A stretch of DNA of 64,000 nucleotides from Halosegnis rubeus (GTDB lineage Archaea; Halobacteriota; Halobacteria; Halobacteriales; Haloarculaceae): NCBI RefSeq assembly GCF_009184545.1, contig NZ_QJOW01000002.1, positions 124,001 through 188,000 of the forward strand, written 5' to 3'. A program made the position numbers and the translations under genes. Under the pieces are notes generated by a model. It did no database searches. It had not been told where the DNA came from and worked only from the letters and a program-made list of their open reading frames with translations. This document shows, one piece after another, positions 1 through 64,000 of the stretch; position 1 is the first letter of the stretch, and the number at the start of each line of letters is the position of its first letter.

Positions 1-70
1 CTGTATCCACGCCCTTCTCGGACGCTTGGCTGTTCTCCTGATTGCCAGAGTCGTTGCTGTTGCGTTGCAT
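1..70 (-). CDS. N-terminus of an unknown protein, cut by the left edge
   Basis: An open frame on the minus strand starts at the ATG at 68-70 and runs off the left edge. The visible residues begin MQRNSNDSGNQENSQ and are polar and Asn/Gln/Ser-rich. A GAGGTGA Shine-Dalgarno match sits about 5 bases before the ATG (minus-strand reading of about 74-82), which is unusual here because most genes in the window look leaderless; it decides the start. The gene reads away from the integrase and would lie inside the integrated element. Too little protein is visible to name a family. Confidence 0.5.
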   Translation of the reverse strand, partial: MQRNSNDSGNQENSQASEKGVDT

Positions 71-434
71 TTTCTGTCACCTCACAAGCCAGAGTCGTCG
101 CTCAAGAGCCGTCCTGAACAGTCTCACGACTGCCAGACCCACTGCTCAAACCACCGTCTACACGGACACCCTCAGCAGGAGAAGTGGCTACTCAGCGAGC
201 GATACGTTTCTGACTTCCTTACATTACTATACGGGAGATTATCACTTAAAGGTGGCGGCGAGTTTTTTCGCCATTTTATGGACATAGAGGCCCCATTAGC
301 CTGCCTTTCTAGACGAACGTGGGTACCATATCACTTTTAAATCCTACTGTGTTATCTCTGCTGTCTGTCATTCTAAGAGGAGTGGTCTACCACTCCTTTC
401 ACTCCTCCATATGTAACCTATGACAATCGGGCGG
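71..434. other. Gene-free stretch inside the integrated element
   Basis: No convincing gene is seen. Base composition is visibly more AT-rich than the chromosome to the right. Two small inverted repeats are present: GGCGA/TCGCC at 257-272 around a run of T, and a 9-bp perfect repeat AGGAGTGGT/ACCACTCCT at 378-397 just past the stop codon of the integrase gene. The second could be a terminator stem or an operator. Confidence 0.5.
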
Positions 435-1433
435 TCACACCGAGTCGAGGTACTCTCTCCGTTGCTCCATCTTCTCCTCCTCGGTCATCTTGTTGTAGTG
501 CCTGTCGAGAATGTCGGGCGAGACATCTGCCCTGTCAGAGACGACCTGCTTCGGCACGTCGTTCTTCAGGAGATGAGTTAGGCTCCCCTTCCGCAAGCAG
601 TGGGGACTCCGTGATTGCTCGCACTTGCTGGCGTAGGAGTAGGGGTACTGTTCGGCACAACAGCAGGACTCCCCGTGGTAGCAGGGTCGGGTGATGTGGT
701 ACACGAGGGCACGGATGTTGCTCTGGCTCACACGCCCTTGCTTAGTAGTAATGAGCGGCTCTCGTCCGTTGTCGTCAGTTACGTCGGGACGAGTGTGGGT
801 TATCCAATCGCTCAGGACTTCACAGGTACGTTCTGGCAAGGCGATGGTTCGCTCTGCCCTCTTGCCATTCTTGAGAGACGTTCCTTCGTCGGGACGATGC
901 CGTATTGCGAGTGCTTGCTCCTCCGAGCGGAAGTCTTCGAGATCGAGCGAGTGTAGGGTACCCATCCGTATCGAGGTCGCCCAGAACATCTCGAAGAGGA
1001 CGTGCTTTCGAGAGGCGTACTCGAACCGTTCGAGATACTCCCGAATCTTCCCTGCCCGCTCTCCGTCCAGCATCTCGTCCTTCACGTCTTCGTTGGCATC
1101 GAGGGTCGGAAGCAGAATCTCCTCGTGGGTGCCTGACTCGACAGCGTCGATGCTCTCACAGAATCGCACGAAGGCTCGGAGCGTCGAGAGTTGGGTCCGA
1201 AGCGACACAGGGTTGAGGTCGCCGTCGTCCTTCCGCCAGAGTCGGTAATCGTACAGCCTGCGACCGGTGAGGCCGTTGAGGTTGGTGAGGTTCTCCTGTC
1301 CACACCAGCGCACGAAGTGCTTGAGACGGTATCTGTGAGCCTGTACGGTTCTCTCAGAAGCGTCGTCTTCCCGTTGTGCGAGGTAGAGGTCTACCGCTTT
1401 CTGTGGTGCGATGGGTTCGAGGTTTTGGGTCAT
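435..1433 (-). CDS. Tyrosine recombinase / phage-type integrase
   Basis: A 332-residue site-specific recombinase expected to integrate or excise the element at its left. Residues about 10-95 look like an N-terminal core-binding (SAM-like) domain. The catalytic domain shows Arg156 (TSIRMGTLHSL), the His278-x-x-Arg281 pair (SPHCLRKGS) and the nucleophile Tyr313 in RHYNK. The second catalytic His/Trp position is not clear: the local sequence is VVSDRADVS. An unusual Cys-rich insert (Cys251, 257, 258, 259, 271) before the HxxR motif may bind zinc. The gene reads leftwards and its 5' end is about 80 bases from a tRNA 3'-end copy, the normal layout for an integrase at an attachment site. The family is clear; the element type (provirus, plasmid or ICE) cannot be told. 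Confidence 0.9.
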   Translation of the reverse strand: MTQNLEPIAPQKAVDLYLAQREDDASERTVQAHRYRLKHFVRWCGQENLTNLNGLTGRRLYDYRLWRKDDGDLNPVSLRTQLSTLRAFVRFCESIDAVESGTHEEILLPTLDANEDVKDEMLDGERAGKIREYLERFEYASRKHVLFEMFWATSIRMGTLHSLDLEDFRSEEQALAIRHRPDEGTSLKNGKRAERTIALPERTCEVLSDWITHTRPDVTDDNGREPLITTKQGRVSQSNIRALVYHITRPCYHGESCCCAEQYPYSYASKCEQSRSPHCLRKGSLTHLLKNDVPKQVVSDRADVSPDILDRHYNKMTEEEKMEQRREYLDSV

Positions 1434-1514
1434 CGGTTGTCATCTCCGCGAACCCACGACGTCGGTCGGGGAAGCCGAGCAGATTGCCCGATGCCACCCT
1501 GTTATCGCGCCGCA

Positions 1515-1542
1515 GTCCCCCGTTCAAATCGGGGAGGGCGGA
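1515..1542 (+). other. Probable attachment site: 3' end of a tRNA gene
   Basis: These 28 bases read as the 3' part of a tRNA: T-stem CCCCG (1518-1522), loop TTCAAAT, T-stem CGGGG (1530-1534), acceptor strand AGGGCGG (1535-1541) and discriminator A (1542). No matching 5' acceptor CCGCCCT, D-arm or anticodon arm lies upstream, so it is a fragment and not a gene. A C1-G72 acceptor end is typical of archaeal tRNA-Tyr, so I infer that target. With the recombinase beside it, this is best read as the right attachment site of an element whose other end and intact tRNA lie to the left of the window. Confidence 0.75.
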
Positions 1543-1754
1543 CTACTTCTCACGCCGTATCAGGGCATCCGACAGTTCCCACGCTGTCGTGCGATTTCGG
1601 CGGTTGCTCGACCTCGGAAAATCGTGAGTGGAACGAGGAGACGAACGGTGTCCGTCGCCGTCGGGCGATTTCCGTAGCTGAAACTTGTCTCCCGTCTTCT
1701 TGACCGCCCCGTTGGTCGCCGACTCGTCTTGACTGCCGTCTGGTTTGACACACG

Positions 1755-1761
1755 TTTTAAA
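1755..1761 (+). promoter_or_regulatory. TATA box of the broken sensor-kinase gene
   Basis: TTTTAAA lies 25-31 bases before the GTG at 1786, the spacing expected for a leaderless haloarchaeal transcript. The promoter looks intact although the gene it drives is broken. Confidence 0.55.
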
Positions 1762-1785
1762 TTGGGATGGGTTCCACAGTACAGT

Positions 1786-2338
1786 GTGACAGCCCGGGTG
1801 ATCTGCCTCGGTCAGGCGTACGACGGGGCGGTTGGGGACGCGCTGTCGGCTGCCGGCTACACGGTGGAGACAGTCGCGACGCCGGCGGATGCCCGCGAGC
1901 GGCTGCCCGGTGCAGCCGCGCTCGTCGTCGGGCCGGCAATCTCACCCGAGGAGACGCTCTCGTTGTGTCGACAGGACGTGTCGGTCGTGGTCTACGCCGA
2001 CGAGGGGGACGCTTCCTTCGCGAGTGACCTGTTCGCGGCTGGTGCCGACGATTACGTTCTCAGCGACGAGTGCCCGCCGGCTGCGCTTCCCGACCGGCTG
2101 GGAGCGTCGGTGGCGGTGGCTCCCGACCGGCTTCTACGTCGCCGACGACGGGCCGGGCGTGCCCGCCGACGAGCGCGACCAGGTGTTCGAGTTCGGCCAC
2201 TCCGGCGGCGACGGCACCGGCTTCGGGCTCGCCATCGTCCGCTCTATCGCCGAGGCACACGACTGGACAGTGTCGCTCACGGACAGCGAGTCGGGCGGGG
2301 CACGCTTCGAGTTCACCGGCGTCGAGTTCGTGGAGTGA
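1786..2338 (+). pseudogene. Broken receiver/histidine-kinase gene (internal deletion with frameshift)
   Basis: The GTG at 1786 opens a frame encoding a receiver-like domain (VTARVICLGQAYDGA, then a conserved AGADDYVLSDE block) for about 105-115 residues. Around 2100-2140 coding continues in the next frame with the C-terminal half of a HATPase_c domain: VADDGPGVPADERDQVFE and a G-box GTGFGLAIVRSIAEAH, ending at the TGA at 2336-2338. A hybrid kinase should have PAS/GAF, HisKA and N-box regions between these parts. All are missing, so I infer a large out-of-frame deletion. The gene lies directly beside the attachment site. The protein as encoded cannot be a working kinase. Confidence 0.75.
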
Positions 2339-2374
2339 CGACACGACTTTGAGCGGGAGACTCCACCCGCCGGT

Positions 2375-3037
2375 ATGCACGACCGGACACCTGCCGGTGG
2401 AGAGACGCCGACCGCGGAGCCAATCGAGCCGAGCGCGCCCGACGACTTCGGCTGTACGCAGGCGTGGTGGGGTGACGGGAAGGGGAAGACGACCGCCGCC
2501 CTCGGGATGGGGATGCGCGCGGCCGGTCACGGCTACCGCGTCCATCTGCTCCAGTTAATGAAAGGTGGCGCAGACAGCGTCGAGTCGACTCGCGGCGAGT
2601 ACAACGCCATCGCCGCCCTCCCCGGCTACAGCTACGAGAACCTCGGCCACTACGGCTGGCACGCGCTCAACGACGGAAGCGACGACCGCGACCACGAAGC
2701 GGAGGCCGCAGCCGGCTTCGAGCGCGCTCGCGAGGTCGTGGCGGCATGTCGCGAGGCCGACCTCACGACGCCATTCGACCCCGATGGCCCCGCCGACGAG
2801 GGGGTCCACATGCTCATCGTGGACGAACTGCTGTACGCCGTCGACCGCGACCTCGTCTCGTCGGACGCGGTCGTCGAGTTCGTGGAGTCAAAGCCCGAGT
2901 CGCTCGAACTCGTACTCACCGGCTCACACTCCTCGCCGGCGTATCTGGAGGGCGTCGCCGACCTCGTCTCCAACGTTCGGAAGGTGACTCATCCGTTCGA
3001 CGCCGGGATTCGGGCGCGCCGCGGCACCGAGTACTGA
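2375..3037 (+). CDS. cobA: Cob(I)alamin / cob(I)yrinic acid a,c-diamide adenosyltransferase, CobA type
   Basis: A 220-residue enzyme that transfers the adenosyl group of ATP to the cobalt of corrinoids. The P-loop GDGKGKTTAALG starts at residue 33, and the later blocks HLLQLMKGG, LIVDELLYAVD and ELVLTGSH match the CobA/CobO/BtuR family; length is normal with about 25 extra N-terminal residues. It stands alone rightwards, 37 bases after the broken kinase gene, near the leftward cobamide operon at 5-9 kb whose enzymes act on adenosylated corrinoids. Start chosen at the first ATG. Family assignment is secure. Confidence 0.93.
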   Translation: MHDRTPAGGETPTAEPIEPSAPDDFGCTQAWWGDGKGKTTAALGMGMRAAGHGYRVHLLQLMKGGADSVESTRGEYNAIAALPGYSYENLGHYGWHALNDGSDDRDHEAEAAAGFERAREVVAACREADLTTPFDPDGPADEGVHMLIVDELLYAVDRDLVSSDAVVEFVESKPESLELVLTGSHSSPAYLEGVADLVSNVRKVTHPFDAGIRARRGTEY

Positions 3038-3208
3038 GCGTCGGACGCAGCGACGACGGGCGGCGAACGGTCGTCGGACGCGGCGAAACAGCTATACTGC
3101 GGCCGTATTCAGCCCCGAACGGAGGTCCGTGCGCGACCTCTCACGCTCCTTCCCGTTTCCGTTCGCGGCGAGCCGTAGAGTTATGCCGCCGGCCCCGCCA
3201 CCCCCTGT

Positions 3209-4402
3209 ATGTCAGACGACGACACCCACGGCGAGCAGTTCGGCGTGAAACAGATTCGCGAGGTGTACCGACGCGGGATGTTCGACGGCGAGACGCCCGA
3301 CTTCCCCGTCTCCTTCGAGACGCTGCGCGAGGAGGCCACAGAACGGATGTCGTGGCAGGCGCAGGCGTACATCCACGGCGGGGCCGGCACCGAAGAGACC
3401 TTCGAGCGCAACAAGGAGTTCTCGCGCTGGCGCATCGTCCCCCGAATGTTACGTGGCGTCGCCGACCGAGACCTCTCGGTCGACGTCCTCGGTGAGGAAC
3501 ACGCCTACCCGCTGATGATTACCCCGCTCGGGGTGCAGGGACTCGTCCACGAGGAGGGAGAACTCGCGACGGCACGCGCCGCCGCCGACCTCGACGTGCC
3601 GTTCGTCCTCTCGTCGCTCTCCACCCGGTCGATGGAAGAGGTGGCGGACGCCCTCGGTGACACGCCGAAGTGGTTCCAGTACTACTGGTCTGCAGACCGT
3701 GACGTGGCGGCGTCGTTCCTCGACCGCGCCGAGGAGGCCGGCTACGAGGCCATCGTGCTCACCGTCGACGCGCCGACGCTCGGCTGGCGCGAACGGCTCC
3801 TCTCGAAGGGGTATTACCCGTTCCTCGACGGCGAGGGCATGGGCAACTACTTCTCGGACCCGGCGTTCCGGGAGTCGCTCGACGAGCCGCCGGAAGAGGA
3901 CCCCGAGGCCGCCGTCGACCGCTTCCTCTCCGTCTTCGGCGACGCCTCGCTCACGTGGGACGACCTGGAGTTCGTCTTCGAACGAACCGACCTGCCGGTC
4001 ATCATCAAGGGAATTCTCCATCCCGAAGACGCGCGCAAGGCGGTCGAGGCGGGCGCGGCGGGCGTGCAGGTCTCCACTCACGGCGGCCGCCAAATCGACG
4101 GCTCCATCTCCGCAATCGAAGCGCTCCCGGAGATCGTCGAGGAGGTCGGCGACGAGACGACGGTGCTGTTCGACTCGGGCATCCGCCGCGGCGAGCACGC
4201 GTTCAAAGCCCTCGCGCTCGGGGCCGACTCGGTGATGCTCGGTCGCCCGTTCGTCTACGGACTGGCCCACTCCGGCCAGGACGGCGTTGAGCAGGTCCTC
4301 CGCAACACGCTCTCGCAACTCGACCTCACGATGGGGCTTGCGGGCATCGACGCCGCGAGCGATATCGACTCCGAGGCCGTGCGCGACGAGAAGACCCTCT
4401 AA
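3209..4402 (+). CDS. FMN-dependent 2-hydroxy-acid dehydrogenase/oxidase (lactate monooxygenase-like)
   Basis: A 397-residue TIM-barrel flavoprotein of the family of glycolate oxidase, L-lactate dehydrogenase and lactate 2-monooxygenase. The active-site block VQVSTHGGRQIDGS (about residue 285, catalytic His in STHGGRQ), the FMN-binding LPVIIKGILHPEDA and FDSGIRRGEHAFKALALGAD are well conserved. Substrate is not decidable from sequence; lactate or another 2-hydroxy acid is likely. Its TAA shares bases with the TAG of cobS on the other strand (CTAA at 4399-4402). It probably has its own promoter in the 171-base gap after cobA. Confidence 0.88.
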   Translation: MSDDDTHGEQFGVKQIREVYRRGMFDGETPDFPVSFETLREEATERMSWQAQAYIHGGAGTEETFERNKEFSRWRIVPRMLRGVADRDLSVDVLGEEHAYPLMITPLGVQGLVHEEGELATARAAADLDVPFVLSSLSTRSMEEVADALGDTPKWFQYYWSADRDVAASFLDRAEEAGYEAIVLTVDAPTLGWRERLLSKGYYPFLDGEGMGNYFSDPAFRESLDEPPEEDPEAAVDRFLSVFGDASLTWDDLEFVFERTDLPVIIKGILHPEDARKAVEAGAAGVQVSTHGGRQIDGSISAIEALPEIVEEVGDETTVLFDSGIRRGEHAFKALALGADSVMLGRPFVYGLAHSGQDGVEQVLRNTLSQLDLTMGLAGIDAASDIDSEAVRDEKTL

Positions 4403-5127
4403 ACGAGAAGCAGACCGGCGTACAGCCCGGCTAGCCGCCCGAGTTCGTTCGTCGCGCCGAACACGTCACCGTTGACGCCCCCCAGTTTCTCGTCTGCCCA
4501 CCGACGGAGCCACCACGCGACCGCGGGCGGCGCGGCGAGTGCGGCCGGCACCGCGAGTCCACCGAACGCGGCGAGACCGACCGCCGGCACCGCGACGACG
4601 AGCGGTCCAACCATATCCGTGGGGTCGCATTGTTCCGTGAACGCGCTCGCGAATCCCTCGTGGCTCGCGCGCCCGGTGCACGCGAGTGCTGCCATCGCCA
4701 GCTTCGCACCGACCTCGCTCGCGAGGACGACTGTCACTCCCGTCCGGAGCGGGAGCCGTGCCAGTCCCAATCCGGCGAGGGCCAACCCGACGAGTGCGAC
4801 CCCGAGCGCGAGCACCGCGCCGACGCCGACCTCGCTGTCTTTCAACACCGCGCGCCGTCGCTCGCTGTCCCCGTGGACGACCATCGCGTCACCGAGGTCG
4901 GCTAGTCCGTCGAAGTGGTTCACCCCCGTCACGAGCACGAGTGCGACGAGATACGCGAACGGGACGCCCAGCGTGGGAACAAAAAGCGCGAGCGCCGCCA
5001 GCCCGCCGACGAGCCAGCCGACGACGGGAAAGGCCCACGGCGCGCGAGCGAAGGCGTCCCAGTCGTCCCCGTCGGCGCTGACCGGAATCCGGGTCAGAAA
5101 GCCGACTGCACCGCGGAGTGTGCCCAT
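4399..5127 (-). CDS. cobS: Adenosylcobinamide-GDP ribazoletransferase (cobalamin synthase)
   Basis: A 242-residue integral membrane enzyme that joins alpha-ribazole (phosphate) to adenosylcobinamide-GDP. The N-terminus GAVGFLTRIPV and the block HFDGLADLGDAMVVHG, with the acidic residues typical of CobS, are clear; several hydrophobic Gly/Ala/Leu-rich segments follow. An ATG at 5125-5127 overlaps the stop of cbiB in an ATGA arrangement, so I prefer it to an in-frame start 45 bases upstream. Last gene of the leftward cobamide operon; its stop overlaps that of the convergent flavoprotein gene. Confidence 0.92.
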   Translation of the reverse strand: MGTLRGAVGFLTRIPVSADGDDWDAFARAPWAFPVVGWLVGGLAALALFVPTLGVPFAYLVALVLVTGVNHFDGLADLGDAMVVHGDSERRRAVLKDSEVGVGAVLALGVALVGLALAGLGLARLPLRTGVTVVLASEVGAKLAMAALACTGRASHEGFASAFTEQCDPTDMVGPLVVAVPAVGLAAFGGLAVPAALAAPPAVAWWLRRWADEKLGGVNGDVFGATNELGRLAGLYAGLLLV

Positions 5128-6041
5128 CAGAGCCACCCCGCGTACGCGAGCAGGAACGCGGCCAGCCCCCACACGAGCCAGCCGGCCCGCGAGACGAGCC
5201 GAATCGCCCGGTCAACATCGGCCGATTCGGGCGTCCGGGCCACGTCGTTGAGGACGTACACCCCCGGCTTTTCGAGTCGAACGGCGAGCGCCGAGGCGAC
5301 CGTCCCCATCGGCCACCCGGAGTTGGGCGAGGGGACGCGATCGACCCAGCCGCGCGCGCGCCACGGCGTCTCGGGGTCGACGGCCGCGACCGCGAGTGCG
5401 AGCGCCGACAGCCGCGCCGGGACCCACATCACGATGTCGTCGAGGCATGCGCTGGCCGTGCCGTGGCGCTTGTCCGGGTAGCCGAGCATCGAGTCCAGCG
5501 TGTTGACGGTCTTGACGAACGCGGCCGCACCGGCCGCCACGGGCAGCGAGACGAGCGCGCCGAGCGCGAACGCGAGCAGTGGCGCGACCAGCCCGTCGGC
5601 GAGGTTCTCGGCGATGCTCTCGATGGCAGCAGAGCGAATCTCACTCGCGTCGAGGTCGGAGCTGTCTCGGCCCGCCAGCGACCGAAGCCGGTCGCGCGCG
5701 GCGTCGATGTCCTCTCCGAGCAGGCGCTCGACGGCGCGCGCCTCGGCCAACAACATCCGGAGGCTCGTCGCCGAGAAGAGCACGAGACCGGCCACGACAG
5801 TCGCCGCGGGTACCGACAGGGAGACTACCACGGCCACGACTGCCCCGACGCCCGCGCCGACGAGCACCGGGAGCACGATTGCGATGGAGAGACCCATCTC
5901 GGCGGGGCTGTTCCACGCCCGGTCGAGGGGAGCAATCGCTCGCCCGAGGAGCGCGACCGGGTGGACGCGGTTCGGCGGCTCGCCGACCAGCCGGTCGAGC
6001 AGGGCGGCGAGCACGACAGCGCCCGCGGCGGCGAGACTCAT
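5127..6041 (-). CDS. cbiB: Adenosylcobinamide-phosphate synthase
   Basis: A 304-residue membrane protein that attaches aminopropanol phosphate to adenosylcobyric acid. Family blocks are visible: LDRLVGEPPNRVHPVALLG at the N-terminus, AIESIAENLADGLVAPL near residue 140, TVNTLDSMLGY and RLSALAL. The start overlaps the stop of the HAD gene by 4 bases (6038-6041), and the end overlaps the start of cobS, so the three are probably translationally coupled. It acts after CobD supplies the phosphorylated linker. Confidence 0.93.
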   Translation of the reverse strand: MSLAAAGAVVLAALLDRLVGEPPNRVHPVALLGRAIAPLDRAWNSPAEMGLSIAIVLPVLVGAGVGAVVAVVVSLSVPAATVVAGLVLFSATSLRMLLAEARAVERLLGEDIDAARDRLRSLAGRDSSDLDASEIRSAAIESIAENLADGLVAPLLAFALGALVSLPVAAGAAAFVKTVNTLDSMLGYPDKRHGTASACLDDIVMWVPARLSALALAVAAVDPETPWRARGWVDRVPSPNSGWPMGTVASALAVRLEKPGVYVLNDVARTPESADVDRAIRLVSRAGWLVWGLAAFLLAYAGWL

Positions 6042-6658
6042 CGGAACAGCGCCTCCAGCGGTCGCTCGCGCACGTCGACGAACCTGCCGCCGGCCGCCTC
6101 GATACCGGCGTCGGCATCGCTGTCACCGACGTGGGTTAGTTCGCGCACCTCACAGTCGAGTTGGCGCGCGACCGCCTCGAATGCGCGCCGGTCGGGCTTT
6201 CGCCAGCCACAGGAGAGACTCGTCACGACCACGTCGAACAGCGGGTCGCGGTCGTCGTTCAGCCATCGCAGGTCGGCAGACAGGAGACTCCGGCGGGCGA
6301 GTTCCGGGACCGAACAGTTCGAAAGCAGGCCGACGGGACCGCGCTCGCGGGCACGCTCGACGGCCGCACGCGCACCCTCGCCGGCCGTCACGTCGGGTTC
6401 GAAGGCGGCGGTGACGGCGCGACGAGCGGCGTTGTCGGGGGCCGAGACGCCACGCGAGTCGAGCGCACGGGCGACGTGTGCGTGTAGCGGCACCTCGGCT
6501 CCTTCGGGCGCATCGACGTGTGGTTCGGCGTAGGCGTCGGCCCAGTCGTCGGGGACCGAGACGCCGCGCTCGCGGAGTTCGCGCGCCACGGCCGCCGCGG
6601 GGTCGGCCGGCCGGGCAGCGTCGACGAGCGTGCCGAACAGATCGAACGTAACGGGCAC
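6038..6658 (-). CDS. HAD-superfamily phosphatase in the cobamide operon
   Basis: 206 residues with all HAD motifs: FDLFGTLVD at the N-terminus (motif I), LLSNCS (II), a Lys in CGWRKPDRRAF (III) and HVGDSDADAG (IV). The start is GTG at 6656-6658, giving VPVTFDLFGTL. It sits between cbiZ (20-base gap) and cbiB (4-base overlap). The operon has no CobC- or CobZ-type alpha-ribazole phosphatase, so this enzyme could remove that phosphate from the nucleotide loop. That is inference from position; the HAD family covers many substrates. Confidence 0.85.
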   Translation of the reverse strand: MPVTFDLFGTLVDAARPADPAAAVARELRERGVSVPDDWADAYAEPHVDAPEGAEVPLHAHVARALDSRGVSAPDNAARRAVTAAFEPDVTAGEGARAAVERARERGPVGLLSNCSVPELARRSLLSADLRWLNDDRDPLFDVVVTSLSCGWRKPDRRAFEAVARQLDCEVRELTHVGDSDADAGIEAAGGRFVDVRERPLEALFR

Positions 6659-6678
6659 ACTCCGAGCAGGCGGGCCGC

Positions 6679-7404
6679 CTACTTCGGCGTATCGCTCGGC
6701 TCGAACACGTCCGCCCGCACCGTCGTCTCGACGCCGTACGCCGCATCGGCGACCGATTCGGGGAGCGACCGGTCGGCGTACCGGGAGGCGAGACTTCCAC
6801 GCACCGCCTCGCGCACACAGGCGCGGGCCGCCCGGCCCACCGCGGTCGCACTCCCTGCGAACTGTGCCCGCTCGCCGTCGCGTGCGCTCCCGACGATGAC
6901 GGCATCGGAGGTCGTCCCCGGGACCCCCGTCTCGTGGAGGAGAGTGGCGGCCTTCGTCTCGGCGACGAGCGCGAGCAGGCTGGCGAGCGCGCCGTCCGGG
7001 AGCCGTCGCGTCGTCGCCAACAGGACGTTCACGGTTCCGGGTTTCGGCGGCCTGTCACCGGATTTCGGCTCCGTCGGCTCCGTCGGCCCGTCGTCGAGGT
7101 CCATCGGCAACCCGGCCGGGTTCGATACGCCGGCCGTCGCGATTGCCGTAACGGAGTCGAGTCGCGCCCCTCTCGCGTGCTGCTGTTCCACCCCAGTCAG
7201 CAGGGTCGGGCCGTCGCCGAATTCGGCCTCGCGGCGGCGCTCGCGAGCGTAGGTCGCGAGGTCGGTCCGGTCGAACCCCTCCGGGACGGTGACGTTGTAC
7301 GCCACCTCCCCTTCGGTGTAGCCGCCGTCGAAGCCGGCCGACAGCCACCGCGTCGCCGGCCCGTGAAGCCGACAGACGCCCGCCCGGTGGTCACTCCGAT
7401 ACAT
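6679..7404 (-). CDS. cbiZ: Adenosylcobinamide amidohydrolase
   Basis: A 241-residue enzyme that hydrolyses adenosylcobinamide to adenosylcobyric acid, letting archaea salvage incomplete corrinoids. Visible family blocks are WLSAGFDGGYTEGEVAYNVTV near residue 20, LLTGVEQQHARG, the variable-loop region after TAIATAGVSNP, and VNVLLATTRRLPDGAL. A Pro/Glu-rich spacer (GPTEPTEPKSGDRPPKPG) splits the domain. Start is the ATG at 7402-7404, 14 bases inside the end of cobD; a longer frame upstream is cobD read in another frame. Operon order cobD-cbiZ-HAD-cbiB supports the role. Confidence 0.9.
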   Translation of the reverse strand: MYRSDHRAGVCRLHGPATRWLSAGFDGGYTEGEVAYNVTVPEGFDRTDLATYARERRREAEFGDGPTLLTGVEQQHARGARLDSVTAIATAGVSNPAGLPMDLDDGPTEPTEPKSGDRPPKPGTVNVLLATTRRLPDGALASLLALVAETKAATLLHETGVPGTTSDAVIVGSARDGERAQFAGSATAVGRAARACVREAVRGSLASRYADRSLPESVADAAYGVETTVRADVFEPSDTPK

Positions 7405-8401
7405 CGACTCCGAGTGCGGCGAGCAGTCGTTCGTTCTCCTCGCGTTCGCGTACCGCCACCCGAACGTGTGAGTCAATTCCCCGGAAGGTAGTGGCGTCGC
7501 GAACAACGACACCCGACTCGCGCGCCCGCTCGATGAGCCGTTCGTGGTCGGGAACCTCCACGAGCAGGAAGGGGGAATCGCTCGGCGTGACGGTGAACTC
7601 CGTCGCGAGTGCGCGTTCGAGGAAGGCACGTTCGCGGGCCACGCGCTCGCGCGTCTCCCGGATGAACGCCGTATCGCGCATCGAGACGGTGCCGACGCGG
7701 GCGGCGGGCCAGCCGAGCGACCACGCCCGGCGTGCCGTTTCCAATCGCCCCGACTCCCGTCCGTCGACGGCGAACCCTGCCCGAAGCCCCGGGAAGCCGA
7801 ACAGCTTCGTCAGCGAGCGCGCGACGACAACCCCCGGTTCGCCAGCGAGCGACGGCTCGTCGGTGAAGCCGAGAAACGCCTCGTCGGCGACGAGGAGTGT
7901 GTCGCGTTTCCGACACCGGACTGCGAACTCGCGGAGCCGGTCGGCGTCGTAGCTGTCGCCGGTCGGATTGTTCGGGTTACAGACGACCGCGAGCGCGTGA
8001 GGTTCGGGGTCGCGGTCGAGCAGGGCGTCGTGGGGAACGAGCGTCGGCTCGCCGCCCTGTAACTCGACTTCGCGGGCGTACTCCCCGAAGCTCGGGTACG
8101 GGACGAGCGCCGACTCGCCCGGTCGTATCGCCGTCGCAATTGCGAGCCGGAGCGCGGCCAACCCGCCGGCGGTCGGGACGATCTGCTCGTGCGCACAGCC
8201 GACGTACTCGGCGGCGGCGGCCCGGAAGTTGGGATAGTCGTCGGGAGGGTACGAGCGAGATTCGGCGAAGGCGTCGTTGTAGGCTGCGCGCGCCCTGTCG
8301 GGTACGCGGGTGTTGACGTTGGCCGAGAAGTCGAGCACGTCGGGGTCGTCGCTGGAGCCGTGGGGGACCCGCCCGACCGAATCGACGCTGTCGGGGTCCA
8401 T
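7391..8401 (-). CDS. cobD: L-threonine-O-3-phosphate decarboxylase (class I/II aminotransferase fold)
   Basis: A 336-residue PLP enzyme expected to make (R)-1-aminopropan-2-ol phosphate, the linker used by CbiB. It begins with DPDSVDSVGRVPHGSS and has FSANVN, VVCNPNNPTGD, the aspartate in LLVADEAFLGF and the PLP lysine in SLTKLFGFPGLRAG. It resembles histidinol-phosphate aminotransferase, but the opening block and the cbiZ/cobY neighbours favour CobD. The ATG at 8399-8401 overlaps the TGA of cobY (8401-8403), so I prefer it to an upstream in-frame start. Confidence 0.88.
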   Translation of the reverse strand: MDPDSVDSVGRVPHGSSDDPDVLDFSANVNTRVPDRARAAYNDAFAESRSYPPDDYPNFRAAAAEYVGCAHEQIVPTAGGLAALRLAIATAIRPGESALVPYPSFGEYAREVELQGGEPTLVPHDALLDRDPEPHALAVVCNPNNPTGDSYDADRLREFAVRCRKRDTLLVADEAFLGFTDEPSLAGEPGVVVARSLTKLFGFPGLRAGFAVDGRESGRLETARRAWSLGWPAARVGTVSMRDTAFIRETRERVARERAFLERALATEFTVTPSDSPFLLVEVPDHERLIERARESGVVVRDATTFRGIDSHVRVAVREREENERLLAALGVDVSE

Positions 8402-8946
8402 CAGCAGAGCCGCTCCGCGACGGTCGCGTCGCTCGCGTAGTTCACGTTCACGGCCAGCCGGGCGTCCCACCGGCGGTCGATTCGGTCTGCCCCGTCACCG
8501 ACGAGGTTCAGTCCCGACGGCGACAGTTCCCGGCCCTCGACGGTGTGTGTCCGGTCCGGGCACACGTCGAGCGCACGCTGGAGCCGCGTCGGCACGCAGA
8601 CGCTCGTTGAGCGGTCGCGGTCCAGCAGGCTGTCGACGTGTTCTGCCGCGAGCAGGGGGAGGTCGGCGGCAGCAGTGACGGCGGGTGTCCCCACCGTTTC
8701 GAGGGCAGCTCCGAGGTCGGCGACGTACCCCTTGCCCGCGGTGTCGATGACGGTCGCGCGGTCGCGGACGTACGCGCGGGTCTCGGGTGTCTGTGGCGTG
8801 ACGGCGGCGTAGACGGTATCGACGCCCGAGGCGTCGAGCGCGTCGAGCACGCGCCCAACCATCGGCTCGCCGCCGACCTCGTACAGCGGCTTCTCGCCAG
8901 CGTCGAGCCGCGTCCCCTCGCCGCCACACAACACGAGTGCGTCCAT
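8401..8946 (-). CDS. cobY: GTP:adenosylcobinamide-phosphate guanylyltransferase, archaeal type
   Basis: A 181-residue nucleotidyltransferase that makes adenosylcobinamide-GDP; archaea use CobY in place of CobU. The N-terminus DALVLCGGEGTRLDAGEKPL is the NTP-binding loop with the conserved Lys, followed by EVGGEPMVGRVLDAL and the metal-binding AAADLPLL. The first ATG giving this N-terminus is at 8944-8946; longer frames upstream lack similarity. First gene of the leftward operon cobY-cobD-cbiZ-HAD-cbiB-cobS, with its start facing away from the truncated transporter at 9026. Confidence 0.92.
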   Translation of the reverse strand: MDALVLCGGEGTRLDAGEKPLYEVGGEPMVGRVLDALDASGVDTVYAAVTPQTPETRAYVRDRATVIDTAGKGYVADLGAALETVGTPAVTAAADLPLLAAEHVDSLLDRDRSTSVCVPTRLQRALDVCPDRTHTVEGRELSPSGLNLVGDGADRIDRRWDARLAVNVNYASDATVAERLC

Positions 8947-9025
8947 ACCCGCCCTTCGGAGGGCCGGCTGTTCGGTGTTTCGCCCGGATGGACAGCGCTT
9001 TCCTCGGCGGCCGAGTGGTCGGGGT

Positions 9026-9223
9026 ATGCTCGAACTCCCCTTCCTCGTCGGCGGGCTGTTCGGCGTGCGACACACGTTCGAGGCCGACCACGTCGCCGCC
9101 GTCGCCACCCTCGTCGAGGACGACGACCGACCCGTCACCGCCGGGCTCGCGTGGGGCGTCGGCCACTGTCTCCCGGTCCTCGCGCTCGGCGGCTTGTTTC
9201 TCGCGCTCGGCGTCTGGGTCTAA
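9026..9223 (+). pseudogene. Truncated nickel/cobalt-transporter-like fragment
   Basis: Only 65 residues: a hydrophobic start MLELPFLVGGLFGVRH, the motif RHTFEADHVAAVATLVE, then WGVGHCLPVLALGGLFLALG. The histidine-rich HxxEADH in an early helix resembles the HX4DH signature of NicO/HoxN-type Ni/Co transporters, normally over 200 residues. The frame stops after two helices and the rest is replaced by the convergent AAC(3) gene, whose stop codon overlaps it (CTAA at 9220-9223). It is probably a remnant; a genuine small membrane protein is possible. Position beside cobalamin genes fits a former cobalt importer. Confidence 0.6.
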
Positions 9224-10026
9224 CGGTTCACTTCGAGCCACTCGGTCGCGAACTCGAGGAGCGACGGCTGGTCGAACAGCACGGCGTCGGCGTTGCCGAC
9301 CGTCCCCGTCGCCGTGTCCTCGGGTCGCGCCTCCACGAACGCCTCGCCGCAGGCCGCGAAGTCGCTGTCGTCGTAGTCGGGTTCGGTGAACGTGACCCAC
9401 TCCCGTCGACCGTCGACGGTAATCGGCGCGCCGGCCTCGACGCGCCCGGCGTCGATGTCGGCGAGCTGTTCCGCGAGATGGAGCGAGGTGTTTCGCCCCC
9501 AGTCGCAGCCGAACATGAGCACTCGGCCGCCGAGGTTGCGCACGGTTGCGAGCGGCGACTCCGGTCCCATCCCGTCTTCGAGCGGGTGGTCGTTGGTGAT
9601 TCGGTCTGCGTCAGGCCCGAGCGCGGCAACGGAGTAGAGCGGGTGGGCACTCCGCACTGCGTCGTCGTAGCTCCGCAGACAGTCGGCAATCGCGCCCATC
9701 CCGCGCGTCGGCGTCGCGTCCGGACGATACGCGGGCGTCGCCGCCCGAATCGGGCCGTACCACGGCTCCGGGACGGGCGGATTCTCCCACTCGCTCGGGT
9801 CAGAGAGGTCCGTCGAGTGGGTGGGTACGACGATGGTCCCCTCGGAAACGGCACGGCGAAGCCCCTCGACTGCACCCTGCGCGCGGCCGGGCACCCATCC
9901 GAGTGCGGAGAGCGACGAGTGGACGAACAGCGTGTCGTCGGTCTCGACGCCCAACGCCCGGAGGTCGTCGGCGATTCGGTCGGGCGTGACCGGCGCGTCG
10001 CTTTCCGCGACCAGTTCCTCGGACAT
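9220..10026 (-). CDS. Aminoglycoside N3-acetyltransferase (AAC(3)) family protein
   Basis: A 268-residue acetyl-CoA-dependent N-acetyltransferase family member. The conserved opening DDTLFVHSSLSALGWVPG, VVPTHSTD, the block PTRGMGAIADCLR, RSAHPLYSVAALGPDA (with the family's conserved His) and the GPESPLA loop are all present. Many members in microbes not exposed to drugs act on unknown amines, so resistance should not be assumed. An in-frame ATG at 10053 would add nine residues; I chose 10026 because MSEELVAESDAPVTPD looks like a typical start, but either is possible. It follows the flavoprotein gene by under 50 bases and may be cotranscribed. Confidence 0.83.
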   Translation of the reverse strand: MSEELVAESDAPVTPDRIADDLRALGVETDDTLFVHSSLSALGWVPGRAQGAVEGLRRAVSEGTIVVPTHSTDLSDPSEWENPPVPEPWYGPIRAATPAYRPDATPTRGMGAIADCLRSYDDAVRSAHPLYSVAALGPDADRITNDHPLEDGMGPESPLATVRNLGGRVLMFGCDWGRNTSLHLAEQLADIDAGRVEAGAPITVDGRREWVTFTEPDYDDSDFAACGEAFVEARPEDTATGTVGNADAVLFDQPSLLEFATEWLEVNR

Positions 10027-10071
10027 ACTCCCTGCGAGTCGGGAGTCCGTCATAGGCTTTCTGCGTCCGCG

Positions 10072-11148
10072 TCAAAACATCGCACGCAGCTGCTCGCGGG
10101 AGAAGAGACTCGACGGCTCGTCCATGTGGACGCCGATTTCGCCGGAGAACGCCCGGAGTCCGAGCCGCTGGAGCGGTGCGGGCACCGAGTAGCCGGCCCG
10201 AACGGCGTGACCCAGCCGAATCTCGGTCCCCAGTTCCTCGCGCCACGCCGACTCGTACTCGGAGAGCGTCGCCGGGTCGGTCGGGTCGACGGTACGGGCG
10301 GCGTGGTCGGCGCTGCGCATCCCGTAGAGGATGCCGCCACCGGTGAACGGCTTCGTCTGGCCGGCGGCGTCACCGACGAGTAGCGACCGGCGACCGATGG
10401 TCCGCGAGGCGGGACCGACCGGAATCAGCCCGGAACACCGGCGGTCGATGGTCGCGTCGTAACCGGCGGTAAGCCGGTCGAACCGGGCGTTGAGGTCGTC
10501 GCCCGGCGAGACGGCCAGCCCGTACTCGACGCCGTCCTCGCCCCGCGGAATCCGCCACGCGAAGAACCCCGGCACGGTCAGGTGTACGTCGACGAACGCC
10601 TCGTGGTCCGGCTCGGGATCGAAGCCGAGGACGCCGTGGAGGAACTCGTCCGGTTCGGGAATCGAACACTGTTCGCGGACGCGCGAGCGCGGGCCGTCCG
10701 CGCCGACGACCATTCGCGCCTCGTGGCTCTCTGTTCCATCCGGCCCGCGCGCGGTGACGGTGACCGCCTCGCGACCCTCATCGACGGCGGTGACGGTGTG
10801 GCTGTCGCGCACGTCTGCGCCCGCGTCGCTCGCCGCTCGCGCGAGCGCGCGGTCGAGACCGACGCGGTCGACCGCGTTCGAAATCGGGCCGTCGCGGTAG
10901 AACGGGTACGCCCGCGAGTCCGGCCCGCCGAGGTGGAACCGCGCGCCCCGAATCTCGTTTTGGAACAGTTCCTCGCGTGCGCCGTCGGGGACGTACTCCC
11001 ACACGTCGAGCGAGACGTGGCCCGAACAGGCCAGCGGCTCGCCGATTGTTCCCTGTTCGAAGACGAGCACGTCGTGACCGCGCTCGCTCGCGCTCCGAGC
11101 GAACCGCGAGCCGGCGGGCCCAGCACCCACGACGACGAAATCGTGCAT
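10072..11148 (-). CDS. FAD-dependent geranylgeranyl reductase family protein
   Basis: 358 residues. The dinucleotide fold MHDFVVVGAGPAGSRFAR is at the N-terminus, followed by VVGADGPRSRVRE near residue 150 and the family block LLVGDAAGQTKPFTGGGILYG around residue 265. Archaeal relatives saturate geranylgeranyl chains of membrane lipids or menaquinone, so an isoprenoid reductase role is likely, though other FAD hydroxylases share the fold. Start is the ATG at 11146-11148; the GTG two codons earlier is less likely. It precedes the AAC(3) gene on the same strand. Confidence 0.82.
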   Translation of the reverse strand: MHDFVVVGAGPAGSRFARSASERGHDVLVFEQGTIGEPLACSGHVSLDVWEYVPDGAREELFQNEIRGARFHLGGPDSRAYPFYRDGPISNAVDRVGLDRALARAASDAGADVRDSHTVTAVDEGREAVTVTARGPDGTESHEARMVVGADGPRSRVREQCSIPEPDEFLHGVLGFDPEPDHEAFVDVHLTVPGFFAWRIPRGEDGVEYGLAVSPGDDLNARFDRLTAGYDATIDRRCSGLIPVGPASRTIGRRSLLVGDAAGQTKPFTGGGILYGMRSADHAARTVDPTDPATLSEYESAWREELGTEIRLGHAVRAGYSVPAPLQRLGLRAFSGEIGVHMDEPSSLFSREQLRAMF

Positions 11149-11192
11149 ACGCACTGTTCGCGAGCGCGAGTAAATGCCTTTCAGTCGCCGCC

Positions 11193-11873
11193 CTACTGCT
11201 CGTCCTCGCCGAGGAGTCGACGCAGCAGGATGACGGCTACGAGACCGACGGCCACGCCGGCGAGCACGCGCAGCCCCTCGTCGTCGTCGGAGAGTTCGGC
11301 CGCCTCCTCGCGGTCCGCTGCGGTTCGCGTCTCGGTCGCCTCGTCGGGTGTCTCGACCGACGGCTCGGACTCGACCGCCTCGACCTCGACTTCGGTTCCA
11401 TCCTCGCCTTCGGCCTTCGACTGTTCGGTCGCCGTCACCGCAATTTCGGTCTCCTCATCCTCGCTTTCCGCTCCGTCTCCCGCTTCGTCCGTCTCCTCAT
11501 CCTCGCCCGCTTCACTCTCTGCGTCGTCAGCCGCGGACTCGTCAGGCTCTTCCTCTTCTTCGGCTTCCGCCTCGGTTTCCTCCGGTTCGGCTTCTTCTTC
11601 CTCAGCGCCCGTTTCCTCCGGCTCGGCTTCTTCCTCCTCGGCGTCTGGCTCCCACGCCTCCCGTTCGTCTTCGCGCTCGGGGAGCCACCAGACGACGTTG
11701 TTTCCCTCCGTCTCGCGGTTGATGAGGCCCTCGTCGACGAGTCGCTGGAGCCGGGTTCGGGTCGTCCCGCGCGTCACCGGCAGATGGCTCGCGACCTCGG
11801 TGGTCGTCATCTGTGGCGCGCTGTTCGACCGCAACACCTCGAGAATCGTCTCGTCATCGACAGCCGTGCTCAT
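11193..11873 (-). CDS. Membrane-anchored winged-helix protein with Glu-rich linker
   Basis: 226 residues in three parts. Residues 1-70 form a winged helix-turn-helix (ETILEVLRSN, TTTEVASHLPVTRGTTRTRL, LVDEGLINRETEGNNVVWW). About 80-195 is a low-complexity linker of Glu/Ala/Asp, and the last 25 residues form one membrane helix (LRVLAGVAVGLVAVILLRRLL) with a short charged tail. This predicts a DNA-binding head tethered to the inside of the membrane. Start is the ATG at 11871-11873, about 25 bases after a CTTAAGTT element, suggesting a leaderless mRNA. The family looks haloarchaeal; the regulon is unknown. Confidence 0.75.
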   Translation of the reverse strand: MSTAVDDETILEVLRSNSAPQMTTTEVASHLPVTRGTTRTRLQRLVDEGLINRETEGNNVVWWLPEREDEREAWEPDAEEEEAEPEETGAEEEEAEPEETEAEAEEEEEPDESAADDAESEAGEDEETDEAGDGAESEDEETEIAVTATEQSKAEGEDGTEVEVEAVESEPSVETPDEATETRTAADREEAAELSDDDEGLRVLAGVAVGLVAVILLRRLLGEDEQ

Positions 11874-11917
11874 ACCCGAGAAAACGACGGCATCCAACTT
11901 AAGTTATCCAGCCGACG

Positions 11918-12922
11918 TTACGCGCCCAGCGTCACCGGCTCGTCGGCGTACTCCGCGCTGAAGTACGCGCCAATCGTCACCGTCCGGTCCGTGCCGAATC
12001 GGAGCGCAATATCCGGGCGCGGCCAGTTGTACTCGACCGAATCGGGTCGCTCGCGGCTCACGCTGACGGTGCTGTTCCCCGGGGCGACGTACATCGTCTC
12101 GTCGGGGGCGAGCGGGCTATCGAGTCCAGCCTCCAGTCCCACGAACGTCGCGTTGATGCTCGCGCTCCCGGTGTTGGTCACTTCGAGAACGCCGCCCTCG
12201 TTGACGACCGAGACGGAGGGTGCCTCGCCGGTCCAGTCCGGTTCGCTCGCAGTGGCGGAGCCGACGTCGGTCAGACTCGTCTCGATAGCGACCGACTGCG
12301 ACTGCCCCTGTATCGTCTGGGTCAGGTCGATGTCGATGTGCCGGACGCGGCCCTCGGCGTCGACGAGCATCTGACCGTCGACGGTGCCGTTGATGCCGGC
12401 GACGCGGAAGCCGGTCGTCTCGTACTCGCGCACGCTGACGCCGTTCCACTCCGTCCCGCCCGCCGCGTCGAAGGCGACCTGCTGAATGATGGTCCGCGGG
12501 AACTGCTCGGCCGCGCGGAGCGTGCTTCCGGTTCGTGAGTCCGAGAGGGCGATGGAGACGTTACCGGCGAGCGCGCTGTAGGTCGACTGCTCACCGCGCT
12601 GGGTGCGTACCTCCGCGCTGTCGGCGTCACGCCACACCGACCGGCTCGCGCCGTTCGAGGAACGCTGGGTCGCTATGGTCCCCGAAGAGCCGCTGTGTAT
12701 CTCGAAGCTCCCGGTCGTCCCGCCCGTCTCGACCGTCTGCTCGTAGCTGTACCGGCTCGACGCGACCGCTTCCGCGTGGGTCTGGACGGCCAGCGAAACG
12801 TCCTCGACGCCCGTTTCGTTGTACCCGTCGGCGATCGGTCCCGTGGACGTATCGCCCACCAACCCGCCACAGCCGGCGAGCGCGACGGCGAGGAAGACTG
12901 CCACTACGGCGTATTGGTTCAC
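11918..12922 (-). CDS. Secreted lipoprotein of unknown function
   Basis: 334 residues with a hydrophobic signal peptide and lipobox LAGC (Cys18), so it should be lipid-anchored outside the membrane. No twin-arginine pair is seen, suggesting Sec export. The body is rich in Ser/Thr/Gly and beta-strand-like segments, with VSVREYETTGFRVAGINGTV and RVRHIDIDLTQT in the middle and a C-terminal domain starting near APSVSVVNEGGVLEVTNTGS that resembles an immunoglobulin-like fold. I recognise a haloarchaeal lipoprotein type but no function. A TTAAT element about 28 bases upstream suggests its own promoter. Confidence 0.75.
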   Translation of the reverse strand: MNQYAVVAVFLAVALAGCGGLVGDTSTGPIADGYNETGVEDVSLAVQTHAEAVASSRYSYEQTVETGGTTGSFEIHSGSSGTIATQRSSNGASRSVWRDADSAEVRTQRGEQSTYSALAGNVSIALSDSRTGSTLRAAEQFPRTIIQQVAFDAAGGTEWNGVSVREYETTGFRVAGINGTVDGQMLVDAEGRVRHIDIDLTQTIQGQSQSVAIETSLTDVGSATASEPDWTGEAPSVSVVNEGGVLEVTNTGSASINATFVGLEAGLDSPLAPDETMYVAPGNSTVSVSRERPDSVEYNWPRPDIALRFGTDRTVTIGAYFSAEYADEPVTLGA

Positions 12923-13010
12923 AACTCACTGTCGCCCGATAGCCCATTAAGAACGTTGGTCGGCTCACGAGCCGAAATTCGGCCACTTCGAGCGTTCACA
13001 GTCGGGTCGA

Positions 13011-15968
13011 CTACTCTGCCACCGGCGTCTCTGCCTCCTTCAGCTCGTGACGGCGACTGTCAGAGCGTGGTCCCTCAAGCTCGACGCCCGGGAGCAGGTC
13101 GCGCAGATACCGACCCGTGTGGGAGTCGTCGTTTTCCGCAACCGCCTCGGGGGTTCCCTCGGCGACGAGGTCGCCGCCGTGTTCGCCACCCTCCGGACCG
13201 AGATCGATGATGTGGTCGGCGTTCTTCACGAGGTCGAGCTCGTGTTCTACGACCGCGACGGTGTTGCCATCGTCGGTCAGCCGCTGGAGCACCTCGATGA
13301 GCTTGCGCTCGTCGGCCGAGTGGAGGCCCGTCGTCGGCTCGTCGAGCAGATACAGCGTCTCGCCTTTGTCCTGTTTGCCGAGTTCCTCGGCCAGCTTCAC
13401 GCGCTGTGCCTCCCCGCCCGAGAGCGTCGTCGACGGCTGGCCCAGTCGCATGTAGCCGAGACCAACGTCCTTCAGCAGCTGAAGCCGACGGCGCAGCCCG
13501 CTGTGGGACTCGAAGAAGTCGTACGCCTCGTCCACCTCCATGTCGAGCACGTCCGAGATGGTCTCGCCCTTGTAGGTCACGTCGAGCGTCTCGTCGTTGT
13601 AGCGCGCCCCGTCACACTCCTCGCAGGGGACGTGCACGTCCGACAGGAAGTTCATGTCGATTTTGACGGTTCCCTGCCCGCCACAGGCCTCACACCGGCC
13701 GCCCTTGACGTTGAACGAGAAGCGGCCCTTCTCGTAGCCGCGCTGTTTCGACAGCTTCGTCTCGGCGAACAGCTCGCGGATGTGGTCGAAGACGCCGGTG
13801 TAGGTCGCGGGGTTCGACCGCGGCGTTCGTCCGATGGGCGACTGGTCGATGAGCCGGACGCCGCGAATCCGGTCGATGCCCTCGATGTCGTCGTGTTCGC
13901 CCGGATTCACGTCGCTGTCGTTCATCCGCTTGCGAAGGCCCTTGTACAGAATCTCGTGCAGCAGCGTTGACTTGCCCGACCCGGAGACGCCCGTAATCGC
14001 CGTGAAACAGCCGAGCGGAACCTCCACGTCGAGGTCAGCGAGGTTGTGCTGGCGCGCGCCCCGAATCGTCAGGTAGCCGTCGGCCTCGCGGCGCGTCTCG
14101 GGCACGGGAATCCCGCGCTCGCCGGAGAGATACTCCCCGGTGACCGATTCCTCCTCGGCCATGATGTCCGACACGTCGCCGTGGGAGACGATTTCGCCGC
14201 CGCGCTTCCCCGGCCCGGGACCCATGTCGATGACGTTGTCCGCCCGCCACATCGTCTCCTCGTCGTGTTCGACCACGATGAGCGTGTTCCCCAGGTCGCG
14301 CAACCCTTCGAGCGTGTCGAGCAGCTTGTCGTTGTCGCGCTGGTGAAGCCCGATGGATGGCTCGTCCAGCACGTAGAGTACCCCGACCAGCCCGGAGCCG
14401 ACCTGCGTCGCCAGCCGAATCCGCTGGCTCTCCCCGCCCGAGAGCGTGGCGGCCTCGCGGTCGAGCGTCAGGTATTCGAGCCCGACCTCCTCCATGAAGC
14501 CGAGACGCGCGCGAATCTCCTTGCAGATCTCCTCGGCAATCTTGCGGTCGCGCTCGGTCAGTTCCGCCTCCAGCCCTTCGAAGTATTCGAGCGCGTCGCC
14601 GATGGAGAGTTCGTTGATTTCGGTGATGTCGGTCCCGTTGACGAGCACGGCCCGCGACTCCGGTCGGAGCCGCGTCCCGTCGCAGGCGGGACAGGTCGTC
14701 GTCGCCATGTACTCCTCGATGTGGTCACGGGCACGGTCGGAGTCCGTCTCGACGTGTCGCCGCGAGAGGTTCCCCATCACGCCTTCGAACCTCTCGGACT
14801 TCTCGCGCACGCCGTTCTTGGTGCGCCAGGAGAACTCCACGATGTCGTTGGTACCGTAGAGGAACTGCTCTCGAATCTCCTTGTCTAACTCCTCGAAGGG
14901 CGTCTCGACGCTCACGCCGAAGTGCTCCGCGACGTTGTCGATTTGGCGCTGGTAGTACTTCCGGTTGTACGACCACGGCTCGAACACGTCTTTCAGCGGC
15001 TTCGACGGGTCCTGTACGACCAACCGCTCGTCCACGCTCTTCGACTCCCCGATCCCTTCACACTCGGGACACGCGCCGTGGGGGCTGTTGAACGAGAACG
15101 ACCGCGTCTCCAACTCGGGCAGGTCGATTCCGCAGTGGGTGCAGGCGAGGTCCTCGGAGAAGGTGACGACGAGTCGGTCGTCGCTCTCGCCAGCCAAGTC
15201 GCCGGTCGAGCGCGTCTCGCGACCCAACTCGGTGTCTTCGGGCGGGTCGGGGAGGATGAGCTTCAACGCGCCGTCGGCCTCCTCGAGGGCGGTCTCGACG
15301 GAGTCTGTGATTCGCGACCGCGCATCCGCGGAGAGTTTCACGCGGTCGACGACGACGTCGACGGTGTGGTTGTAGTTCTCGTCCAAGTCGGGACGCTCCG
15401 TCGTCAGGTCGTACGCCTCGCCGTCGACCTCGACCCGCGAGTACCCCTCGCTCACGAGGTCGTCGAACCGGTCCTCGAAGGCTCCCTTCTGGTCGCGCAC
15501 GACGGGCGCGGCGATTTTCGCGCGGGTTCCCTCGGGGAGTTCGAGCAGTCGTGACACCATGTTCTGGGCCGACTGCTCCCCGACGGGACGGCCACACTCG
15601 GGACAGTGTGGATTGCCGATGCGGGCGTACAGCAGGCGGAGGTAGTCGTGGAGTTCGGTGACGGTCCCGACCGTCGAGCGGGGGTTGTTGGCGGCGTTCT
15701 TCTGGTCGATGGAGATGGCCGGCGAGAGCCCCTCGACGTTCTCGACCTGCGGCTTGTCCATCTGGCCGAGGAAGTTGCGCGCGTACGCGGACAGCGATTC
15801 GATGTAGCGGCGCTGGCCCTCGGCGTACACCGTCTCGAAGGCGAGCGAGGACTTGCCCGACCCCGACAAGCCCGTGACGACGGTAAAGGAGTCGCGAGGA
15901 ATCTCGATATCGATGTCCTTGAGGTTGTGTTCTTCGGCCCCACGGACCTCGATGTGGTCTTTACTCAT
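13011..15968 (-). CDS. uvrA: Excinuclease ABC subunit A
   Basis: A 985-residue damage-recognition ATPase of nucleotide excision repair. Two ABC modules are visible: Walker [13 protein letters not shown] near residue 35 and [13 protein letters not shown] near 665, with signatures [14 protein letters not shown] and [16 protein letters not shown] and Walker B regions [13 protein letters not shown] and [13 protein letters not shown]. Zinc-binding Cys pairs occur in CTHCGID...CPECEG and CEACGG...CEECDG. The length is full. Haloarchaea carry bacterial-type UvrABC; uvrB and uvrC are not in the window. Monocistronic as far as can be seen. Confidence 0.97.
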
Positions 15969-16034
15969 TACGCGAATCGAGGGACGCGCGAACGGAAACC
16001 CTGTCGGTCACGCGTCTGACATGGGTGGCGAGTC

Positions 16035-16041
16035 CTTTTTA
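16035..16041 (+). promoter_or_regulatory. TATA box of the LURP-one gene
   Basis: CTTTTTA ends 23 bases before the ATG at 16065, suitable for a leaderless transcript. The divergent uvrA gene starts at 15968. Confidence 0.5.
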
Positions 16042-16064
16042 CCCCTCCCCGAGACGACACGCGC

Positions 16065-16637
16065 ATGTCCTCCTACGACATCAGCGGCATCGAACTGATG
16101 GACGCCTCCTACACCGTCCAGCAGAGTCTCATCCGCAACAAGTACAAAGCGACGGATTCGACCGGCAACGTCGTCCTGCGGGGGAAACAGAAGATGTTCA
16201 AGCTGAAAGAGGAGTTCCCGTTCGTCGACGGCGACGGAACGGACGTATTCACGGTTAAGGCCGGCGGTATCCTCGACGTGGCCGGCGATTACATGCTCAC
16301 TGACAGCCAGACCGGCCAGAACCTCGTCATCCTCGATAACGACTACTCGATCTTTCAGGACACGTGGACGATTCGCGACGCCGACTCCGAGCGCGCGCTC
16401 GCGAAAATCGACTCCCGTGGCGCTGCTGTCACGCTCGCGCGGAACTTCCTCCCGTTCGGCTATCTCATCCCGCACAAGTACGAAATCACCGACGCAGACG
16501 GCGATCACGTCGGCAGCATCCACGGGAAGTTCTCTCTGCGGGACACATACACCATCGACCTCGACGACACGAGCGACGTGCCGAAAGAGCCGGTCGTCGC
16601 CGCCGCGATGGTTATCGACGCGATTCAGAACAACTGA
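16065..16637 (+). CDS. LURP-one-related (tubby/scramblase-like fold) protein
   Basis: 190 residues with the family pattern: [20 protein letters not shown] near the start, then [17 protein letters not shown], a repeated strand pattern through [19 protein letters not shown], and a hydrophobic segment IDAIQNN at the end. The fold is a 12-strand barrel around a central helix; molecular roles in archaea are unknown, with membrane or lipid association often suggested. Its TGA overlaps the ATG of the next small gene (TGATG, 16635-16639), indicating coupled translation. Confidence 0.85.
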
Positions 16638-16822
16638 TGGGCGACGCGGGCGCCGACGAGGGACTCCCTCACCCCGAGCGGCTCGCCATCGGTATCGCCC
16701 TCGGTACGGGATTCGGCGCTGCCCTCGGTGTCGCACTCGACGACATCGCTGTCGGTATCGCCATCGGGATGGGTGCCGGCATCTCCATCGGCGTCGCGCT
16801 CGCGGCCGTCGACGACGCGTAA
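16637..16822 (+). CDS. Small glycine-zipper membrane protein
   Basis: 61 residues: a short acidic head ([16 protein letters not shown]) then an almost uninterrupted stretch of Gly/Ala/Ile/Val with GxxxG spacing (GIALGTGFGAALGV and AIGMGAGISIGVALAA), which suggests two packed membrane helices. The start overlaps the end of the LURP-one gene, so the pair probably acts together; a membrane partner would fit a lipid-related role for that protein. Its TAA directly abuts the stop of the PIN-domain gene on the other strand. No family name recognised. Confidence 0.72.
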   Translation: MGDAGADEGLPHPERLAIGIALGTGFGAALGVALDDIAVGIAIGMGAGISIGVALAAVDDA

Positions 16823-17305
16823 CTACTCCCCGACGGTCTGTATCTCCACGTCGAAGTACGTCTCGTAGACGCCGGCGTCGAAGGTGAGCAGTCGGTCGGC
16901 CTCGCGCTCGGCGTGCGCGCCGATGGTGAAGTCGGCGGCGAGTCGCTGTCGTGACCGAATCTCTCGGTCACACTCCAGACAGTCGTGGGTCGTCTCGTAA
17001 CCACAGGCTGGACACTGTAACTCGGAGCCACGGCGGTCGATGTACGTGCAGAACTGTTCGCCGGCGAGAAATCGCGTCTCCGAGGCGGGCGTCACCGTCT
17101 GTATCCCGGTGTCGGAGAGGAACGCGTCGAGGTCTGCGCGCGTCTCGAACGTCGGGTCCGCAGCCAGCTCCGTCTCGACGGTGCCGGTGACGACAACCGA
17201 CCCGTCCGCGACGGCCTCGCCGAGTAGGCGACTCGCCCGTTCGTTGTGCGCGTCGTCGGGATACAGGAGTGCGAGCAGCGCGCTGGTGTCGATAGCCGTC
17301 CTCAC
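16823..17305 (-). CDS. PIN-domain toxin-like nuclease with zinc-ribbon insert (VapC type)
   Basis: 160 residues from a GTG start (17303-17305) that overlaps the antitoxin stop as GTGA. The PIN acidic residues appear as Asp6 (AIDTSALLALL), Glu44 (TVETELA), Asp125 (AADFTIGAHA) and Asp143 (LLTFDAG). An insert with Cys98, Cys101, Cys109 and Cys112 (CPAC...CLEC) looks like a zinc ribbon, unusual for a short VapC. VapC proteins are RNases, often cleaving tRNA or rRNA. The gene order antitoxin-toxin and the overlap support a toxin-antitoxin pair. Confidence 0.82.
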   Translation of the reverse strand: MRTAIDTSALLALLYPDDAHNERASRLLGEAVADGSVVVTGTVETELAADPTFETRADLDAFLSDTGIQTVTPASETRFLAGEQFCTYIDRRGSELQCPACGYETTHDCLECDREIRSRQRLAADFTIGAHAEREADRLLTFDAGVYETYFDVEIQTVGE

Positions 17306-17520
17306 CGCTCGCCACGCAGCTCCGCCATCCGTTCGGTCACGGTCGCATCGGTGTCGGCCGCGCCGCGCCACTTCTCGAAGGGGTTCTCGGTGACGCGCTT
17401 TCGGAGGACGTAGCCGTCGTCCGTCTCCTCGAAAATCACCTCGTCGCCGGCCTCGATACCGAGCCGGTCACGGATGCTCTTGGGAATCGTCACCTGTCCC
17501 TTGCTCGTCACCTTGGACAT
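17302..17520 (-). CDS. AbrB/SpoVT-family antitoxin (VapB type)
   Basis: 72 residues. The swapped-hairpin DNA-binding domain is at residues 1-45 (SKVTSKGQVTIPKSIRDRLG and GDEVIFEETDDGYVLRK); the C-terminal tail (ENPFEKWRGAAD onwards) would bind the PIN toxin. It is first in the pair, with the toxin GTG overlapping its TGA. A perfect palindrome upstream (17548-17569) sits at the promoter, consistent with autoregulation by this protein. Confidence 0.87.
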   Translation of the reverse strand: MSKVTSKGQVTIPKSIRDRLGIEAGDEVIFEETDDGYVLRKRVTENPFEKWRGAADTDATVTERMAELRGER

Positions 17521-17540
17521 ACCGCGCGTACGAACTGGCG

Positions 17541-17569
17541 TCAGAAAAGTATTACTCGCGTGTAATACT
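17541..17569 (-). promoter_or_regulatory. Promoter and palindromic operator of the toxin-antitoxin pair
   Basis: AGTATTAC (17548-17555) and GTAATACT (17562-17569) are perfect inverted arms around TCGCGT. The inner arm merges with a TATA-like ATACTTTTC that ends about 20 bases before the antitoxin ATG. A dimeric AbrB-type protein bound here would block TBP, so I infer autorepression. Confidence 0.6.
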
Positions 17570-17575
17570 CGACAC

Positions 17576-18316
17576 TCATACGGTCTCCGGAAGCCAGCCG
17601 CCGTCGACCTCGATGTTCTCGCCCGAGAGATAGCTGGCGGCGTCCGAACAGAAGAACAGCGTCGGGGCGATGAGGTCGTCGTAGGTGGCCCACCGGCCGC
17701 GGGGAGCCTCTTCCGGGAACTCGTCGGAGCTTTCGATGACGTACGGCGAGACGGCGTTCACCGTGATGTTGTCCGCCTGTGTGTCGGCCGCGAGCATCCG
17801 GGTGAACATCAGGACGCCTGTCTTGGCGACGAAGTACGGGAAGTTCTTCGGCGAGACGAGTCCCTTGTCGGCGGAGGCGTAGCCAATGTTGATGATACGA
17901 CCCCAGCCGGCCTCGCGCATGGGAGCGAGCGCGCGCCGGGAACAGAGCACGGTCGCCTCGTAGTTGGTCGCGGTCACTTCTCGCCAGCGCGACCACTCGA
18001 CCGTCTCCCAGTGAACCGGCTCGAAGTCACCGACGTTGTTGATGAGGACGTTCACCGTGCCGAGTTCGTCCTCGATTGCGCTAAAGAGGTCCTCCACGAG
18101 CGTCGGGTCGGTCACGTCGGCGGAGAACGCCTGTGCATCGACGCCGAGTTCGCGGATGTCGGCGGCGGTCTCGCGGGCGCTCTTGTCGCTGGTGTTGTAG
18201 TGGACGGCCACGTCCGCACCGCAGTCGGCCAGCGCCAGTGCGAACTCACGGCCCAGCCCGCGGGCGGCACCGGTGACAAGCGCGACTCGGCCGTCGAGGT
18301 CGGGAAGCAGGTCCAT
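17576..18316 (-). CDS. SDR-family oxidoreductase (FabG-like)
   Basis: 246 residues with a Rossmann fold: VALVTGAARGLGREFALAL near residue 12, the NNVG-type block VLINNVGD, a Ser in INIGYASADKG, the catalytic Tyr and Lys in PYFVAKTGVL, and a C-terminal SYLSGENIEVDGGWLPE. It is closest to 3-oxoacyl-ACP reductase-like SDRs, but the substrate cannot be read. Start is the ATG at 18314-18316 (MDLLPDLDGR); a longer frame upstream has no family similarity. A CATATC element about 28 bases upstream could be its TATA box. Confidence 0.87.
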   Translation of the reverse strand: MDLLPDLDGRVALVTGAARGLGREFALALADCGADVAVHYNTSDKSARETAADIRELGVDAQAFSADVTDPTLVEDLFSAIEDELGTVNVLINNVGDFEPVHWETVEWSRWREVTATNYEATVLCSRRALAPMREAGWGRIINIGYASADKGLVSPKNFPYFVAKTGVLMFTRMLAADTQADNITVNAVSPYVIESSDEFPEEAPRGRWATYDDLIAPTLFFCSDAASYLSGENIEVDGGWLPETV

Positions 18317-18427
18317 ACGGGCCAGACACGCGCCCCGAAGATATGTGTACGGGACGCCGTCGAACCCGGAATCCACTACCTGCACTGATTGTACGGTCTG
18401 GGTATTGTTGGATCGCCGCCAGCCCTT

Positions 18428-18465
18428 CGCATATATTATGAACATTCATTATACTTATTACCCTC
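18428..18465 (+). promoter_or_regulatory. AT-rich promoter-like island
   Basis: A short, strongly AT-rich patch stands out in the 386-base gap between the SDR and FAU-1 genes. It holds an inverted repeat ATGAA/TTCAT (18438-18449) and TATA-like TTATACTTATTA about 25-35 bases before the ATG at 18485. It could drive the small frame at 18485 or a noncoding transcript. Apart from that frame, I see nothing else in the gap. Confidence 0.4.
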
Positions 18466-18484
18466 CGGTTCATCTACAGAGTAG

Positions 18485-18646
18485 ATGCGCCGAGATACAA
18501 TCGAACCGATTGTCCCGAGAATGCCGATAGACGATACGTCCACGACGACCGCTCGCGCCGACGGTGGACAGCGCAAACGCTACGACGCCGACGAGGCAGA
18601 AGCAGCACTCGTCCCGCTCGCCACCTCGCCCAGCACGTCGAGATAG
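18485..18646 (+). CDS. Possible small protein or gene remnant
   Basis: A 53-residue frame from ATG to TAG, beginning MRRDTIEPIVPRMPIDDT and containing RKRYDADEAEAALVPLA, with haloarchaeal-like acidic composition. After the A-L-V-P-L-A segment, coding-like sequence seems to continue in another frame (HVEIDDRPSERTGG), so this may be a frameshifted remnant. Support is the TATA-like element at the right distance and codon bias; there is no recognised family. Confidence 0.3.
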   Translation: MRRDTIEPIVPRMPIDDTSTTTARADGGQRKRYDADEAEAALVPLATSPSTSR

Positions 18647-18702
18647 ACGACCGACCGAGCGAACGCACCGGGGGGTGTACGGATGGGGCCGTCAGAAATC
18701 GC

Positions 18703-20064
18703 TCAAAGCGCCCGCTCCAGTTTCGACGCGACCGCCCGAGCCTTCTCCGCCAGCGGTTCCGAGATGTGCCCGGCCGCGACCGCCGCGTCGAGTTCGTCGT
18801 CGTCGACCCGGCGAACCTCGCCGTCGGGTCCCTTCACCACGTCGACGTGGAGGTCGACGTAGCGCGCGGCATTCGGAAACAGCTCGACAGGCGTACACAC
18901 GTTGACGTACGTCCCCCGCCAGGTGCCGTCGTCGCCCCGGTAGACGGTCGGATACCACCAGCGGCCCTCCTCGAACTTCGTGACGGCCACGTCGCCGGCT
19001 CGTCGGTCGACGCCGAGCGCGTCGTACGTCCCGCCGGGCGACATCTCGCGCTCCAGTCTGAGCGAGCCGTCGGCTCCGACGCTCGTTACCTCCCCCTTCC
19101 CGAGGGTGAAACACTCCCCCGACGGCTTCCCGTGGTCGATGGCGAGTCGGTCACCTTCCTGTGGGCCGAACTGTCTGGCGACGACGGCGAAGGGGAACGC
19201 CTCGGAATCGAACGCGCCAAGCGCCTCCGCGAAGTCGACGGCCGCGCTCGCGTCGGACGCGCCCGCCTTCACGCGGTGGTGTCCGGGCATCGTCCGGGTC
19301 ACTTCTCGGCGCAACGCGTCGAGTTCGAACCGGCCCTCCCGCCCGAACCAGACGTGGCTCGTGGCGAGCGGGGTCGCGAGCGCGGTCGGCGCGTCGGGGT
19401 CGCCCCGCGTCGGCAGGTCGTCGAACCGTTCGGCGCGGTCGGTCGCCGTATCGAGTGCGGTACCGAGTGCGTCCATCGCGGCCTCCTCCTCGTCGCGGCC
19501 CCACTTCGGTCGCCAGCCGTCCGGGACCTCCGGCGGGAGCAGGTCTTCGAGACTCGCCGCGCCGGTCGACTCGCGCGACTCCCCGCGGACGAGACGGACG
19601 AGTTCGCCAGACACCTCGATACGGGTCGAGAGGCGAGCGCGGCGGTCGGTCCACGGGGGCTTCGGTCGCCGGACCTGCACGCGCACGGTGTCGCCCGTCT
19701 CGACGTGGTCGTCGGTCTCGCCGTAGGGGAGATACCCCTCGCCGCCGCCCACGTCGACCACTGCGCCGCCGCCGAGCGTCTCGGTCACCTCGCCGGCGAA
19801 GACGCCGTCTTTCGGGAGCGGGTCAGTCCACGCGAGGGTGTCACGCGAGATACCGGCCAGTCGCTCGTGGGCGTCGGCGACCGCGACCGGGTCCCCAGAG
19901 AGGGTGACGCCCTGTCTGTCGGTGGTTGTCCACGCCGCGAGGTCGGCAGGGGCGACGGGAAACGACTCGTCGAACCGGTCCCGAATCGGCGGGGACGCCT
20001 GCACCACGTCCTCGAACAGGTGGGTGAGTGTGGTGGTGTAGATGCCGCGAATCCGGACCCTCAT
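18703..20064 (-). CDS. FAU-1-type RNA-binding protein / probable ribonuclease
   Basis: 453 residues. The N-terminal part starts VRIRGIYTTTLTHLFED and carries an S1-like strand region (GGGAVVDVGGGEGYLPYGE with RVQVRRPKPPW); the C-terminal third has the DUF402 pattern (DHGKPSGECFTLGKGEVTSV, WWYPTVYRGDDGTWRGTYVN, VDLHVDVVKGPDGE). This is the archaeal FAU-1 family, which binds AU-rich RNA and is related to RNase E/G. Start is the ATG at 20062-20064, overlapping the stop of the upstream small gene by 4 bases; longer frames are rejected. Likely role is RNA processing or turnover. Confidence 0.88.
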   Translation of the reverse strand: MRVRIRGIYTTTLTHLFEDVVQASPPIRDRFDESFPVAPADLAAWTTTDRQGVTLSGDPVAVADAHERLAGISRDTLAWTDPLPKDGVFAGEVTETLGGGAVVDVGGGEGYLPYGETDDHVETGDTVRVQVRRPKPPWTDRRARLSTRIEVSGELVRLVRGESRESTGAASLEDLLPPEVPDGWRPKWGRDEEEAAMDALGTALDTATDRAERFDDLPTRGDPDAPTALATPLATSHVWFGREGRFELDALRREVTRTMPGHHRVKAGASDASAAVDFAEALGAFDSEAFPFAVVARQFGPQEGDRLAIDHGKPSGECFTLGKGEVTSVGADGSLRLEREMSPGGTYDALGVDRRAGDVAVTKFEEGRWWYPTVYRGDDGTWRGTYVNVCTPVELFPNAARYVDLHVDVVKGPDGEVRRVDDDELDAAVAAGHISEPLAEKARAVASKLERAL

Positions 20065-20432
20065 AGCGCGTCGGGCGTGGTCGCGAACCGGGTCCGCCCG
20101 TGGCGACCCTCGAGCGTCAACTCGACCGTCTCGTCGGTCAGCACGCGGCCGTCGGTGACCGTGGCTCCCCACGTCTCGAACCGGAGCCAGCCGTGGAGGT
20201 CACCGCCGTGGATGTAGGTGTCGAGGTACTCGACGGCGTGTTCGGCCGGTCCGTCGCCCGAGTGGGCGAGGTCCATGTCGGAGTAGAGGGTGTCGTGGTC
20301 GGCGACGAACGCTTCGAGGTCGGCGGCCGTGTCGGCGGCGAGTTCGCCCACTCGCTCGGAGGCGCTCTGGAGGTCGTCGGTGTCGAGTCCGGCCTCGCGG
20401 AGCGCGGTCTGTTCCCGCTGGTCGAAGTGCAT
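20061..20432 (-). CDS. Small haloarchaeal protein of unknown function, paired with FAU-1
   Basis: 123 residues. Residues 1-60 are helical and acidic (QREQTALREAGLDTDDLQS), and the second half is strand-rich with HGWLRFETWGATVTDG and LTDETVELTLEGR. No motif gives a function. The 4-base overlap with the FAU-1 gene (ATGA) suggests one mRNA and a linked role. A GCTTTTCTT element about 28 bases upstream may be the promoter for both. Confidence 0.75.
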   Translation of the reverse strand: MHFDQREQTALREAGLDTDDLQSASERVGELAADTAADLEAFVADHDTLYSDMDLAHSGDGPAEHAVEYLDTYIHGGDLHGWLRFETWGATVTDGRVLTDETVELTLEGRHGRTRFATTPDAL

Positions 20433-20542
20433 ACCGTGGTTCGGTTCGGGGGGAAGAAAAGCGTCGTGTCGCCAGTCTGTGCCCGCGTCTGGGCGAGACG
20501 CGAACCGCCGGCTTTCTTACCGTCGCCCACCACGAATCGGGT

Positions 20543-22039
20543 ATGTCAGCCGACGACAGCCCCGACGCGTACGATTCCCTCCTCGAACGGTACGAACGCG
20601 CCACCTACATCGGTGACGCCGCGGGTGTCCTCTCGTGGGATCAAGAGGTCGTGATGCCGGAAGGTGGCACGCCCGCCCGCTCGAAGCAGACCTCCGCGCT
20701 CTCAGGTGCCCGCCACGACATCCTGACGAGCGACGAGTTCGAAGCCGACCTGAACGCCGCCGAGGACGCCGACCTCTCCGACGAGCAGGCGGCCGTCGTC
20801 CGCGAGATTCGCCGCGAGTTCGACCGGGCCGCCAAGGTGCCGAAATCCCTCGTCGAGCGCATCTCCGAGGAGACCTCGAACGCCCTCCCAATCTGGAAGG
20901 AAGCCAAAGCCGAGGACGACTGGGAGACGTTCGCCCCGCAGGTCGAGACGCTCCTCGAACTCAAGCGCGAGTACGCCAACCACATCGACCCCGAGACCGA
21001 CACCTACGAGGTGTTGTTCGCCGACTACGAGCCGTGGCTCGACCTCTCGGTCGCCGAGGACGTGCTCGAACAGCTCCGTGACGCCCTGATTCCGCTCATC
21101 GACGAGCTAAACGAGACCGACGCCGACCTCGCTACCCCGTTCGACGGGACCTACTCCGACGATGACCAGTTTTCCCTCGCGGAGTCGACCCTCGAGTATC
21201 TCGGCTACCCCGAGGAGCACGGCCGACTCGACACGGCCCCGCATCCGTTCTCGTCGGGCACGCAGTTCGACGCCCGCGTGACGACGCGCTTTGACAACGA
21301 GGACCCCGTCGGCTCCATCGGCTCGGTCATCCACGAGTTCGGCCACGCCACCTACACCCTCGGGCTGCCGCGCGAGGCGTACGGCACGCCGCTCGGCCAG
21401 AACCGCGGGCTGACGGTCCACGAGTCGCAGTCTCGGCTCTGGGAGAATCACGTCGGCCGCTCGGCGTCGTTCCTGTCGAGCTACGTCGACCTCGTGAACG
21501 ACGACCTCGGCACGGACATCTCGGGACGGGAACTCTACGAGGCGGCCAATCAGGTGTATCCGGACAACCTGATTCGCGTCGAGGCCGACGAGCTCACCTA
21601 CCACATGCACATCATCCTCCGGTTCGAAATCGAGCGCGACCTCCTCTCGGGCGACCTCGACGTGGCCGACGTGCCCGAGGCGTGGAACGCGAAGATGGAG
21701 GAGTATCTCGGCGTCACGCCCGACACCGACGCCGAGGGCTGTCTGCAGGACATCCACTGGGCACACGGCTCCTTTGGCTACTTCCCGACCTACTCGCTCG
21801 GCTCCGTCCTCGCCGCCCAGCTGTTCGACGCGGCCGAGTCCGATATCGACGGATTGGACGCACAGCTCGCGGACGGGGAGTTCGACGCGCTCCACGAGTG
21901 GCTCACCGAGGAGGTCCACCAGCACGGGGCGCGCTACACCACGAACGAACTCGTGAAGCGCGCGACCGGCGAGGAGTTCTCGGCCGACGCGTTCATCGAC
22001 TACGCTGACGCGAAGTTCTCTGACCTGTACGACTTGTAG
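20543..22039 (+). CDS. Metallocarboxypeptidase, M32 (Taq) family
   Basis: 498 residues, full family length. The zinc site is HEFGHATYTLGL (about residue 264), followed by the Glu in HESQSRLWENHVGRS and the family block DELTYHMHIILRFEIE. It removes C-terminal residues from peptides in the cytosol with a metal cofactor. A CTTTCTTA element about 25 bases before the ATG suggests a leaderless mRNA. Monocistronic; it faces a large gene-free gap on its 3' side. Confidence 0.95.
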   Translation: MSADDSPDAYDSLLERYERATYIGDAAGVLSWDQEVVMPEGGTPARSKQTSALSGARHDILTSDEFEADLNAAEDADLSDEQAAVVREIRREFDRAAKVPKSLVERISEETSNALPIWKEAKAEDDWETFAPQVETLLELKREYANHIDPETDTYEVLFADYEPWLDLSVAEDVLEQLRDALIPLIDELNETDADLATPFDGTYSDDDQFSLAESTLEYLGYPEEHGRLDTAPHPFSSGTQFDARVTTRFDNEDPVGSIGSVIHEFGHATYTLGLPREAYGTPLGQNRGLTVHESQSRLWENHVGRSASFLSSYVDLVNDDLGTDISGRELYEAANQVYPDNLIRVEADELTYHMHIILRFEIERDLLSGDLDVADVPEAWNAKMEEYLGVTPDTDAEGCLQDIHWAHGSFGYFPTYSLGSVLAAQLFDAAESDIDGLDAQLADGEFDALHEWLTEEVHQHGARYTTNELVKRATGEEFSADAFIDYADAKFSDLYDL

Positions 22040-22156
22040 GACTGCGCTAAGTGGGAATTCGGATATTTTGATTGACTTTTTTCATGAATTAGCCGAAAGT
22101 CCTGGTCGCGTCATTTGGTGGATTCAGCTACGTAGCTGAGATTATCTTGAAAGCCC

Positions 22157-22250
22157 CGGGCGTGTCGCGGTCGCTCCGTGACATCTCTCGCTCACGTTCG
22201 TTCTCGTCGAGAGTGGTCACGGACCCGACCACGCGAACGCGACACGCCCG
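22157..22250. repeat. Long imperfect hairpin
   Basis: Outer arms CGGGCGTGTCGCG (22157-22169) and CGCGACACGCCCG (22238-22250) match perfectly over 13 bp. Inside them CCGTGAC pairs with GTCACGG and CTCTCG with CGAGAG. An RNA of this stretch would fold into one stacked stem of about 94 bases. It could be a terminator, a small RNA or the ends of a short inverted-repeat element. Confidence 0.65.
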
Positions 22251-22280
22251 TTTGTGCAAGACGCTGCGCGTCTTGCTGAC

Positions 22281-22308
22281 CCTGAAGTCTGCCATGGCAG
22301 ACTTCAGG
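22281..22308. repeat. 28-bp perfect palindrome
   Basis: The half-site CCTGAAGTCTGCCA (22281-22294) is followed at once by its exact reverse complement, with no spacer. A perfect 28-bp palindrome in noncoding DNA is unlikely by chance; as RNA it would form a tight hairpin, as DNA a protein-binding site or cruciform. Confidence 0.75.
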
Positions 22309-22494
22309 ACCCCTTTCACTCCACCCAACCACACCGCCCTCACGCCTCCCCAGCCGATTCACTCGCTGCGCTCGTTTATCCACTGTCAGCACACGCGCTG
22401 ACAAGCTGTCGCTCGGTGCCCTCGCGACGACCTCGCGACGACGGGCGCGCACAAGGCGCGCCGGCTCACGCCACCGCACTGCGTTGCTTGACTG

Positions 22495-22706
22495 GGCAAC
22501 CGTGCGGTGGCCTGACGCACCGGCGAAGCCGTGTGCGTCGTGGGGAAGGGTTGGGAGAGTGGCCGACGGCCACGGGCCAGCGAGCGGGAGCGAAGCGACA
22601 CGCGAGCGGGCGGTCCGTCGCGCCCTCGTGGCGCGACACGACCGCTGTGGTCGCGGTGCTGTTTCCCCGATGCCAAGCATTGAGAGTGGTCGCGGTGCTG
22701 TCGAAC
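22495..22706 (+). repeat. Dispersed noncoding element, copy A
   Basis: It shares a series of words in the same order and strand with 55653-55774: GGCAACCGTG, CGGTGGCCT, CGCACCG, GGGTTGG, GCCAAGCA, GAGAGTGGT and TGTCGAA. Copy A has about 90 extra bases in the middle. It also holds a 16-base direct repeat GTGGTCGCGGTGCTGT at 22647 and 22686. Confidence 0.65.
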
Positions 22707-22806
22707 CCACACCACAAAGCGCCGTAGTGTCAAAATACCGGACGCCAGCCAAACAACCGAAGGACGAGAAAATCAGCGAAGAAGACGAAAGAACGAAAAT
22801 CGAACT

Positions 22807-23553
22807 CTAGACGTTCTGGGCGTCGTAGGTGACCTGTACGGTGACAGAGACGCTCACGGGACCGGCGTCGATGCTGGTCGCCGCGCCCGCACCACCGCTG
22901 TCAGCGGCGTAAGCGACGGGGCGGTTGTAGTCGGTCGTGGTCGAAATATCGGCCGTGCCGGTGAGTTCGAGACCGCCGTTGTCGGCAAGCGTCTCGGCCT
23001 CACCGCGGGCCGTCTCCATCGCCTCGGCGAGCGCCTGCGTGCGAAGCTCCTGTCGTGTCTCCTCGAAGAGAGTAAAGCGCACGTTCTCGACGTAGCTCGC
23101 GCCACCGTCGACGGCGGCGTCGATGGCGGTTCCGACGGCGTCGGTGTCACTCAGCCGAATCTCGAAGCTGTGTTGGCCGCGGTAGGCGGGCGCGTCGGGA
23201 TTCTCGCGGCTCTCGTAGTTGCGTGAGATGTCGTAGCGAGCCGTGCGAAGCTGGTCGCCGTCGATACCCGCGTCGGCGAGAGCACCGCGCATGCCGTCGG
23301 CGTCGGTGGCGAGGGCCTCACGCACCTCGCTCGCGCTGTCGGCGGTTGCCTCGACGGTGACGGCGACGACGGCGCGGTCGGCCGCGGCCTCTGCGTCACC
23401 GACCCCGGTCACGGTGACGGTCGGGGCGTCACTCGACTGTTGGGTCGCGGGCTGTGCGGGCTGGTCGTTCGACGAGACGGCCGCGGCGAGACCGCCCCCG
23501 GCGAGGAGCACGGCGACTGCGACGGCCACGGTAGCGAGTGTCTGTTTGCGCAT
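22807..23553 (-). CDS. SIMPL-domain (DUF541) secreted protein
   Basis: 248 residues. A signal peptide (KQTLATVAVAVAVLLAGGGLAAA) is followed by the SIMPL domain: VTVTGVGDAEAAADRAVVAV, an alternating strand-helix pattern, RGQHSFEIRLSD near residue 125, and a C-terminal VSVSVTVQVTYDA. The family is periplasmic or surface-located and of uncertain function (some link to stress tolerance). A small palindrome TGGTTA-GA-TAACCA at 23572-23585 lies about 20-30 bases upstream and overlaps the likely TATA region, so it may be an operator. Confidence 0.85.
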   Translation of the reverse strand: MRKQTLATVAVAVAVLLAGGGLAAAVSSNDQPAQPATQQSSDAPTVTVTGVGDAEAAADRAVVAVTVEATADSASEVREALATDADGMRGALADAGIDGDQLRTARYDISRNYESRENPDAPAYRGQHSFEIRLSDTDAVGTAIDAAVDGGASYVENVRFTLFEETRQELRTQALAEAMETARGEAETLADNGGLELTGTADISTTTDYNRPVAYAADSGGAGAATSIDAGPVSVSVTVQVTYDAQNV

Positions 23554-23612
23554 ACACCTCGGTAGGACACCTGGTTAGATAACCACGCTGATAACTCAAA
23601 GAGAGATTTGAG

Positions 23613-24917
23613 CTACGCCCGTTCGTAGGAAACGTAGCGCACCTCTACCTCGGTGTCGGCGTCGACGACGGCTGACACTTCCCGTTCGATGGCGGCCGTC
23701 AATCCCGCCGTCTCCCCGCCCGGCGGGACGCCGACGGTGACGACGACCGAGGAGGCGTCGTGCAGGAGGAAGACGGGGTCGCGCGGCTCGAAGCTCACGA
23801 CCGTCTCGAACGCGGTGAGGTCGGGATACGCGCCGTCGTCGGCGAACAGCCCGGCGACCTCACCCTCGATGTCCGATTCGACGGCGGAGGTCTGGTAGGT
23901 GTCGTAGGTGACGCCGCCGAGAAACGCCGACAGCAGGAGGATAATCCCGGCGAGTGCAGCGACCCGGCGGATGGTCGCGGCGCGGGCGTTGTCCTCGTGG
24001 AACAGACCGGCGGGTCGGTAGCCCGCGTACCACAACACGCCGAGCGCGGCGAGGTTAATCGAGAGCAGATTCACGACGACCAACACGCCCGAGGAGACGG
24101 CCATCACGGGGCTGCCGTAGGCGATGCCGATTCCGACGGTCGCGGCCGGCGGGACCAGCGCGACGGCGATCATCACACCCACGAGCGCGGAGGAGACGCC
24201 CGTCGTCAGCGAGACGGCCCCGGCGATACCGGAGCCGAGCGCCACGGCCAGCGAGAGGAAATCCGGATTCAGTCGTTCCCGCACCTGTCCGATGGTCGCG
24301 GGGTCGAGCGACGCGGGCACGAGATTCAAGCCGTTGACGAGTGCAGCGAACGCGGCTGCGGAAACGACGGCGAGGAGCCCCCCGAGCGCCTGCATCCGGA
24401 CGCCCCGAGCAAACAGCTCGTCGTCGTTGACGACGCTGCCGACGGCGGCGGCCATCGCCGGCCCGATGAGCGGCGCGATGACCATCGATCCGACGACGGT
24501 CGCGGGCGAATCGAGCAGGAGGCCGGCCGTCGCGATGACCGCCGACACGACCGTCATCACGACGTACGTCGGGAGGGAGGAGGCGAGGTCCTCGGCACGG
24601 GCCTGGAGCTCCTCGCGCGCGATGCGGTCGTCGCTCCCCTGGTCTTCCTCGTACTTCTCTTTCAGCTGGTCGAACTTCCGGGAGACGACCGTCTCGGCCG
24701 TCAGGATGACGGTGTAGGCCTGGTCGTCGATGCCGACCTCGCGCAGCGATTCGAGCACCGGCTCGACGGCCACCGTCGGTATCGGGAAGTAGACGACGCC
24801 GACGTACTCGCGCCCGCTGGTCTCGTCGGTCACGACGTAATCGATTCCCTCGTCGTCGAGCACCGATAACAGCGCGTCGCGTTTGCCCGCCGGAATCGTC
24901 ACCTGTACGAGTCGCAC
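23613..24917 (-). CDS. TIGR00341/DUF389-family membrane protein
   Basis: 434 residues. The cytosolic N-terminal region (VRLVQVTIPAGKRDALLSVLDDEG to about residue 130) binds no obvious motif, then several membrane helices follow, including SSLPTYVVMTVVSAVIATAG, SPATVVGSMVIAPLIGP and SALVGVMIAVALVPPAATVG, the DUF389 signature. The C-terminal 100 residues form a soluble domain. Function is unknown; a transporter-like role is often assumed. Start is GTG at 24915-24917, 27 bases from a TATA box; GTG at 24923 is an alternative. Divergent from engB. Confidence 0.85.
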   Translation of the reverse strand: MRLVQVTIPAGKRDALLSVLDDEGIDYVVTDETSGREYVGVVYFPIPTVAVEPVLESLREVGIDDQAYTVILTAETVVSRKFDQLKEKYEEDQGSDDRIAREELQARAEDLASSLPTYVVMTVVSAVIATAGLLLDSPATVVGSMVIAPLIGPAMAAAVGSVVNDDELFARGVRMQALGGLLAVVSAAAFAALVNGLNLVPASLDPATIGQVRERLNPDFLSLAVALGSGIAGAVSLTTGVSSALVGVMIAVALVPPAATVGIGIAYGSPVMAVSSGVLVVVNLLSINLAALGVLWYAGYRPAGLFHEDNARAATIRRVAALAGIILLLSAFLGGVTYDTYQTSAVESDIEGEVAGLFADDGAYPDLTAFETVVSFEPRDPVFLLHDASSVVVTVGVPPGGETAGLTAAIEREVSAVVDADTEVEVRYVSYERA

Positions 24918-24940
24918 GCTCACGCCTCGTAACGCGCGAA

Positions 24941-24947
24941 TAAAAAG
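24941..24947 (-). promoter_or_regulatory. TATA box of the DUF389 gene
   Basis: Read on the minus strand, CTTTTTA is centred 27 bases before the GTG at 24917. That spacing suggests a leaderless mRNA and favours 24917 over 24923 as the start codon. Confidence 0.5.
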
Positions 24948-25004
24948 CCGCCTCTCCCCGGCCGACTCCACGAGCGTTATCCCCCTCGCCCCGCTACGGG
25001 TGGT

Positions 25005-25625
25005 ATGTTCGATTCTCGCCCCGACCGTGACGCCGAGGTCGTCCTCATCGGCCGCTCCAACGTCGGGAAATCGACCCTGATGCGCGAAATCACGGGCCAC
25101 ACCTTCGACACCGGCCAGAAGCCGGGCGTCACTCGCCAGCCCAACCACTACGACTGGACCAGCGAGGACTTCGTCATCTCGGACCTCCCCGGCTTCGGCT
25201 TCATGGCCGGCGTCCCCGACGACGTACAGGACGACATCAAGACCCACATCGTCCAATATCTGGAGGAACACGCCGACAAGATTCTCTGCGGGGTCATCGT
25301 CCTCGACGGGAAGGCCGCCGTCGATATCATCGACCGCCACTCCGGGCCCGACGAGATACCCCACACCGTCGAGATGTTCGGCTTCTGTCGCGAACTCGGG
25401 ATTCCGGTCGTGCTCGCGGTCAACAAGATGGACAAGGTCGACGACCGCGACGAGCGACTCAACGACATCTGTGACCGGTTCGGTCTCTTTCCGCCGTGGA
25501 AACAGTGGGAAGGCGAGACGATTGCCCCGATTACGGCGAAGACGGGGAACATCGACGCGCTGAATCAGGCCGTCCGGCATCATCTGCACGAGGCGAAACG
25601 CGACGACCTGTTCAAGTTCTTCTAA
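25005..25625 (+). CDS. engB: GTP-binding protein EngB (YihA type)
   Basis: 206 residues with the TRAFAC GTPase motifs: G1 [11 protein letters not shown] (about residue 16), the conserved Thr in [10 protein letters not shown]3 DLPGFGF and G4 NKMD, followed by ITAKTGN (G5-like). The family takes part in ribosome large-subunit assembly. Length is normal. The gene is divergent from the DUF389 gene with short promoters between, and it ends in front of three stacked hairpins. Confidence 0.94.
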
Positions 25626-25631
25626 CGCACC

Positions 25632-25734
25632 TTTTACCGACTCGGGTGCGCGAAGCGCACCGCTCGTCGGTAAAATCTGCACCAAAAGCCGCAGCCGCGC
25701 CTTCGGCGCGGTGAACCGCTCGCTCCGCGAGCGG
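25632..25734. terminator. Three consecutive hairpins between convergent genes
   Basis: First, TTTTACCGAC (25632-25641) pairs with GTCGGTAAAA (25666-25675) and encloses GGTGCGC-GAA-GCGCACC (25645-25661). Second, CCGCGCC-TTC-GGCGCGG (25695-25711). Third, CCGCTCGC-TCC-GCGAGCGG (25716-25734). They fill the 122-base gap between engB and the restriction gene, so a two-way terminator is likely, though the T/A runs at the first stem are the only U-tract. Confidence 0.6.
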
Positions 25735-25747
25735 ATGCTGGCCCGGC

Positions 25748-28700
25748 TTACTCTCCGACCGCCTGCTCGACGATCTCGATTTCCTCGTCGGTCAGTCCGT
25801 AGAGGTCATACACCAGTTCGTCGATGAGGTCGTCGGTGCGCTCGATTTGCTCGTCCAGCTCCGCCGCGCGCTCCGTCGCCTGCTCGTAGCGCTCGATGCC
25901 GTCGCGCACGTCCTCGATAGCCGGGAGCGTCAGGTCTTCGAGTCGGTCGAGCAGCGAGATGGTCTTGGTCGTGCCGTCGCGATACCCCGCCTTCTCTTCT
26001 TCGACGGCGTAGGGGACGAACGCTTCTAGGAGCGCGGCGAGGTCGTCGTCCACGTCGTGAAACTCCATCGCCGGCACAGGGTCGAGGGTGGCATAGTCGT
26101 GCGTGTTCGTCTCGTACTCGTCGCGCTCGCTCTCGATTGGCTTCACGTACGGGACCAGCGACACCGTCACCCGGTTCCCGGTGCGTTCGACGGTCGCCTC
26201 GGTCGCCCGAACCGTCTCGTACTGCTCCACGTCGCCCATCCCCTTCGTCAACACACTGTCGGCGAGTCCCGACGGCGGCATCGGACTCAGGTCGGCGAGA
26301 GTGGGGCCATCGTTGTAGCTGCCGAGGTAGTCGGGGAGGTGGAGATTGAGTGAGACGTATGCATCTTGATATTTCGAAATTTTTCGGGCAGAGTATGATA
26401 AAACGCGGTATGTGGTCTCATTCGATACAACAGAATTGCTGCCATCCGGAGTAACTCTATCAATTATTTCTTGGAACTTCCCAGAAATAGTCTGATTATG
26501 TACTTGTTCCAATTCTTGCTCGGTGATTCTCCCCGTCCCAAATTCGACCTCAGGTAGTGGTAGTTCGCTCACATGGCCCGGAACCACACTCAGTTCATCG
26601 GATAGGGTCTTGTGGTAGTACCAAGCTGTCAGATTTGAATTAACTACTGCGAGTGCAAAGTATGGGTCGTCATATTCGCTTGATTCGGGTGTTTCATTTG
26701 GTATTCCCGAACGGTCAATATGCGATACTTCTCTGATATTCACACAGGGAATCAGCGTTGAGAAGCAGTAGTAACCGCTCTCGTCAACAACTGCCATAAT
26801 ACCTTCACCACTTATCTTCCTAAAGACCAGCTTAGGATTCTCAAACAGCTCTGGAAACATCGGATTGTAGAAATCCTCTGGCGCGTAAATCACATACTCT
26901 GACGGGGGTAAAAGTCGATATCTCTCTGCAACGTCTTGCCCTCGTATCATCGGCTTTGCTCGTGGGTCGTCCGTCTCCTTGACAACATACTTATTCGTTT
27001 TCTCAGCAGTTCCCGTTCGGAGCCCCCAGTTCACGTAATAAACATCGTCAAAGCGAATTGATTTCTTGCTGATTCTATCGAGAATTGAGATATCCCCCTG
27101 TTCTACACGGAGCCGAATCGTGTTCTCAGTCCCCGTTGTGAGCAAATTTATATCGGCACGATTCACCTCTGGGAACGTGGTGTGTTCCTTCTCTCGGATT
27201 GATATTTTTGAGTTCGCTGTTCTCTGCTTGGTGAATACTGGAATAACATTAGAGACCGAAGCATCTTTGAACACACTCGTATCTCTCAAATCAAGGATGG
27301 ATTGGATATCCGATGTCTGATATATCTTGTCTCGAAGCTTCTCGCCGTAGGGTGTGTTGAGAAATTTATCAGGAACAATCTGTGAAGTGAATCCTTCGTG
27401 ATGCAGTAAATCTAGAGATATATCCAAAAACAAGATATATAGGTCAAATTTCTTATACGCTGATTCGTACGCTGTTCGATAGTATTCAACGACCTCATCT
27501 GGCAAACGATCTCCGTAAATACGTACATACGGCGGATTCCCGACAACAGCATCGTAGCCACTTCGTTCGGCCATCCCACCGTCTCTATCGTAAAACACCT
27601 CGGGGAACTCCAGTTTCCAGTGGAAGAAGTCGTGTTCCTCGGCGAGCGACTGGCCGGTCTGATACCAGTCCTGTTGTTCGACTTCGGCCCACTCGTCGTC
27701 GGCTTCGAGCGACCGGGCCATGCGCTCGTACGCGCCGGAGGGAACGTCGACGCCGAAATCCTCGGCGGTGGCGACGTTCGCCATGCCGACGAGCCGCTGG
27801 CGGAGGTCGTCCTGCTCGATTTCGCGGTATTTGCGCTCCATCTCGCGGGCGTCCTCGATATCCTCGTTCTCGATGGCGAGGAACTCCTGATAAATGTCCA
27901 TCAGTCGCTCGATGGTCCCGGCGCGGGTGGCTCCGAACTCCGCGAGCGACGACTGCGTGTCGGCGTCGTCGCTGGCGTCGGATTCCAGCCCCTCGATGGT
28001 CTCGATATCCGAGCCGACGAGTGAGTTGCCCGACTTGAGATGGTGGTCTAAGAAGGCGAGCGGCTGGTCCGTCGCGAGCGTCTCCAGCCACATCGACAGC
28101 TTCGCGAGCTCGACGGCCATCCCGTTGAGGTCGACGCCGTAGATGCACTCCTTCGAGATTTCACGCCGCACCGCCTGCTCGTCGATTCCACCGGCGGAGG
28201 CGAGTTCACGCGACTCCTCCATCACGGCCTCGGCCAGATACTCCGTCGCCTTCGTGAGGAAGTGTCCCGACCCCATCGCCGGGTCGAGGACGGTCAAATC
28301 GAGGACGCGGCGGTGAAACCGCGCGTAGTACTGCGGGTCGCCGGATTCGAGTCCGTCGGCGTTGAGGTCGGCGCGAATCTCGTCCAGCAGCGGGTCGATT
28401 GTCTCCTCGACGATGTAGGTGACGACGTAGTCGGGCGTGTAGTACGCGCCGGTGGCCTTCCGCTCGCCGTCGTCGTTCACCACGTAGAGTTCACCCGGGT
28501 CGACCGTCTCCACGGCGTCGGCGACGGTGACCTCGTCCGCCGGCTTCCACGTCTGCCCGCCGTCGTCGGCCACCGCGGCGAGGGGTTCACCGGCGATACG
28601 GAACTCGTGTTCGAGCAGCCCCTCGTAGATGCTGCCGAGATGCCGGGTGTCGAGGTCGGCGTAGTCGGCGAACACGACCTCGTCGCTCGTCTCCGAGTCC

Positions 28701-29887
28701 GTCGTGGAGATGAGATACACCACCTCGGCGAGCCACCGGTCGTACACCGAATGCTCGTCGAGGAACGCGTGTTTCATCGGGTCGAACAGCCCGCCGTTGT
28801 ACGCTGGAATCCCGAGTGCGTCCTCGCCGCTGTCCACGAGGTCGAACAGTCGCGAAAGCCGCGACCACATCGAGTCCGAGTAGGTGCTGAAGCCGGACGC
28901 GAACGTCTCACCAGAATCGACCGTCTCCTTGACTGTCTCCCGAAGGTGGCCGAACGAGAAGTTCTCTTCGTACTCGGCGCGCTCCTCGCCTTCTGGGTGT
29001 ATCAGGTCGCGCGACTCGGCGTACGAGACGAACATCAGCCGGTACAGTAAGACGAGCGACTGCTCTTTCAGTTCCGCGAGCGCCTCCTCGTCGCCGGGGT
29101 CGATGTCGAGGTCGTTCGACTCCACGAACCCCTCACCGAGCACGCGCAGTGCGGTGAAGACGTTGTCTTGGAGGTCCTCGCCGAGTTCCTGTGCGGCCGT
29201 CTCGCTTTCCGCCCACACGCGGTCGAGAAACGTCGTCTCACCGACCGCACGGAACGCTTCCGCCCGGAAGAAGACGAAAAACCGCTTGAACGCCTCCAGG
29301 TTTCCACGCTCCAGCAGTTCGGGCAGGTCGACCTCGTAGTAGGTCCGCGCCTCGTACTCCTTGGTTCCGTACAGCCGCCACTTCTTCCCGTCCGTGAGGA
29401 CTCCCCACCCGACCTCGTCGGGCGTCTGTTCGAGATAATGCTTGATTTGGTGGGAGGCGTTGCGATACTGCCGGTCGGTTCCGAACTCGGCCTCGAAGTC
29501 GTGGCCCCACTGCTTTGCCTCTAACAGGGCGAGCGACCGGGCGAAGAAGGTCTCGCTGTCGCCGTTCTCGGCTGCCAGTAGTTCGTCGTCCGACCCGAAC
29601 AGTGTTCGGTCGACGTACCCGCCACCGCTTGGGAGTGTCGCCTCCGACGCATGCGCAAAGCCCAGTGTCTCCAACACCGGCTCAATCCACCGGCTGATGT
29701 GTTGGTCTTCCTTCCGGCCCGCAAACTGGTCACGCTCACGCTCGTACAGGTCCTGTAACTCCTCCATCGCCTCGCGGGCTGTGTCGTCACAGTCCCACTC
29801 GTCCAGCCCGTAGATTCGCTCGTCGAGATAGTAGTTCGAGAAGAGATTGGCGTTGTAGTAGTTCCCGGAAATCGCCGTCTGGGTCAT
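25748..29887 (-). CDS. Type IIG restriction-modification enzyme (fused nuclease, N6-adenine methyltransferase and recognition domain)
   Basis: 1379 residues. A PD-(D/E)xK-like nuclease region lies near the N-terminus (YVDRTLFG, then LLEAKQWG near residue 125). The gamma-class methyltransferase core has motif I LDPAMGSGHFL (about 535), CIYGVDLNGMAVELAKLSMW and the catalytic NPPYVRIYG (about 785). The segment encoded by about 26360-27590 should hold the recognition domain and is clearly AT-richer than the flanks. The C-terminus is helical. The start ATG (29885-29887) gives MTQTAISGNYYNANLFSNYY; any longer frame is antisense to moxR. One polypeptide would both methylate and cut. No separate specificity gene is present; a BREX PglX-like role is the alternative, but no other BREX gene is seen. 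Confidence 0.88.
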   Translation of the reverse strand: MTQTAISGNYYNANLFSNYYLDERIYGLDEWDCDDTAREAMEELQDLYERERDQFAGRKEDQHISRWIEPVLETLGFAHASEATLPSGGGYVDRTLFGSDDELLAAENGDSETFFARSLALLEAKQWGHDFEAEFGTDRQYRNASHQIKHYLEQTPDEVGWGVLTDGKKWRLYGTKEYEARTYYEVDLPELLERGNLEAFKRFFVFFRAEAFRAVGETTFLDRVWAESETAAQELGEDLQDNVFTALRVLGEGFVESNDLDIDPGDEEALAELKEQSLVLLYRLMFVSYAESRDLIHPEGEERAEYEENFSFGHLRETVKETVDSGETFASGFSTYSDSMWSRLSRLFDLVDSGEDALGIPAYNGGLFDPMKHAFLDEHSVYDRWLAEVVYLISTTDSETSDEVVFADYADLDTRHLGSIYEGLLEHEFRIAGEPLAAVADDGGQTWKPADEVTVADAVETVDPGELYVVNDDGERKATGAYYTPDYVVTYIVEETIDPLLDEIRADLNADGLESGDPQYYARFHRRVLDLTVLDPAMGSGHFLTKATEYLAEAVMEESRELASAGGIDEQAVRREISKECIYGVDLNGMAVELAKLSMWLETLATDQPLAFLDHHLKSGNSLVGSDIETIEGLESDASDDADTQSSLAEFGATRAGTIERLMDIYQEFLAIENEDIEDAREMERKYREIEQDDLRQRLVGMANVATAEDFGVDVPSGAYERMARSLEADDEWAEVEQQDWYQTGQSLAEEHDFFHWKLEFPEVFYDRDGGMAERSGYDAVVGNPPYVRIYGDRLPDEVVEYYRTAYESAYKKFDLYILFLDISLDLLHHEGFTSQIVPDKFLNTPYGEKLRDKIYQTSDIQSILDLRDTSVFKDASVSNVIPVFTKQRTANSKISIREKEHTTFPEVNRADINLLTTGTENTIRLRVEQGDISILDRISKKSIRFDDVYYVNWGLRTGTAEKTNKYVVKETDDPRAKPMIRGQDVAERYRLLPPSEYVIYAPEDFYNPMFPELFENPKLVFRKISGEGIMAVVDESGYYCFSTLIPCVNIREVSHIDRSGIPNETPESSEYDDPYFALAVVNSNLTAWYYHKTLSDELSVVPGHVSELPLPEVEFGTGRITEQELEQVHNQTISGKFQEIIDRVTPDGSNSVVSNETTYRVLSYSARKISKYQDAYVSLNLHLPDYLGSYNDGPTLADLSPMPPSGLADSVLTKGMGDVEQYETVRATEATVERTGNRVTVSLVPYVKPIESERDEYETNTHDYATLDPVPAMEFHDVDDDLAALLEAFVPYAVEEEKAGYRDGTTKTISLLDRLEDLTLPAIEDVRDGIERYEQATERAAELDEQIERTDDLIDELVYDLYGLTDEEIEIVEQAVGE

Positions 29888-29912
29888 TGTCCTATCCCGG
29901 TCGCCCGCTGAC

Positions 29913-29919
29913 ATAAAAT
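29913..29919 (-). promoter_or_regulatory. TATA box of the restriction-modification gene
   Basis: Minus-strand ATTTTAT lies about 26 bases before the ATG at 29887, in the 111-base divergent gap shared with moxR. Confidence 0.55.
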
Positions 29920-29998
29920 CCCCCTCCCCGGGACCAAACTTACGGTACAGCGGCTCCACCGTTCGGCTAATGCCATCCCTCCGCATGGCCGAGCCACG

Positions 29999-30931
29999 AT
30001 GAGCCAGCACACAACCGCGACGGCTGGCGAGACGGCTCGCCGCGTCATCGACAACATCGGAGAGGTCATCGTCGGAAACGAGAACAGTATCGAACATCTC
30101 GTCGTCGCGCTGCTCGGTCGCGGCCACGTCCTGCTCGAAGACGTCCCGGGCGTCGGGAAAACGATGCTCGCGCGCGCTGTCGCCACCTCCTTCGAGTGTG
30201 AGTTCAAGCGCGTCCAGTTCACGCCGGACCTGCTCCCGGCGGACATCACCGGCGTCAACGTCTTCGACCAGGCCGATCAGACGTTCGAGTTCCGGCCCGG
30301 GCCGGTGTTCGCGAACGTCGTCCTCGGCGACGAGATCAATCGCGCGCCGCCGAAGACGCAGGCCGCGCTGCTCGAAGCGATGGAGGAGCAACAGGTAACG
30401 GCCGACGGGACGACCCGGACGCTGCCGGAGCCGTTCTTCGTCGTCGCGACCCAAAACAGCGTGGAGCGGGACCGCACCTACGAGCTTCCGGCCGCCGAAC
30501 TCGACCGGTTTGCGGTGAAGCTCTCGCTCGGCTACCCCGACCCCGACGACGAGACGGAGATTCTCGGCCGCGTGGTCGGCGAACACCCAATCGAGACCCT
30601 GGAGCCGGTCGCGACGACCGAAGACCTCGTCGCCGCCCAAACAACGACCGCCGAGGTGACGGTAAGCGAGGAGGTTCGCGACTACGTCACTCGGCTGGCG
30701 GGTTACACGCGCGAGAACGCGCAACTCGGCGTCTCGCCGCGGGGGTCGGTCGCGCTGTTGCAGGCCGCACAGGGTCGCGCCGTCCTGAACGACCGCGACT
30801 ACGTCCTCCCCGACGACATCCAACAGGAGACGAGACCGGTGTTCACCCACCGGATTCGCGTGGCCCGCGGCGAGGGCGACCCCGGAGACGTGGTGGCGTC
30901 GGCACTCGAGGCGGTGCCCGTCGAGCGATGA
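29999..30931 (+). CDS. moxR: MoxR-family AAA+ ATPase
   Basis: 310 residues. Walker A is LLEDVPGVGKTMLARAVA (about residue 45), Walker B VVLGDEINRAPPKTQAALL, with the family's EEQQVTADG, sensor 1 FVVATQN and the C-terminal lid region SPRGSVALLQAAQ. MoxR ATPases act as chaperones for maturation of protein complexes. The ATG of the DUF58 gene overlaps its stop by 4 bases (30928-30931), and the transglutaminase gene follows likewise, a common three-gene operon. Confidence 0.93.
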   Translation: MSQHTTATAGETARRVIDNIGEVIVGNENSIEHLVVALLGRGHVLLEDVPGVGKTMLARAVATSFECEFKRVQFTPDLLPADITGVNVFDQADQTFEFRPGPVFANVVLGDEINRAPPKTQAALLEAMEEQQVTADGTTRTLPEPFFVVATQNSVERDRTYELPAAELDRFAVKLSLGYPDPDDETEILGRVVGEHPIETLEPVATTEDLVAAQTTTAEVTVSEEVRDYVTRLAGYTRENAQLGVSPRGSVALLQAAQGRAVLNDRDYVLPDDIQQETRPVFTHRIRVARGEGDPGDVVASALEAVPVER

Positions 30932-31857
30932 GACCGACGCGGCGTGGCTACGCGACGCTCGCGCTCGTCGTCGTCGCGTTGTGGGCCGGGCTGACGGCGG
31001 GTCCGCGGTCGCTGAACGCCGTCGTGATGCCGGCGCTCGTCGCCGTCGGCTACGGGTGGCTCTCGCTCCGCCGGCGCGCGCCGCCGACGGTCACGCGGTC
31101 ACAGCCGACCCCCGGCTTTCCGGGAGAGACGCGGGATATCACCCTCCGAACTGACGGCGCCGGCCCGGTGACCGTCACCGACAGCGTCGGCGAGCGACTC
31201 GCGCGCCGCGGCGACCGTCCCGACGGGTACAGCGTCGAGCTCACGGAACGCGGCGTCGGCCGACTCGGTCCGGCGACGACGACTGAGACCGACGTGTTCG
31301 GACTGCTCTCGCGCACGGCCGAGCGCGGCGACCCGACGGACCTGCTCGTCTATCCGGCCGTCGAGCCGCTCGCTCCGTCCCGACGGTTCGCCGGCCTGGT
31401 GGACGAGGCCGGGTCGCCCGAACGGGACGCGTTCGCCTCGCTTCGCGAGTATGTCCCCGGTGACCCGCTCCGGAACGTCCACTGGCCGTCGTCGGCGAAA
31501 CGGGAACCGGGGGAACTCGTCGTCACGGAGTACGCCGCTCCCGACGAGGGCGGTATCACCATCGTCGCGGCGAGTGACGCCGACAGCGCGGACGCGATGG
31601 CGACCGCCGCAGCGAGCGTCGCCGTCCACCTACTCGACCGCGGACTCACCGTCGGGCTGGTCGCGCCCAACGGCCGGGTCCCGGAACGCCGCGGGCCGAC
31701 GGCCCGCACCGATATGCTGGCGCTGCTCGCTCGTGCCGGTCCCGGGCGGCCGGCCGACGAGGGCGACGTTCGAATCGACGCGGCGACGGAGGAGACGACC
31801 ATCACCATCGCCGAGGAGTCGTTCACGTTTACCGAACTCACGGGGGCAAACGCATGA
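30928..31857 (+). CDS. DUF58-domain protein, partner of MoxR
   Basis: 309 residues. Two hydrophobic segments at the N-terminus (YATLALVVVALWAGLTAG and AVVMPALVAVGYGWLSL), a beta-rich middle, then the DUF58 block REYVPGDPLRNVHWPSSAKR near residue 175, followed by a VWA-like region. It probably sits in the membrane and presents the DUF58/VWA part for MoxR. It overlaps both neighbours by 4 bases, so the operon is translationally coupled. Confidence 0.9.
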   Translation: MRPTRRGYATLALVVVALWAGLTAGPRSLNAVVMPALVAVGYGWLSLRRRAPPTVTRSQPTPGFPGETRDITLRTDGAGPVTVTDSVGERLARRGDRPDGYSVELTERGVGRLGPATTTETDVFGLLSRTAERGDPTDLLVYPAVEPLAPSRRFAGLVDEAGSPERDAFASLREYVPGDPLRNVHWPSSAKREPGELVVTEYAAPDEGGITIVAASDADSADAMATAAASVAVHLLDRGLTVGLVAPNGRVPERRGPTARTDMLALLARAGPGRPADEGDVRIDAATEETTITIAEESFTFTELTGANA

Positions 31858-34043
31858 GCGGTCGCGAACGACCGCGCGGGCGACTCCCCGAGGGTCGAGT
31901 GCGGACGCTGTTCGAGGTAGACCGCCCCGACAGAGTGCTCGCGACCGGCGGGGTCCTGCTCGTCATCCTGACGTATCTCGCCGTGCTCGACCGTATCGTC
32001 GTCGTGGCCGACGGCTCGGGGTCGGTCCCGGTGTTGGCGGCCCTCTCACTCGCCGGCGGGACGGCCCTCGCCAGACTCGTCCGGCCGCGGTGGGCGCTCG
32101 TCTGTTTCCTCGCGCTGGTTGCCGTCGGCACCCAACAGTACGTCGCCTCGCTCCCCGCGACTGTCGCGCTCGGCGAGAACCTGGGACCGTTCGTCGGCGA
32201 CACGGTGTCGCTGCTCACCGGGATGTCGATTCTCCGCATCATCAACGCGGACATCTGGGCGCTGACGTTGACGCCGGCACCGACGGTGTTCGCGTGGTAT
32301 CTCGCGGTGCGTCGCCGCTACGTCGCCGGCGCGGCCGTCGCCGGGAGCACGCTCGGGCTACTCGTGTTGACCGGCGACGCCGGCGCGACGACCACCTTAC
32401 TCGGTGCGGTCGGGGTGGCCGCCGCGGCCGGCTTCGGCACCGTCGAGGCGACGCCGACGGCCGTCGACGCGAGCCGCCGGTCCGTACTCGTCGGTCTGGG
32501 GGGTGCGGTCGTCGGCGCGTCCGTCCTTGACGTGGTGCCGAGCGAGCGTGCCGGCGTCGGCGGCGACGGACTCGGCGGGTTCGGCGGGGACGCGACCACG
32601 ACCGAGGCGAATCTGCTCGCCGACAGCGAGTCGCTCCAGATCCAGGGATCGATTTCGCTCTCGCCGACGGTCAGATTCCGGATCGAAAGCGAGCGGGTCG
32701 GCTACTGGCGTGCGCTCTCCTTCGACCGTTACTCCGGGCGCGGCTGGATCCGAACCGGCGAGACGGAGCCGTACGACGGCACTACAGCCCCGCCGCCGGG
32801 ACCCGCCGAACGCGTCCGACAGGAGGTCACCCTCGCCGGACAGCTCGGCCGGCTCCCGGCGCTGTGGAAGCCCGTCGAGGTCGACGTACCCGCGAGCGTC
32901 GACGCGTACCAGGACGGCAGCCTCGCGCCCACGCGCTCGCTCCGGGAAGACGAGTCGTACACCGTCACCTCGGCCCGTTCAGAGGCGACGCCGGCGGACC
33001 TCCGGTCCGCGCCCGAGCAGTATCCCGACAGCATCGAACAGCGGTATCTCGCGCTTCCGGGCGATTTCCCGTCGCGGGTTGCCGACCGCACGGCCGATAT
33101 CGTCGGCGACGCCGCGACCGCCTACGATGTCGCGAACCGAGTTGAGGCGTGGCTCGAAGCGAACCGCGACTACTCGCTCGACGTGGACCGACCGGGCGGT
33201 GACATCGCCGACCAGTTCCTCTTCGAGATGGACGCCGGCTACTGTACCTACTTCGCGACGACGATGGTCGCGATGCTCCGGACGCAAGACATCCCCGCAC
33301 GGTTCACGGTCGGCTACACGCCCGGCGAACGGGTCGGCGAGTCGTCGTGGGTCGTGCGCGGCTTCGACGCCCACGCGTGGGTCGAGGTGTACTTTCCCGG
33401 CTACGGCTGGCAGCAGTTCGACCCGACGCCGGCCGGCCCCCGCCGACTCAACGAACAGCAGCGACTCGAACAGGCGCGCCTCTCCGACGAGGACAACGTC
33501 GACACCAACGAGACGGGACCGGGCGAGTGGTCGCCGACGCCGACCCCGACGGCCACCCCGGAAACCACGGTATCGTCCGGCGACCGAACGGCGACGGCGA
33601 TTCCACAGCGCAGCGGCGTGGCACCGCCGGGTCTCTCGGAGTCCGACCCGACCACACCGACGCCGACCCCCGGTGGCGCGGCCGGGTCGGTCACCAGCGA
33701 GCAGGCCGCACTCGCGGTCGTCGCACTCGCCGGCGGCGTCGCCGCCCTCCGGCTCGCGGGCATCGACGAACTCGCCTACCGGGCCGTGTGGCTCCGCTAT
33801 CAGCCGCGCAACTCTCCACTCGAAGATGTCGAGCGCGCCTACGCGCGTGCCGAGTACGCGCTCGAAGCGCGCACGCGGACGCGCCGGCCCGACGAGACCG
33901 TCCGCCAGTACGCCGCGGCCGTCGGCGACGAGCCGTTCCAGCGGCTCGCGCGACTGTACGAGCGGGCGATGTACGCGGAGACGGCGAGCGAGTCGGACGC
34001 CGACGACGCAGTCGAGCTCGCGGCTGTCGTTGTCGGCTCGTGA
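31854..34043 (+). CDS. Membrane transglutaminase-like protein (TgpA type)
   Basis: 729 residues. The N-terminal 200 residues have several membrane helices (VLLVILTYLAVL, WALVCFLALVAVGTQQYV, LVLTGDAGATTTLLGAVG). An extracellular part contains the transglutaminase core with Cys in DAGYCTYFATTMVAMLRTQ, His in FDAHAWVEVYFPGYGW and Asp in QQFDPTP. A Thr/Pro-rich linker leads to one more helix (about residue 625-645) and a cytosolic DUF4129-like tail (AYARAEYALEARTRTRRPDE). It might crosslink or cleave surface proteins. Last gene of the moxR operon. Confidence 0.9.
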   Translation: MSGRERPRGRLPEGRVRTLFEVDRPDRVLATGGVLLVILTYLAVLDRIVVVADGSGSVPVLAALSLAGGTALARLVRPRWALVCFLALVAVGTQQYVASLPATVALGENLGPFVGDTVSLLTGMSILRIINADIWALTLTPAPTVFAWYLAVRRRYVAGAAVAGSTLGLLVLTGDAGATTTLLGAVGVAAAAGFGTVEATPTAVDASRRSVLVGLGGAVVGASVLDVVPSERAGVGGDGLGGFGGDATTTEANLLADSESLQIQGSISLSPTVRFRIESERVGYWRALSFDRYSGRGWIRTGETEPYDGTTAPPPGPAERVRQEVTLAGQLGRLPALWKPVEVDVPASVDAYQDGSLAPTRSLREDESYTVTSARSEATPADLRSAPEQYPDSIEQRYLALPGDFPSRVADRTADIVGDAATAYDVANRVEAWLEANRDYSLDVDRPGGDIADQFLFEMDAGYCTYFATTMVAMLRTQDIPARFTVGYTPGERVGESSWVVRGFDAHAWVEVYFPGYGWQQFDPTPAGPRRLNEQQRLEQARLSDEDNVDTNETGPGEWSPTPTPTATPETTVSSGDRTATAIPQRSGVAPPGLSESDPTTPTPTPGGAAGSVTSEQAALAVVALAGGVAALRLAGIDELAYRAVWLRYQPRNSPLEDVERAYARAEYALEARTRTRRPDETVRQYAAAVGDEPFQRLARLYERAMYAETASESDADDAVELAAVVVGS

Positions 34044-34061
34044 CCGCCGCTCCCGACAGTG

Positions 34062-34068
34062 TTTAATA
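34062..34068 (+). promoter_or_regulatory. TATA box of the eIF1-like gene
   Basis: TTTAATA lies 26-32 bases before the ATG at 34094, separating this gene from the moxR operon that ends at 34043. Confidence 0.5.
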
Positions 34069-34069
34069 G

Positions 34070-34387
<318 letters not shown>

Positions 34388-34434
34388 CACTCTCTCTGTC
34401 GTTCGTCTTCTCGACTCGGCCAGCGACAGGTGGG

Positions 34435-34794
34435 TCAGAAGGGCGGCTCCGCGCTCGGCCCCTCGTCGCTCGGCCCGGACGACTCCAGTTCGTAACCTGC
34501 CTGCTCCCAGCCGGTGAGTCCGGATTCGAGCGACTCGACGCGGCCACTCGCCCCCTCGTAGGAGTCGATGAGGCGAGCGGCCTGTACCGAGGACTTGCCG
34601 TGTGGACAGACGGTGACGATGCGGTCGGTGCCGTTCAGCTCCTCGATGCGACCAGACAGCTCCGGGAACGGGATGTTCTCGCTGCCGGGGATGTGGCTCC
34701 GGTCGAAGGCGACGGGCGACCGGATGTCGATGATGCGCGGATCTTCGCTGTCGCGCAGTTCAGATAGCTCTGCGGGAGTGACTTCGCCGTCCAT
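34435..34794 (-). CDS. Rhodanese-domain protein
   Basis: 119 residues. Single rhodanese domain with IIDIRSPVAFDRSHIPGSEN near residue 20, the active-site loop VCPHGKSSVQAARLI with its Cys, and ESGLTGWEQAGYEL at the end, followed by a Ser/Pro-rich tail. It may carry sulfane sulfur. It lies 37 bases past the thioredoxin stop on the same strand, suggesting a shared mRNA for thiol or sulfur chemistry. Confidence 0.88.
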   Translation of the reverse strand: MDGEVTPAELSELRDSEDPRIIDIRSPVAFDRSHIPGSENIPFPELSGRIEELNGTDRIVTVCPHGKSSVQAARLIDSYEGASGRVESLESGLTGWEQAGYELESSGPSDEGPSAEPPF

Positions 34795-34831
34795 ACCGTC
34801 GGTACGCGCAGCGGAGAGAAAAGCGACCGGG

Positions 34832-35098
34832 TTACGCGCCCGCCTTCTGCAGGGCGCTCTCGATGTCGTCGCGCTGGGTGACGCCGACGAACCGCTCGAC
34901 GATACCGTCGTCGTTCTCGATGACGAGCGTCGGGAGCGAGCGGACCTGATACTCGTTTGCAGTCTCTTGGTCCTCGTCGACGTTCACCTTCTCGAAACCG
35001 ACCTCCGGGTAATCCTCGGAGATCTCTTCGAGAATCGGGTCTTGCGTCTTACACGGACCACACCAGTCCGCGTAGAAGTCCTTCAGATTGACACTCAT
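34832..35098 (-). CDS. Thioredoxin-family protein
   Basis: 88 residues, shorter than classic thioredoxin (about 105). The redox site is FYADWCGPCKTQDPILEE; the cis-Pro loop is VRSLPTLVIENDDG. The start at 35096-35098 gives MSVNLKDFYADWC, so the first strand of the usual fold is missing, as in other short archaeal thioredoxins. A GTTTTACA element about 26-30 bases upstream is the likely TATA box. Divergent from the Sec61-beta gene. Confidence 0.9.
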   Translation of the reverse strand: MSVNLKDFYADWCGPCKTQDPILEEISEDYPEVGFEKVNVDEDQETANEYQVRSLPTLVIENDDGIVERFVGVTQRDDIESALQKAGA

Positions 35099-35197
35099 GC
35101 CTATCTGGCGTAGACGAGCCGCGGTGTAAAACCTTTCGCGGCTGGCGCTCTCGGCCCATGACACAACGCTTAGGTTCCTGCGCTCGGAGTGTATAGT

Positions 35198-35359
35198 ATG
35201 AGCAGTGGACAAAACTCCGGCGGCCTGATGTCGTCTGCGGGACTCGTCCGGTACTTCGACAGCGAAGACCGCAACACGCCGACGATTGCCCCACAGACGG
35301 TCGTCATGTTCGGGCTCCTCTTCGGGGTCCTCGTCATCGTCCTGAACGCGCTGGCATAA
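35198..35359 (+). CDS. Preprotein translocase Sec61-beta subunit (SecG)
   Basis: A 53-residue tail-anchored protein: a polar head ([20 protein letters not shown]), the conserved [10 protein letters not shown] segment, then one membrane helix ([15 protein letters not shown]). This is the archaeal third subunit of the SecYE translocon. A CTTAGG element about 25 bases upstream suggests a leaderless mRNA. Size and pattern match the family exactly. Confidence 0.9.
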
Positions 35360-35401
35360 CGGACCCGCGCGCTTTTCTCGCCGTCGTTCTTACCCTCGCG
35401 T

Positions 35402-35989
35402 ATGACTCTCACAGCCGGCGTCATCGCCGTCCAGGGCGATGTGTCGGAACACGCCGCCGCCATCGAGAAGGCAGCCGCCCGCCACGACCGAACCGTCGAG
35501 GTGGTGACGATTCGCGACGCCGGGCTCGTCCCCGACTGTGACCTCCTGTTGATTCCCGGCGGCGAGTCGACGACAATCTCAACGCTGCTCGCCGAGGAAG
35601 GCATCGACGAGGAGATTCGCGCTCACGCCGCGGCCGACAAACCGATTCTCGCGACGTGTGCCGGTCTCATCGTCCTCGCGGCCGACGCCAAAGACGACCG
35701 CGTCGCCACCCTCGACCTGCTCGACGTGACCGTCGACCGCAACGCCTTCGGGCGGCAGGCCGACTCCTTCCAGACCCCGCTCGACCTGACGGGCCTCGAC
35801 TCGCCGTTCCCGGCCGTCTTCATCCGCGCGCCGGCAATCGACTCCGTCGGCCCCGACGTGTCGGTCCTCGCGCAGTGGGACGACCGCGTCGTCGCCGTCC
35901 AGGACGGCCCGATTGTCGCGACGGCGTTCCACCCTGAACTCACCGAGGACGCCCGCATCCACGAACTCGCCTTCTTCGCCGAGGGGTAA
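35402..35989 (+). CDS. pdxT: Pyridoxal 5'-phosphate synthase, glutaminase subunit
   Basis: 195 residues. Class I glutaminase fold: TAGVIAVQGDVSEH at the start, LLIPGGESTTIS near residue 45, nucleophile Cys in ILATCAGLIVLA, and the His-Glu pair in TAFHPELTED. It supplies ammonia to PdxS for vitamin B6 formation; pdxS is not in the window. Family length is normal. Confidence 0.95.
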   Translation: MTLTAGVIAVQGDVSEHAAAIEKAAARHDRTVEVVTIRDAGLVPDCDLLLIPGGESTTISTLLAEEGIDEEIRAHAAADKPILATCAGLIVLAADAKDDRVATLDLLDVTVDRNAFGRQADSFQTPLDLTGLDSPFPAVFIRAPAIDSVGPDVSVLAQWDDRVVAVQDGPIVATAFHPELTEDARIHELAFFAEG

Positions 35990-36019
35990 CCACTTCCCGC
36001 CAGCGCCCCTCTCTCGGGT

Positions 36020-36463
36020 ATGGACGCAGCTATCGACGGCGTACACGTCGCGGACACGCCCTCCGGGCAGGTGCCGGTCGTCCTCGTCGGCGTCGCCGAC
36101 ACGACCGACGTGCTCCCCATCTTCGTCGCCTTCGAGAAGGCGCTGGCGATTCGCCGTGGACTCGACGCCGAGGACACGCCCCAGCCGTTCACCCACGACC
36201 TCCTGCTTGACGCCGTTGAGGAACTCGGCGGCCGCGTCGAAGCAGTCGAGATAACCGGACTGGAGGAGGGGACCTACATCGCGGAACTCCGGCTGGCGAC
36301 GCCCCGCGGGTCGGTCACGCTCGACGCGCGCCCCTCCGACTCGCTCGCGCTTGCGGCCCGGACCGGCGCACCCATCTCCGTCGCCCGGTCGGTGTTCGAC
36401 GCCGGCAAGCGCGAGACCGATGCGTTCACCGACCTGCGGGACATTCGTGCGGTCACCGAATGA
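36020..36463 (+). CDS. Bifunctional nuclease (DUF151) family protein
   Basis: 147 residues. The DUF151 pattern is visible in VVLVGVADTTDVLPIFVAFE, FTHDLLLDAVEELGGRVEAV and the strand block ARPSDSLALAARTGAPISVA. Family members in other organisms have nuclease activity, but the role in archaea is unproven. Its stop overlaps the hisE start (36460-36463), so the two are cotranslated. Confidence 0.9.
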   Translation: MDAAIDGVHVADTPSGQVPVVLVGVADTTDVLPIFVAFEKALAIRRGLDAEDTPQPFTHDLLLDAVEELGGRVEAVEITGLEEGTYIAELRLATPRGSVTLDARPSDSLALAARTGAPISVARSVFDAGKRETDAFTDLRDIRAVTE

Positions 36464-36744
36464 CCGACGACACCCTCCGCGAGCTGTTCGACCTCATCGA
36501 ATCGCGCAAAGCCGAGCTGCCCGACGACTCCTACACCACCCGGCTGTTCACTCACGAGAAGGGCCAAAACTACGTGCTGGAGAAGCTGGGCGAGGAGACG
36601 ACGGAGACGATTCTCGCCGCGAAAGACGACGACGGCGAGGAGCTCGCGGCCGAGTCCGCCGACCTCGTCTACCACCTGCTCGTCCTGCTGTCGATGCAGG
36701 AGCTCGATTTGGACGACCTCCTTGAGGAACTGGAGCGGCGCTGA
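36460..36744 (+). CDS. hisE: Phosphoribosyl-ATP pyrophosphatase
   Basis: 94 residues of the all-alpha NTP pyrophosphatase fold: TTRLFTHEKGQNYVLEKLGE followed by the metal-binding EETTETILAAK and AAESADLVYHLLVLL. It performs the second step of histidine synthesis, opening phosphoribosyl-ATP. It overlaps the DUF151 gene by 4 bases; its TGA directly abuts the stop of the ASCH gene on the other strand. Confidence 0.94.
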   Translation: MTDDTLRELFDLIESRKAELPDDSYTTRLFTHEKGQNYVLEKLGEETTETILAAKDDDGEELAAESADLVYHLLVLLSMQELDLDDLLEELERR

Positions 36745-37068
36745 CTACTCCGCCGGTTCGAACCGGTACGTGAGCACGTCCGCGTCGTCGTCCCACTCGA
36801 AGCCACCGGGGTGGGCGCGTTTCATCCGCGACTTGTACGCCGACAGCGACGGCGACCCCTCGCGTTCGGCGTCGCCATCGGTCATGTCGCCGAGCTTCCG
36901 CTCCTCGATCTCGACGACGGTGAAGCTGTCACCGTCCACGACGAAGGTGTCGCCCTCGTCGGCGTAGCGAGTCCCGGCACCGCGGGTCAACTGCGTGATT
37001 TCGCCATCTGCGACCGCATCCATCACGCGCTCGTTCGGAAGTAGATCGCCGGCGTCGATTTCTGCCAT
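36745..37068 (-). CDS. ASCH-domain protein
   Basis: 107 residues. A PUA-like ASCH pattern: EIDAGDLLPNERVMDAVADG, GAGTRYADEGDTFVVDGDSF, TVVEIEERKLGDMTD, and the C-terminal strand DDADVLTYRFEPAE. The family is thought to bind RNA or modified nucleosides. The start at 37066-37068 is preferred because longer frames add nothing conserved. Divergent from the NOG1 gene. Confidence 0.8.
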   Translation of the reverse strand: MAEIDAGDLLPNERVMDAVADGEITQLTRGAGTRYADEGDTFVVDGDSFTVVEIEERKLGDMTDGDAEREGSPSLSAYKSRMKRAHPGGFEWDDDADVLTYRFEPAE

Positions 37069-37184
37069 ACCCGTCGTTGGGTCGCCCGGGACAAAAACCT
37101 CGCCACGCTCGCGCTGTGAACGCGACACACACGGGCTGAGGCCCCAACGAACGTGTTTTACGCGTCGATAGGGTAGGGTGGGTA

Positions 37185-38207
37185 ATGACTATCTTCGAGT
37201 CGCTCCCCACCACCCCTCGGTCGGAGGAGCTCATCGACAAGGCGTTTTCCCGGGCCGCACGCGCGGGCAACGCCAAACACGGCATCGAAGCCCAGGAGTC
37301 GATGCTCCAGACCGCGGGCAACATCCTCTCTGACAATCTCGGCAATGTCGTCACCTCGTGGCCGGATTTCGACCTCGTGGACCCGTTCTACCGCGACCTC
37401 GCGGACGCCATCGTCGCGCGCGAGGACCTCGACGTGGACGCGCTCCGCCAGCACCTCAACGAAGTGATGTGGGCCTCCCGACAGGTCGAGAACATCAAAC
37501 AGGAGTACCACGGCCGCATCCGCAACGCCGACCCCGACACGGCACGCAAACTCCGCAAGCAGGCCTTCGCCCGCTTTGCGGACGTGACCGAGTCCGTCGA
37601 GGACGACCTGCTCGCCATCGCCGACGCGCGCGAGGAACTCCGCACGCTCCCCGATATTCGGCCGGACGAGCCGACCATCGTCGTCGCCGGCTACCCCAAC
37701 GTCGGGAAGTCGTCGTTCGTCAACCGAGTCACGCGCGCGTCGAACGAGGTGGCGACGTACCCGTTCACGACCCGCCAGCTTCGGGTCGGTCACTTCGAAC
37801 GCGAGCGCATCCGCTACCAGCTCGTCGACACGCCGGGCGTGCTCGACCGACCCGCCGAGGAGCGCAACGCCATCGAGTCACAGGCCGTCAGCGCGCTGGT
37901 CCATCTGGCCGACGCCGTCCTCTTCATCGCCGACGCGAGCGGGAACTGCGGATACCCGCTCGAATCGCAACTGGAACTACGCGACGAAATCGAGGAGCTG
38001 TTCGCGGAACCTTCCGTCGGCGACTCGCCTGTCGACGACGCCGAGGACGGAATCCCCGTGCTCACCGTCTGCAACAAGAGCGACGAGTCCCGCGAGATGG
38101 ACGCCGACCTCTACATGAGCGTCGAGACCGACGACGGCGTCGAGGCGGTGCTCGATGCCGCGGTCGAGGCCGTGGGCTATGAGTTCGAACTCCCGTACGA
38201 CGGCTGA
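37185..38207 (+). CDS. NOG1-family GTPase
   Basis: 340 residues. An N-terminal helical region (SLPTTPRSEELIDKAFSRAA) precedes the GTPase domain: G1 VAGYPNVGKSSFVN near residue 164, the Thr in YPFTTRQLRVGH, G3 LVDTPGVLDRP and G4 CNKSD. The family works in large ribosomal subunit assembly. A TTTTA element 25-29 bases before the ATG suggests a leaderless mRNA. Confidence 0.93.
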   Translation: MTIFESLPTTPRSEELIDKAFSRAARAGNAKHGIEAQESMLQTAGNILSDNLGNVVTSWPDFDLVDPFYRDLADAIVAREDLDVDALRQHLNEVMWASRQVENIKQEYHGRIRNADPDTARKLRKQAFARFADVTESVEDDLLAIADAREELRTLPDIRPDEPTIVVAGYPNVGKSSFVNRVTRASNEVATYPFTTRQLRVGHFERERIRYQLVDTPGVLDRPAEERNAIESQAVSALVHLADAVLFIADASGNCGYPLESQLELRDEIEELFAEPSVGDSPVDDAEDGIPVLTVCNKSDESREMDADLYMSVETDDGVEAVLDAAVEAVGYEFELPYDG

Positions 38208-38208
38208 G

Positions 38209-38694
38209 CTACCGACGAGCGCCCCGCCTGAGTCCGACCTCGGTCGCCAGCAGCGCGCCCACAGCGAGCATGACGACAGCTGCCTCGCGCGGTGTCGTCA
38301 ACAGCCCCAGCGAGACGATGAGCGTCGTCGCACACGCCGGCGCGTGCCGGTAGTCGCTCGCCACCATTCCGGCGGTCGTGCCGAGGACGGCGAGGAACGC
38401 GCTCGCGGCGAGTCGCCCACCCGCGAGCGACCCGGCGACCGGCTGTGTCGTGAGGACGAGCCCCGACGCGAGCAGGTGATAGGAGACCAGCCCGACAGCG
38501 AGTCAGATGAGGTGACCGCCGAAGACGCGGCTCGGTTGGCTCGTGTCGGCGTCGGGACTCACGGCGAGCACGTACGCCGACGGGCCGAGACTCGGGAAGA
38601 CGAACGGTAATCCCGAAAGCCACACGACGAGCGCGAGCGGGACGAACAGCGTGGCGACCCGGGCCGCACCGACGAGTGCGCTCGGTCGCCGACC
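38209..38694 (-). pseudogene. HPP-family membrane protein, disrupted by an in-frame stop
   Basis: Reading leftwards in one frame gives VATLFVPLALVVWLSGLPFV and FPSLGPSAYVLA, the HPP motif region, then SRVFGGHLI followed by TGA (38503-38505). The same frame continues for 97 codons with LAVGLVSYHLLASGLVLT, AASAFLAVLGTTAGMVASDY, RHAPACATTLIVSLGLL and ends with TAG at 38209. Four helices are typical. There is no ATG in frame after the upstream npdG stop; the first GTG is at 38625. A nonsense mutation plus a lost start make this a pseudogene unless TGA is read through. Confidence 0.8.
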
Positions 38695-39360
38695 CTACCA
38701 GAACTTCACGCCGAGATCGTGGAGTCCCTCGTTCTCGCTCGCGAGATTGATGAGCAGCGGCGTGAGCGCTTCGACCTCCGAGGCGTTCGCCAACCCGCCC
38801 ACGTCGAGCGGACGCAGCCCCTCGATTTCGGCTGCAAGCTCCATCACCGTCGCCTTCGCGCCGTCGTCGTCACCGAAGACCGGCGTGTCCCAGTCGAACT
38901 CGGTGTCGAGGTCGGTGAGTCCGGCCGCGGCGAGGTTGTGGAACGCGCCGACGACGGACACCTCGTCGGGGGCGGCGTCGGCAGCGAGCGCGGAGACGGA
39001 GCCGGCCGGCGGTGGATTATAGTGGAAGCCGTCGTCGTCGCGCTTCATCCCGACGGCCGGCGTGACGAGCACCGTGTCGTCGAGCTTCTCGGCGACCGCC
39101 TCGACGGTGTCGGTGACGTGGTAGGCGGGGACGGCGAGGACGGCCACGTCGGCCCGGTCGGCCGCCATCTCGTTGACGAACCCCGTAATCTTCGTCTCGA
39201 CGCCGTGTTCTGCGAGCGTCTCCTGATACTCGTCTGCGGCCGCACGCGCCTTCTCGGGGTCGCGTGAGCCGAGGATGATGTCGTGGTCTGTGTCGTGGCC
39301 CCACCGGAGCGCGAGTCCCTTCCCGATGTCGCCGGTGCCGCCAAGCAGTGCGATTCGCAT
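38695..39360 (-). CDS. npdG: NADPH:F420 oxidoreductase-type (NpdG) protein
   Basis: 221 residues. The nucleotide-binding start is MRIALLGGTGDIGKGLALRW, then ILGSRDPEKARAAADEY and VAVLAVPAYHVTDTV; LVTPAVGMKRDDDGFHY and VVGAFHNLAA follow the F420-dependent NADP reductase pattern. It moves hydride between F420H2 and NADP. With cofE and mer further right, it shows an F420-using cell. Start is the ATG at 39358-39360. Confidence 0.9.
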   Translation of the reverse strand: MRIALLGGTGDIGKGLALRWGHDTDHDIILGSRDPEKARAAADEYQETLAEHGVETKITGFVNEMAADRADVAVLAVPAYHVTDTVEAVAEKLDDTVLVTPAVGMKRDDDGFHYNPPPAGSVSALAADAAPDEVSVVGAFHNLAAAGLTDLDTEFDWDTPVFGDDDGAKATVMELAAEIEGLRPLDVGGLANASEVEALTPLLINLASENEGLHDLGVKFW

Positions 39361-39384
39361 ACCCCCATTCACGGCGGCGCGCGC

Positions 39385-40278
39385 CTAAGCGTTGTGAGAC
39401 CGACCAACCTCGCCGGCGAGCAGCGCGGGCAGGTCGTTCACGGAGTCGATGACGGCGCTCGCGCCGGCCTGTTCGTACTTTTGACGGCCCGGCTCCCCCG
39501 TCAGTCCGCCGGTCAACACCCCGATACCGTGGTAGGTGCGGTCGTCGGTCGCGTCGGCGTTCGTGGCCGTCTCGATATCATCGAGGGTGTCGCCGACGAA
39601 GGCGACGGTCTCGGCGTCGAATCGCTCCGCCAACGTGACAAGCGCGGTCGGGTCGGGTTTGCCCGGCGCGGGGTCGTCCATCGTGAACCGGTGCTCGTCG
39701 GGGAGGTCGAGACCGACGCGGTCGAGTGCGATATCGGCCTCCGCGGCCGGCCGTCCCGTGACGACGCCCACGTCGTACTCCGTCGTCAGGGCCTCGCGCG
39801 TCTCTGCAGTGAGGATGGTCGGTTCGTCGTGGATATACCCCGGCGTGTCGAGCGTCGGTTCGCCGCCCTCGAGGTCGCGGTAGCGGTCGCTCCCGAGATA
39901 CAGCTCCTGGAACACGTCGCGGAGGCGGTCGCGGTCCCAGTCGGCGTACACTGCCTCCCGCGAGTGAGGGTCGAGGTGGTCGGCGACGACGGTCTCCGCG
40001 CCGGCCAGCCCCCCGCCGGAGGCGGCGATTTTCTCGGTGAACGTCTCCACGGAGAGCGGGAAGCCGGCGTCGCGCGCTAACACGTACAGCGCGACCGCGT
40101 AGGTGAGTTCCCAGTCGTTGTTGAAGCCGCCGGCGTTCTTGAACGGCTGGATGGAGCCGCGGTCGATGGTGTCGTCGTACACGCGCCCGACGGACTCGAC
40201 GATGGCGCGCCGGTAGGAGTCGGCAACGTCCACGAGCACACCGTCGATGTCGAGCACGACCGCGTCCGCGTTTATCAT
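39385..40278 (-). CDS. HAD-type hydrolase, TIGR01548-like
   Basis: 297 residues with HAD motifs: [20 protein letters not shown] at the N-terminus, [16 protein letters not shown] (motif II), [10 protein letters not shown] (III) and [14 protein letters not shown] (IV), and a large helical cap with [16 protein letters not shown]. The cap matches a halobacterial HAD family whose substrate I do not know. Its ATG overlaps the UPF0146 stop by 4 bases (40275-40278), so the two are coexpressed. Confidence 0.87.
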
Positions 40279-40673
40279 ACGCGACCGTTCGGCTCGGGAG
40301 GGATAAATAGCGTCTCATGCGGCAGTGTTTTCGGGCGCGCGTCCACGAGCGTCGGGTCACCGCCCAGCGTGGTGAACGCCCACCGTGCCCCTGCCCCGCG
40401 TGCGACGGCCACGAGCGGGCGCTGTAGCTCCGGCGGGCAGTTCAGCGCGTAGACGACATCGGCGTCGGCGTACACCGCAGGGTTGGGGTCGGTCACGTCG
40501 TCGCGGACGAAGCCCACGCCCTCCGGGACGGTGCGCACCACCACGTCCGTCGCCGTCACCGTTGCGCCCGACGCGGCGACCGCAGCGGCAACCTCGGTGC
40601 GGTTGCCGATACCCACCTCGACCGCGCGGCTCGCGGCGGCTGCGAGCGCGTCTGCGAGTCGAGAGGGAGTCAT
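40275..40673 (-). CDS. UPF0146-family protein
   Basis: 132 residues resembling a short methyltransferase-like fold: [40 protein letters not shown] and [17 protein letters not shown]. The family is archaeal and uncharacterised. Start chosen at the ATG at 40671-40673; a longer frame would run into the divergent archaemetzincin gene, whose ATG is only 39 bases away. Confidence 0.82.
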
Positions 40674-40712
40674 GGCGGAAACCTTACTTCCGATGTCGCC
40701 TAACTGTTTGGT

Positions 40713-41234
40713 ATGCACGTCGATATCGTGCCGGTCGGAGCTGTTTCACCTGTGGTGAAGCGGGAAGCTTCCTCCGGGCTTCGCGCCGTCTACGACGCCG
40801 AGGTGACACTCCACGACCGTCAACCCCTCCCCGAATCCGCCTTCGACGAGGCCCGAAATCAGTACCGGGCCGAGGAGTTCATCGAGCTCGCAGCGCGGGT
40901 CGGCTCCGGCACGAAGAACATCGCTATCACCACACAGGACCTCTACTACCGCCGCCGCAACTACGTCTTCGGGCTGGCGTATCTCTCCGGCAACGGTAGC
41001 GTCATCTCCACCAACCGGCTCCAGACCGCCTCCGACGGCGGCAGCGCGACGAAGTCCCCCGAGGAAGTGTTCACCGACCGCGTCCGCAAGGAGGTCGTCC
41101 ACGAGATCGGCCACACACTCGGGCTCGAACACTGCGACGAGAAGAAATGCGTCATGAGCTTCTCCCCCACCGTGCGCGAGGTCGACCAGAAGACGCAGAA
41201 CTTCTGTGGCTCCTGCTCGCGGCAGGTCCTGTAA
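40713..41234 (+). CDS. amzA: Archaemetzincin zinc metalloprotease
   Basis: 173 residues. The zinc site HEIGHTLGLEHC is followed by KKCVMSFS and a final FCGSCSRQ, giving the archaemetzincin signature with its extra zinc-binding Cys residues and the Met turn. Substrates are unknown. An ACTTA element about 25 bases before the ATG is a likely TATA box. Its TAA directly abuts the stop of the HNH gene. Confidence 0.94.
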   Translation: MHVDIVPVGAVSPVVKREASSGLRAVYDAEVTLHDRQPLPESAFDEARNQYRAEEFIELAARVGSGTKNIAITTQDLYYRRRNYVFGLAYLSGNGSVISTNRLQTASDGGSATKSPEEVFTDRVRKEVVHEIGHTLGLEHCDEKKCVMSFSPTVREVDQKTQNFCGSCSRQVL

Positions 41235-42263
41235 TCAGAACGGTCGCGACTCCACGTACGCGATGAGATTCCCGTTGAAGCTGTCGCCGTCACGCCCGTA
41301 GTGGCGTCGCCGGTGGCAGTTCGGACACAGCGCGACGACGTTGCTCGGGTCGTCTGCACCCCCATCGGCGCGCCGGTGGAGATGGTGCACTTCGAGATAC
41401 GGCTCGCCGTCACCGGCACGGAACGGTGCTGGCTCGTCACAGCCTTCACAGACGCCGTCGGCGTACGCCCGGATGAACGACCGGACCGCCGCCGACCGGC
41501 TGTACGTCGTGGTGGTCGTCCGCGTCTGCTCGCGCCCCTCGTTGTCTCCGTTGCTCCCGGTCGCTTCCTCGTACAGCCGTTCGAGTTGCTCGTCGCCGAG
41601 GTCCGGAACCGTCTGAGCGTCGCGGTCTGTCGCGACCGGTCTCAACTCGAACCGGAGCGCGCTCCGGCGGTCGCCGGTCGCGTCCGGCAGTTCCTGTCTG
41701 AAGTAGTCGGCGTACGCGTACTCGCCGACGAAGCTCACCTCGCCGGCGTCGGCCATCTCGAACAGATACAGGTGACGGCCGTCGCTTGCGTGGTCGCGAA
41801 TCGCTTTGTTTCCGTGCGTTAGCTCCATGTCGCTGGTGCGACCCTCGCCGGTGTAGACGAAGGTGTCGCCGTCGAAGCCGTCCTCGTAGCCGTAGTCGTT
41901 ACCCGCGGCGTAAAACAAGAATACGAACGGGTAGGAGGCAGACGGCGCGATACCGGCCTGTCGCTTCCCGCCGTAGTGGTCGTGGATGCGGACGCAGGTG
42001 TACGTCTCGCCGGCGTCGAACGGCGGCGCGAGTCCCTGTATCTCGTAGACGCCGTCGTCGTCGTCGAAGGAAATTTCCTCGCGGTCGCGAAGCTCCTGTA
42101 GCGTGCGGCTTAGCGTCTGTTCCGGCGTCGTCGCGTCTGGAAACCGCTCGCGGAGGGCGTCGAGCGACTGGCGAAGTAGCGTCTGGCGGGTGACGCGCGT
42201 CTGGTCGGTGCTCGCCCGGTAGCGGAGGAGTTCGGCCCGGACGGCGTTGCGCCAGCGGCTCAC
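41235..42263 (-). CDS. HNH endonuclease with a ScoMcrA-like modified-DNA-binding domain (type IV restriction-like)
   Basis: 342 residues. Residues 1-75 contain a helical DNA-binding head (RQTLLRQSLDALRERF), and about 80-205 resemble the SRA-like domain of ScoMcrA (GGKRQAGIAPSASYPFVF, then DTFVYTGEGRTSDMELT and NKAIRDHASDGRHLYLFE). The C-terminus has an HNH domain: CEGCDEPAPF, LEVHHLHRRADGGADDPSN, VVALCPNCHRRRHYG. Such proteins cut DNA carrying foreign base or backbone modification. The start is GTG at 42261-42263. Defence is an inference from the domains. Confidence 0.85.
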   Translation of the reverse strand: MSRWRNAVRAELLRYRASTDQTRVTRQTLLRQSLDALRERFPDATTPEQTLSRTLQELRDREEISFDDDDGVYEIQGLAPPFDAGETYTCVRIHDHYGGKRQAGIAPSASYPFVFLFYAAGNDYGYEDGFDGDTFVYTGEGRTSDMELTHGNKAIRDHASDGRHLYLFEMADAGEVSFVGEYAYADYFRQELPDATGDRRSALRFELRPVATDRDAQTVPDLGDEQLERLYEEATGSNGDNEGREQTRTTTTTYSRSAAVRSFIRAYADGVCEGCDEPAPFRAGDGEPYLEVHHLHRRADGGADDPSNVVALCPNCHRRRHYGRDGDSFNGNLIAYVESRPF

Positions 42264-42535
42264 ACCCGTCGGTCACGGGCGAGTGGTGTAGATCTTCCGG
42301 GAGATGGTGGCTCGGAGGAACGACCTCGTCACACGGGGCTCGGAGGGGGTAACTGTCGTCACCGCCACCACCAGCCACTGTGGCGTGCGCGGGCAAAAAT
42401 CCGTCCACTGGGCCGTCTCACTCGTGGCGTGTACGCCGCAACTGTCGAAAATTCCACGATGAAAAGACAGATATTTATTCATCGGGCCGAACTGCCGTCA
42501 CCGGAGTCGCGTTCCCCGGCCCGGTTCGATACCAG

Positions 42536-42781
42536 ATGTTCCCCCTACTCACTCGCCTGTGGAATCTCGCCGGCGGCGTCGTGGGCGTCGGCGCATTCAC
42601 GGCTCCCCCCGCCGTGGTGTTGTATCGCTCAGTCGTGCTGTTGTACGAGTACGTCGCCGGTGGACGGCCCGTACTCGCGACCCTCGTCGGACTGCTCGTC
42701 CTCGGGACCACGGCCCTGACACTGACCGTCGCACTCGCGGTGTGGCGGGCGATTACCGATGGTCACCCGCCGGTGGTCTGA
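42536..42781 (+). CDS. Small two-helix membrane protein
   Basis: 81 residues. Two hydrophobic spans (LAGGVVGVGAFTAPPAVVLY and LATLVGLLVLGTTALTLTVA) and short charged ends. The next gene begins inside its last codons. A TATTTATTC element at about 42470-42478 suggests a 5' leader of 30-40 bases. No family recognised; the pair looks like a small membrane complex. Confidence 0.62.
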   Translation: MFPLLTRLWNLAGGVVGVGAFTAPPAVVLYRSVVLLYEYVAGGRPVLATLVGLLVLGTTALTLTVALAVWRAITDGHPPVV

Positions 42782-43016
42782 CGTGCGCCCCTCGCTCGCC
42801 GGCGCGACGCTCGTCGGTAGCTTCGGTGCGACGACCGGCTACGTCGCGACGCGGCTCGTCGCCGCTGGCGTCACGGCTCCCGACGCGTGGCTGGCGACGC
42901 TGGCGGTCGCGCTCCTCACGACCGGGAGCCTGTTCGCCGTCGCGGGGCTGTTCGGTGGGCTGCTCGTCGCCCGTGTCGTCCACACTGCACACGCGCCGGC
43001 ACCGCGGCAGCGGTGA
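42759..43016 (+). CDS. Small membrane protein, partner of the preceding gene
   Basis: 85 residues with two or three hydrophobic stretches (SLAGATLVGSFGATTGYVA, WLATLAVALLTTGSLFAVA and GLFGGLLVARVV). The ATG at 42759 lies 23 bases inside the previous gene; a GTG at 42783, just after that gene's TGA, is a plausible alternative start. Function unknown. It ends 5 bases before the convergent RecA-like gene. Confidence 0.62.
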   Translation: MVTRRWSDVRPSLAGATLVGSFGATTGYVATRLVAAGVTAPDAWLATLAVALLTTGSLFAVAGLFGGLLVARVVHTAHAPAPRQR

Positions 43017-43021
43017 CTCCC

Positions 43022-43687
43022 TCACTGGTGGCCGCGGTCGGGGTCGTGGTGGAGGGTGCGACCGACCTCCAACGAGACGGTCACCGGCAAGACCGGTACC
43101 TCGGTCGCGAGGCCGCGTACCTTCCGGGCGGTGAGAGTGTCTTCCGTCGCGCGGTCGGCGCGGTATTCGAAGACGGCGTCGGCCGCGCGACACACCTGCC
43201 GGACCGGGCGGTCGAGTGCCCCGTCGGGGTCGGCATCGAGCACGAGCAGCGCCAACCCGTCGCGCTCGCGGACGTGATCGCGGACGGCGGTGAACGCGTC
43301 GCGCCAGCCGTCGGTCGCGAGGATGTCGCGAAAGGAGTCGACGACGACGGCATCGTGTTCGCCCAGGGAGGGGTGGAATACGTCGGCCGACTCCCCGGCC
43401 ACGCCGACCTGTCGGATGTCGACCGTCTCGGCGCGGGCCGGTCCGAGGTCGCCTAACGTCCGGCCGGCGCTGGCGGCGTCGCCGATGGCAGCTCGCACCG
43501 TCGCCGGCGTCCGCATCGTCGTCAGATAGCGGGTGTCTAGGTCGGTCGCCACGGCCGTCCGGTAGCCGAGGAGTTCGACCGCACTCGCCGCGTCGCCGAG
43601 CGCGACCGCGAGCGACCCCGGCGGGATGCCGCCGCCGAGTGCTCTGTCGAGGCTGTGTACGCCGGTCCGGAACGCGTCGCGAGCCAT
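43022..43687 (-). CDS. RAD55/KaiC-like RecA-fold protein with degenerate P-loop
   Basis: 221 residues. The family opening GVHSLDRALGGGIPPGSLAVAL is clear, but the P-loop that should follow reads GDAASAVELL, without the Gly-Lys-Ser/Thr needed for nucleotide binding. Later strands HDAVVVDSFRDILA and GLALLVLDADPDG keep the RecA shape. It is probably a non-hydrolysing regulator or DNA-binding relative. It is divergent from the pilus cluster, with 100 bases between starts, so it could regulate pilus genes (inference). Confidence 0.8.
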   Translation of the reverse strand: MARDAFRTGVHSLDRALGGGIPPGSLAVALGDAASAVELLGYRTAVATDLDTRYLTTMRTPATVRAAIGDAASAGRTLGDLGPARAETVDIRQVGVAGESADVFHPSLGEHDAVVVDSFRDILATDGWRDAFTAVRDHVRERDGLALLVLDADPDGALDRPVRQVCRAADAVFEYRADRATEDTLTARKVRGLATEVPVLPVTVSLEVGRTLHHDPDRGHQ

Positions 43688-43754
43688 GCCGGACCTACAC
43701 CGGGTTCGGATAAAAACGTGGAGCCTACACGTTAATTCCAGTTAGCAACAACAG

Positions 43755-43763
43755 ATATTAATA
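43755..43763 (+). promoter_or_regulatory. TATA box of the pilus operon
   Basis: ATATTAATA lies 25-33 bases before the ATG at 43788. It is one of the clearest TATA elements in the window and points to a leaderless start for the PilB mRNA. Confidence 0.6.
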
Positions 43764-43787
43764 CGTGGGGTAGAACCGGCTACCACG

Positions 43788-45437
43788 ATGAGTGACTCGA
43801 GCGAGTCGACACCCCCCGGCAGGCCGGCCCTGCCGCTCGATTCGGCCGGTGGCGACCACAGCGACGGGCCGATTCCCGACGAACGAACCCGGAACCTCCT
43901 CGTACCGATGCGCACGGAACTCGGGACGGAGACCGACAACGCGGTCGAAATCGCCGAGCGCTACTGGCTCGTCCGTCCGTTCGCCTTCGCGGTTGTCCTT
44001 CGGGACGCCCGCACCGACGAGTACAGCTACCACGTCGTCGAGCCGGACCTCGACGAGCACGAACACTACGTCTATCGGGAGCTTGAGCGCGAACTCCGCG
44101 AGCATCTCGTTCACCGCGTTGCGCCCGGCGAGGACGAACACGAACGCGAGACGATGCTCGAACGACAGGCTCGCCGCGTCATCGACGAACTGCCCGGGCT
44201 GGACGTGCCCGAGTCGTCGTTCCAGCAGATCTGCTACTACCTCAAGCGGAACCTCGTCCACTTCGGGAAGGTCGACCCGCTGATGTCCGACCCTCGATTA
44301 GAGGAGGTTTCGTGTAACGCTCCCGAGAGTCCCGTCTTCGTCTACCACCGCGACTACGAGGACCTCGCGACGAACATCGAGTACGGAGCGGGCGAACTCC
44401 GCTCGTTCATCAAGACGCTCGCCCAGCGGTCTGGGAAGGATATCTCGACGGCGAAACCAATGCAGGGGACCGCCCTCCCGGACGGCTCGCGCATCCAGCT
44501 CACGCTGGACGAGGTCGCCCCGCGCGGCGAGAACTTCACCATCCGGAAGTTCCGCGAGGTGCCGTTCACGCCGGTCGATTTGGTACACCTCGACACGTTC
44601 ACCGTCGACCAGCTCGCGTATCTGTGGACCTGCATCGACGCCGGCCTTTCGGGCATCGTCGCCGGCGGAACCGCCTCGGGGAAGACCACCGCACTCAACG
44701 CACTCTCGATGTTTCTCCCGCCGAAATCAAAGGTCGTCTCCATCGAAGACACCCGCGAACTCCAGATTCCACAGGAAAACTGGGTCGCCTCGCTCACCCG
44801 CGAGCCGATGACCGGCGACGCCGACGAGACGGGTATCGACATGTTCGACCTGCTGCGGGGCGCACTCCGGCAGCGGCCGGAGTACATCCTCGTCGGCGAG
44901 GTGCGCGGTGAGGAAGCCCGCGACATGTTCGAGGCGATGTCCACCGGCCACACGACCTACTCGACGTTCCACGCCGACCGCGTCGAGGCCGTCCTCAACC
45001 GCTTGCAAGGTCCGCGGATGGGTGTCGAGAAGGAACTCATCTCCGAGTTGGGCTTTCTCTGTTTTCAGGCGCAGGTCGGCTCCGAGAGCGAGCGGCGCAA
45101 CACCGAGATTGCGGAGGTGCTCGACATCGAGAGCGGCCGGCTCAAGACGCGTACTGTCTTCGAGTGGAGCGAACACGACGACACCATCAGACAGGTGAAC
45201 CGGTCGGCACACATGGCGACCCTCCGGCAGGAACAGCCGGCTATCGACGGCCGGACCGACCGTCGGCGCGAACTGCTCGCGTACTTGGTCGACGAGGATA
45301 TCAGCGGCTACGAGGCGGTCTCGGCCGCGGTGCGGGCCTTCGAGCGCTCGCCCGACCGCGTCATCGAGCAGGTACGCGCCGGCACGCTCGACGCCGAGAC
45401 GCTCCACCACATCGAGGCGGGTGACGGTGGCGAGTAG
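43788..45437 (+). CDS. pilB: Type IV pilus / type II secretion ATPase, PilB family
   Basis: 549 residues. The N-terminal part (EIAERYWLVRPFAFAVVL, DPLMSDPRLEEVSCNAP) is the usual archaeal lead domain. The motor has Walker A VAGGTASGKTTALNAL (about residue 292), the Asp box IEDTRELQIP, Walker B YILVGEVRGEEARDMF and the His box STGHTTYSTFHAD. It would power assembly of a surface filament from the cytosolic face. The 3' end overlaps the PilC gene by 17 bases. Whether it extends a pilus or secretes another protein is not decidable. Confidence 0.92.
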   Translation: MSDSSESTPPGRPALPLDSAGGDHSDGPIPDERTRNLLVPMRTELGTETDNAVEIAERYWLVRPFAFAVVLRDARTDEYSYHVVEPDLDEHEHYVYRELERELREHLVHRVAPGEDEHERETMLERQARRVIDELPGLDVPESSFQQICYYLKRNLVHFGKVDPLMSDPRLEEVSCNAPESPVFVYHRDYEDLATNIEYGAGELRSFIKTLAQRSGKDISTAKPMQGTALPDGSRIQLTLDEVAPRGENFTIRKFREVPFTPVDLVHLDTFTVDQLAYLWTCIDAGLSGIVAGGTASGKTTALNALSMFLPPKSKVVSIEDTRELQIPQENWVASLTREPMTGDADETGIDMFDLLRGALRQRPEYILVGEVRGEEARDMFEAMSTGHTTYSTFHADRVEAVLNRLQGPRMGVEKELISELGFLCFQAQVGSESERRNTEIAEVLDIESGRLKTRTVFEWSEHDDTIRQVNRSAHMATLRQEQPAIDGRTDRRRELLAYLVDEDISGYEAVSAAVRAFERSPDRVIEQVRAGTLDAETLHHIEAGDGGE

Positions 45438-47556
45438 CACCGACGACGCGACCTTCGAGGTTGCAGACGACGAAGACCGTCGGACCGAACTCCTCAACCG
45501 GGTCGCCGACGCCATCGTCGGGGTTCGCGAACGAGTCGCGTCCGACGCCGACCGGAGCCGGCTCGACCGGTTCGCCTACCGGCAGTTCGCCGGGAAGTTC
45601 CGCGACCGACACGACAGATTCGAGTCGTATCGCCGGGTCGTGAATCAGGCGCGCTACGAGGAGACGTACGACCGATACCTCGCCCGCACGACGCTGTGGA
45701 CGCTGCTCACCTTCGCCGTCGGGACGGTCGTCGGACTGCTGTTCGCACTCTTGTTTCGACAACTCGGCGTGTTCTCGGCACTCGGGCTTGCCGTTCCGCT
45801 CGGACCGCTCTCGCCGGCCGTCGACGTGGTGAAGACACCGCTCGCGATGGCCACTGTCACGCTATCAGTCGCCCTGCTGTTTGCGGTGCCGGTCGGCGCG
45901 ACCCTCTACTACGCGCCCAGATTCGCAGCCTATCAGCGCGAGCGCGCCATCGACTATCTGCTCCCGCAGGCGGTCACCTACATGTTCGCGCTCTCGCAGG
46001 GCGACCTCCCGTTTCCCGCCATCGTGCGCCGACTCGCCGAGACGGAAGACACCTACGGCGAGGTGGCCGTCGCCTTCCAGGCGGTGACGAACGACATGGA
46101 CTTCTTCGGCTCCGACCTGCGGTCGGCGCTCCGGAGTGCGCGCGAATCGACGCCCTCCACCGAACTCGCGGAACTGCTCGACGACATGATCGGTATCATC
46201 GACACGGGCGGCGACGTGACGCCGTTCCTCCGGAGCAAGGCCGAGGAGTACCAGGAGCGGCGGCTCCGCGCGAACGACCGCATGGTCGATACCGTCGGCA
46301 TGTACGCGCAACTGTACATGATTGCGGGCGTCGCCTTCCCGCTCTTCTTGCTCATCACGCTCACCATCATGGTCGCTATCTCGGGGTCGGGGATGGCGCG
46401 GCTCCAGTTGGTCGTCTACGTGCTCGTCCCGACCGTCGCCGTCGGGTTCATCGTCCTCATCGACACGGTTTCGCCGGACGACCTCGGCACCTCCCCGACG
46501 CTCCCGGTGGACGACGACCGCGTCTCCGTCGGCGAACTCGCCGACCGCCTCGACGGCGAGACGACCGACCGCGCACCCAGTCGGACCAGCGGCCACACCG
46601 ACGCTCTCTCGGCGGCCGAGGCGAGCGGTATCGAGGGGTTGCGTGCCGCGCTGCGTCGACAGTCCACGGTTCGGACACTCCGTGCGCCGATCGACCTCGT
46701 GCGCCGGCGACCGGTCGTCTCGCTCGCCATCTCGGTTCCGATTGCACTCGTATACGTCGGCGTGCTCGCGCTCGCGGGGATTTCGGTTCCGACGCCGACC
46801 GGCTTCCTCGCCGCACCGATTGCGACGACGCTCCTCTCGGTCGTCGTGCCGCTGTTCGGCGTACTCGTCCCGCTCGCCTACTTCCACGAACGGCAGTACC
46901 GCCACCGCCAGCGCGTCAACCGCGAACTCCCGGACGTGGTGCGAAAGCTCGCCAGCACCTCCGAGACGGGGATGACGCTTGCGCAAAACATCGGGCTGGT
47001 CGGTGAGACCTCGGAGGGGTATCTCGCGGGCGAGTTCCAGCGCGTCGACCACGCGTTGAACTACAACGTCGTCCTCGGCGACGCGCTCCGCCGGATGTCG
47101 AACCGCGTTCGCAACGAACGGCTCACCCGGGTCGTCCACCTGCTCGCGGAGGCGAACGCCGCCAGCGGGCGCGTACGGGCCGTCCTCACCGTCGTTGCCG
47201 ACGACGTGCGCAACGCCTACCGGCTGGAGACGCGCCGGCGCGACGAGACGCGCAACCAACTCGTCATCGGCGTGATGGGCTTTCTGCTGTATCTCGTCGT
47301 CGCGGTCGGCGTCATCGAGTTTTACCTCCCGCCGATGGTCGAGGCCGCCTCGCAGGCGAGCGAACTCGGCGCGACCACCTTCGGCACGAACATCGACATC
47401 GACGCCTTCCGGGTCGTCCTGTTCCACGGCGCGCTGTTGCAGGCGCTCGCGACCGGACTCGTCTCCGGACAAATCGCCTACGACAGCGCGCTCGCCGGAC
47501 TGAAGCTCGCACTGCCACAGCTCCTGCTCGCGACCGTCGTCTTCTGTTTCGTCTGA
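45421..47556 (+). CDS. pilC: PilC/TadC-family membrane assembly protein
   Basis: 711 residues from GTG. Two T2SSF-type modules: the first around YLLPQAVTYMFALSQGDLPF and the second around NRELPDVVRKLASTSETGMT, each followed by membrane helices (LYMIAGVAFPLFLLITLTIM; NQLVIGVMGFLLYLVVAVGV). Further helices lie near residues 75-100, 110-130 and 435-480. It forms the membrane platform for PilB. It is closely coupled: overlap with pilB and a 2-base gap to the next gene. Confidence 0.9.
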   Translation: MTVASSTDDATFEVADDEDRRTELLNRVADAIVGVRERVASDADRSRLDRFAYRQFAGKFRDRHDRFESYRRVVNQARYEETYDRYLARTTLWTLLTFAVGTVVGLLFALLFRQLGVFSALGLAVPLGPLSPAVDVVKTPLAMATVTLSVALLFAVPVGATLYYAPRFAAYQRERAIDYLLPQAVTYMFALSQGDLPFPAIVRRLAETEDTYGEVAVAFQAVTNDMDFFGSDLRSALRSARESTPSTELAELLDDMIGIIDTGGDVTPFLRSKAEEYQERRLRANDRMVDTVGMYAQLYMIAGVAFPLFLLITLTIMVAISGSGMARLQLVVYVLVPTVAVGFIVLIDTVSPDDLGTSPTLPVDDDRVSVGELADRLDGETTDRAPSRTSGHTDALSAAEASGIEGLRAALRRQSTVRTLRAPIDLVRRRPVVSLAISVPIALVYVGVLALAGISVPTPTGFLAAPIATTLLSVVVPLFGVLVPLAYFHERQYRHRQRVNRELPDVVRKLASTSETGMTLAQNIGLVGETSEGYLAGEFQRVDHALNYNVVLGDALRRMSNRVRNERLTRVVHLLAEANAASGRVRAVLTVVADDVRNAYRLETRRRDETRNQLVIGVMGFLLYLVVAVGVIEFYLPPMVEAASQASELGATTFGTNIDIDAFRVVLFHGALLQALATGLVSGQIAYDSALAGLKLALPQLLLATVVFCFV

Positions 47557-47558
47557 CC

Positions 47559-48857
47559 ATGACCGACACACCACAACACGACAGTAGCACCGACAGCACG
47601 CCGGCATCGACGTTCACCGGCGAGACACGCGCACAGGCAACCCAAATCGGGCTGATACTCGCTATCGGGAGCCTGTTCAGCCTCCTGTTGGTCGCACAGG
47701 TGTCGCTGGCTCCGCAGGTGCAGTCGGAGACGGAGTTGCGCCACTCCAGCACCGTCCTCGCCGACATGCAGGAGATACAGGCCGACCGCGGCGTCGTCGC
47801 CGACGGCGCGGACGGACAGGCCAGCGTCCTCCGGATGGGCGACAGCTATCCGACCTACCTGATTCTCGCCCAGCCACCCGGGCCATACGGGACGCTCAAC
47901 ACCGAGGACGCCGGTAGGCTCACTGTCACGGGCGCGACGGCCACCAACCCCAGCGCTGCCGACCACTTCGATGGCAGCCCCATCGCGCGGGAGACGACCG
48001 CGCTCGAATACACGCCCGGCTACCATCAGTATGACGCGCCGACGACGCGGCTCGCACAGGGTGTCCTCACCGAGGAGTACAGCGACCACGCCGAACCGGT
48101 CGCCGGCGGCGAGGTGGTCGACGGCCGGAACCTGAATCTCGTCTGGACGACCGGCGACATCGCGGCCAGCCAGACGAAGCCGCTCACTCTCCGCACCGAG
48201 CGACTCTCGACGTCCGACCGCGCGGTCCGGGTCGAGCAGTCGACGGAGACACCGATTCGGGTGCGGTTCGAGACGACGCTCTCCGAGCGACGGTGGCGAG
48301 AACTGCTCGCCGCCGAAATCGACGACGACACGACCCCTGCCGCGCCCGACTCCGACGGCGACGGGCGCTACGTCACCGGCGTCGAGAAGAGCGACGGCAC
48401 GCTCACCGTCTCGCTGGAGACCGGCGTCAGCTACCGGCTCGACATGGCGAAGGTCGGCTGGCGAACCGGCCACCAGCCCGGATTTCCCGACGACAGCGAG
48501 CCGGAGTCGGCGTATCTCGCGACCGGCGACCGGACGCCCGTCGTCACCGAGGGAACGACCACGAGGCTCACCGCACGCGTCGCCGACGACTACGGGAACC
48601 CACAGCCGGACGTGCCGGTGACGGCCCGCGTCGAGACCGACGGCCGGCTCGCCGGCGGAGCGACCAGCCGCGACCGACTCTCGGCCGGCGACGGGACGGT
48701 CACGTTCGAGTACACCGCTCCCGAGGTGACCCGACCGACGAGCGAAACGAGCGAACGGACCGAACGCGTCCGGGTCACGCTTCCAGACGCCAGCGGCGGC
48801 GACGGCGACCCGCGGGTCGTCGTCTTCGAGATTCGCGTCCAGAACACCCACGACTGA
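47559..48857 (+). CDS. Pilin-like surface protein with Ig-like C-terminal domain
   Basis: 432 residues. After 23 polar residues comes RAQATQIGLILAIGSLFSLL, a type-IV-pilin-like hydrophobic helix, then a strand-rich extracellular part with many Thr/Asp/Gly. The last 100 residues (TRLTARVADDYGNPQPDVPV and onwards) look like an invasin/Ig-like domain. It follows pilC by 2 bases, so it is a likely minor pilin or component of the filament. The class III signal cut site is not clear. Confidence 0.75.
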   Translation: MTDTPQHDSSTDSTPASTFTGETRAQATQIGLILAIGSLFSLLLVAQVSLAPQVQSETELRHSSTVLADMQEIQADRGVVADGADGQASVLRMGDSYPTYLILAQPPGPYGTLNTEDAGRLTVTGATATNPSAADHFDGSPIARETTALEYTPGYHQYDAPTTRLAQGVLTEEYSDHAEPVAGGEVVDGRNLNLVWTTGDIAASQTKPLTLRTERLSTSDRAVRVEQSTETPIRVRFETTLSERRWRELLAAEIDDDTTPAAPDSDGDGRYVTGVEKSDGTLTVSLETGVSYRLDMAKVGWRTGHQPGFPDDSEPESAYLATGDRTPVVTEGTTTRLTARVADDYGNPQPDVPVTARVETDGRLAGGATSRDRLSAGDGTVTFEYTAPEVTRPTSETSERTERVRVTLPDASGGDGDPRVVVFEIRVQNTHD

Positions 48858-48859
48858 CG

Positions 48860-48867
48860 TTTATATA
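48860..48867 (+). promoter_or_regulatory. TATA box inside the pilus cluster
   Basis: TTTATATA directly follows the previous gene's stop and ends 21 bases before the ATG at 48889. It suggests the downstream part can be expressed separately from pilB-pilC. Confidence 0.6.
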
Positions 48868-48888
48868 CCAATACGAGACAGCCACCCC

Positions 48889-49152
48889 ATGTCACCACAC
48901 GATACTTCCGACGCCGACCCGGCGTTTCGTGCGCTTCGCAGCCGCGTCGACCGACTGGAACGCGCCCGCGAGCAGCGACTCGACAGACTCGAACGACTCG
49001 TCGCCGCGCTCGCCGATGAGACCGAGCGCCAGCGCGGCGTCCTCGAATCCGTCCTCGACGACGACGACCCTCGACTGGGCCGTGACACGGCCGTCGAGAC
49101 GTTGCTCGAAGCCGTCGTCGACGAGGGGGTGAGCGATGTCGACCGACCGTGA
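48889..49152 (+). CDS. Small coiled-coil protein in the pilus cluster
   Basis: 87 residues, almost all charged helix: RALRSRVDRLERAREQRLDR with Leu/Val at heptad positions, then LVAALADETERQRGVLESVL. No membrane segment. It could dimerise and act as an adaptor between the assembly machine and the large protein encoded next, but that is inference. Its own promoter (48860) and the position between two pilin-like genes are its main clues. Confidence 0.7.
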   Translation: MSPHDTSDADPAFRALRSRVDRLERAREQRLDRLERLVAALADETERQRGVLESVLDDDDPRLGRDTAVETLLEAVVDEGVSDVDRP

Positions 49153-49239
49153 GCGTCCCCGACCTCGCGACAGCCCACCCGACGAGGAGTGAGTCCCGAT
49201 GCCCGTACCGCTTCCCGACCGACCACATCTAATCCCCCA

Positions 49240-52200
49240 ATGCTCACAACAGACGAGCAGGCGTCCGCGTCCACGACCGGCATGATCGTCGCCGTCGCGC
49301 TGATGGTGGTGATGAGCGGCGTCGTCTACGCCGGTCTCTCGACACGGATGGACGAACAGACCGACCCGGAGACGACAATCGAGCACGCCAGCGTCGATAT
49401 CGTCTCTCAGAATCAACTCCGCGTCGTTCCCGTCATCGGATCGGACCTCGATCTCGACGCCACGACGGTTCGGGTCACGTTCCCGAACTCCGACAAGCGC
49501 GGGTTCACCGTCACCGACGCCGGAGCGGCCGTCGAGCGAAGCGAGACAACGACCGAGACGACGACCCGGACGGTCACCAACGGGCTCGAACCCGAACCGG
49601 TGTACGAGACGGTCACACGACCCGTCTACGAGACCGTCCGAAAGCGCGTCCAGACCGGGACCGAACGCGTCGAACAGACCGTCCCGACCTACCGGTGGAA
49701 CCGCACCGTCACGACCGAACGACCGATACACCGCTGGAACCACACGGTGACCGAACAGGTGCCCCAGTACCGCTGGCACCACACGTGGACGGAACGTGTC
49801 CCGCGCTACCGGTGGGAGCGCACCGTCACCGACCGCGAGACGACCGTCGACTGGGAGTCGCCCGGTCCGGCGTGGTCGCGCGCCAGCGGCGTCGTTCACA
49901 CCGACTCGGTGTACAAAGGCCGGACGCGAGAGAAGGTCCGGACGGGAACCGAGACGGAGCGGCGACTCGTCGACATGGAGCGTGAACGCGTCCACGCCGG
50001 CTACGAGACCCACACGGAGTGTTCGCCGTCGCCGTGGGGGTTCGCCCGCGGGCGGACCTGCGAAACAGTTCGTGAACCGGTGTACGAGTACGAGCGCGTC
50101 CCGGTGTACGAGACCGTCCGCCAGCCGATCTACGAGTGGCAGTGGCGGGCCGACTACGACACCGAGGCGTTCTACCGATACGAACGCGTCGACCGGACGA
50201 CAGAACAGACGCTCTCGACGAGCGAGCCGACGGGCGACGGCTGGCGGAAAGCATCACCGCGCGCGTTCGACCACATGACGGTCGAGCGAACCGACAGCGA
50301 GGTCGCAACTGATCCGCCCGCACCGGGATGGACGCGAAAGAGCGCAGCCGTCGTTTCACGCGTCGACCGAACACGAACGGAGACGACGCTCGCGGCCGAG
50401 GCACCGGGCGACGATTGGACCCGGGTCAGCGACACGCCGGTCCGGACCGAGTCAGTCGAGCAGACCCAGACGAAACTCGCCCCGCGACAGCCGGGCGACG
50501 GGTGGTCGCTCGCCAGCGACGGGGCAATCGGCGAGACGACCGTCACGGTCCAGCAGCCGACGTACGGTATCGTCGAGCAGCGGATTCGAACCGGCACCAC
50601 GACGGAGCGTCTCATCAGCCACTACCGGATGGTGCCGAAGACGACGGTCGTCACGGAGACGGAGACGACGGCAACCTTCGACGACAGCGTCGAATCCGTC
50701 GAGCGCGGACTCACCGACTCCCCAGCAGTCGGGTCGCCAGAACAAGCGAGCGTCGCTGCATCCGGCCCTGACACGGGAGACGAAGAGGACGCTGAGGACG
50801 ACGAGACAGTTGCAGACGATGCCGGCGAGAGTGCCGACGACGGCCCACCCGACCACGTCCTCGACCGACTGCCGTTCTTGGAGGTCGACGGCAGCGACGA
50901 GCCGCCTGCGCGTGCCAGCAGCATCGTCGAGGGGCTCAGCGGCACGACGACGCGCGACTCGCCCGCGGTATGGCAAAACGGTGAGGCACTCACCGTCCAT
51001 CTCGCGGAAGACCACATTACCGAAGGCGATATCGTCCGCGTCCGCGTCGTCGACACCAACGCGGAGTCGGTCGTCCTCGACAAGCAGATCCGCGCGACGA
51101 ACCTCCCCGCTGTCTCGCTCGATAGCACAGCTCCGACCGATGCGTCGCCGCCGGCTACCGATGCGCCACCGACTACCGACTCCACGACAGTGTCCGATAG
51201 CTCGGCGACGCAGTCCTCTCAGTCGCCGCAGTCACCGCAGTCCGCTGTCGGCGACGAGTTGTCCGGCGGTTCAACGGACACTGACCGGCCACCCGCCGTC
51301 TCCATCTCCGGGCCGAACACGGTCGCACCCGGTAGCGAGGCGACGTTCGAGGCAAACGCCGTCGACGACGAAGGTATCGTCGACTACTCGTGGGACGGCG
51401 CGTACAGCTACGACCAGTCGACCGCGACCCACACCTTCGACGACGCGCCCGGCGAGACGCGGCGCATCGCGCTCACCGTCACCGACACTGCCGGCCAGAC
51501 GGCGACCGCGACGAAGGTGGTTGAGATTAGCGACGAAAACCGCGACCCACAAATCGAACTCCCGCCCGCCGTCACCGGCTGTGTCGGCGAGTCGGTGCGA
51601 CTGAATCCGACCATCGTCACCGAAGAGGGGGACACCGCTACCGGCGAGTGGGACAGACGGATGCCGATACATCTTGACTCACCGGGCGTTAGCTCCGCGA
51701 CCTACACCGCGACGGACAACCACGGTGCAGAGACGTACCGGTCTGTTCGGGTTACTACGATGTCGTGTAGAGAGACCCAAGCTAGTCCTGATATGAATAT
51801 AACTGAGAAGAATGAAGAGAATGAGGTACTCGTGCTGTCTGGATCCGGTGAAATGACGGCAAGCATCGGTGATAATGATGCCCACAGGCAACATTATCCT
51901 CGTAGTCTTGCGACGCAGGAACTCTCTGATTCCCGAAAGAACGAGATTTCGTATCTTGGCTCTGCCGCAGCAGCAGCGGTTGATAAAGTCAGAGATACCG
52001 TTGCTCCAGACAGTTACACAATAACGAGGGAAGTCAGTCGTAGTGAGGCTAGGTTCCTTGAATCGGAGGCGGAGCAATCGTCTGGTTCGTCCTTTGCAGG
52101 AGGTAGTCAAATCGCATTAAATAGACACAAATCGCTGAACAATCCTGAAATTGAGCAGGGAATTGACTCGGGGCCTCAAACCACGGTAACTGTCGTCATC

Positions 52201-52608
52201 AAAGTTGGTCCACACGGTGACATCAACGGGACTGCAATTGCTGCTCGCAACGGTGAGATTCAGGATTCGCAATCTGACGCGGACGGTGGTCAAACTGTCG
52301 GATCCACTGAGCCAACGGTGACTCCGTCAGATGGGACTACCAATGCAGTATCCCGCGATCAGGCAGACAATCGTGTCTATGATGCGGCGAGAGGACACGT
52401 TGAGGCGGTACAGAGTGAGCAAATTACGAACTCTGGAGCCGGGACTCAAATCTCTGAATCTACACCAGATACGGATTCCTCCACCGAACAGACAGAGGCC
52501 GCGAGAGACGACAAAGATGATCAGTCTGTACAGAATCGACTTGATGCGGTTCTGCTAGATACCGAAATGACGGAGCAAGATGAAATGACCTCCAGGGTTG
52601 CCGAATAG
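49240..52608 (+). CDS. Giant pilin-like repeat protein with PKD-type domain and AT-rich variable C-terminus
   Basis: 1122 residues. Residues 1-36 hold a pilin-like start (TTDEQASASTTGMIVAVALM then VVMSGVVYAGL). About 120-300 is rich in VYETV and YRW motifs, including four tandem 13-residue units at 151-201 ([YH]RWx[RH]T[VW]T). About 320-437 has four ~29-residue units with a PGDGW core. Then come an acidic stretch, a Pro/Ser/Thr linker, a PKD-like domain (about 684-770: VSISGPNTVAPGSEATF) and another Ig-like segment. From about residue 840 codon use becomes AT-rich. Start is the ATG at 49240; a GTG at 49189 is possible. Likely a long surface stalk assembled with PilB/PilC. Its tip function is unknown. 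Confidence 0.8.
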   Translation: MLTTDEQASASTTGMIVAVALMVVMSGVVYAGLSTRMDEQTDPETTIEHASVDIVSQNQLRVVPVIGSDLDLDATTVRVTFPNSDKRGFTVTDAGAAVERSETTTETTTRTVTNGLEPEPVYETVTRPVYETVRKRVQTGTERVEQTVPTYRWNRTVTTERPIHRWNHTVTEQVPQYRWHHTWTERVPRYRWERTVTDRETTVDWESPGPAWSRASGVVHTDSVYKGRTREKVRTGTETERRLVDMERERVHAGYETHTECSPSPWGFARGRTCETVREPVYEYERVPVYETVRQPIYEWQWRADYDTEAFYRYERVDRTTEQTLSTSEPTGDGWRKASPRAFDHMTVERTDSEVATDPPAPGWTRKSAAVVSRVDRTRTETTLAAEAPGDDWTRVSDTPVRTESVEQTQTKLAPRQPGDGWSLASDGAIGETTVTVQQPTYGIVEQRIRTGTTTERLISHYRMVPKTTVVTETETTATFDDSVESVERGLTDSPAVGSPEQASVAASGPDTGDEEDAEDDETVADDAGESADDGPPDHVLDRLPFLEVDGSDEPPARASSIVEGLSGTTTRDSPAVWQNGEALTVHLAEDHITEGDIVRVRVVDTNAESVVLDKQIRATNLPAVSLDSTAPTDASPPATDAPPTTDSTTVSDSSATQSSQSPQSPQSAVGDELSGGSTDTDRPPAVSISGPNTVAPGSEATFEANAVDDEGIVDYSWDGAYSYDQSTATHTFDDAPGETRRIALTVTDTAGQTATATKVVEISDENRDPQIELPPAVTGCVGESVRLNPTIVTEEGDTATGEWDRRMPIHLDSPGVSSATYTATDNHGAETYRSVRVTTMSCRETQASPDMNITEKNEENEVLVLSGSGEMTASIGDNDAHRQHYPRSLATQELSDSRKNEISYLGSAAAAAVDKVRDTVAPDSYTITREVSRSEARFLESEAEQSSGSSFAGGSQIALNRHKSLNNPEIEQGIDSGPQTTVTVVIKVGPHGDINGTAIAARNGEIQDSQSDADGGQTVGSTEPTVTPSDGTTNAVSRDQADNRVYDAARGHVEAVQSEQITNSGAGTQISESTPDTDSSTEQTEAARDDKDDQSVQNRLDAVLLDTEMTEQDEMTSRVAE
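49690..49842 (+). repeat. Four tandem 13-residue YRW repeats within the giant protein
   Basis: Units read YRWNRTVTTERPI, HRWNHTVTEQVPQ, YRWHHTWTERVPR and YRWERTVTDRETT. The 39-base units have drifted at DNA level, so the repeat is old and kept for protein structure. Confidence 0.8.
50197..50550 (+). repeat. About four tandem ~29-residue PGDGW repeats within the giant protein
   Basis: Units carry SEPTGDGWRKAS, DPPAPGWTRKSA, EAPGDDWTRVSD and RQPGDGWSLASD, each followed by a Thr/Glu-rich strand. A fifth, separate unit (ESPGPAWSRASG) lies near residue 206. Confidence 0.75.
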
Positions 52609-52686
52609 AGGGCAGATAATGACTTTGTTCTACTAGAAAATATCTGAAACATTTATGGAAAAACAAGTCAGAACGGGTGTGTCGAC

Positions 52687-53301
52687 ATGAACCGACGACG
52701 AGTGTTGCGATTAAGTGGTGCCACGCTCACTTCCACTCTTACCACCGGTTGTTTGGGTGAGTTTCGGACAAATCCAGGTGAGCGAACCAGCCCGACTGAG
52801 GCTGCTAACGTACAGAAAATTCCAGAGTACGAGGCTACTCACCACTCAATTGTTCCAGACGTGCGGGAATTGGAACGCCTCACTCACAAAGCCACCAATG
52901 CGGCAAGACGGGAGCACTCTCGAAGCCCACTCTCATACGACTCAGAGTTGGCCGATATTGCCCGACTCCATTCACGAGATATGGCGGTTAGGGATTTCTA
53001 TGCTCATGAGAATCCCGATGGTGAACTCCACATCAGCCGCCTGCCAAAGTATGGGTACCATTCACGAGTGGTATATGAGAATCTGCTCACAATCGAGAAT
53101 CCTGTAACCGATCTTTCTGTCGAAGAGTTAGCTCAGATGGCGGTTGATGGGTGGCTCGACTCCCCCGCTCACCGTGATGCCCTCCTCAGAGAACACAACA
53201 CGGAGGAGGGAATCGGCGTGTACGTCACGGCCGAGCCGCGCATCTACTGGACGGCAGAGCTCTCGAAGTACGACGTTGACCGGCAGACACCGACACAGTA
53301 A
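52687..53301 (+). CDS. CAP-domain lipoprotein
   Basis: 204 residues. The N-terminus NRRRVLRLSGATLTSTLTTG then Cys22 is a twin-arginine signal with a lipobox. The CAP/SCP domain follows: LTHKATNAARREHSRSPLSY, LADIARLHSRDMAVRDFYAH with the His, and GWLDSPAHRDALL. Such domains are secreted and may bind lipids or act on surface polymers. Most of the gene is AT-richer than its neighbours, but the last ~120 bases are normal, so its 5' part may have arrived by recombination with the adjacent 3' end of the giant protein gene. Confidence 0.87.
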   Translation: MNRRRVLRLSGATLTSTLTTGCLGEFRTNPGERTSPTEAANVQKIPEYEATHHSIVPDVRELERLTHKATNAARREHSRSPLSYDSELADIARLHSRDMAVRDFYAHENPDGELHISRLPKYGYHSRVVYENLLTIENPVTDLSVEELAQMAVDGWLDSPAHRDALLREHNTEEGIGVYVTAEPRIYWTAELSKYDVDRQTPTQ

Positions 53302-53311
53302 CCCCCCAACG

Positions 53312-54364
53312 ATGAACCGACGAACCATCCTCACAGCGTGTGGCACAGCCCTCGCCGGCGCACTCGCCGGCTGTAACAGCAGCGACGAGTCGACCGAGAC
53401 GCGAACAGCGACGACGGCCCAGACGGCCAGTCCGACGCCGGAGTCGACGGCGACGCCGACACCCGCGAATCCGGAGGTGACGGCCGCACTGGAGACGGCC
53501 CGGCCGGAAGCGGCGACAGCGTTCGAGGCGGTCCAGTCGTTACAGGTCGTCGACGACGGCGACCTCGCGATGGACGAAGACAGCGGGTTCCGCGGGTACG
53601 CAGCCCACGAACGAGCCGACGTGTACGATCCGCTCACGGTCGTACGGGATACGCTTGTCCCGGTGCGCGAGGAGGGAAGCAAGCGCCAGCAGGCGCACGT
53701 CGAACTCCTCTTGTCGGTCGGCGAGTACACGAACACGAAGTATCAGGAGTACACGGCAATCGCGGAGGGATTCTCGCGGCTGTACCGCGGCATCGACGCG
53801 CACATGTCGACTCAGGTCGGGGACGCCTACAAGTTCTACACGGGAGCACGGGAGGACTTGGCGAGCATGTCACAGGAGCGTGTCGCGGCGAGTCAACTCC
53901 TCCAGCAGTTCGCGACCGACGGTATCGAGGCCAACGTCGACGGGTTCTCGATTATGGACGAGCAGGCCGAACAGACGTACGTGTCGACGCTGGTGTATCG
54001 GTGGGAGCCGGCGGCGCGCGGACTGATACACCAACTCGACGGATTCGGCGCACTCGGGCAGGCCCGGACTGCGTTCGAAGCCGACGAGTACGAGCGGAGC
54101 GTCCGGCTGGCACGTATCGCCCGCGAGAAGTTCGACACCGCCGCGACGGCCGTCCCGACGGCCCTCGACCGCGACGTGTCGCTGTTCTCCTCGTGGCTCG
54201 AGACGGTGGCGTGTCGCGCCCCGGGGTTCGTCGAGTCGGCGGAAACGCTCCGGGCTGCGGGCGAGTCGGCGCTCGCGGGCGAGACCCACGCCGCGAGTGA
54301 GACCTACGAATCGTCGAAGACGCAGTTCGACCGGGCGTTCGACTGCGAGGGGGAGTCGGCGTGA
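53312..54364 (+). CDS. Tat-exported lipoprotein with helical body
   Basis: 350 residues. The signal NRRTILTACGTALAGALAGC has an RR pair and lipobox LAGC (Cys21), then a Thr/Ser/Pro linker. The body is mostly helical (VTAALETARPEAATAFEAVQ, KQRQ-rich helices and a TPR-like arrangement), ending with Cys residues near ETVACRAPGF and RAFDCEGE. No family recognised. It starts 10 bases after the CAP gene, so both lipoproteins are probably coexpressed and act at the cell surface beside the pilus-like structure. Confidence 0.75.
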   Translation: MNRRTILTACGTALAGALAGCNSSDESTETRTATTAQTASPTPESTATPTPANPEVTAALETARPEAATAFEAVQSLQVVDDGDLAMDEDSGFRGYAAHERADVYDPLTVVRDTLVPVREEGSKRQQAHVELLLSVGEYTNTKYQEYTAIAEGFSRLYRGIDAHMSTQVGDAYKFYTGAREDLASMSQERVAASQLLQQFATDGIEANVDGFSIMDEQAEQTYVSTLVYRWEPAARGLIHQLDGFGALGQARTAFEADEYERSVRLARIAREKFDTAATAVPTALDRDVSLFSSWLETVACRAPGFVESAETLRAAGESALAGETHAASETYESSKTQFDRAFDCEGESA

Positions 54365-54408
54365 GCGCGGGTCGCACGACATTTACCAGCTAAGCGTGTA
54401 TCGGGAAT

Positions 54409-55026
54409 ATGGACCCTGATGAGGTACGCGACGACTGGGCCGGTCGGTCGGGCCGCTACTCCCCACAGTACTACGCCGACCTCGGACCGAATCAGGTGAG
54501 CGAAACGCTGCTCGACGTGCTTGACCACTACGCCGACACCGACGCGCGCATTCTCGAACTCGGCTGTGGCTCCGGCCGTCACCTCGAAACCCTCCGCGAG
54601 CACGGCTACGAGCACCTGACCGGCATCGACATCAACGAGGACTCCTTCGACGTGATGGACGAGGCGTACCCCACGCTCGCGGAGACGGGTACCTTCCACG
54701 CCGGGGCAATCGAGGATATCCTCCTCGACTACGAGACGGACGCCTTCGACGTGGTGTACTCCGTCGAGACGCTCCAGCATATCCACCCGGACGACACGTG
54801 GGTGTTCGACGAGGTGGTGCGCGTCAGCGACGACCTCATCGTGACCGCAGAAAACGAGGGGAACAGTCCGACGCGTGGCCGTGGCGAGTCGGAGACCAGT
54901 TGTGTCGACGGTGAGTTCCCACTGTATCACCGGGACTGGAAGCAGGTGTTCGGTGAGCGCGGCTGTGCCCATCTGCTTCGCGAGCCGACCTCCCGAGACA
55001 CGATTCGGGTCTTCCGGACGCCCTGA
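54409..55026 (+). CDS. Class I SAM-dependent methyltransferase
   Basis: 205 residues. Motif I is RILELGCGSGRHLETLREHG (about residue 47), then LTGIDINEDSFDVMDE and a FDVVYSVETLQHIHPDDTW block. The substrate is unknown. A CATTTACC element about 22-28 bases before the ATG gives its own promoter, so it need not belong to the pilus cluster. Confidence 0.87.
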   Translation: MDPDEVRDDWAGRSGRYSPQYYADLGPNQVSETLLDVLDHYADTDARILELGCGSGRHLETLREHGYEHLTGIDINEDSFDVMDEAYPTLAETGTFHAGAIEDILLDYETDAFDVVYSVETLQHIHPDDTWVFDEVVRVSDDLIVTAENEGNSPTRGRGESETSCVDGEFPLYHRDWKQVFGERGCAHLLREPTSRDTIRVFRTP

Positions 55027-55080
55027 CCGACTTGTCGGCGGTATGGACGGATTTATTCGCCCACCGGCGTACTCCAAGAT

Positions 55081-55560
55081 ATGGAGGTCAAATCGCGCCA
55101 CCACCTGCGCGGCGACGAAATCGACGACATCGTCGAGACGATTCGGGCGACGTTTGGGGTCGAAATCGACGGCGACAGCTTCGAGGACGTGACGTTCGAC
55201 GACTCCGACCAGCGGGTCGTCCTCGTCGACGGCGACCCGTACGTGGTCTTCTTCGATGGGGAGCCGTCGCTGACGGTCAACGGCGCACAGGAGTTCGCGC
55301 CCGAAAGTCGCGTCGTCACCGTCGACGCCGGCGCGATCTCGTTCGTCTCGGACGGCGCTGACGTGATGCGTCCCGGCATCGTTGAGGCCGACGCGGACAT
55401 CGAGGCGGACGATCTGGTCGCGATTGCCGAGGAGAGCCACGGCAAGGTGCTCGCCATTGGTCGCGCGCAGGTCGGCGGCTCCGAGATGGTCGGCGACAGC
55501 GGGAAGGTGGTCGAGTCGCTCCACCACGTCGGCGACGACCTGTTCGAGTTCGCTGTTTAG
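55081..55560 (+). CDS. PUA-domain RNA-binding protein (MCT-1-like)
   Basis: 159 residues. The first half (SRHHLRGDEIDDIVETIRAT) matches the pre-PUA domain and the second half has a PUA fold: VMRPGIVEADADIEADDLVA, SHGKVLAIGRAQVGGSEM. Relatives take part in translation or tRNA modification. A GATTTATTC element about 25-33 bases upstream is the promoter. The long gap downstream contains dispersed element copy B. Confidence 0.88.
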   Translation: MEVKSRHHLRGDEIDDIVETIRATFGVEIDGDSFEDVTFDDSDQRVVLVDGDPYVVFFDGEPSLTVNGAQEFAPESRVVTVDAGAISFVSDGADVMRPGIVEADADIEADDLVAIAEESHGKVLAIGRAQVGGSEMVGDSGKVVESLHHVGDDLFEFAV

Positions 55561-55867
55561 GACTGCTGTTTTTGCCTTGACGGCTTGCTGACTTCGGCTT
55601 TGATGGTTCGCGACCTCGTGCTGATTCGCGCTCGGACCACGTCACCCGCACAGGCAACCGTGGCGGTGGCCTACCGCACCGCTCGCCGTGCGAGCGTGTG
55701 CGGTCCGGGGGAGGGTTGGCGCGGTACCGGTCCCGAGGCCAAGCAACGAGAGTGGTGGCGGTGGTGTCGAAGTGACGACGAGCAGGGGGTGTTGACGTGA
55801 TAGCGAACGGGGTGGTGTCGAAACCAAACGACACAGAACCGGCCGTATAGCAGACACGACAGCGGCT
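55561..55867. other. Gene-free convergent gap
   Basis: Between the 3' ends of the PUA and DUF1028 genes. No credible frame. It holds dispersed element copy B (55653-55774); the rest shows no clear structure, apart from a further related word GGTGGTGTCGAA near 55811. Confidence 0.6.
55653..55774 (+). repeat. Dispersed noncoding element, copy B
   Basis: Starts GGCAACCGTGGCGGTGGCCT and ends GAGAGTGGTGGCGGTGGTGT then CGAA. It shares ordered words with 22495-22706 on the same strand but lacks that copy's middle part. Like copy A, it occupies a convergent gap. Confidence 0.65.
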
Positions 55868-56578
55868 CTACTCTTCTCCCGCGTCGATATCGTCCTCCTC
55901 GTAGCTCTCCTCGTACTTCTCCACTGCGGCCTGATAGCTCTCGTCGGCGAGTTCGTACGTCTCACGCAGATCTTCGACCGGCGTCTTCGAGGCGTCGACG
56001 CGCAGGTCGTTGTAGTATGGCTCCATCTCGCGGTCCTCGGTGGTCGTGACGATGAGCGCGGCCGACTGCACCTCCAATTCCTCGCGCTTGTCGCCGCCCT
56101 CGGCGTGGCCGGCCGCGAGCGCGTCGACGAGGCGCTCGGCCAGCGGCAGGTCAGCGTCGCTCGCCTCGTAAGCGTCGGCGGTCGCCTCTACGACCGATTC
56201 GCCGGTGAGGAGATTACCGGCGACGGTGAAGTTCTCGCGCTCGATATGGCCGTACCACTCCTTGCAGTCGCCACCGGAGAAGGCGAACGTGCCCTCGTCG
56301 TCGACGCCGTGGAGTTGGCGGTTCGGGGCACCCTCGTCGGCGTTGAGCAGGGACTGGAGCGCGTCGTCGACGGCGAGACCGTCGGCGAGATACTCGACGC
56401 CCCTCTCGCCGAGTTCGACGTTGACGAGCGACTGGGTGGCGACGGCTCCGTGCTCGTTGGCGAAGGGACACAGCGTGCCGACCGCCGCGAGGCGGGTGGT
56501 GACGGCGACGCCGAAGCGTGTCTCTTCGCTGCCGTCGTCAGTCTCGTACGGGTCGCGGACGCAGATGCTGAATGTCAC
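55868..56578 (-). CDS. DUF1028 (Ntn-hydrolase-like) protein
   Basis: 236 residues from GTG (56576-56578). Family pattern: FSICVRDPYETDDGSEETRF, HGAVATQSLVNVELGERGVE, RQLHGVDDEGTFAFSGGDC, FTVAGNLLTGESVVEATADA and ADLPLAERLVDALAAG with a later QSAALIV. The fold is related to proteasome-type amidases; substrates are unknown. It has an acidic C-terminal tail. Divergent from sepF with 96 bases between starts. Confidence 0.85.
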   Translation of the reverse strand: MTFSICVRDPYETDDGSEETRFGVAVTTRLAAVGTLCPFANEHGAVATQSLVNVELGERGVEYLADGLAVDDALQSLLNADEGAPNRQLHGVDDEGTFAFSGGDCKEWYGHIERENFTVAGNLLTGESVVEATADAYEASDADLPLAERLVDALAAGHAEGGDKREELEVQSAALIVTTTEDREMEPYYNDLRVDASKTPVEDLRETYELADESYQAAVEKYEESYEEDDIDAGEE

Positions 56579-56674
56579 AGCCGGGGGTTCGACGCTCGCG
56601 AGGAAACGCTTGTGATCGGGGTCACCTGGCGTCTGACGCAAGAGTTTTCCCCCGCGACGCCGCGTTTCGCCAGT

Positions 56675-57022
56675 ATGGGACTGATGAGCAGGCTGTTGGG
56701 TGGTGACCGGAGCACCGACGACTACGTCGAACTCGACATCGACGACTTCGACGCTACGCCGTCGGACTCGGGGACGCAGGTACACATCGCCACGATTGGC
56801 GAGCAGGGCGACGTGGTACCAATCAAGGACGCCATCTACGACGGCGACATCGTCATCGCGGATATCACCCGCCACACGACGACCGACCGCACGATGGAGC
56901 ACATCTCCGATGAGCTGAAACAGGTCGCCGACGAGGTCGGCGGCGACATCATCCAGAAGGACGACGACCAACTCATCATCACGCCGGGCGGCATCTCGGT
57001 CGCCCGCTCGCGACTGGAGTAG
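56675..57022 (+). CDS. sepF: Archaeal SepF cell-division protein
   Basis: 115 residues. A short amphipathic N-terminus (MGLMSRLLGGDRS) that should bind the membrane is followed by the SepF domain: IATIGEQGDVVPIKDAIYDG, DIVIADITRH, MEHISDELKQVADEVGGDI, DQLIITPGGISVARSRLE. It anchors FtsZ to the membrane during division. An AGTTTTCC element about 25-30 bases upstream fits a leaderless start. An ATG three codons later is an alternative. Confidence 0.92.
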   Translation: MGLMSRLLGGDRSTDDYVELDIDDFDATPSDSGTQVHIATIGEQGDVVPIKDAIYDGDIVIADITRHTTTDRTMEHISDELKQVADEVGGDIIQKDDDQLIITPGGISVARSRLE

Positions 57023-57061
57023 AAACGGGCCGTTTACCCCCGCGCCGCCGTTCGCTTCTGT

Positions 57062-58003
57062 ATGACCGCGATACGCGCTAACGGCCTCGTCAAGGAGTAC
57101 GGAGACGTGCGGGCGCTCGACGGCCTCTCATTCGAGGTAGCTGAGGGCGAGTTCTTCGGCTTGCTCGGCCCGAACGGGGCCGGCAAGACGACATTCATCA
57201 ACATCCTCGTCGGTCTCGCACGCTCGACGGCCGGCTCCGCCGAGGTGTTCGGCCACGACGTCGAAAGCGAGTATCAGGAAGCCCGCAACCGCATCGGGCT
57301 CGCGCCACAGGAGTTCAACGTCGACCGATTCTTTCCGATTCGCGAGGTGCTCGAACACAAGGCCGGCTACCACGGCGTCGCCCCCGACGAGGCCGCACGC
57401 CGCGCCGACGAGGCACTCAAGACCGTCGGCATCTACGACAAGCGCGACACCCGCTTCGACTGGCTGTCGGGCGGGATGAAACGCCGGTTCCTGCTGGCGC
57501 GTGCCCTCGTCACCGACCCGGACCTCCTGATCCTCGACGAGCCGACCGCCGGCGTCGACGTGGAACTCCGCCGCGAGCTGTGGGAGCTGGTCCAGCGGCT
57601 CAACGACGACGGTACGACGGTCCTGCTCACCACCCACTACATCGAGGAGGCAGAACGGCTCTGTGACACGGTCGCAATCATGGACGCCGGCCGGAAGGTG
57701 GAGGTGGCCTCTCCGGACGACTTGCGCGGACGCGGCGAGGACACGCTCGTCGTCACGCTCGCCGACGCCCCCGAGAGTGTGCCCGCGTTCGACCGCGAGG
57801 GCGTCTACGGCGCGACGCTCGACGGAACCGACCTCTCGGTGACTGTCGACGACGCCGGGTCGCGTGCGGCGGCCGTGATTCGCGCGCTCGACCGCGGCGG
57901 CTACGAGGTCACGAATCTCGACCTGCGGCGCGCTTCGCTCGAAGAGGTGTTCGTCGGGATGACGCGCGCTGACACCGACGCCGGCGGGGAGGTGACCCGA
58001 TGA
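57062..58003 (+). CDS. ABC-2-type exporter, ATP-binding protein
   Basis: 313 residues. Walker A LLGPNGAGKTTFINIL near residue 37, signature WLSGGMKRRFLLARALV, Walker B LLILDEPTAGVDVE and the switch His in LLTTHYIEEAERL. The C-terminal domain after residue 220 is typical of DrrA/CcmA-like exporters. Its ATGA-type overlap with the permease (58000-58003) shows one transporter. Substrate unknown. Confidence 0.93.
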   Translation: MTAIRANGLVKEYGDVRALDGLSFEVAEGEFFGLLGPNGAGKTTFINILVGLARSTAGSAEVFGHDVESEYQEARNRIGLAPQEFNVDRFFPIREVLEHKAGYHGVAPDEAARRADEALKTVGIYDKRDTRFDWLSGGMKRRFLLARALVTDPDLLILDEPTAGVDVELRRELWELVQRLNDDGTTVLLTTHYIEEAERLCDTVAIMDAGRKVEVASPDDLRGRGEDTLVVTLADAPESVPAFDREGVYGATLDGTDLSVTVDDAGSRAAAVIRALDRGGYEVTNLDLRRASLEEVFVGMTRADTDAGGEVTR

Positions 58004-58788
58004 CCCCTCTGGGGACGGGCTTTCGGTCGCTGCTCAAGCGCGAGATCCTCCGCTTCGTGCGCCGCCCCCGGAACACGTTCATCCCGCCGGCCATCACGAA
58101 CGTCCTCTATTTCGCCGTCTTCGGGGTCATCCTCGGTGACCGCATCGCGGAGATTCAGGGGTACGACTACATCCTCTTTATCCTCCCTGGACTGGTCGTG
58201 CTCGGTGCCATCTCCAACGCCTTCGAGAACGCCTCCTTCTCGATTTTCCACGGCCGGTGGAACGAGTACATCCACGAGGTGCTCACCTCGCCGCTGCCGT
58301 ACTCCAGTCAGGTGTTGGCGTACGTCGCGGCCTCTGCCCTGCGTGGACTGGTCGTCGGCGTCATCATCGTCGTCGTCGGTCTGCTGTTCGTCCCTTTCGC
58401 CATCGATGGGGGACGCGTTCCCGTCCGGAAACCGCTGTATCTCGCCGCGTTCATGCTCACGATTGTGACGCTGTTTGCTGCCTTCGGCGTCGTCGGGGGC
58501 CTGTGGGCGCGGGACTTCGATTATCTGACCGTGCTCAATCAGTTCATCCTCCGACCGCTCACATTCTTCGGCGGCGTCTTCTACTCGCTGGAGACGCTCC
58601 CGGAGTTCTGGGCGCAGGTGTCACTGTTGAATCCGATGGTGTACATGGTCAACGGCGTCAGATACGGGTTCCTCGGCTACACGGACGTGAACGCGAATCT
58701 CTCCTTGGCCGTGCTCGTCGGACTCACGGTTGTCGTCGTTGGTCTCGACGTGCTCCTGTTCCGGCGCGGCTACGGGATTATCGAGTAA
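58000..58788 (+). CDS. ABC-2-type exporter, permease
   Basis: 262 residues with about six membrane helices, including NTFIPPAITNVLYFAVFGVI, YILFILPGLVVLGAISNAF, RGLVVGVIIVVVGLLFVPFA and AVLVGLTVVVVGLDVLLF. The segment PLTFFGGVFYSLETLPEF is the usual ABC-2 signature. It pairs with the ATPase upstream. Its TAA abuts the stop of cofE. Confidence 0.92.
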   Translation: MTPLGTGFRSLLKREILRFVRRPRNTFIPPAITNVLYFAVFGVILGDRIAEIQGYDYILFILPGLVVLGAISNAFENASFSIFHGRWNEYIHEVLTSPLPYSSQVLAYVAASALRGLVVGVIIVVVGLLFVPFAIDGGRVPVRKPLYLAAFMLTIVTLFAAFGVVGGLWARDFDYLTVLNQFILRPLTFFGGVFYSLETLPEFWAQVSLLNPMVYMVNGVRYGFLGYTDVNANLSLAVLVGLTVVVVGLDVLLFRRGYGIIE

Positions 58789-59535
58789 TCAGAACTCCCA
58801 GTCGCGCAGTGCCTCGCGGACGATATCGTCCTCCTCGTCGCGGAACAGATTTTCTGAACCATCATGCTCACCGAACTCCCAGTCGCGCACGACCACGGCG
58901 GGGGTCCCACCGTCGCCCTCCCCGGCGACGAGATTCGCCGCGCCGGCGAGTTCGTCCACGACCGACTGGACCGTGACGCCGAGTTCCCGGCCGTCGCGGT
59001 CGTGTTCGCCCCGCCAGTCCCGGGAGGCCGGCATCCCCGCCCAGCCGACGGCGACGCCGCGCTGGCCGTAGCGGAACGGTCGCCCGGAAGTGTCGGTGAC
59101 GACCACGGCTACGCCGAGCGCGTCGGAGAGGCGCTGTGCCGACGCCGACGGATCCTCGGGCAGGAGCAGCAGGTCACCATCCGGCACGTTCGAGCGGTCG
59201 ATGCCCGCGTTGACGGTAATGTGGCCGAACTTCGTGACCGCGAGAATGAACGGGGCTTCCACGATGAGCTCCTCGCTCTCCTCGATGACGGCCTGCGCGA
59301 ACCGGGGGTCCTTCTCGTCGCCGGTGATGGATTCGAGGCGGGCGGCGATATCGCGGCTCCACTCGCCGGCCTCGAAGTCCTCGTAGTCGTAGCTGCGGCC
59401 TTCGGCCTTCGAGACGACGGTGGAGGCGACACACAACACGTCACCGTCCTCGAACTCGACGCGAGCGTCGATGAGCGCCGCGAGGTCGTCGCCGGCCGCG
59501 ATCTCGGGGAGACCGTCGACAGCGAACAGATGCAT
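58789..59535 (-). CDS. cofE: Coenzyme F420-0:L-glutamate ligase
   Basis: 248 residues. Family blocks: FAVDGLPEIAAGDDLAALID, VLCVASTVVSKAEGR, ESEELIVEAPFILAVTKFGH, GIDRSNVPDGDLLLLPEDP and VVVTDTSGRPFRYGQRGVAV. It adds glutamates to F420-0. The ATG at 59533-59535 has a minus-strand CTTTTTC about 27-33 bases upstream as TATA box. With npdG and mer it points to active F420 use. Confidence 0.94.
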   Translation of the reverse strand: MHLFAVDGLPEIAAGDDLAALIDARVEFEDGDVLCVASTVVSKAEGRSYDYEDFEAGEWSRDIAARLESITGDEKDPRFAQAVIEESEELIVEAPFILAVTKFGHITVNAGIDRSNVPDGDLLLLPEDPSASAQRLSDALGVAVVVTDTSGRPFRYGQRGVAVGWAGMPASRDWRGEHDRDGRELGVTVQSVVDELAGAANLVAGEGDGGTPAVVVRDWEFGEHDGSENLFRDEEDDIVREALRDWEF

Positions 59536-59758
59536 ACCGTCCAGTCGATACAGCGGCGAAAAAGTGACCCGGTCTCTCGTCGGGACATGACCGATGCCCG
59601 ACTGGTCCGTGGGGCGTGTCAACACACTCTGTCGTGAACGTCCATGTACGACTCCCTGAGCCACGTTTGCGGCAGGCGGGGTCAGACGGAAGCTCTCACG
59701 AACCCGACACTGACCGTTTCGCGGGCTGTTCGGCGCAAAATCGGGCAAACACGCCGGA

Positions 59759-59764
59759 TTTATA
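59759..59764 (+). promoter_or_regulatory. TATA box of the aconitase gene
   Basis: TTTATA lies 28-33 bases before the ATG at 59792, in a 256-base divergent gap shared with cofE. Nothing else clear is seen in that gap. Confidence 0.5.
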
Positions 59765-59791
59765 GTTCAGGCTGGTAGATATGCTGACGTT

Positions 59792-61759
59792 ATGGGACAG
59801 ACGCTAACGGAGAAAATCCTCTCGGAGCACCTCGTCGAAGGGGAGCTCGAGACAGGAGAAGAAATCGGTATCGAGATCGATCAGGTCCTCACGCAGGACA
59901 CCACCGGCACGTTCGTTTGGCTGCAGTTCGAGGCGCTCGGGCTGGACGAGGTCCAAACCGAGGTCGCGGCACAGTACTGTGACCACCAGACTTACCAGTT
60001 CGACTTCAAGAATACGGACGACCACCGCTTCCTCCGCTCTGCGGCAGGAACCTTCGGCGCGCACTTCTCGCGACCGGGCAACGGTATCTGTCACAACGTC
60101 CACAAGGAGAACTTCGCCGCCCCGGGCAAGACGATGCTCGGCTCGGACTCTCACACGCCCACGCCGGGCGGACTGGGCGAACTCGCCATCGGTTCCGGTG
60201 GACTCGACGTGGCCGTCGCCATGGGCGGTGGCCCGTACTACATCGAGATGCCGGAGGTCGTCAACGTGCGACTCGAGGGCGAGCTTCCCGAGTGGTCCTC
60301 GGCCAAGGACGTCATCCTCGAGATGCTCCGACGGCTCTCCGTGAAGGGCGGCGTCGGCAAGATCTTCGAGTACACCGGTCCCGGCGTCGAGACGCTCAAC
60401 GTGCCGGAGCGAACGACCATCACCAACATGGGGACGGAACTCGGCGCGACCTCCTCCATCTTCCCGACCGACGAGGAGACTCGCGAGTACCTCTCCCGAC
60501 AGGGTCGCGAAGACGTCTTCGAGCAGATCGGTCCCGACGAAGACGCCGAGTACGACGACGAGATCGTCGTCGATCTGAGCGACATCGAGCCGCTCGTCGC
60601 CAAGCCGTCCATGCCGGACAACGTCGTCCCCGTGCGTGAGGTGGCCGGTCAGGACGTCGAGCAGGTCATCGTCGGCTCCTGTACGAACGGTGGCTACGAG
60701 GACATCCTCCCCGCCGCGAAGATGCTGAAAGGCCAGGAGATCGACATGAAGACTGAGATGATCGTCGCGCCCGGCTCCAAGCAGGCGTCCGAGATTCTCG
60801 CTCGCGAGGGCTGGACCGCAGAGATGATGGCCGCCGGTGTGAACTTCTCCGAGGCCACCTGTGGTGCCTGTATCGGTATCGGCCACGTGCCGGCCTCCGA
60901 CTCCGTCTCCGTCCGGACGTTCAACCGCAACTTCGAGGGTCGCTCCGGCATCGAGGACGACTCCGTCTTCCTCTCCTCGCCGGAGGTCGCGGCCGCAGCC
61001 GCCATCAAGGGCGAACTCACCGACCCACGCGACCTCGCCGACGAACTCGGGCTGGACGCGCCGGGCGTCCAGATGCCGGACAAGTACAACGGCTCGAAGA
61101 CCGACCTCATCGCGCCCGACGAGGCCGTCGACGACGAGCTCGTCAAGGGGCCGAACATCGGCGACGTGCCGCTGAAAGACCCCCTCGACTCCAAGCTCGA
61201 GGGCGAGGCGCTGCTCAAGATGGACGACAACATCACGACCGACCACATCATCCCTGCGACGCAGGATATCCTGATGTACCGGTCGAACATCCCGAAGCTC
61301 TCCGAGTTCACGCTCTCGCGTGTCGACGACACGTTCGCACAGCGTGCACTGGACTCCGACGGCGGCTTCCTCGTCGCCGGCGAGAACTACGGTCAGGGTT
61401 CCTCGCGTGAACACGCGGCCCTCTGTCCGATGTATCTCGGCATCGAGGGCGTCCTCGCACAGTCCTTTGCCCGCATCCACAAGGCGAACCTGTTCAACTT
61501 CGGTCTCGTCCCGCTCACTATCGACGAAGCGGACTACGCGAACATCGAGCAGGGCGACGACATCGAAATCGTCGACGACGTGGCCGAAGCGGTCGACTCC
61601 GGACAGGAGGAGTTCACCGTCCGCGTCAACGACGACTGGGAGCTCACCGCTCACCTCGACGCCTCTGCGCGCGAACGCGAGATCCTCTCCGCCGGTGGCA
61701 AGCTGTCGCTCACGCGCTCGCAGTACGACGCCGAGGGCGCGGCACCCGCCGACGACTGA
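59792..61759 (+). CDS. acnA: Aconitate hydratase
   Basis: 655 residues. Iron-sulfur ligands appear as Cys in IVGSCTNGGYED and the pair in EATCGACIGIGHVP; the active-site GSDSHTPTPGGLGELAIGSG and the C-terminal swivel block VAGENYGQGSSREHAALCP are conserved. It interconverts citrate and isocitrate in the TCA cycle. Length fits the short archaeal/bacterial aconitase type with the swivel domain at the C-terminus. Confidence 0.95.
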   Translation: MGQTLTEKILSEHLVEGELETGEEIGIEIDQVLTQDTTGTFVWLQFEALGLDEVQTEVAAQYCDHQTYQFDFKNTDDHRFLRSAAGTFGAHFSRPGNGICHNVHKENFAAPGKTMLGSDSHTPTPGGLGELAIGSGGLDVAVAMGGGPYYIEMPEVVNVRLEGELPEWSSAKDVILEMLRRLSVKGGVGKIFEYTGPGVETLNVPERTTITNMGTELGATSSIFPTDEETREYLSRQGREDVFEQIGPDEDAEYDDEIVVDLSDIEPLVAKPSMPDNVVPVREVAGQDVEQVIVGSCTNGGYEDILPAAKMLKGQEIDMKTEMIVAPGSKQASEILAREGWTAEMMAAGVNFSEATCGACIGIGHVPASDSVSVRTFNRNFEGRSGIEDDSVFLSSPEVAAAAAIKGELTDPRDLADELGLDAPGVQMPDKYNGSKTDLIAPDEAVDDELVKGPNIGDVPLKDPLDSKLEGEALLKMDDNITTDHIIPATQDILMYRSNIPKLSEFTLSRVDDTFAQRALDSDGGFLVAGENYGQGSSREHAALCPMYLGIEGVLAQSFARIHKANLFNFGLVPLTIDEADYANIEQGDDIEIVDDVAEAVDSGQEEFTVRVNDDWELTAHLDASAREREILSAGGKLSLTRSQYDAEGAAPADD

Positions 61760-61857
61760 ACCGTCCCGTTTTCCGTTTTTTTGCCAGTCCAGCGACGACC
61801 ACCGGCAACACACCGAGCGGTCGGTGACACAAAGGCAGTGGCCCCCCAAGCGGTAGT

Positions 61858-62832
61858 ATGCTCGGTATCGAACTCACGCCCGAACACCCCGTCTCCCGGC
61901 TGGGCGAGCTTGGCGCGCGCGCCGAGGCCGCCGGCTTCGACACCATCTTCTGCTCGTCGCACTACAACAACCGCGACCCGTTCGTCGCGCTCGACCGCAT
62001 CGCCCGGCAGACGGACAGCGCCCGCGTCGGTCCCGGCGTCGCCAACCCCTACGACACCCATCCGCTCACGCTCGCCGGAAAGGTCGCAACCTTAGACGAG
62101 TCCTCGGGCGGGCGTGCCGTGTTCGGCATCGGACCGGGTGACCCGTCGACGCTCCGGAACCTCGGCGTCGAGCGCGAGCAGGGGCTTTCGGCGACGATTC
62201 AGGCGTTCAAGGACGCTCAACGGGTCTGGGACGGCGAGCGCGTCTCCCGTGAGGGGGTCCACACCGCGGCCGACGCGGGACTGAACTTCGAGCCACCACA
62301 GGGGGCCGACATCCCGGTGTACGTCGGCGGCGAAGGGCCGCACATGTGCCGGATGGCCGGCAAACACGCCGATGGACTGTTGTTCAACGGCTCGCATCCA
62401 GACGACCTCGCGTGGGCGCGCGACCGCGTCGAGGAAGGGAAATCCGACCGGCCCGACGAGCGCGGCGAGTTCGAACTGGCGGCGTACGCCTCCGTTTCGG
62501 TCGCAGCGGACGCCGACGCGGCACGCGCTGCCGCCCGCCCGCCGGTCGCGTTCATCGCGTCGGGAGCCGCCCCGCCCGTCCTCCAGCGACACGGCATCGA
62601 CCCCGGGGTGGCCGACGCTATCGGTGATTCGATTGCAGCGGGGAACTTCGAAGCGGCCTTCGAGCAGGTGACCGAGCCGATGGTCGACGCGTTCTGTATC
62701 GCCGGGACGCCAGAGGCGGTCGCTGCGCGGGCGGAGGAGGTGTTAGCACACGCGGATACTCTGGTCGTCGGGTCGCCACTCGGTCCCGACCTGGAGACGG
62801 CAATCGACCTCACAGGAGAGACGCTGTCGTAG
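61858..62832 (+). CDS. mer: Methylenetetrahydromethanopterin/-folate reductase-like, F420-dependent (Mer)
   Basis: 324 residues of the bacterial-luciferase-like TIM barrel. Blocks: RLGELGARAEAAGFDTIFCS, SARVGPGVANPYDTHPLTLA, VFGIGPGDPSTLRNLGVERE and DIPVYVGGEGPHMCRMAGKH. It would reduce the methylene-C1 carrier with F420H2. Haloarchaea use a folate-type carrier, so the exact pterin is inferred. Its TAG abuts the stop of the next convergent gene. Confidence 0.87.
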   Translation: MLGIELTPEHPVSRLGELGARAEAAGFDTIFCSSHYNNRDPFVALDRIARQTDSARVGPGVANPYDTHPLTLAGKVATLDESSGGRAVFGIGPGDPSTLRNLGVEREQGLSATIQAFKDAQRVWDGERVSREGVHTAADAGLNFEPPQGADIPVYVGGEGPHMCRMAGKHADGLLFNGSHPDDLAWARDRVEEGKSDRPDERGEFELAAYASVSVAADADAARAAARPPVAFIASGAAPPVLQRHGIDPGVADAIGDSIAAGNFEAAFEQVTEPMVDAFCIAGTPEAVAARAEEVLAHADTLVVGSPLGPDLETAIDLTGETLS

Positions 62833-63039
62833 TTACTGGTCCGGCGGGCCGGCGGTCGGGAGCGCGCGACCGACGAGACTGACGACGGCACCGAGCGAGA
62901 GCACGCCGAACACCGCCGACGCGCCGCCGACGATGAGTCCGCCGAGGGCGACGAGAATCGCCTGCTCGGGACTCTGCATGATGACGCCGCCGAAGTACTC
63001 GATGACACCCTGTATCGTGTTCTGGATGAAGCCTGCCAT
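62833..63039 (-). CDS. Small membrane protein
   Basis: 68 residues: an amphipathic start (AGFIQNTIQGVIEYFGGVIM), then SPEQAILVALGGLIVGGASA and VFGVLSLGAVVSLVGRA, which form two membrane helices. Family not recognised. The minus-strand ATG follows a pyrimidine/purine-poor leader without a clear SD or TATA motif. Confidence 0.6.
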   Translation of the reverse strand: MAGFIQNTIQGVIEYFGGVIMQSPEQAILVALGGLIVGGASAVFGVLSLGAVVSLVGRALPTAGPPDQ

Positions 63040-63115
63040 GTGTCCCGGTTGGTGTGCGACTACTTCTCAGTTGCGGGTTCGCCACGTTCTTGCCGCTGTG
63101 TGTCGAGTTACGGGC

Positions 63116-63349
63116 GTGAGCGACCACTCGCTGTCGGACTTTTCCGACGACGCTGACGCGCCGGACACGCCGGACAAGCGGGACGCGAGTGACCGAACCT
63201 CGGACGATTCGACTGACGACGCCGAGGAACTCCTCGCGACGGCCCGGTTCTCGCCCGACGGCACGCCCTGTGAGGGCTGTGGAGCGGTCGTGACGCGCCG
63301 CTGGCACGACGACGGTCGGTTCGTCTGTACCGACTGCAAGAACTGGTAG
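63116..63349 (+). CDS. Small acidic zinc-finger protein
   Basis: 77 residues from GTG. The first 45 are acidic and Ser/Asp-rich (SDHSLSDFSDDADAPDTPDK), then a zinc ribbon with CEGCGAVVTRRWHDDGRFVC and TDCKNW. The two CxxC pairs are 15-16 residues apart. Such single-finger proteins are common in haloarchaea and mostly uncharacterised. A GTG six codons earlier is an alternative start. Confidence 0.7.
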   Translation: MSDHSLSDFSDDADAPDTPDKRDASDRTSDDSTDDAEELLATARFSPDGTPCEGCGAVVTRRWHDDGRFVCTDCKNW

Positions 63350-63395
63350 CTTTTGTGGGATGACGCGGCCACCGACCTCATCGGCTGGCTATCGA

Positions 63396-63436
63396 CGGTA
63401 GCAGACTCAGGTGACCGCGTGGACCACCTGCTACCG
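63396..63436. terminator. Hairpin between convergent genes
   Basis: CGGTAGCAG (63396-63404) and, after an ACTCA bulge, GGTG pair with CACCTGCTACCG (63425-63436). It fills the 113-base gap between the zinc-finger and PHP genes, so it could stop transcription from both sides. Confidence 0.5.
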
Positions 63437-63462
63437 ACCCGCGGGGTCCACCTGTGTGCCCC

Positions 63463-64000
63463 TTACAGCGCCAGCGTCGTCGTCTCCACGCCGTGGGTCG
63501 CGGCGAACTTCTCTAGCTCCTCTTTGCGCGGCTCGATTTCGCTCGGGTCGTGTGAGTCGGTACCGAAGACGAACTCGACGCCTTCCTCCCGGAGTATCTC
63601 CATGAACTGCGGGGTAGGGTGGACCTCGCCGTACTCCGAGAGGACGCGCCCGGCATTCAGTTCTGGAACGGTCCGAGAGTCGGTGAACGCCTCGGCCACC
63701 CGTCGGTACTGCTCGTCCGTCGCCAGCCCCCGGAGCGTGCTGTTGCGCTCGATGAGGTCGACGTGGGCGGCGATGTCGAACAGCTCCGACTCGATGAGTG
63801 CGACCAGGCGGTCGAAGTAGGTGGTGACGTGGTCGCGGCGTGCAGCCGCCGACTGCTCGGCGAAGTGGTCCTCGAAGTGGACGTTCGTGCCGTCTACCTC
63901 GTGGACGCTCCCGACGGCGTACTCGAAGCCGACCTCGTCGAGGAAGGCCGCGATTTCTGTCTCGTCGTCCGGGTGGAAATCCATCTCGACGCCGTCGATA
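63463..64000 (-). CDS. PHP-domain phosphoesterase (histidinol-phosphatase-like), cut by right edge
   Basis: About 179 residues of the C-terminal part; the frame runs past the edge without a stop. Visible are GVEMDFHPDDETEIAAFLDE, EYAVGSVHEVDG with a conserved His, DIAAHVDLIER and VFGTDSHDPSE, metal-binding blocks of the PHP family. A histidinol phosphatase role is possible because hisE is in the genome, but PHP proteins vary. The ATG at 63984 is internal, since the frame continues to 64000. Confidence 0.8.
   Translation of the reverse strand, partial: IDGVEMDFHPDDETEIAAFLDEVGFEYAVGSVHEVDGTNVHFEDHFAEQSAAARRDHVTTYFDRLVALIESELFDIAAHVDLIERNSTLRGLATDEQYRRVAEAFTDSRTVPELNAGRVLSEYGEVHPTPQFMEILREEGVEFVFGTDSHDPSEIEPRKEELEKFAATHGVETTTLAL

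Follow-up and report, generated by a model that had tools for sequence, protein, structure and literature searches.

Probable decayed copies of a haloarchaeal MITE with paired hairpin domains in Halosegnis rubeus

Two related repeats in the window

The window, a 64,000-nucleotide stretch of Halosegnis rubeus DNA, carries two related intergenic repeats, A and B. Copy A (approximately 22149-22715) lies between a 498-aa ORF on the plus strand (20543-22039), which may be an M32-type carboxypeptidase gene and whose orthologous flank in the sister species G004 is 94-95% identical, and a 248-aa ORF on the minus strand (22807-23553). Copy B (55648-55780, plus strand) lies to the right of a 159-aa plus-strand ORF (55081-55560) with orthologs in G004 and G003. 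Both repeats are placed between converging genes, as the initial annotation had stated. The interval that it had assigned to A (22495-22706) is inside the element and covers only its right part.

Three parts can be distinguished in copy A. The left end (22149-22320, minus strand) reads as a hairpin domain of variant b (AGTGAAAGGGG, hairpins, GGGGCTTTC). It contains an inserted 26-base palindrome, CTGAAGTCTGCCATGGCAGACTTCAG (22282-22307), which is also present in several other copies and missing from the G004 ortholog of A. Central module X follows on the minus strand (22321-22480), with the conserved TCGGCTGGGGAGGC (22344-22357) and a GCGGTGGCG start. The third part (22481-22715, plus strand) consists of a central right module (GCAACCG..GGTGGCCT, hairpin, GGGGAAGGGTTGG) and the right tail, and was aligned with 15 further copies. 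Within it, the previously reported 16-base direct repeat is exact: GTGGTCGCGGTGCTGT occurs at 22647-22662 and again at 22686-22701, both on the plus strand, with starts 39 bases apart. In copy B only the central right module and the tail are left, the left hairpin domain and module X having been lost; at the B site of the sister species the left part is still present.

B had been described as a second copy of A. Their similarity, with both copies in the same orientation, is confirmed. The divergence between them was too high for a DNA search with A as query to pair B directly, but both match common third copies in the genome: G000:C8:113774-113909 was 85% identical to B, and G000:C8:113848-113925 was 83% identical to A. 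DNA searches of the own genome yielded 23 matching pieces for A and 22 for B (E<=1e-3). Within the window, moreover, the tail word GGCCAAGCAACGAGAGTGGT is confined to B, where it is perfect, and A, where it has 3 mismatches; 0.01 occurrences were expected by chance. Chance similarity of GC-rich gaps, for which nothing speaks beyond base composition, is refuted by the genome matches and the tail word, and reversed controls of the conserved pattern described below returned 0 matches among the rows listed; we regard its probability as negligible.

A modular family with outward hairpin domains

The family containing A and B occupies at least 17 sites in its own haloarchaeal genome. Sixteen aligned copies, A and B included, have a common core, GCAACCG-GGCGGTGGCCT, hairpin, GGGGNAGGGTTGG, which in most of them is followed by the tail CCAAGCAACGAGAGTGGTCGCGGTGCTGTCGAA. 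To the left of the core, most copies carry an opposite-strand module with TCGGCTGGGGAGGC and ACTGAAAGGGG, and the hairpin-rich left end terminates in GAAAGCCCC (plus strand) in most own-genome copies. The full element is modular: its variable centre is flanked on either side by a hairpin domain, GACTGAAAGGGG-hairpin-GGGGCTTTC, that points outward.

This twin arrangement recurred with R1, a covariance model of the hairpin domain, whose matches were often minus-then-plus pairs. Among 40 loci (the top-scoring R1 matches, one per genome), 19 had a second match that was counted as partner by eye from the match table. Seventeen of the partners lay on the opposite strand at a distance of 16-28 bp, and those in L214 and L204 were 84 bp and 215 bp away, respectively; a weak L205 match at the edge of its stretch and an L221 match ~1.6 kb off were not counted. 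The minimal form reads GAAAGCCCC-hairpin-CCCCTTTCAGTCCCACCC-spacer-GGGTGGGACTGAAAGGGG-hairpin-GGGGCTTTC, and in the window's genus the central module and core stand in place of the spacer. One own-genome copy (L177) retains both end domains, with R1 scores of 45.6 bits on the minus and 97.5 bits on the plus strand. R1 had no match in A at E<=1; this copy carries extra inserted hairpins. The left domains of the G004 orthologs, by contrast, were matched both for A (L146; 48 bits, E 2.9e-6) and for B (L152; 35 bits, E 6e-4). These matches connect the copies in the window with the element found across the class.

Distribution across haloarchaea

The words of module X recur on other contigs: at least 116 stretches contain the pattern GGCTGGGGAGG-N12-34-ACTGAAAGGGG, and the 80 matches listed were all haloarchaeal by title. 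Among sampled genomes of the class, 50 of 391 contained the pattern, representing 26 of 86 genera. With R1, matches at E<=1e-3 were obtained in 323 of 381 Halobacteria genomes and in 75 of 85 genera; at most nine candidates per genome were scored, so that copy numbers from this survey are floors. In a phylum sample of 294 genomes, 48 had R1 matches (E<=0.01), all of them in the window's own family or order and none outside the order, and five family or order genomes among those listed were without a match. The hairpin unit also occurred in 67 plasmid records. The 40 of these that were listed are all haloarchaeal by name, and the named ones include Natrinema, Haladaptatus, Halobaculum and Halobacterium. 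No match to plasmid records was found for a 53-base terminal repeat.

Neither this class-wide family nor its paired outward hairpin domains had been foreseen in the initial annotation, nor had the decayed and site-stable state of the window copies described below. In Halobacteria, the element could be a widespread and so far unnoticed source of structure between genes, of rearrangement and of read-through control. No earlier description of a twin-hairpin element of this kind was found in the open-licence literature, and of the listed papers that contain the conserved words, none was on archaea by title.

Terminal repeats, target duplications and the link to IS6

Intact elements are GC-rich, approximately 300-420 bp long and without a long ORF; the longest ATG frame in nine intact copies (307-416 bp) was 67 aa. 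Terminal inverted repeats (TIRs), GGYASTGTTYAGATWAGC, were present in recent copies from G251, G292, G006 and G107, and in recent copies of the element the hairpin domains lie inside them. Two copies in G251 (L239 and L240) were 99.7% identical over 377 nt and had unrelated flanks, and the copies of this genome are bounded by GGTACTGTTTAGATTAGC and an inverted counterpart. When all loci were scanned, 14 of 23 distinct TIR-bounded intervals had a perfect 8-bp direct repeat at their borders; random placement gave 25 of 4600 (0.5%). In the scan and in the control alike, each border was allowed to shift by a few bases. Twelve of the intervals hold GACTGAAAGGGG: six had perfect duplications (L187, L240, L241, L242, L244 and L247), one matched at 7/8 and five at 3-6/8. 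A further copy outside the script's pattern (L245) has GGTGAGGG on both sides, as judged by eye. The initial suggestion of a small non-coding element, either mobile or RNA, was right in substance: TIRs, 8-bp duplications and near-identical recent copies in other genera demonstrate mobility, and covariation together with a modest excess of G.T over A.C (see below) points to structure in the single strand.

The search for element ends, conducted in ten genomes, also yielded insertion sequences of ~700 bp (L266, L267 and L269). L266 encodes an IS6-family transposase (NF033587 transpos_IS6, E 6.2e-55; Pfam DDE_Tnp_IS240, E 1.5e-6), and the IS6 frame is open in G345 (L266) and G292 (L269) and truncated in G251 (L267). 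Four of the 23 TIR-bounded intervals are such IS6 elements, with border repeats that are perfect in L266 and L269, 7/8 in L251 and 3/8 in L267. A GTGTTYAGWTWAG-like end is common to the short element (L240 and L187) and the insertion sequences (L266, L267 and L269). TIRs, 8-bp duplications and insertion sequences that have the same ends and encode an IS6 transposase together identify the element as a MITE. Judging from the shared ends and the length of the duplication, fresh copies were very likely moved by an IS6 transposase, which would mobilise the element in trans by acting at the ends common to both.

Like other MITEs, the element is short, lacks a transposase, has TIRs in common with an autonomous IS, creates target duplications and occurs in many copies. 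It differs from them by its two strongly covarying hairpin domains with varying arms and by its reach, as it occurs in the majority of the genomes sampled from one class. With the IS6 family (IS240/IS26 type) it shares the 8-bp duplications and, as judged from the IS6 copies identified here, a similar terminal repeat, and its end presumably resembles the IS26 end GGCACTGTT; unlike them, it has no transposase gene, and its internal sequence is unrelated to the IS. The BIME/REP and BOX elements of bacteria are likewise intergenic and modular and contain paired imperfect hairpins, but the element described here is larger, archaeal and equipped with IS6-type ends.

In Haloquadratum walsbyi, MITEs, PATEs and other small mobile repeats have been described, and at some positions the repeats differ between two strains (PMC3119063). 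Its PATEs, which are transposase-free IS605-type derivatives, and its SwitchRepeats resemble the present family in several respects: near-terminal palindromes, absence of an ORF, internal (core) deletions, many divergent, heterogeneous copies and differing repeats at a given position (PMC3119063). However, PATEs are described in that paper as lacking TIRs and target duplications, whereas recent copies of our element have both. These features rule out an IS605-derived PATE for the intact form and make this origin highly improbable for the family.

Several additional loci with IS6-type ends were encountered. L251 (G345) contains two tandem IS6 transposase genes within one pair of ends (1394 bp); the reading frame of one of these genes is only partly complete. 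Five intervals in G006 and G107 (L249, L258, L263, L265 and L276; 216-592 bp) have IS6-type ends and perfect 8-bp duplications and lack the hairpin domain; they are apparently further IS6-related MITEs. L274 (G251) is a 64-bp relic whose inside has been deleted; the two terminal repeats are still in place, as is a perfect 8-bp duplication. For L237 and L238 of the same genome, the 8 bases to the left of one copy (CTCGCGAC) are, by eye, the 8 bases just to the right of the other; perhaps recombination between the copies swapped their flanks.

Stable sites and exchanged centres in the window's genus

The check for terminal repeats and target duplications that the initial annotation had proposed was positive in recent copies of other genera, and neither was recognisable at A and B. 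The same held for L176 and L177: at these four copies the best ends matched at 9-13 of 18 positions (10-13 at A and B), and random segments at 8-13. The window copies are old and decayed, without recognisable terminal repeats.

We compared 19 own-genome sites with the sister species G004. At 15 of them the element was present between matching flanks (~83-95% identical), and remnants of two more (L006 and L176) were found at the orthologous place, so that 17 of the 19 sites are common to both species; nothing points to recent transposition within the genus. One of the 19 sites (L178) is a weak tail match. Another (L011, G000:C8:319001) is not shared: in G004 the two flanking sequences are separated and inverted relative to each other, as if the copy sat at a rearrangement breakpoint. 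No clean empty site was found among the sister genomes compared: the B site of G003 holds unrelated sequence, and no element was seen 3' of the A-side gene in G001, G002, G003 and G005, where right-hand synteny is lost.

The content of these stable sites was not conserved. In 12 orthologous pairs with readable cores, core identity was 0.810, compared with 0.802 in 180 non-orthologous cross-species pairs (permutation P 0.19), and in most orthologous pairs the apical hairpin, inspected by eye, differed in kind with both arms still matching. This combination suggests exchange between copies, for which gene conversion is the simplest reading; replacement by reinsertion is the alternative. In H. 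volcanii, gene conversion between genome copies is very efficient (PMC8223754). The stable sites and interchangeable contents of the 12 orthologous pairs make gene conversion between dispersed repeats testable in polyploid archaea.

Taken together, these data make it probable that A and B are decayed members of a haloarchaeal MITE family with class-wide reach, whose copies were moved by IS6 and later decayed and exchanged their centres. After insertion, copies would persist, lose their terminal repeats and gain and lose hairpin modules, and they would swap centres with copies elsewhere by gene conversion; such exchange would explain why A and B are alike only in patches.

Covariation and strand asymmetry of the hairpin domain

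The hairpin arms between GACTGAAAGGGG and GGGGCTTTC vary from copy to copy. A complementary arm in front of the GGGGCTTTC-like end was present in 101 of 119 instances, so that the two words enclose a long hairpin. Of the 119 instances, 74 had a nearby 3' end; 53 were left after irregular hairpins had been removed by eye, and 41 were aligned. In this alignment 93.0% of the cells were paired, a value that holds for regular members, compared with 74.2% after shuffling. Double-changed cells numbered 200 (shuffled: 62.8), 21 pairs were changed on both sides, and none of 500 shuffles was as high on any measure. When the partner was offset by 1-3 bases, pairing fell to 28-51%. The closing helix GAAAG/CTTTC was invariant in the 41 members and is by itself uninformative on pairing. 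An upper helix, examined by eye, repeats a motif with fixed unpaired purines that is also present in the central module, where several pair types substitute for each other. Very many hairpins whose arms have been rewritten and yet remain complementary offer a natural experiment in genetically tractable hosts.

Mismatches in the stem were unevenly distributed. On the strand reading GACTGAAAGGGG, 67 were G.T and 33 A.C in 179 distinct model-aligned copies (two-sided binomial P 0.0009), an asymmetry of only 2:1 in an alignment fitted to the model and among copies that are not independent. An earlier count on the outer arms, restricted to instances in which nine or more of 13 arm bases were matched (89 of 119), had given 18 G.T and 6 A.C. 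As a double-stranded cruciform should yield no such asymmetry, the constraint seems to act on one strand of the hairpin domain, as RNA or single-stranded DNA, and its effect is modest.

Strong covariation, invariant internal-loop positions and the excess of G.T would be expected if each hairpin domain were a transcribed functional RNA, that is, a member of a structured non-coding RNA gene family whose dispersal is secondary. However, no promoter-like AT signal was found at a fixed upstream distance in 71 aligned copies, no orientation preference relative to the neighbouring genes was seen in 108 loci, and Rfam gave no match above the gathering score for the window and five loci. Since the terminal repeats and duplications moreover show transposon-style travel, and the strand asymmetry is subject to the limits given above, we consider an RNA gene family unlikely.

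Genomic placement and possible termination

None of the 119 instances overlapped a called gene. The neighbours of 108 instances were convergent in 28 cases, divergent in 31 and tandem in 49; the background from the same loci, 525 gene pairs with gaps of >60 bases, was 81 convergent, 157 divergent and 287 tandem, with crude gene calling and with the element gaps included. In the second sample of 40 loci, one was convergent, 12 were divergent and 27 tandem. The convergent placement of A and B is therefore not general to the family (28/108 and 1/40), and the lack of an orientation preference counts against a fixed role as terminator or leader.

Host-beneficial bidirectional transcription terminators retained between genes would account for a hairpin followed by CTTTC at both exits. 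According to PMC7237163, the T stretch at intergenic 3' ends of H. volcanii finishes at a C, and in a reporter one hairpin motif gave 59% termination. The T3 run of the element is short, however, and a terminator that serves the host fits poorly with 12 of 40 and 31 of 108 loci in divergent gaps and with only one of the 40 in a convergent gap, so that we find this explanation quite unlikely.

We would guess, with low confidence, that the outward hairpins followed by TTTC could be transcription terminators; such a role might render insertions less harmful, and pairing might then be kept while the sequence drifts. More broadly, the end domain may be a folded RNA or single-stranded DNA under selection, serving as a transposon-borne outward terminator or insulator that IS6 spread over nearly the whole class, with centres converting and arms remaining matched. 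We put this forward tentatively. If the end hairpins terminate transcription, RNA 3' ends are expected to cluster at GGGGCUUUC.

Two other candidates for a structure were rejected. A G-quadruplex formed by the conserved G runs was dropped because the second run is short in the many copies with GGGTGGACTG instead of GGGTGGGACTG, and a sub-threshold Rfam match to a miRNA was judged to be due to chance. Short tandem repeats, each restarting with GGGGCTTTC, follow the right end on the 3' side of GGGGCTTTC at several loci, L045 and L074 among them, and the G004 ortholog of A carries a threefold version of this repeat on its left end.

Follow-up and report, generated by a model that had tools for sequence, protein, structure and literature searches.

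Whereas bacteria offer well-known examples of variable recognition loci, few have been described in archaea. Several described systems come closest to the locus analyzed here. The VARTIG modules of Thermococcales comprise a large surface protein (arCOG07710) with several Ig-like domains and a hypervariable C-terminal part, which apparently varies via recombination between strains or species, along with small stand-alone genes that match this tip and a shuffled, heterogeneous set of downstream genes; according to the authors, VARTIG has no counterpart beyond Thermococcales (Makarova et al. 2021, PMC8416519). UpsA, a Sulfolobus pilin, is cited in the same paper as a type-IV-pilus component whose species-specific variable part sets cell-cell recognition. 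Replacement flexible genomic islands, with one archaeon included among the cases described, encode surface structures and recombine in conserved boundaries (Lopez-Perez et al. 2014, PMC4033161).

Here we describe an AT-rich, highly diverged segment in a pilus-linked locus of the haloarchaeon Halosegnis rubeus. The window under analysis is a stretch of 64,000 nucleotides (positions 124,001 to 188,000 of contig NZ_QJOW01000002.1), and all positions below are those of the window. The segment resembles VARTIG in the presence of a large surface protein with a hypervariable C-terminal part followed by downstream genes, and by this analogy it may work most like VARTIG. There are, nevertheless, differences. 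The tip has no recognizable Ig domain or other family match; one weak PKD match (E 0.0011, below the Pfam cut-off) lies in the constant part of the protein. The downstream genes, shuffled in VARTIG, are constant here, with the same CAP-domain gene and next gene in H. rubeus and in both relatives that carry the locus (in one of these, on two overlapping contigs), and pilus assembly genes belong to the locus, unlike in VARTIG. Given that neither stand-alone tip genes (each genome contains a single tip match) nor a shuffled downstream set were found, we do not file the segment as a VARTIG member. With the replacement islands, the locus shares a surface function, as well as the occurrence of diverged versions in one position between conserved flanks, but those islands swap complete clusters, typically of 20–40 kb, whereas the segment is 1.4 kb long, ends within two genes and exists in homologous versions. 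UpsA, as cited, is a major pilin, whereas here the variability affects a lipoprotein together with the end of a giant pilin-like protein, with a putative role in recognition. Finally, the order of the PilB and PilC genes and the PilB3_N match are the same as in haloarchaeal type-IV-pilus-like loci, in contrast to the giant protein, which is rare.

Architecture of the locus and limits of the segment

The adjacent genes for a secretion ATPase and a T2SSF protein form a type-IV-pilus-like PilB/PilC pair and are followed by the gene for a surface protein and by a giant gene (49189–52608; Table 1). The latter encodes a protein of 1139 aa, with a hydrophobic, pilin-like stretch at its N-terminus and the variable tip at its C-terminus; the PKD match spans residues 705–777 (51301–51519). 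The CAP protein starts with RRR and has a lipobox Cys at residue 22, so that it is probably an exported lipoprotein. In the gap between the two genes, the TATA-like TTTATG element, which has a similar counterpart in the gap of G001, is a candidate promoter.

Table 1. Features of the pilus-linked locus of H. rubeus (G001, nearest relative; G004, metagenome-derived genome; G161, genome from a different family)
Feature	Position	Strand	Evidence and comparison
PilB-like secretion ATPase gene	43788..45437	+	Pfam T2SSE 2e-33, PilB3_N 3.5e-06
PilC-like membrane protein gene	45421..47556	+	Pfam T2SSF 7.9e-25
432-aa surface protein gene of same locus	47559..48857	+	weak Big_1, Pfam E 0.0011, below cut-off; syntenic homologue in G161
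Giant gene, constant part	49189..51769	+	pilin-like N-terminus, Tyr/Arg-rich repeats, weak PKD; 87% aa identity, dS 0.35 vs G001
AT-rich hyperdivergent segment: giant tip, gap, signal peptide, most of CAP	51742..53148	+	change points, GC3, DNA-identity loss vs both relatives, dS jump
Giant protein variable C-terminal tip, about 279 aa	51770..52608	+	no known domain; 35-47% aa identity among three alleles
Intergenic gap inside segment	52609..52686	+	TATA-like TTTATG at 52652-52657, string CTGAAA upstream shared with G001 gap
CAP-domain lipoprotein gene, 204 aa	52687..53301	+	Pfam CAP (PF00188) E 1.1e-16, domain residues 69-189
Conserved 3' anchor, last 50 CAP codons	53149..53301	+	90% aa identity, dS 0.53 vs G001; G004 fork
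350-aa lipoprotein-like gene after CAP, not hypervariable	53312..54364	+	90% aa identity, dS 0.32 vs G001

The first-pass annotation had proposed an AT-rich cassette at 51740–53180, across the 3' end of the giant gene and most of the CAP gene. A maximum-likelihood fit with two change points placed the breaks at 51742 and 53148 (log-likelihood gain of 61.8), with a GC content of 0.499 inside this interval and 0.661 outside. The predicted breaks in codon use, near residue 840 of the giant protein and some 120 bases before the CAP stop, were recovered as well: GC3 drops from ~0.8 to 0.40–0.55 at residue ~841–850 and returns to 0.7–0.9 about 120–150 bases ahead of the CAP stop. The anomalous composition is continuous over ~1.4 kb, covering the 3' quarter of the giant gene, the gap and three quarters of the CAP gene, as had been anticipated for a single segment. 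DNA identity to the nearest relative is lost from 51770, that is, 28 bases inside the composition change. Repeats and tRNAs were sought at the segment edges, and nothing meaningful was found.

In 448 kb of the contig, we detected only one more gene-internal, sharply bounded AT-rich stretch (>1 kb, GC ≤0.5), at ~26.4–27.6 kb of the window, where it overlaps the part of an Eco57I/MmeI-like restriction enzyme gene that encodes the TaqI_C-like specificity domain. GC-biased gene conversion comes to mind, purely as an idea, as a cause of AT-richness; in a Haloferax study, the direction of conversion did not depend crucially on GC content (PMC8223754).

Divergence among the three carriers

The giant gene, tip included, was identified in only three of the six genomes of the genus, namely, the genome that contains the window (G000), its nearest relative (G001) and a metagenome-derived genome (G004), and all three carry the AT-rich segment at the same place. 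The comparisons below thus involve three alleles, one from each of three species. About 310 kb of the compared stretch can be aligned between H. rubeus and G001, with a median identity per alignment window of ~0.92. Within 51770–52807, there is no alignment at the DNA level between these two genomes, yet ~1.04 kb is present in both. The amino acid identity of the giant protein drops from 0.87 in the constant part to 0.42 in the tip, and that of the CAP protein is 0.60 over the first 154 residues and 0.90 over the last 50; the core motifs HSRDM, HEN, YEN and SPxHR are kept in all three alleles. The synonymous sites behave likewise: between H. rubeus and G001, dS is 0.25–0.35 for the constant part of the giant gene and for its neighbors (pilC, the 432-aa gene and the gene after CAP), in contrast to 2.9–3.1 for the tip; over the first 154 codons of CAP, dS is saturated. 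This synonymous jump implies that selection on the amino acid sequence of an otherwise vertically inherited segment cannot be the only cause of the divergence.

The comparison of H. rubeus with its relatives accordingly shows a single locus where conserved flanks enclose diverged content, the divergence within the segment far exceeding that of the flanks; an identical block on different flanks was not seen among the three alleles. The first-pass annotation would have had to give way if the same cassette were found at normal divergence in all relatives, and this is not what was obtained.

The GC content of 0.50 amid a region of 0.66 could be taken as the trace of one recent import into this strain from a low-GC donor, such as another haloarchaeon, a plasmid or a virus. 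This account is contradicted by the AT-rich homologous blocks at the same place in both relatives: AT-richness common to all three alleles is not the mark of a single recent insertion. Furthermore, no donor or orphan copies were found in plasmids, phages or viral contigs, searches of 96 family genomes and 293 order genomes detected no true relative of the tip outside the genus, and the best-scoring CAP match outside the genus is 36% identical, with none above 47% among the matches listed. We consider a recent import highly improbable.

Far more weight is due to fast evolution in place, under which a single gain of the segment in the common ancestor was followed by accelerated vertical divergence, without any exchange, through relaxed codon constraint, AT-biased mutation or positive selection. 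The shared place and composition of the segment in the three carriers are compatible with this scenario, and so is the AT-rich part of the restriction gene, in which dS between H. rubeus and G004 is also elevated, at 1.52 vs 0.53–0.59; AT-rich genic blocks can thus have moderately raised dS, and part of the effect observed in the segment may come from this source. The contrast in the segment between H. rubeus and G001 is, however, much larger than that in the restriction gene, and fast evolution would require a roughly 8-fold higher synonymous rate between these two genomes, with edges within two genes. Moreover, other AT-rich windows in the comparison with G001 are mostly conserved at normal identity (0.87–0.94), so that AT-richness alone does not explain the divergence of the segment. 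Together with the affinity changes and the assembly fork described below, which it leaves unexplained, these observations make fast evolution in place rather unlikely in our assessment.

Shifting affinities along the segment and an assembly fork

In the constant part of the giant protein, amino acid sites at which H. rubeus agrees with G001 clearly outnumber those shared with G004 (80:14, 50:12 and 23:2). Inside the segment, this preference changes repeatedly. At 51742–51950, 10 sites are shared with G004 and 6 with G001, and at 51950–52240, G004 is favored by 31 to 11; at 52240–52608, the preference is for G001, by 32 to 12, and the start of the CAP protein is again closer to G004 (13 sites against 4). 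This alternation of the nearer relative is suggestive, short of proof, of a mosaic, with uncorrected p values of ~0.003 obtained from three alleles in diverged alignments.

At the 3' edge, the G004 assembly offers an additional clue. Its contig C1 stops inside the CAP gene, and contig C11 opens with the last 99 bases of C1, in an exact overlap whose start corresponds to position 53152; the composition boundary is 4 bases away. Exact 99-base contig overlap is a signature of an assembly-graph fork, and overlaps of this kind occur at several further G004 contig ends, as expected of such forks; IDBA_UD was the assembler used in a study (PMC5532433) from which G004 probably stems. The location of the fork suggests that, within the sampled population, alternative upstream versions join the conserved anchor. 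The second arm of the fork was not recovered from G004.

Copies, domains and distant relatives

The first-pass annotation had interpreted the segment as a switching cassette, comparable to those of polymorphic toxin or adhesin loci, and had suggested a search for orphan tip cassettes. Protein and DNA searches of the three carrier genomes yielded no further copies of the tip or the segment, and no orphan or silent copies; CAP paralogues that are more distant, 32–43% identical, do exist. What the three carriers encode is not a set of different payloads: their tips are homologous, and their CAP protein is the same. Programmed switching, in which silent tip copies would be copied or inverted into an expression site, as in pilin antigenic variation, would agree with the sharp edges and with the variable exposed end of a pilus-linked protein. 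The searches contradict it, however, neither a second copy in the three carriers nor meaningful edge repeats having been found, and we give very little credence to this mechanism.

A polymorphic toxin system, with the tip as the toxin payload and the CAP protein, or another gene product, as its immunity partner, the two being swapped as a pair, also has some appeal, inasmuch as a small co-varying gene follows that of a large secreted protein whose C-terminus is variable. However, the tips are homologous rather than unrelated payloads, no toxin domain was found in Pfam or NCBIfam, no orphan modules were found in the carriers and the presumed partner is an ordinary CAP lipoprotein with intact core motifs. 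This part of the earlier interpretation thus receives no support, and we regard a toxin system as very unlikely.

A profile search with the tip against PDB and Pfam gave nothing significant. A match of the tip to Cas_Csa5 (E 0.0077) sits in the polar C-terminal tail, below the family cut-off, and was rejected. Structure prediction for the tip and for the CAP protein from alignments of three rows yielded a pLDDT of 34 and useless models.

Strong matches to the giant protein in a class-wide sample of 391 genomes were limited to the three congeners and G161, which belongs to a different family and contains the one clear distant relative of the N-terminal part. In G161, a 1323-aa giant protein with PKD-like repeats, CAP, PilB, PilC and the 432-aa gene are grouped together, and the synteny of the PilB/PilC pair is kept. 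G086, from the same family as H. rubeus, has a CAP gene (35% identical) between two others. The gene before it encodes a 448-aa protein that begins with a PKD-like region, and the gene after it is related to the lipoprotein-like gene at 53312–54364 of the window (23%, 7e-10). This three-gene set is AT-rich (GC of about 0.41–0.54 vs 0.62 in the neighborhood); no matches of the pilus genes of the window were found nearby, and similarity to the tip is undetectable. The arrangements in G161 and G086 indicate that the neighborhood of CAP and a PKD-like protein is old and that AT-richness recurs there. Weak tip matches in G039 (histidine kinase), G006 (PKD tail) and at G161:C5:48299 (ATPase-like protein) proved on inspection to be due to chance or to PKD only, and those of the weak N-terminal matches that were inspected, in G165 and G076, lie inside or antisense to unrelated genes.

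Discussion

With moderate confidence, we interpret the segment as a hypervariable allelic block that belongs to a pilus-linked surface apparatus. Homologous recombination in the conserved flanks would re-assort the block, which would also be under diversifying selection for recognition. The giant protein would be anchored via its pilin-like N-terminus, with the variable tip exposed beyond the PKD-like domain, and the adjacent CAP lipoprotein, which may interact with the tip, varies together with it. The diverged versions of the block would predate the split of the host species, and ordinary homologous recombination would re-assort them among strains as well as species. The crossovers would fall in the conserved end of the PKD region (up to 51769), in the conserved 3' end of CAP (from about 53149) and also within the block. 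Selection for an altered exposed surface would then retain many versions in the population; by analogy, the selecting force may be virus attachment or the recognition of partners or self.

A variant of this scheme that we find doubtful holds that the tip and the CAP protein match each other, are inherited together as a haplotype and allow haloarchaeal cells to tell self from non-self or to recognize mating partners, the diversity being kept across species by balancing selection. If this reading were true, the AT-richness would be a lasting signature of divergence so large that the block can no longer recombine internally with its homologues.

Under the favored scheme of re-assortment through conserved flanks, the edges of the exchange map to nucleotide positions in the alignment, which opens the recombination model to a direct test with population reads. 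The parallel with the restriction gene suggests a search rule, namely, that sharp AT-rich blocks inside genes of GC-rich haloarchaea may mark exchanged specificity modules. The variation of the tip along with the adjacent CAP lipoprotein provides a lead on the role of CAP proteins in archaeal envelopes.

Further AT-rich and divergent segments

The Eco57I/MmeI-like restriction-modification gene of the window contains an internal, sharp-edged AT-rich block that overlaps the specificity domain, with GC3 of ~0.47 as against ~0.88. The allele type of this block is also present in the metagenome-derived congener G004 (79% amino acid identity), with dS between the two genomes reaching 1.52 within the block compared to 0.53–0.59 in its flanks; in the nearest congener, G001, the gene was matched as remnants only. 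Another AT-rich stretch (GC ~0.50–0.56), at the window start, showed no alignment with the compared G001 region and is perhaps an accessory island. H. rubeus and G001 also differ, between conserved flanks, in an interval elsewhere on the contig (1047 and 1195 bases, respectively), where the H. rubeus protein, judged by eye, looks like a VapC/PIN toxin.

Locations of the segments and related loci
Feature	Coordinates	Strand	Content
Restriction-modification gene	window 25748-30850	-	Eco57I/MmeI-like
AT-rich block	window 26400-27650		
AT-rich stretch	window 1-500, extending upstream; contig C7 ~120.7-125 kb		
Divergent interval	G000 contig C7 239841-240887		
G161 locus	L049 7419-18674		giant gene with PKD-like repeats; CAP; PilB; PilC; 432-aa gene
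G086 set	L164 7340-10270		protein of 448 aa, PKD-like at its start; CAP lipoprotein; relative of the window's 350-aa lipoprotein

Related loci in other genomes

The whole locus has a distant syntenic version in G161, from another family, where giant-CAP precede PilB, whereas in the window they follow it. In G086, of the same family, an AT-rich set of three genes, near which the window's pilus genes were not found, may be this module in stand-alone form.
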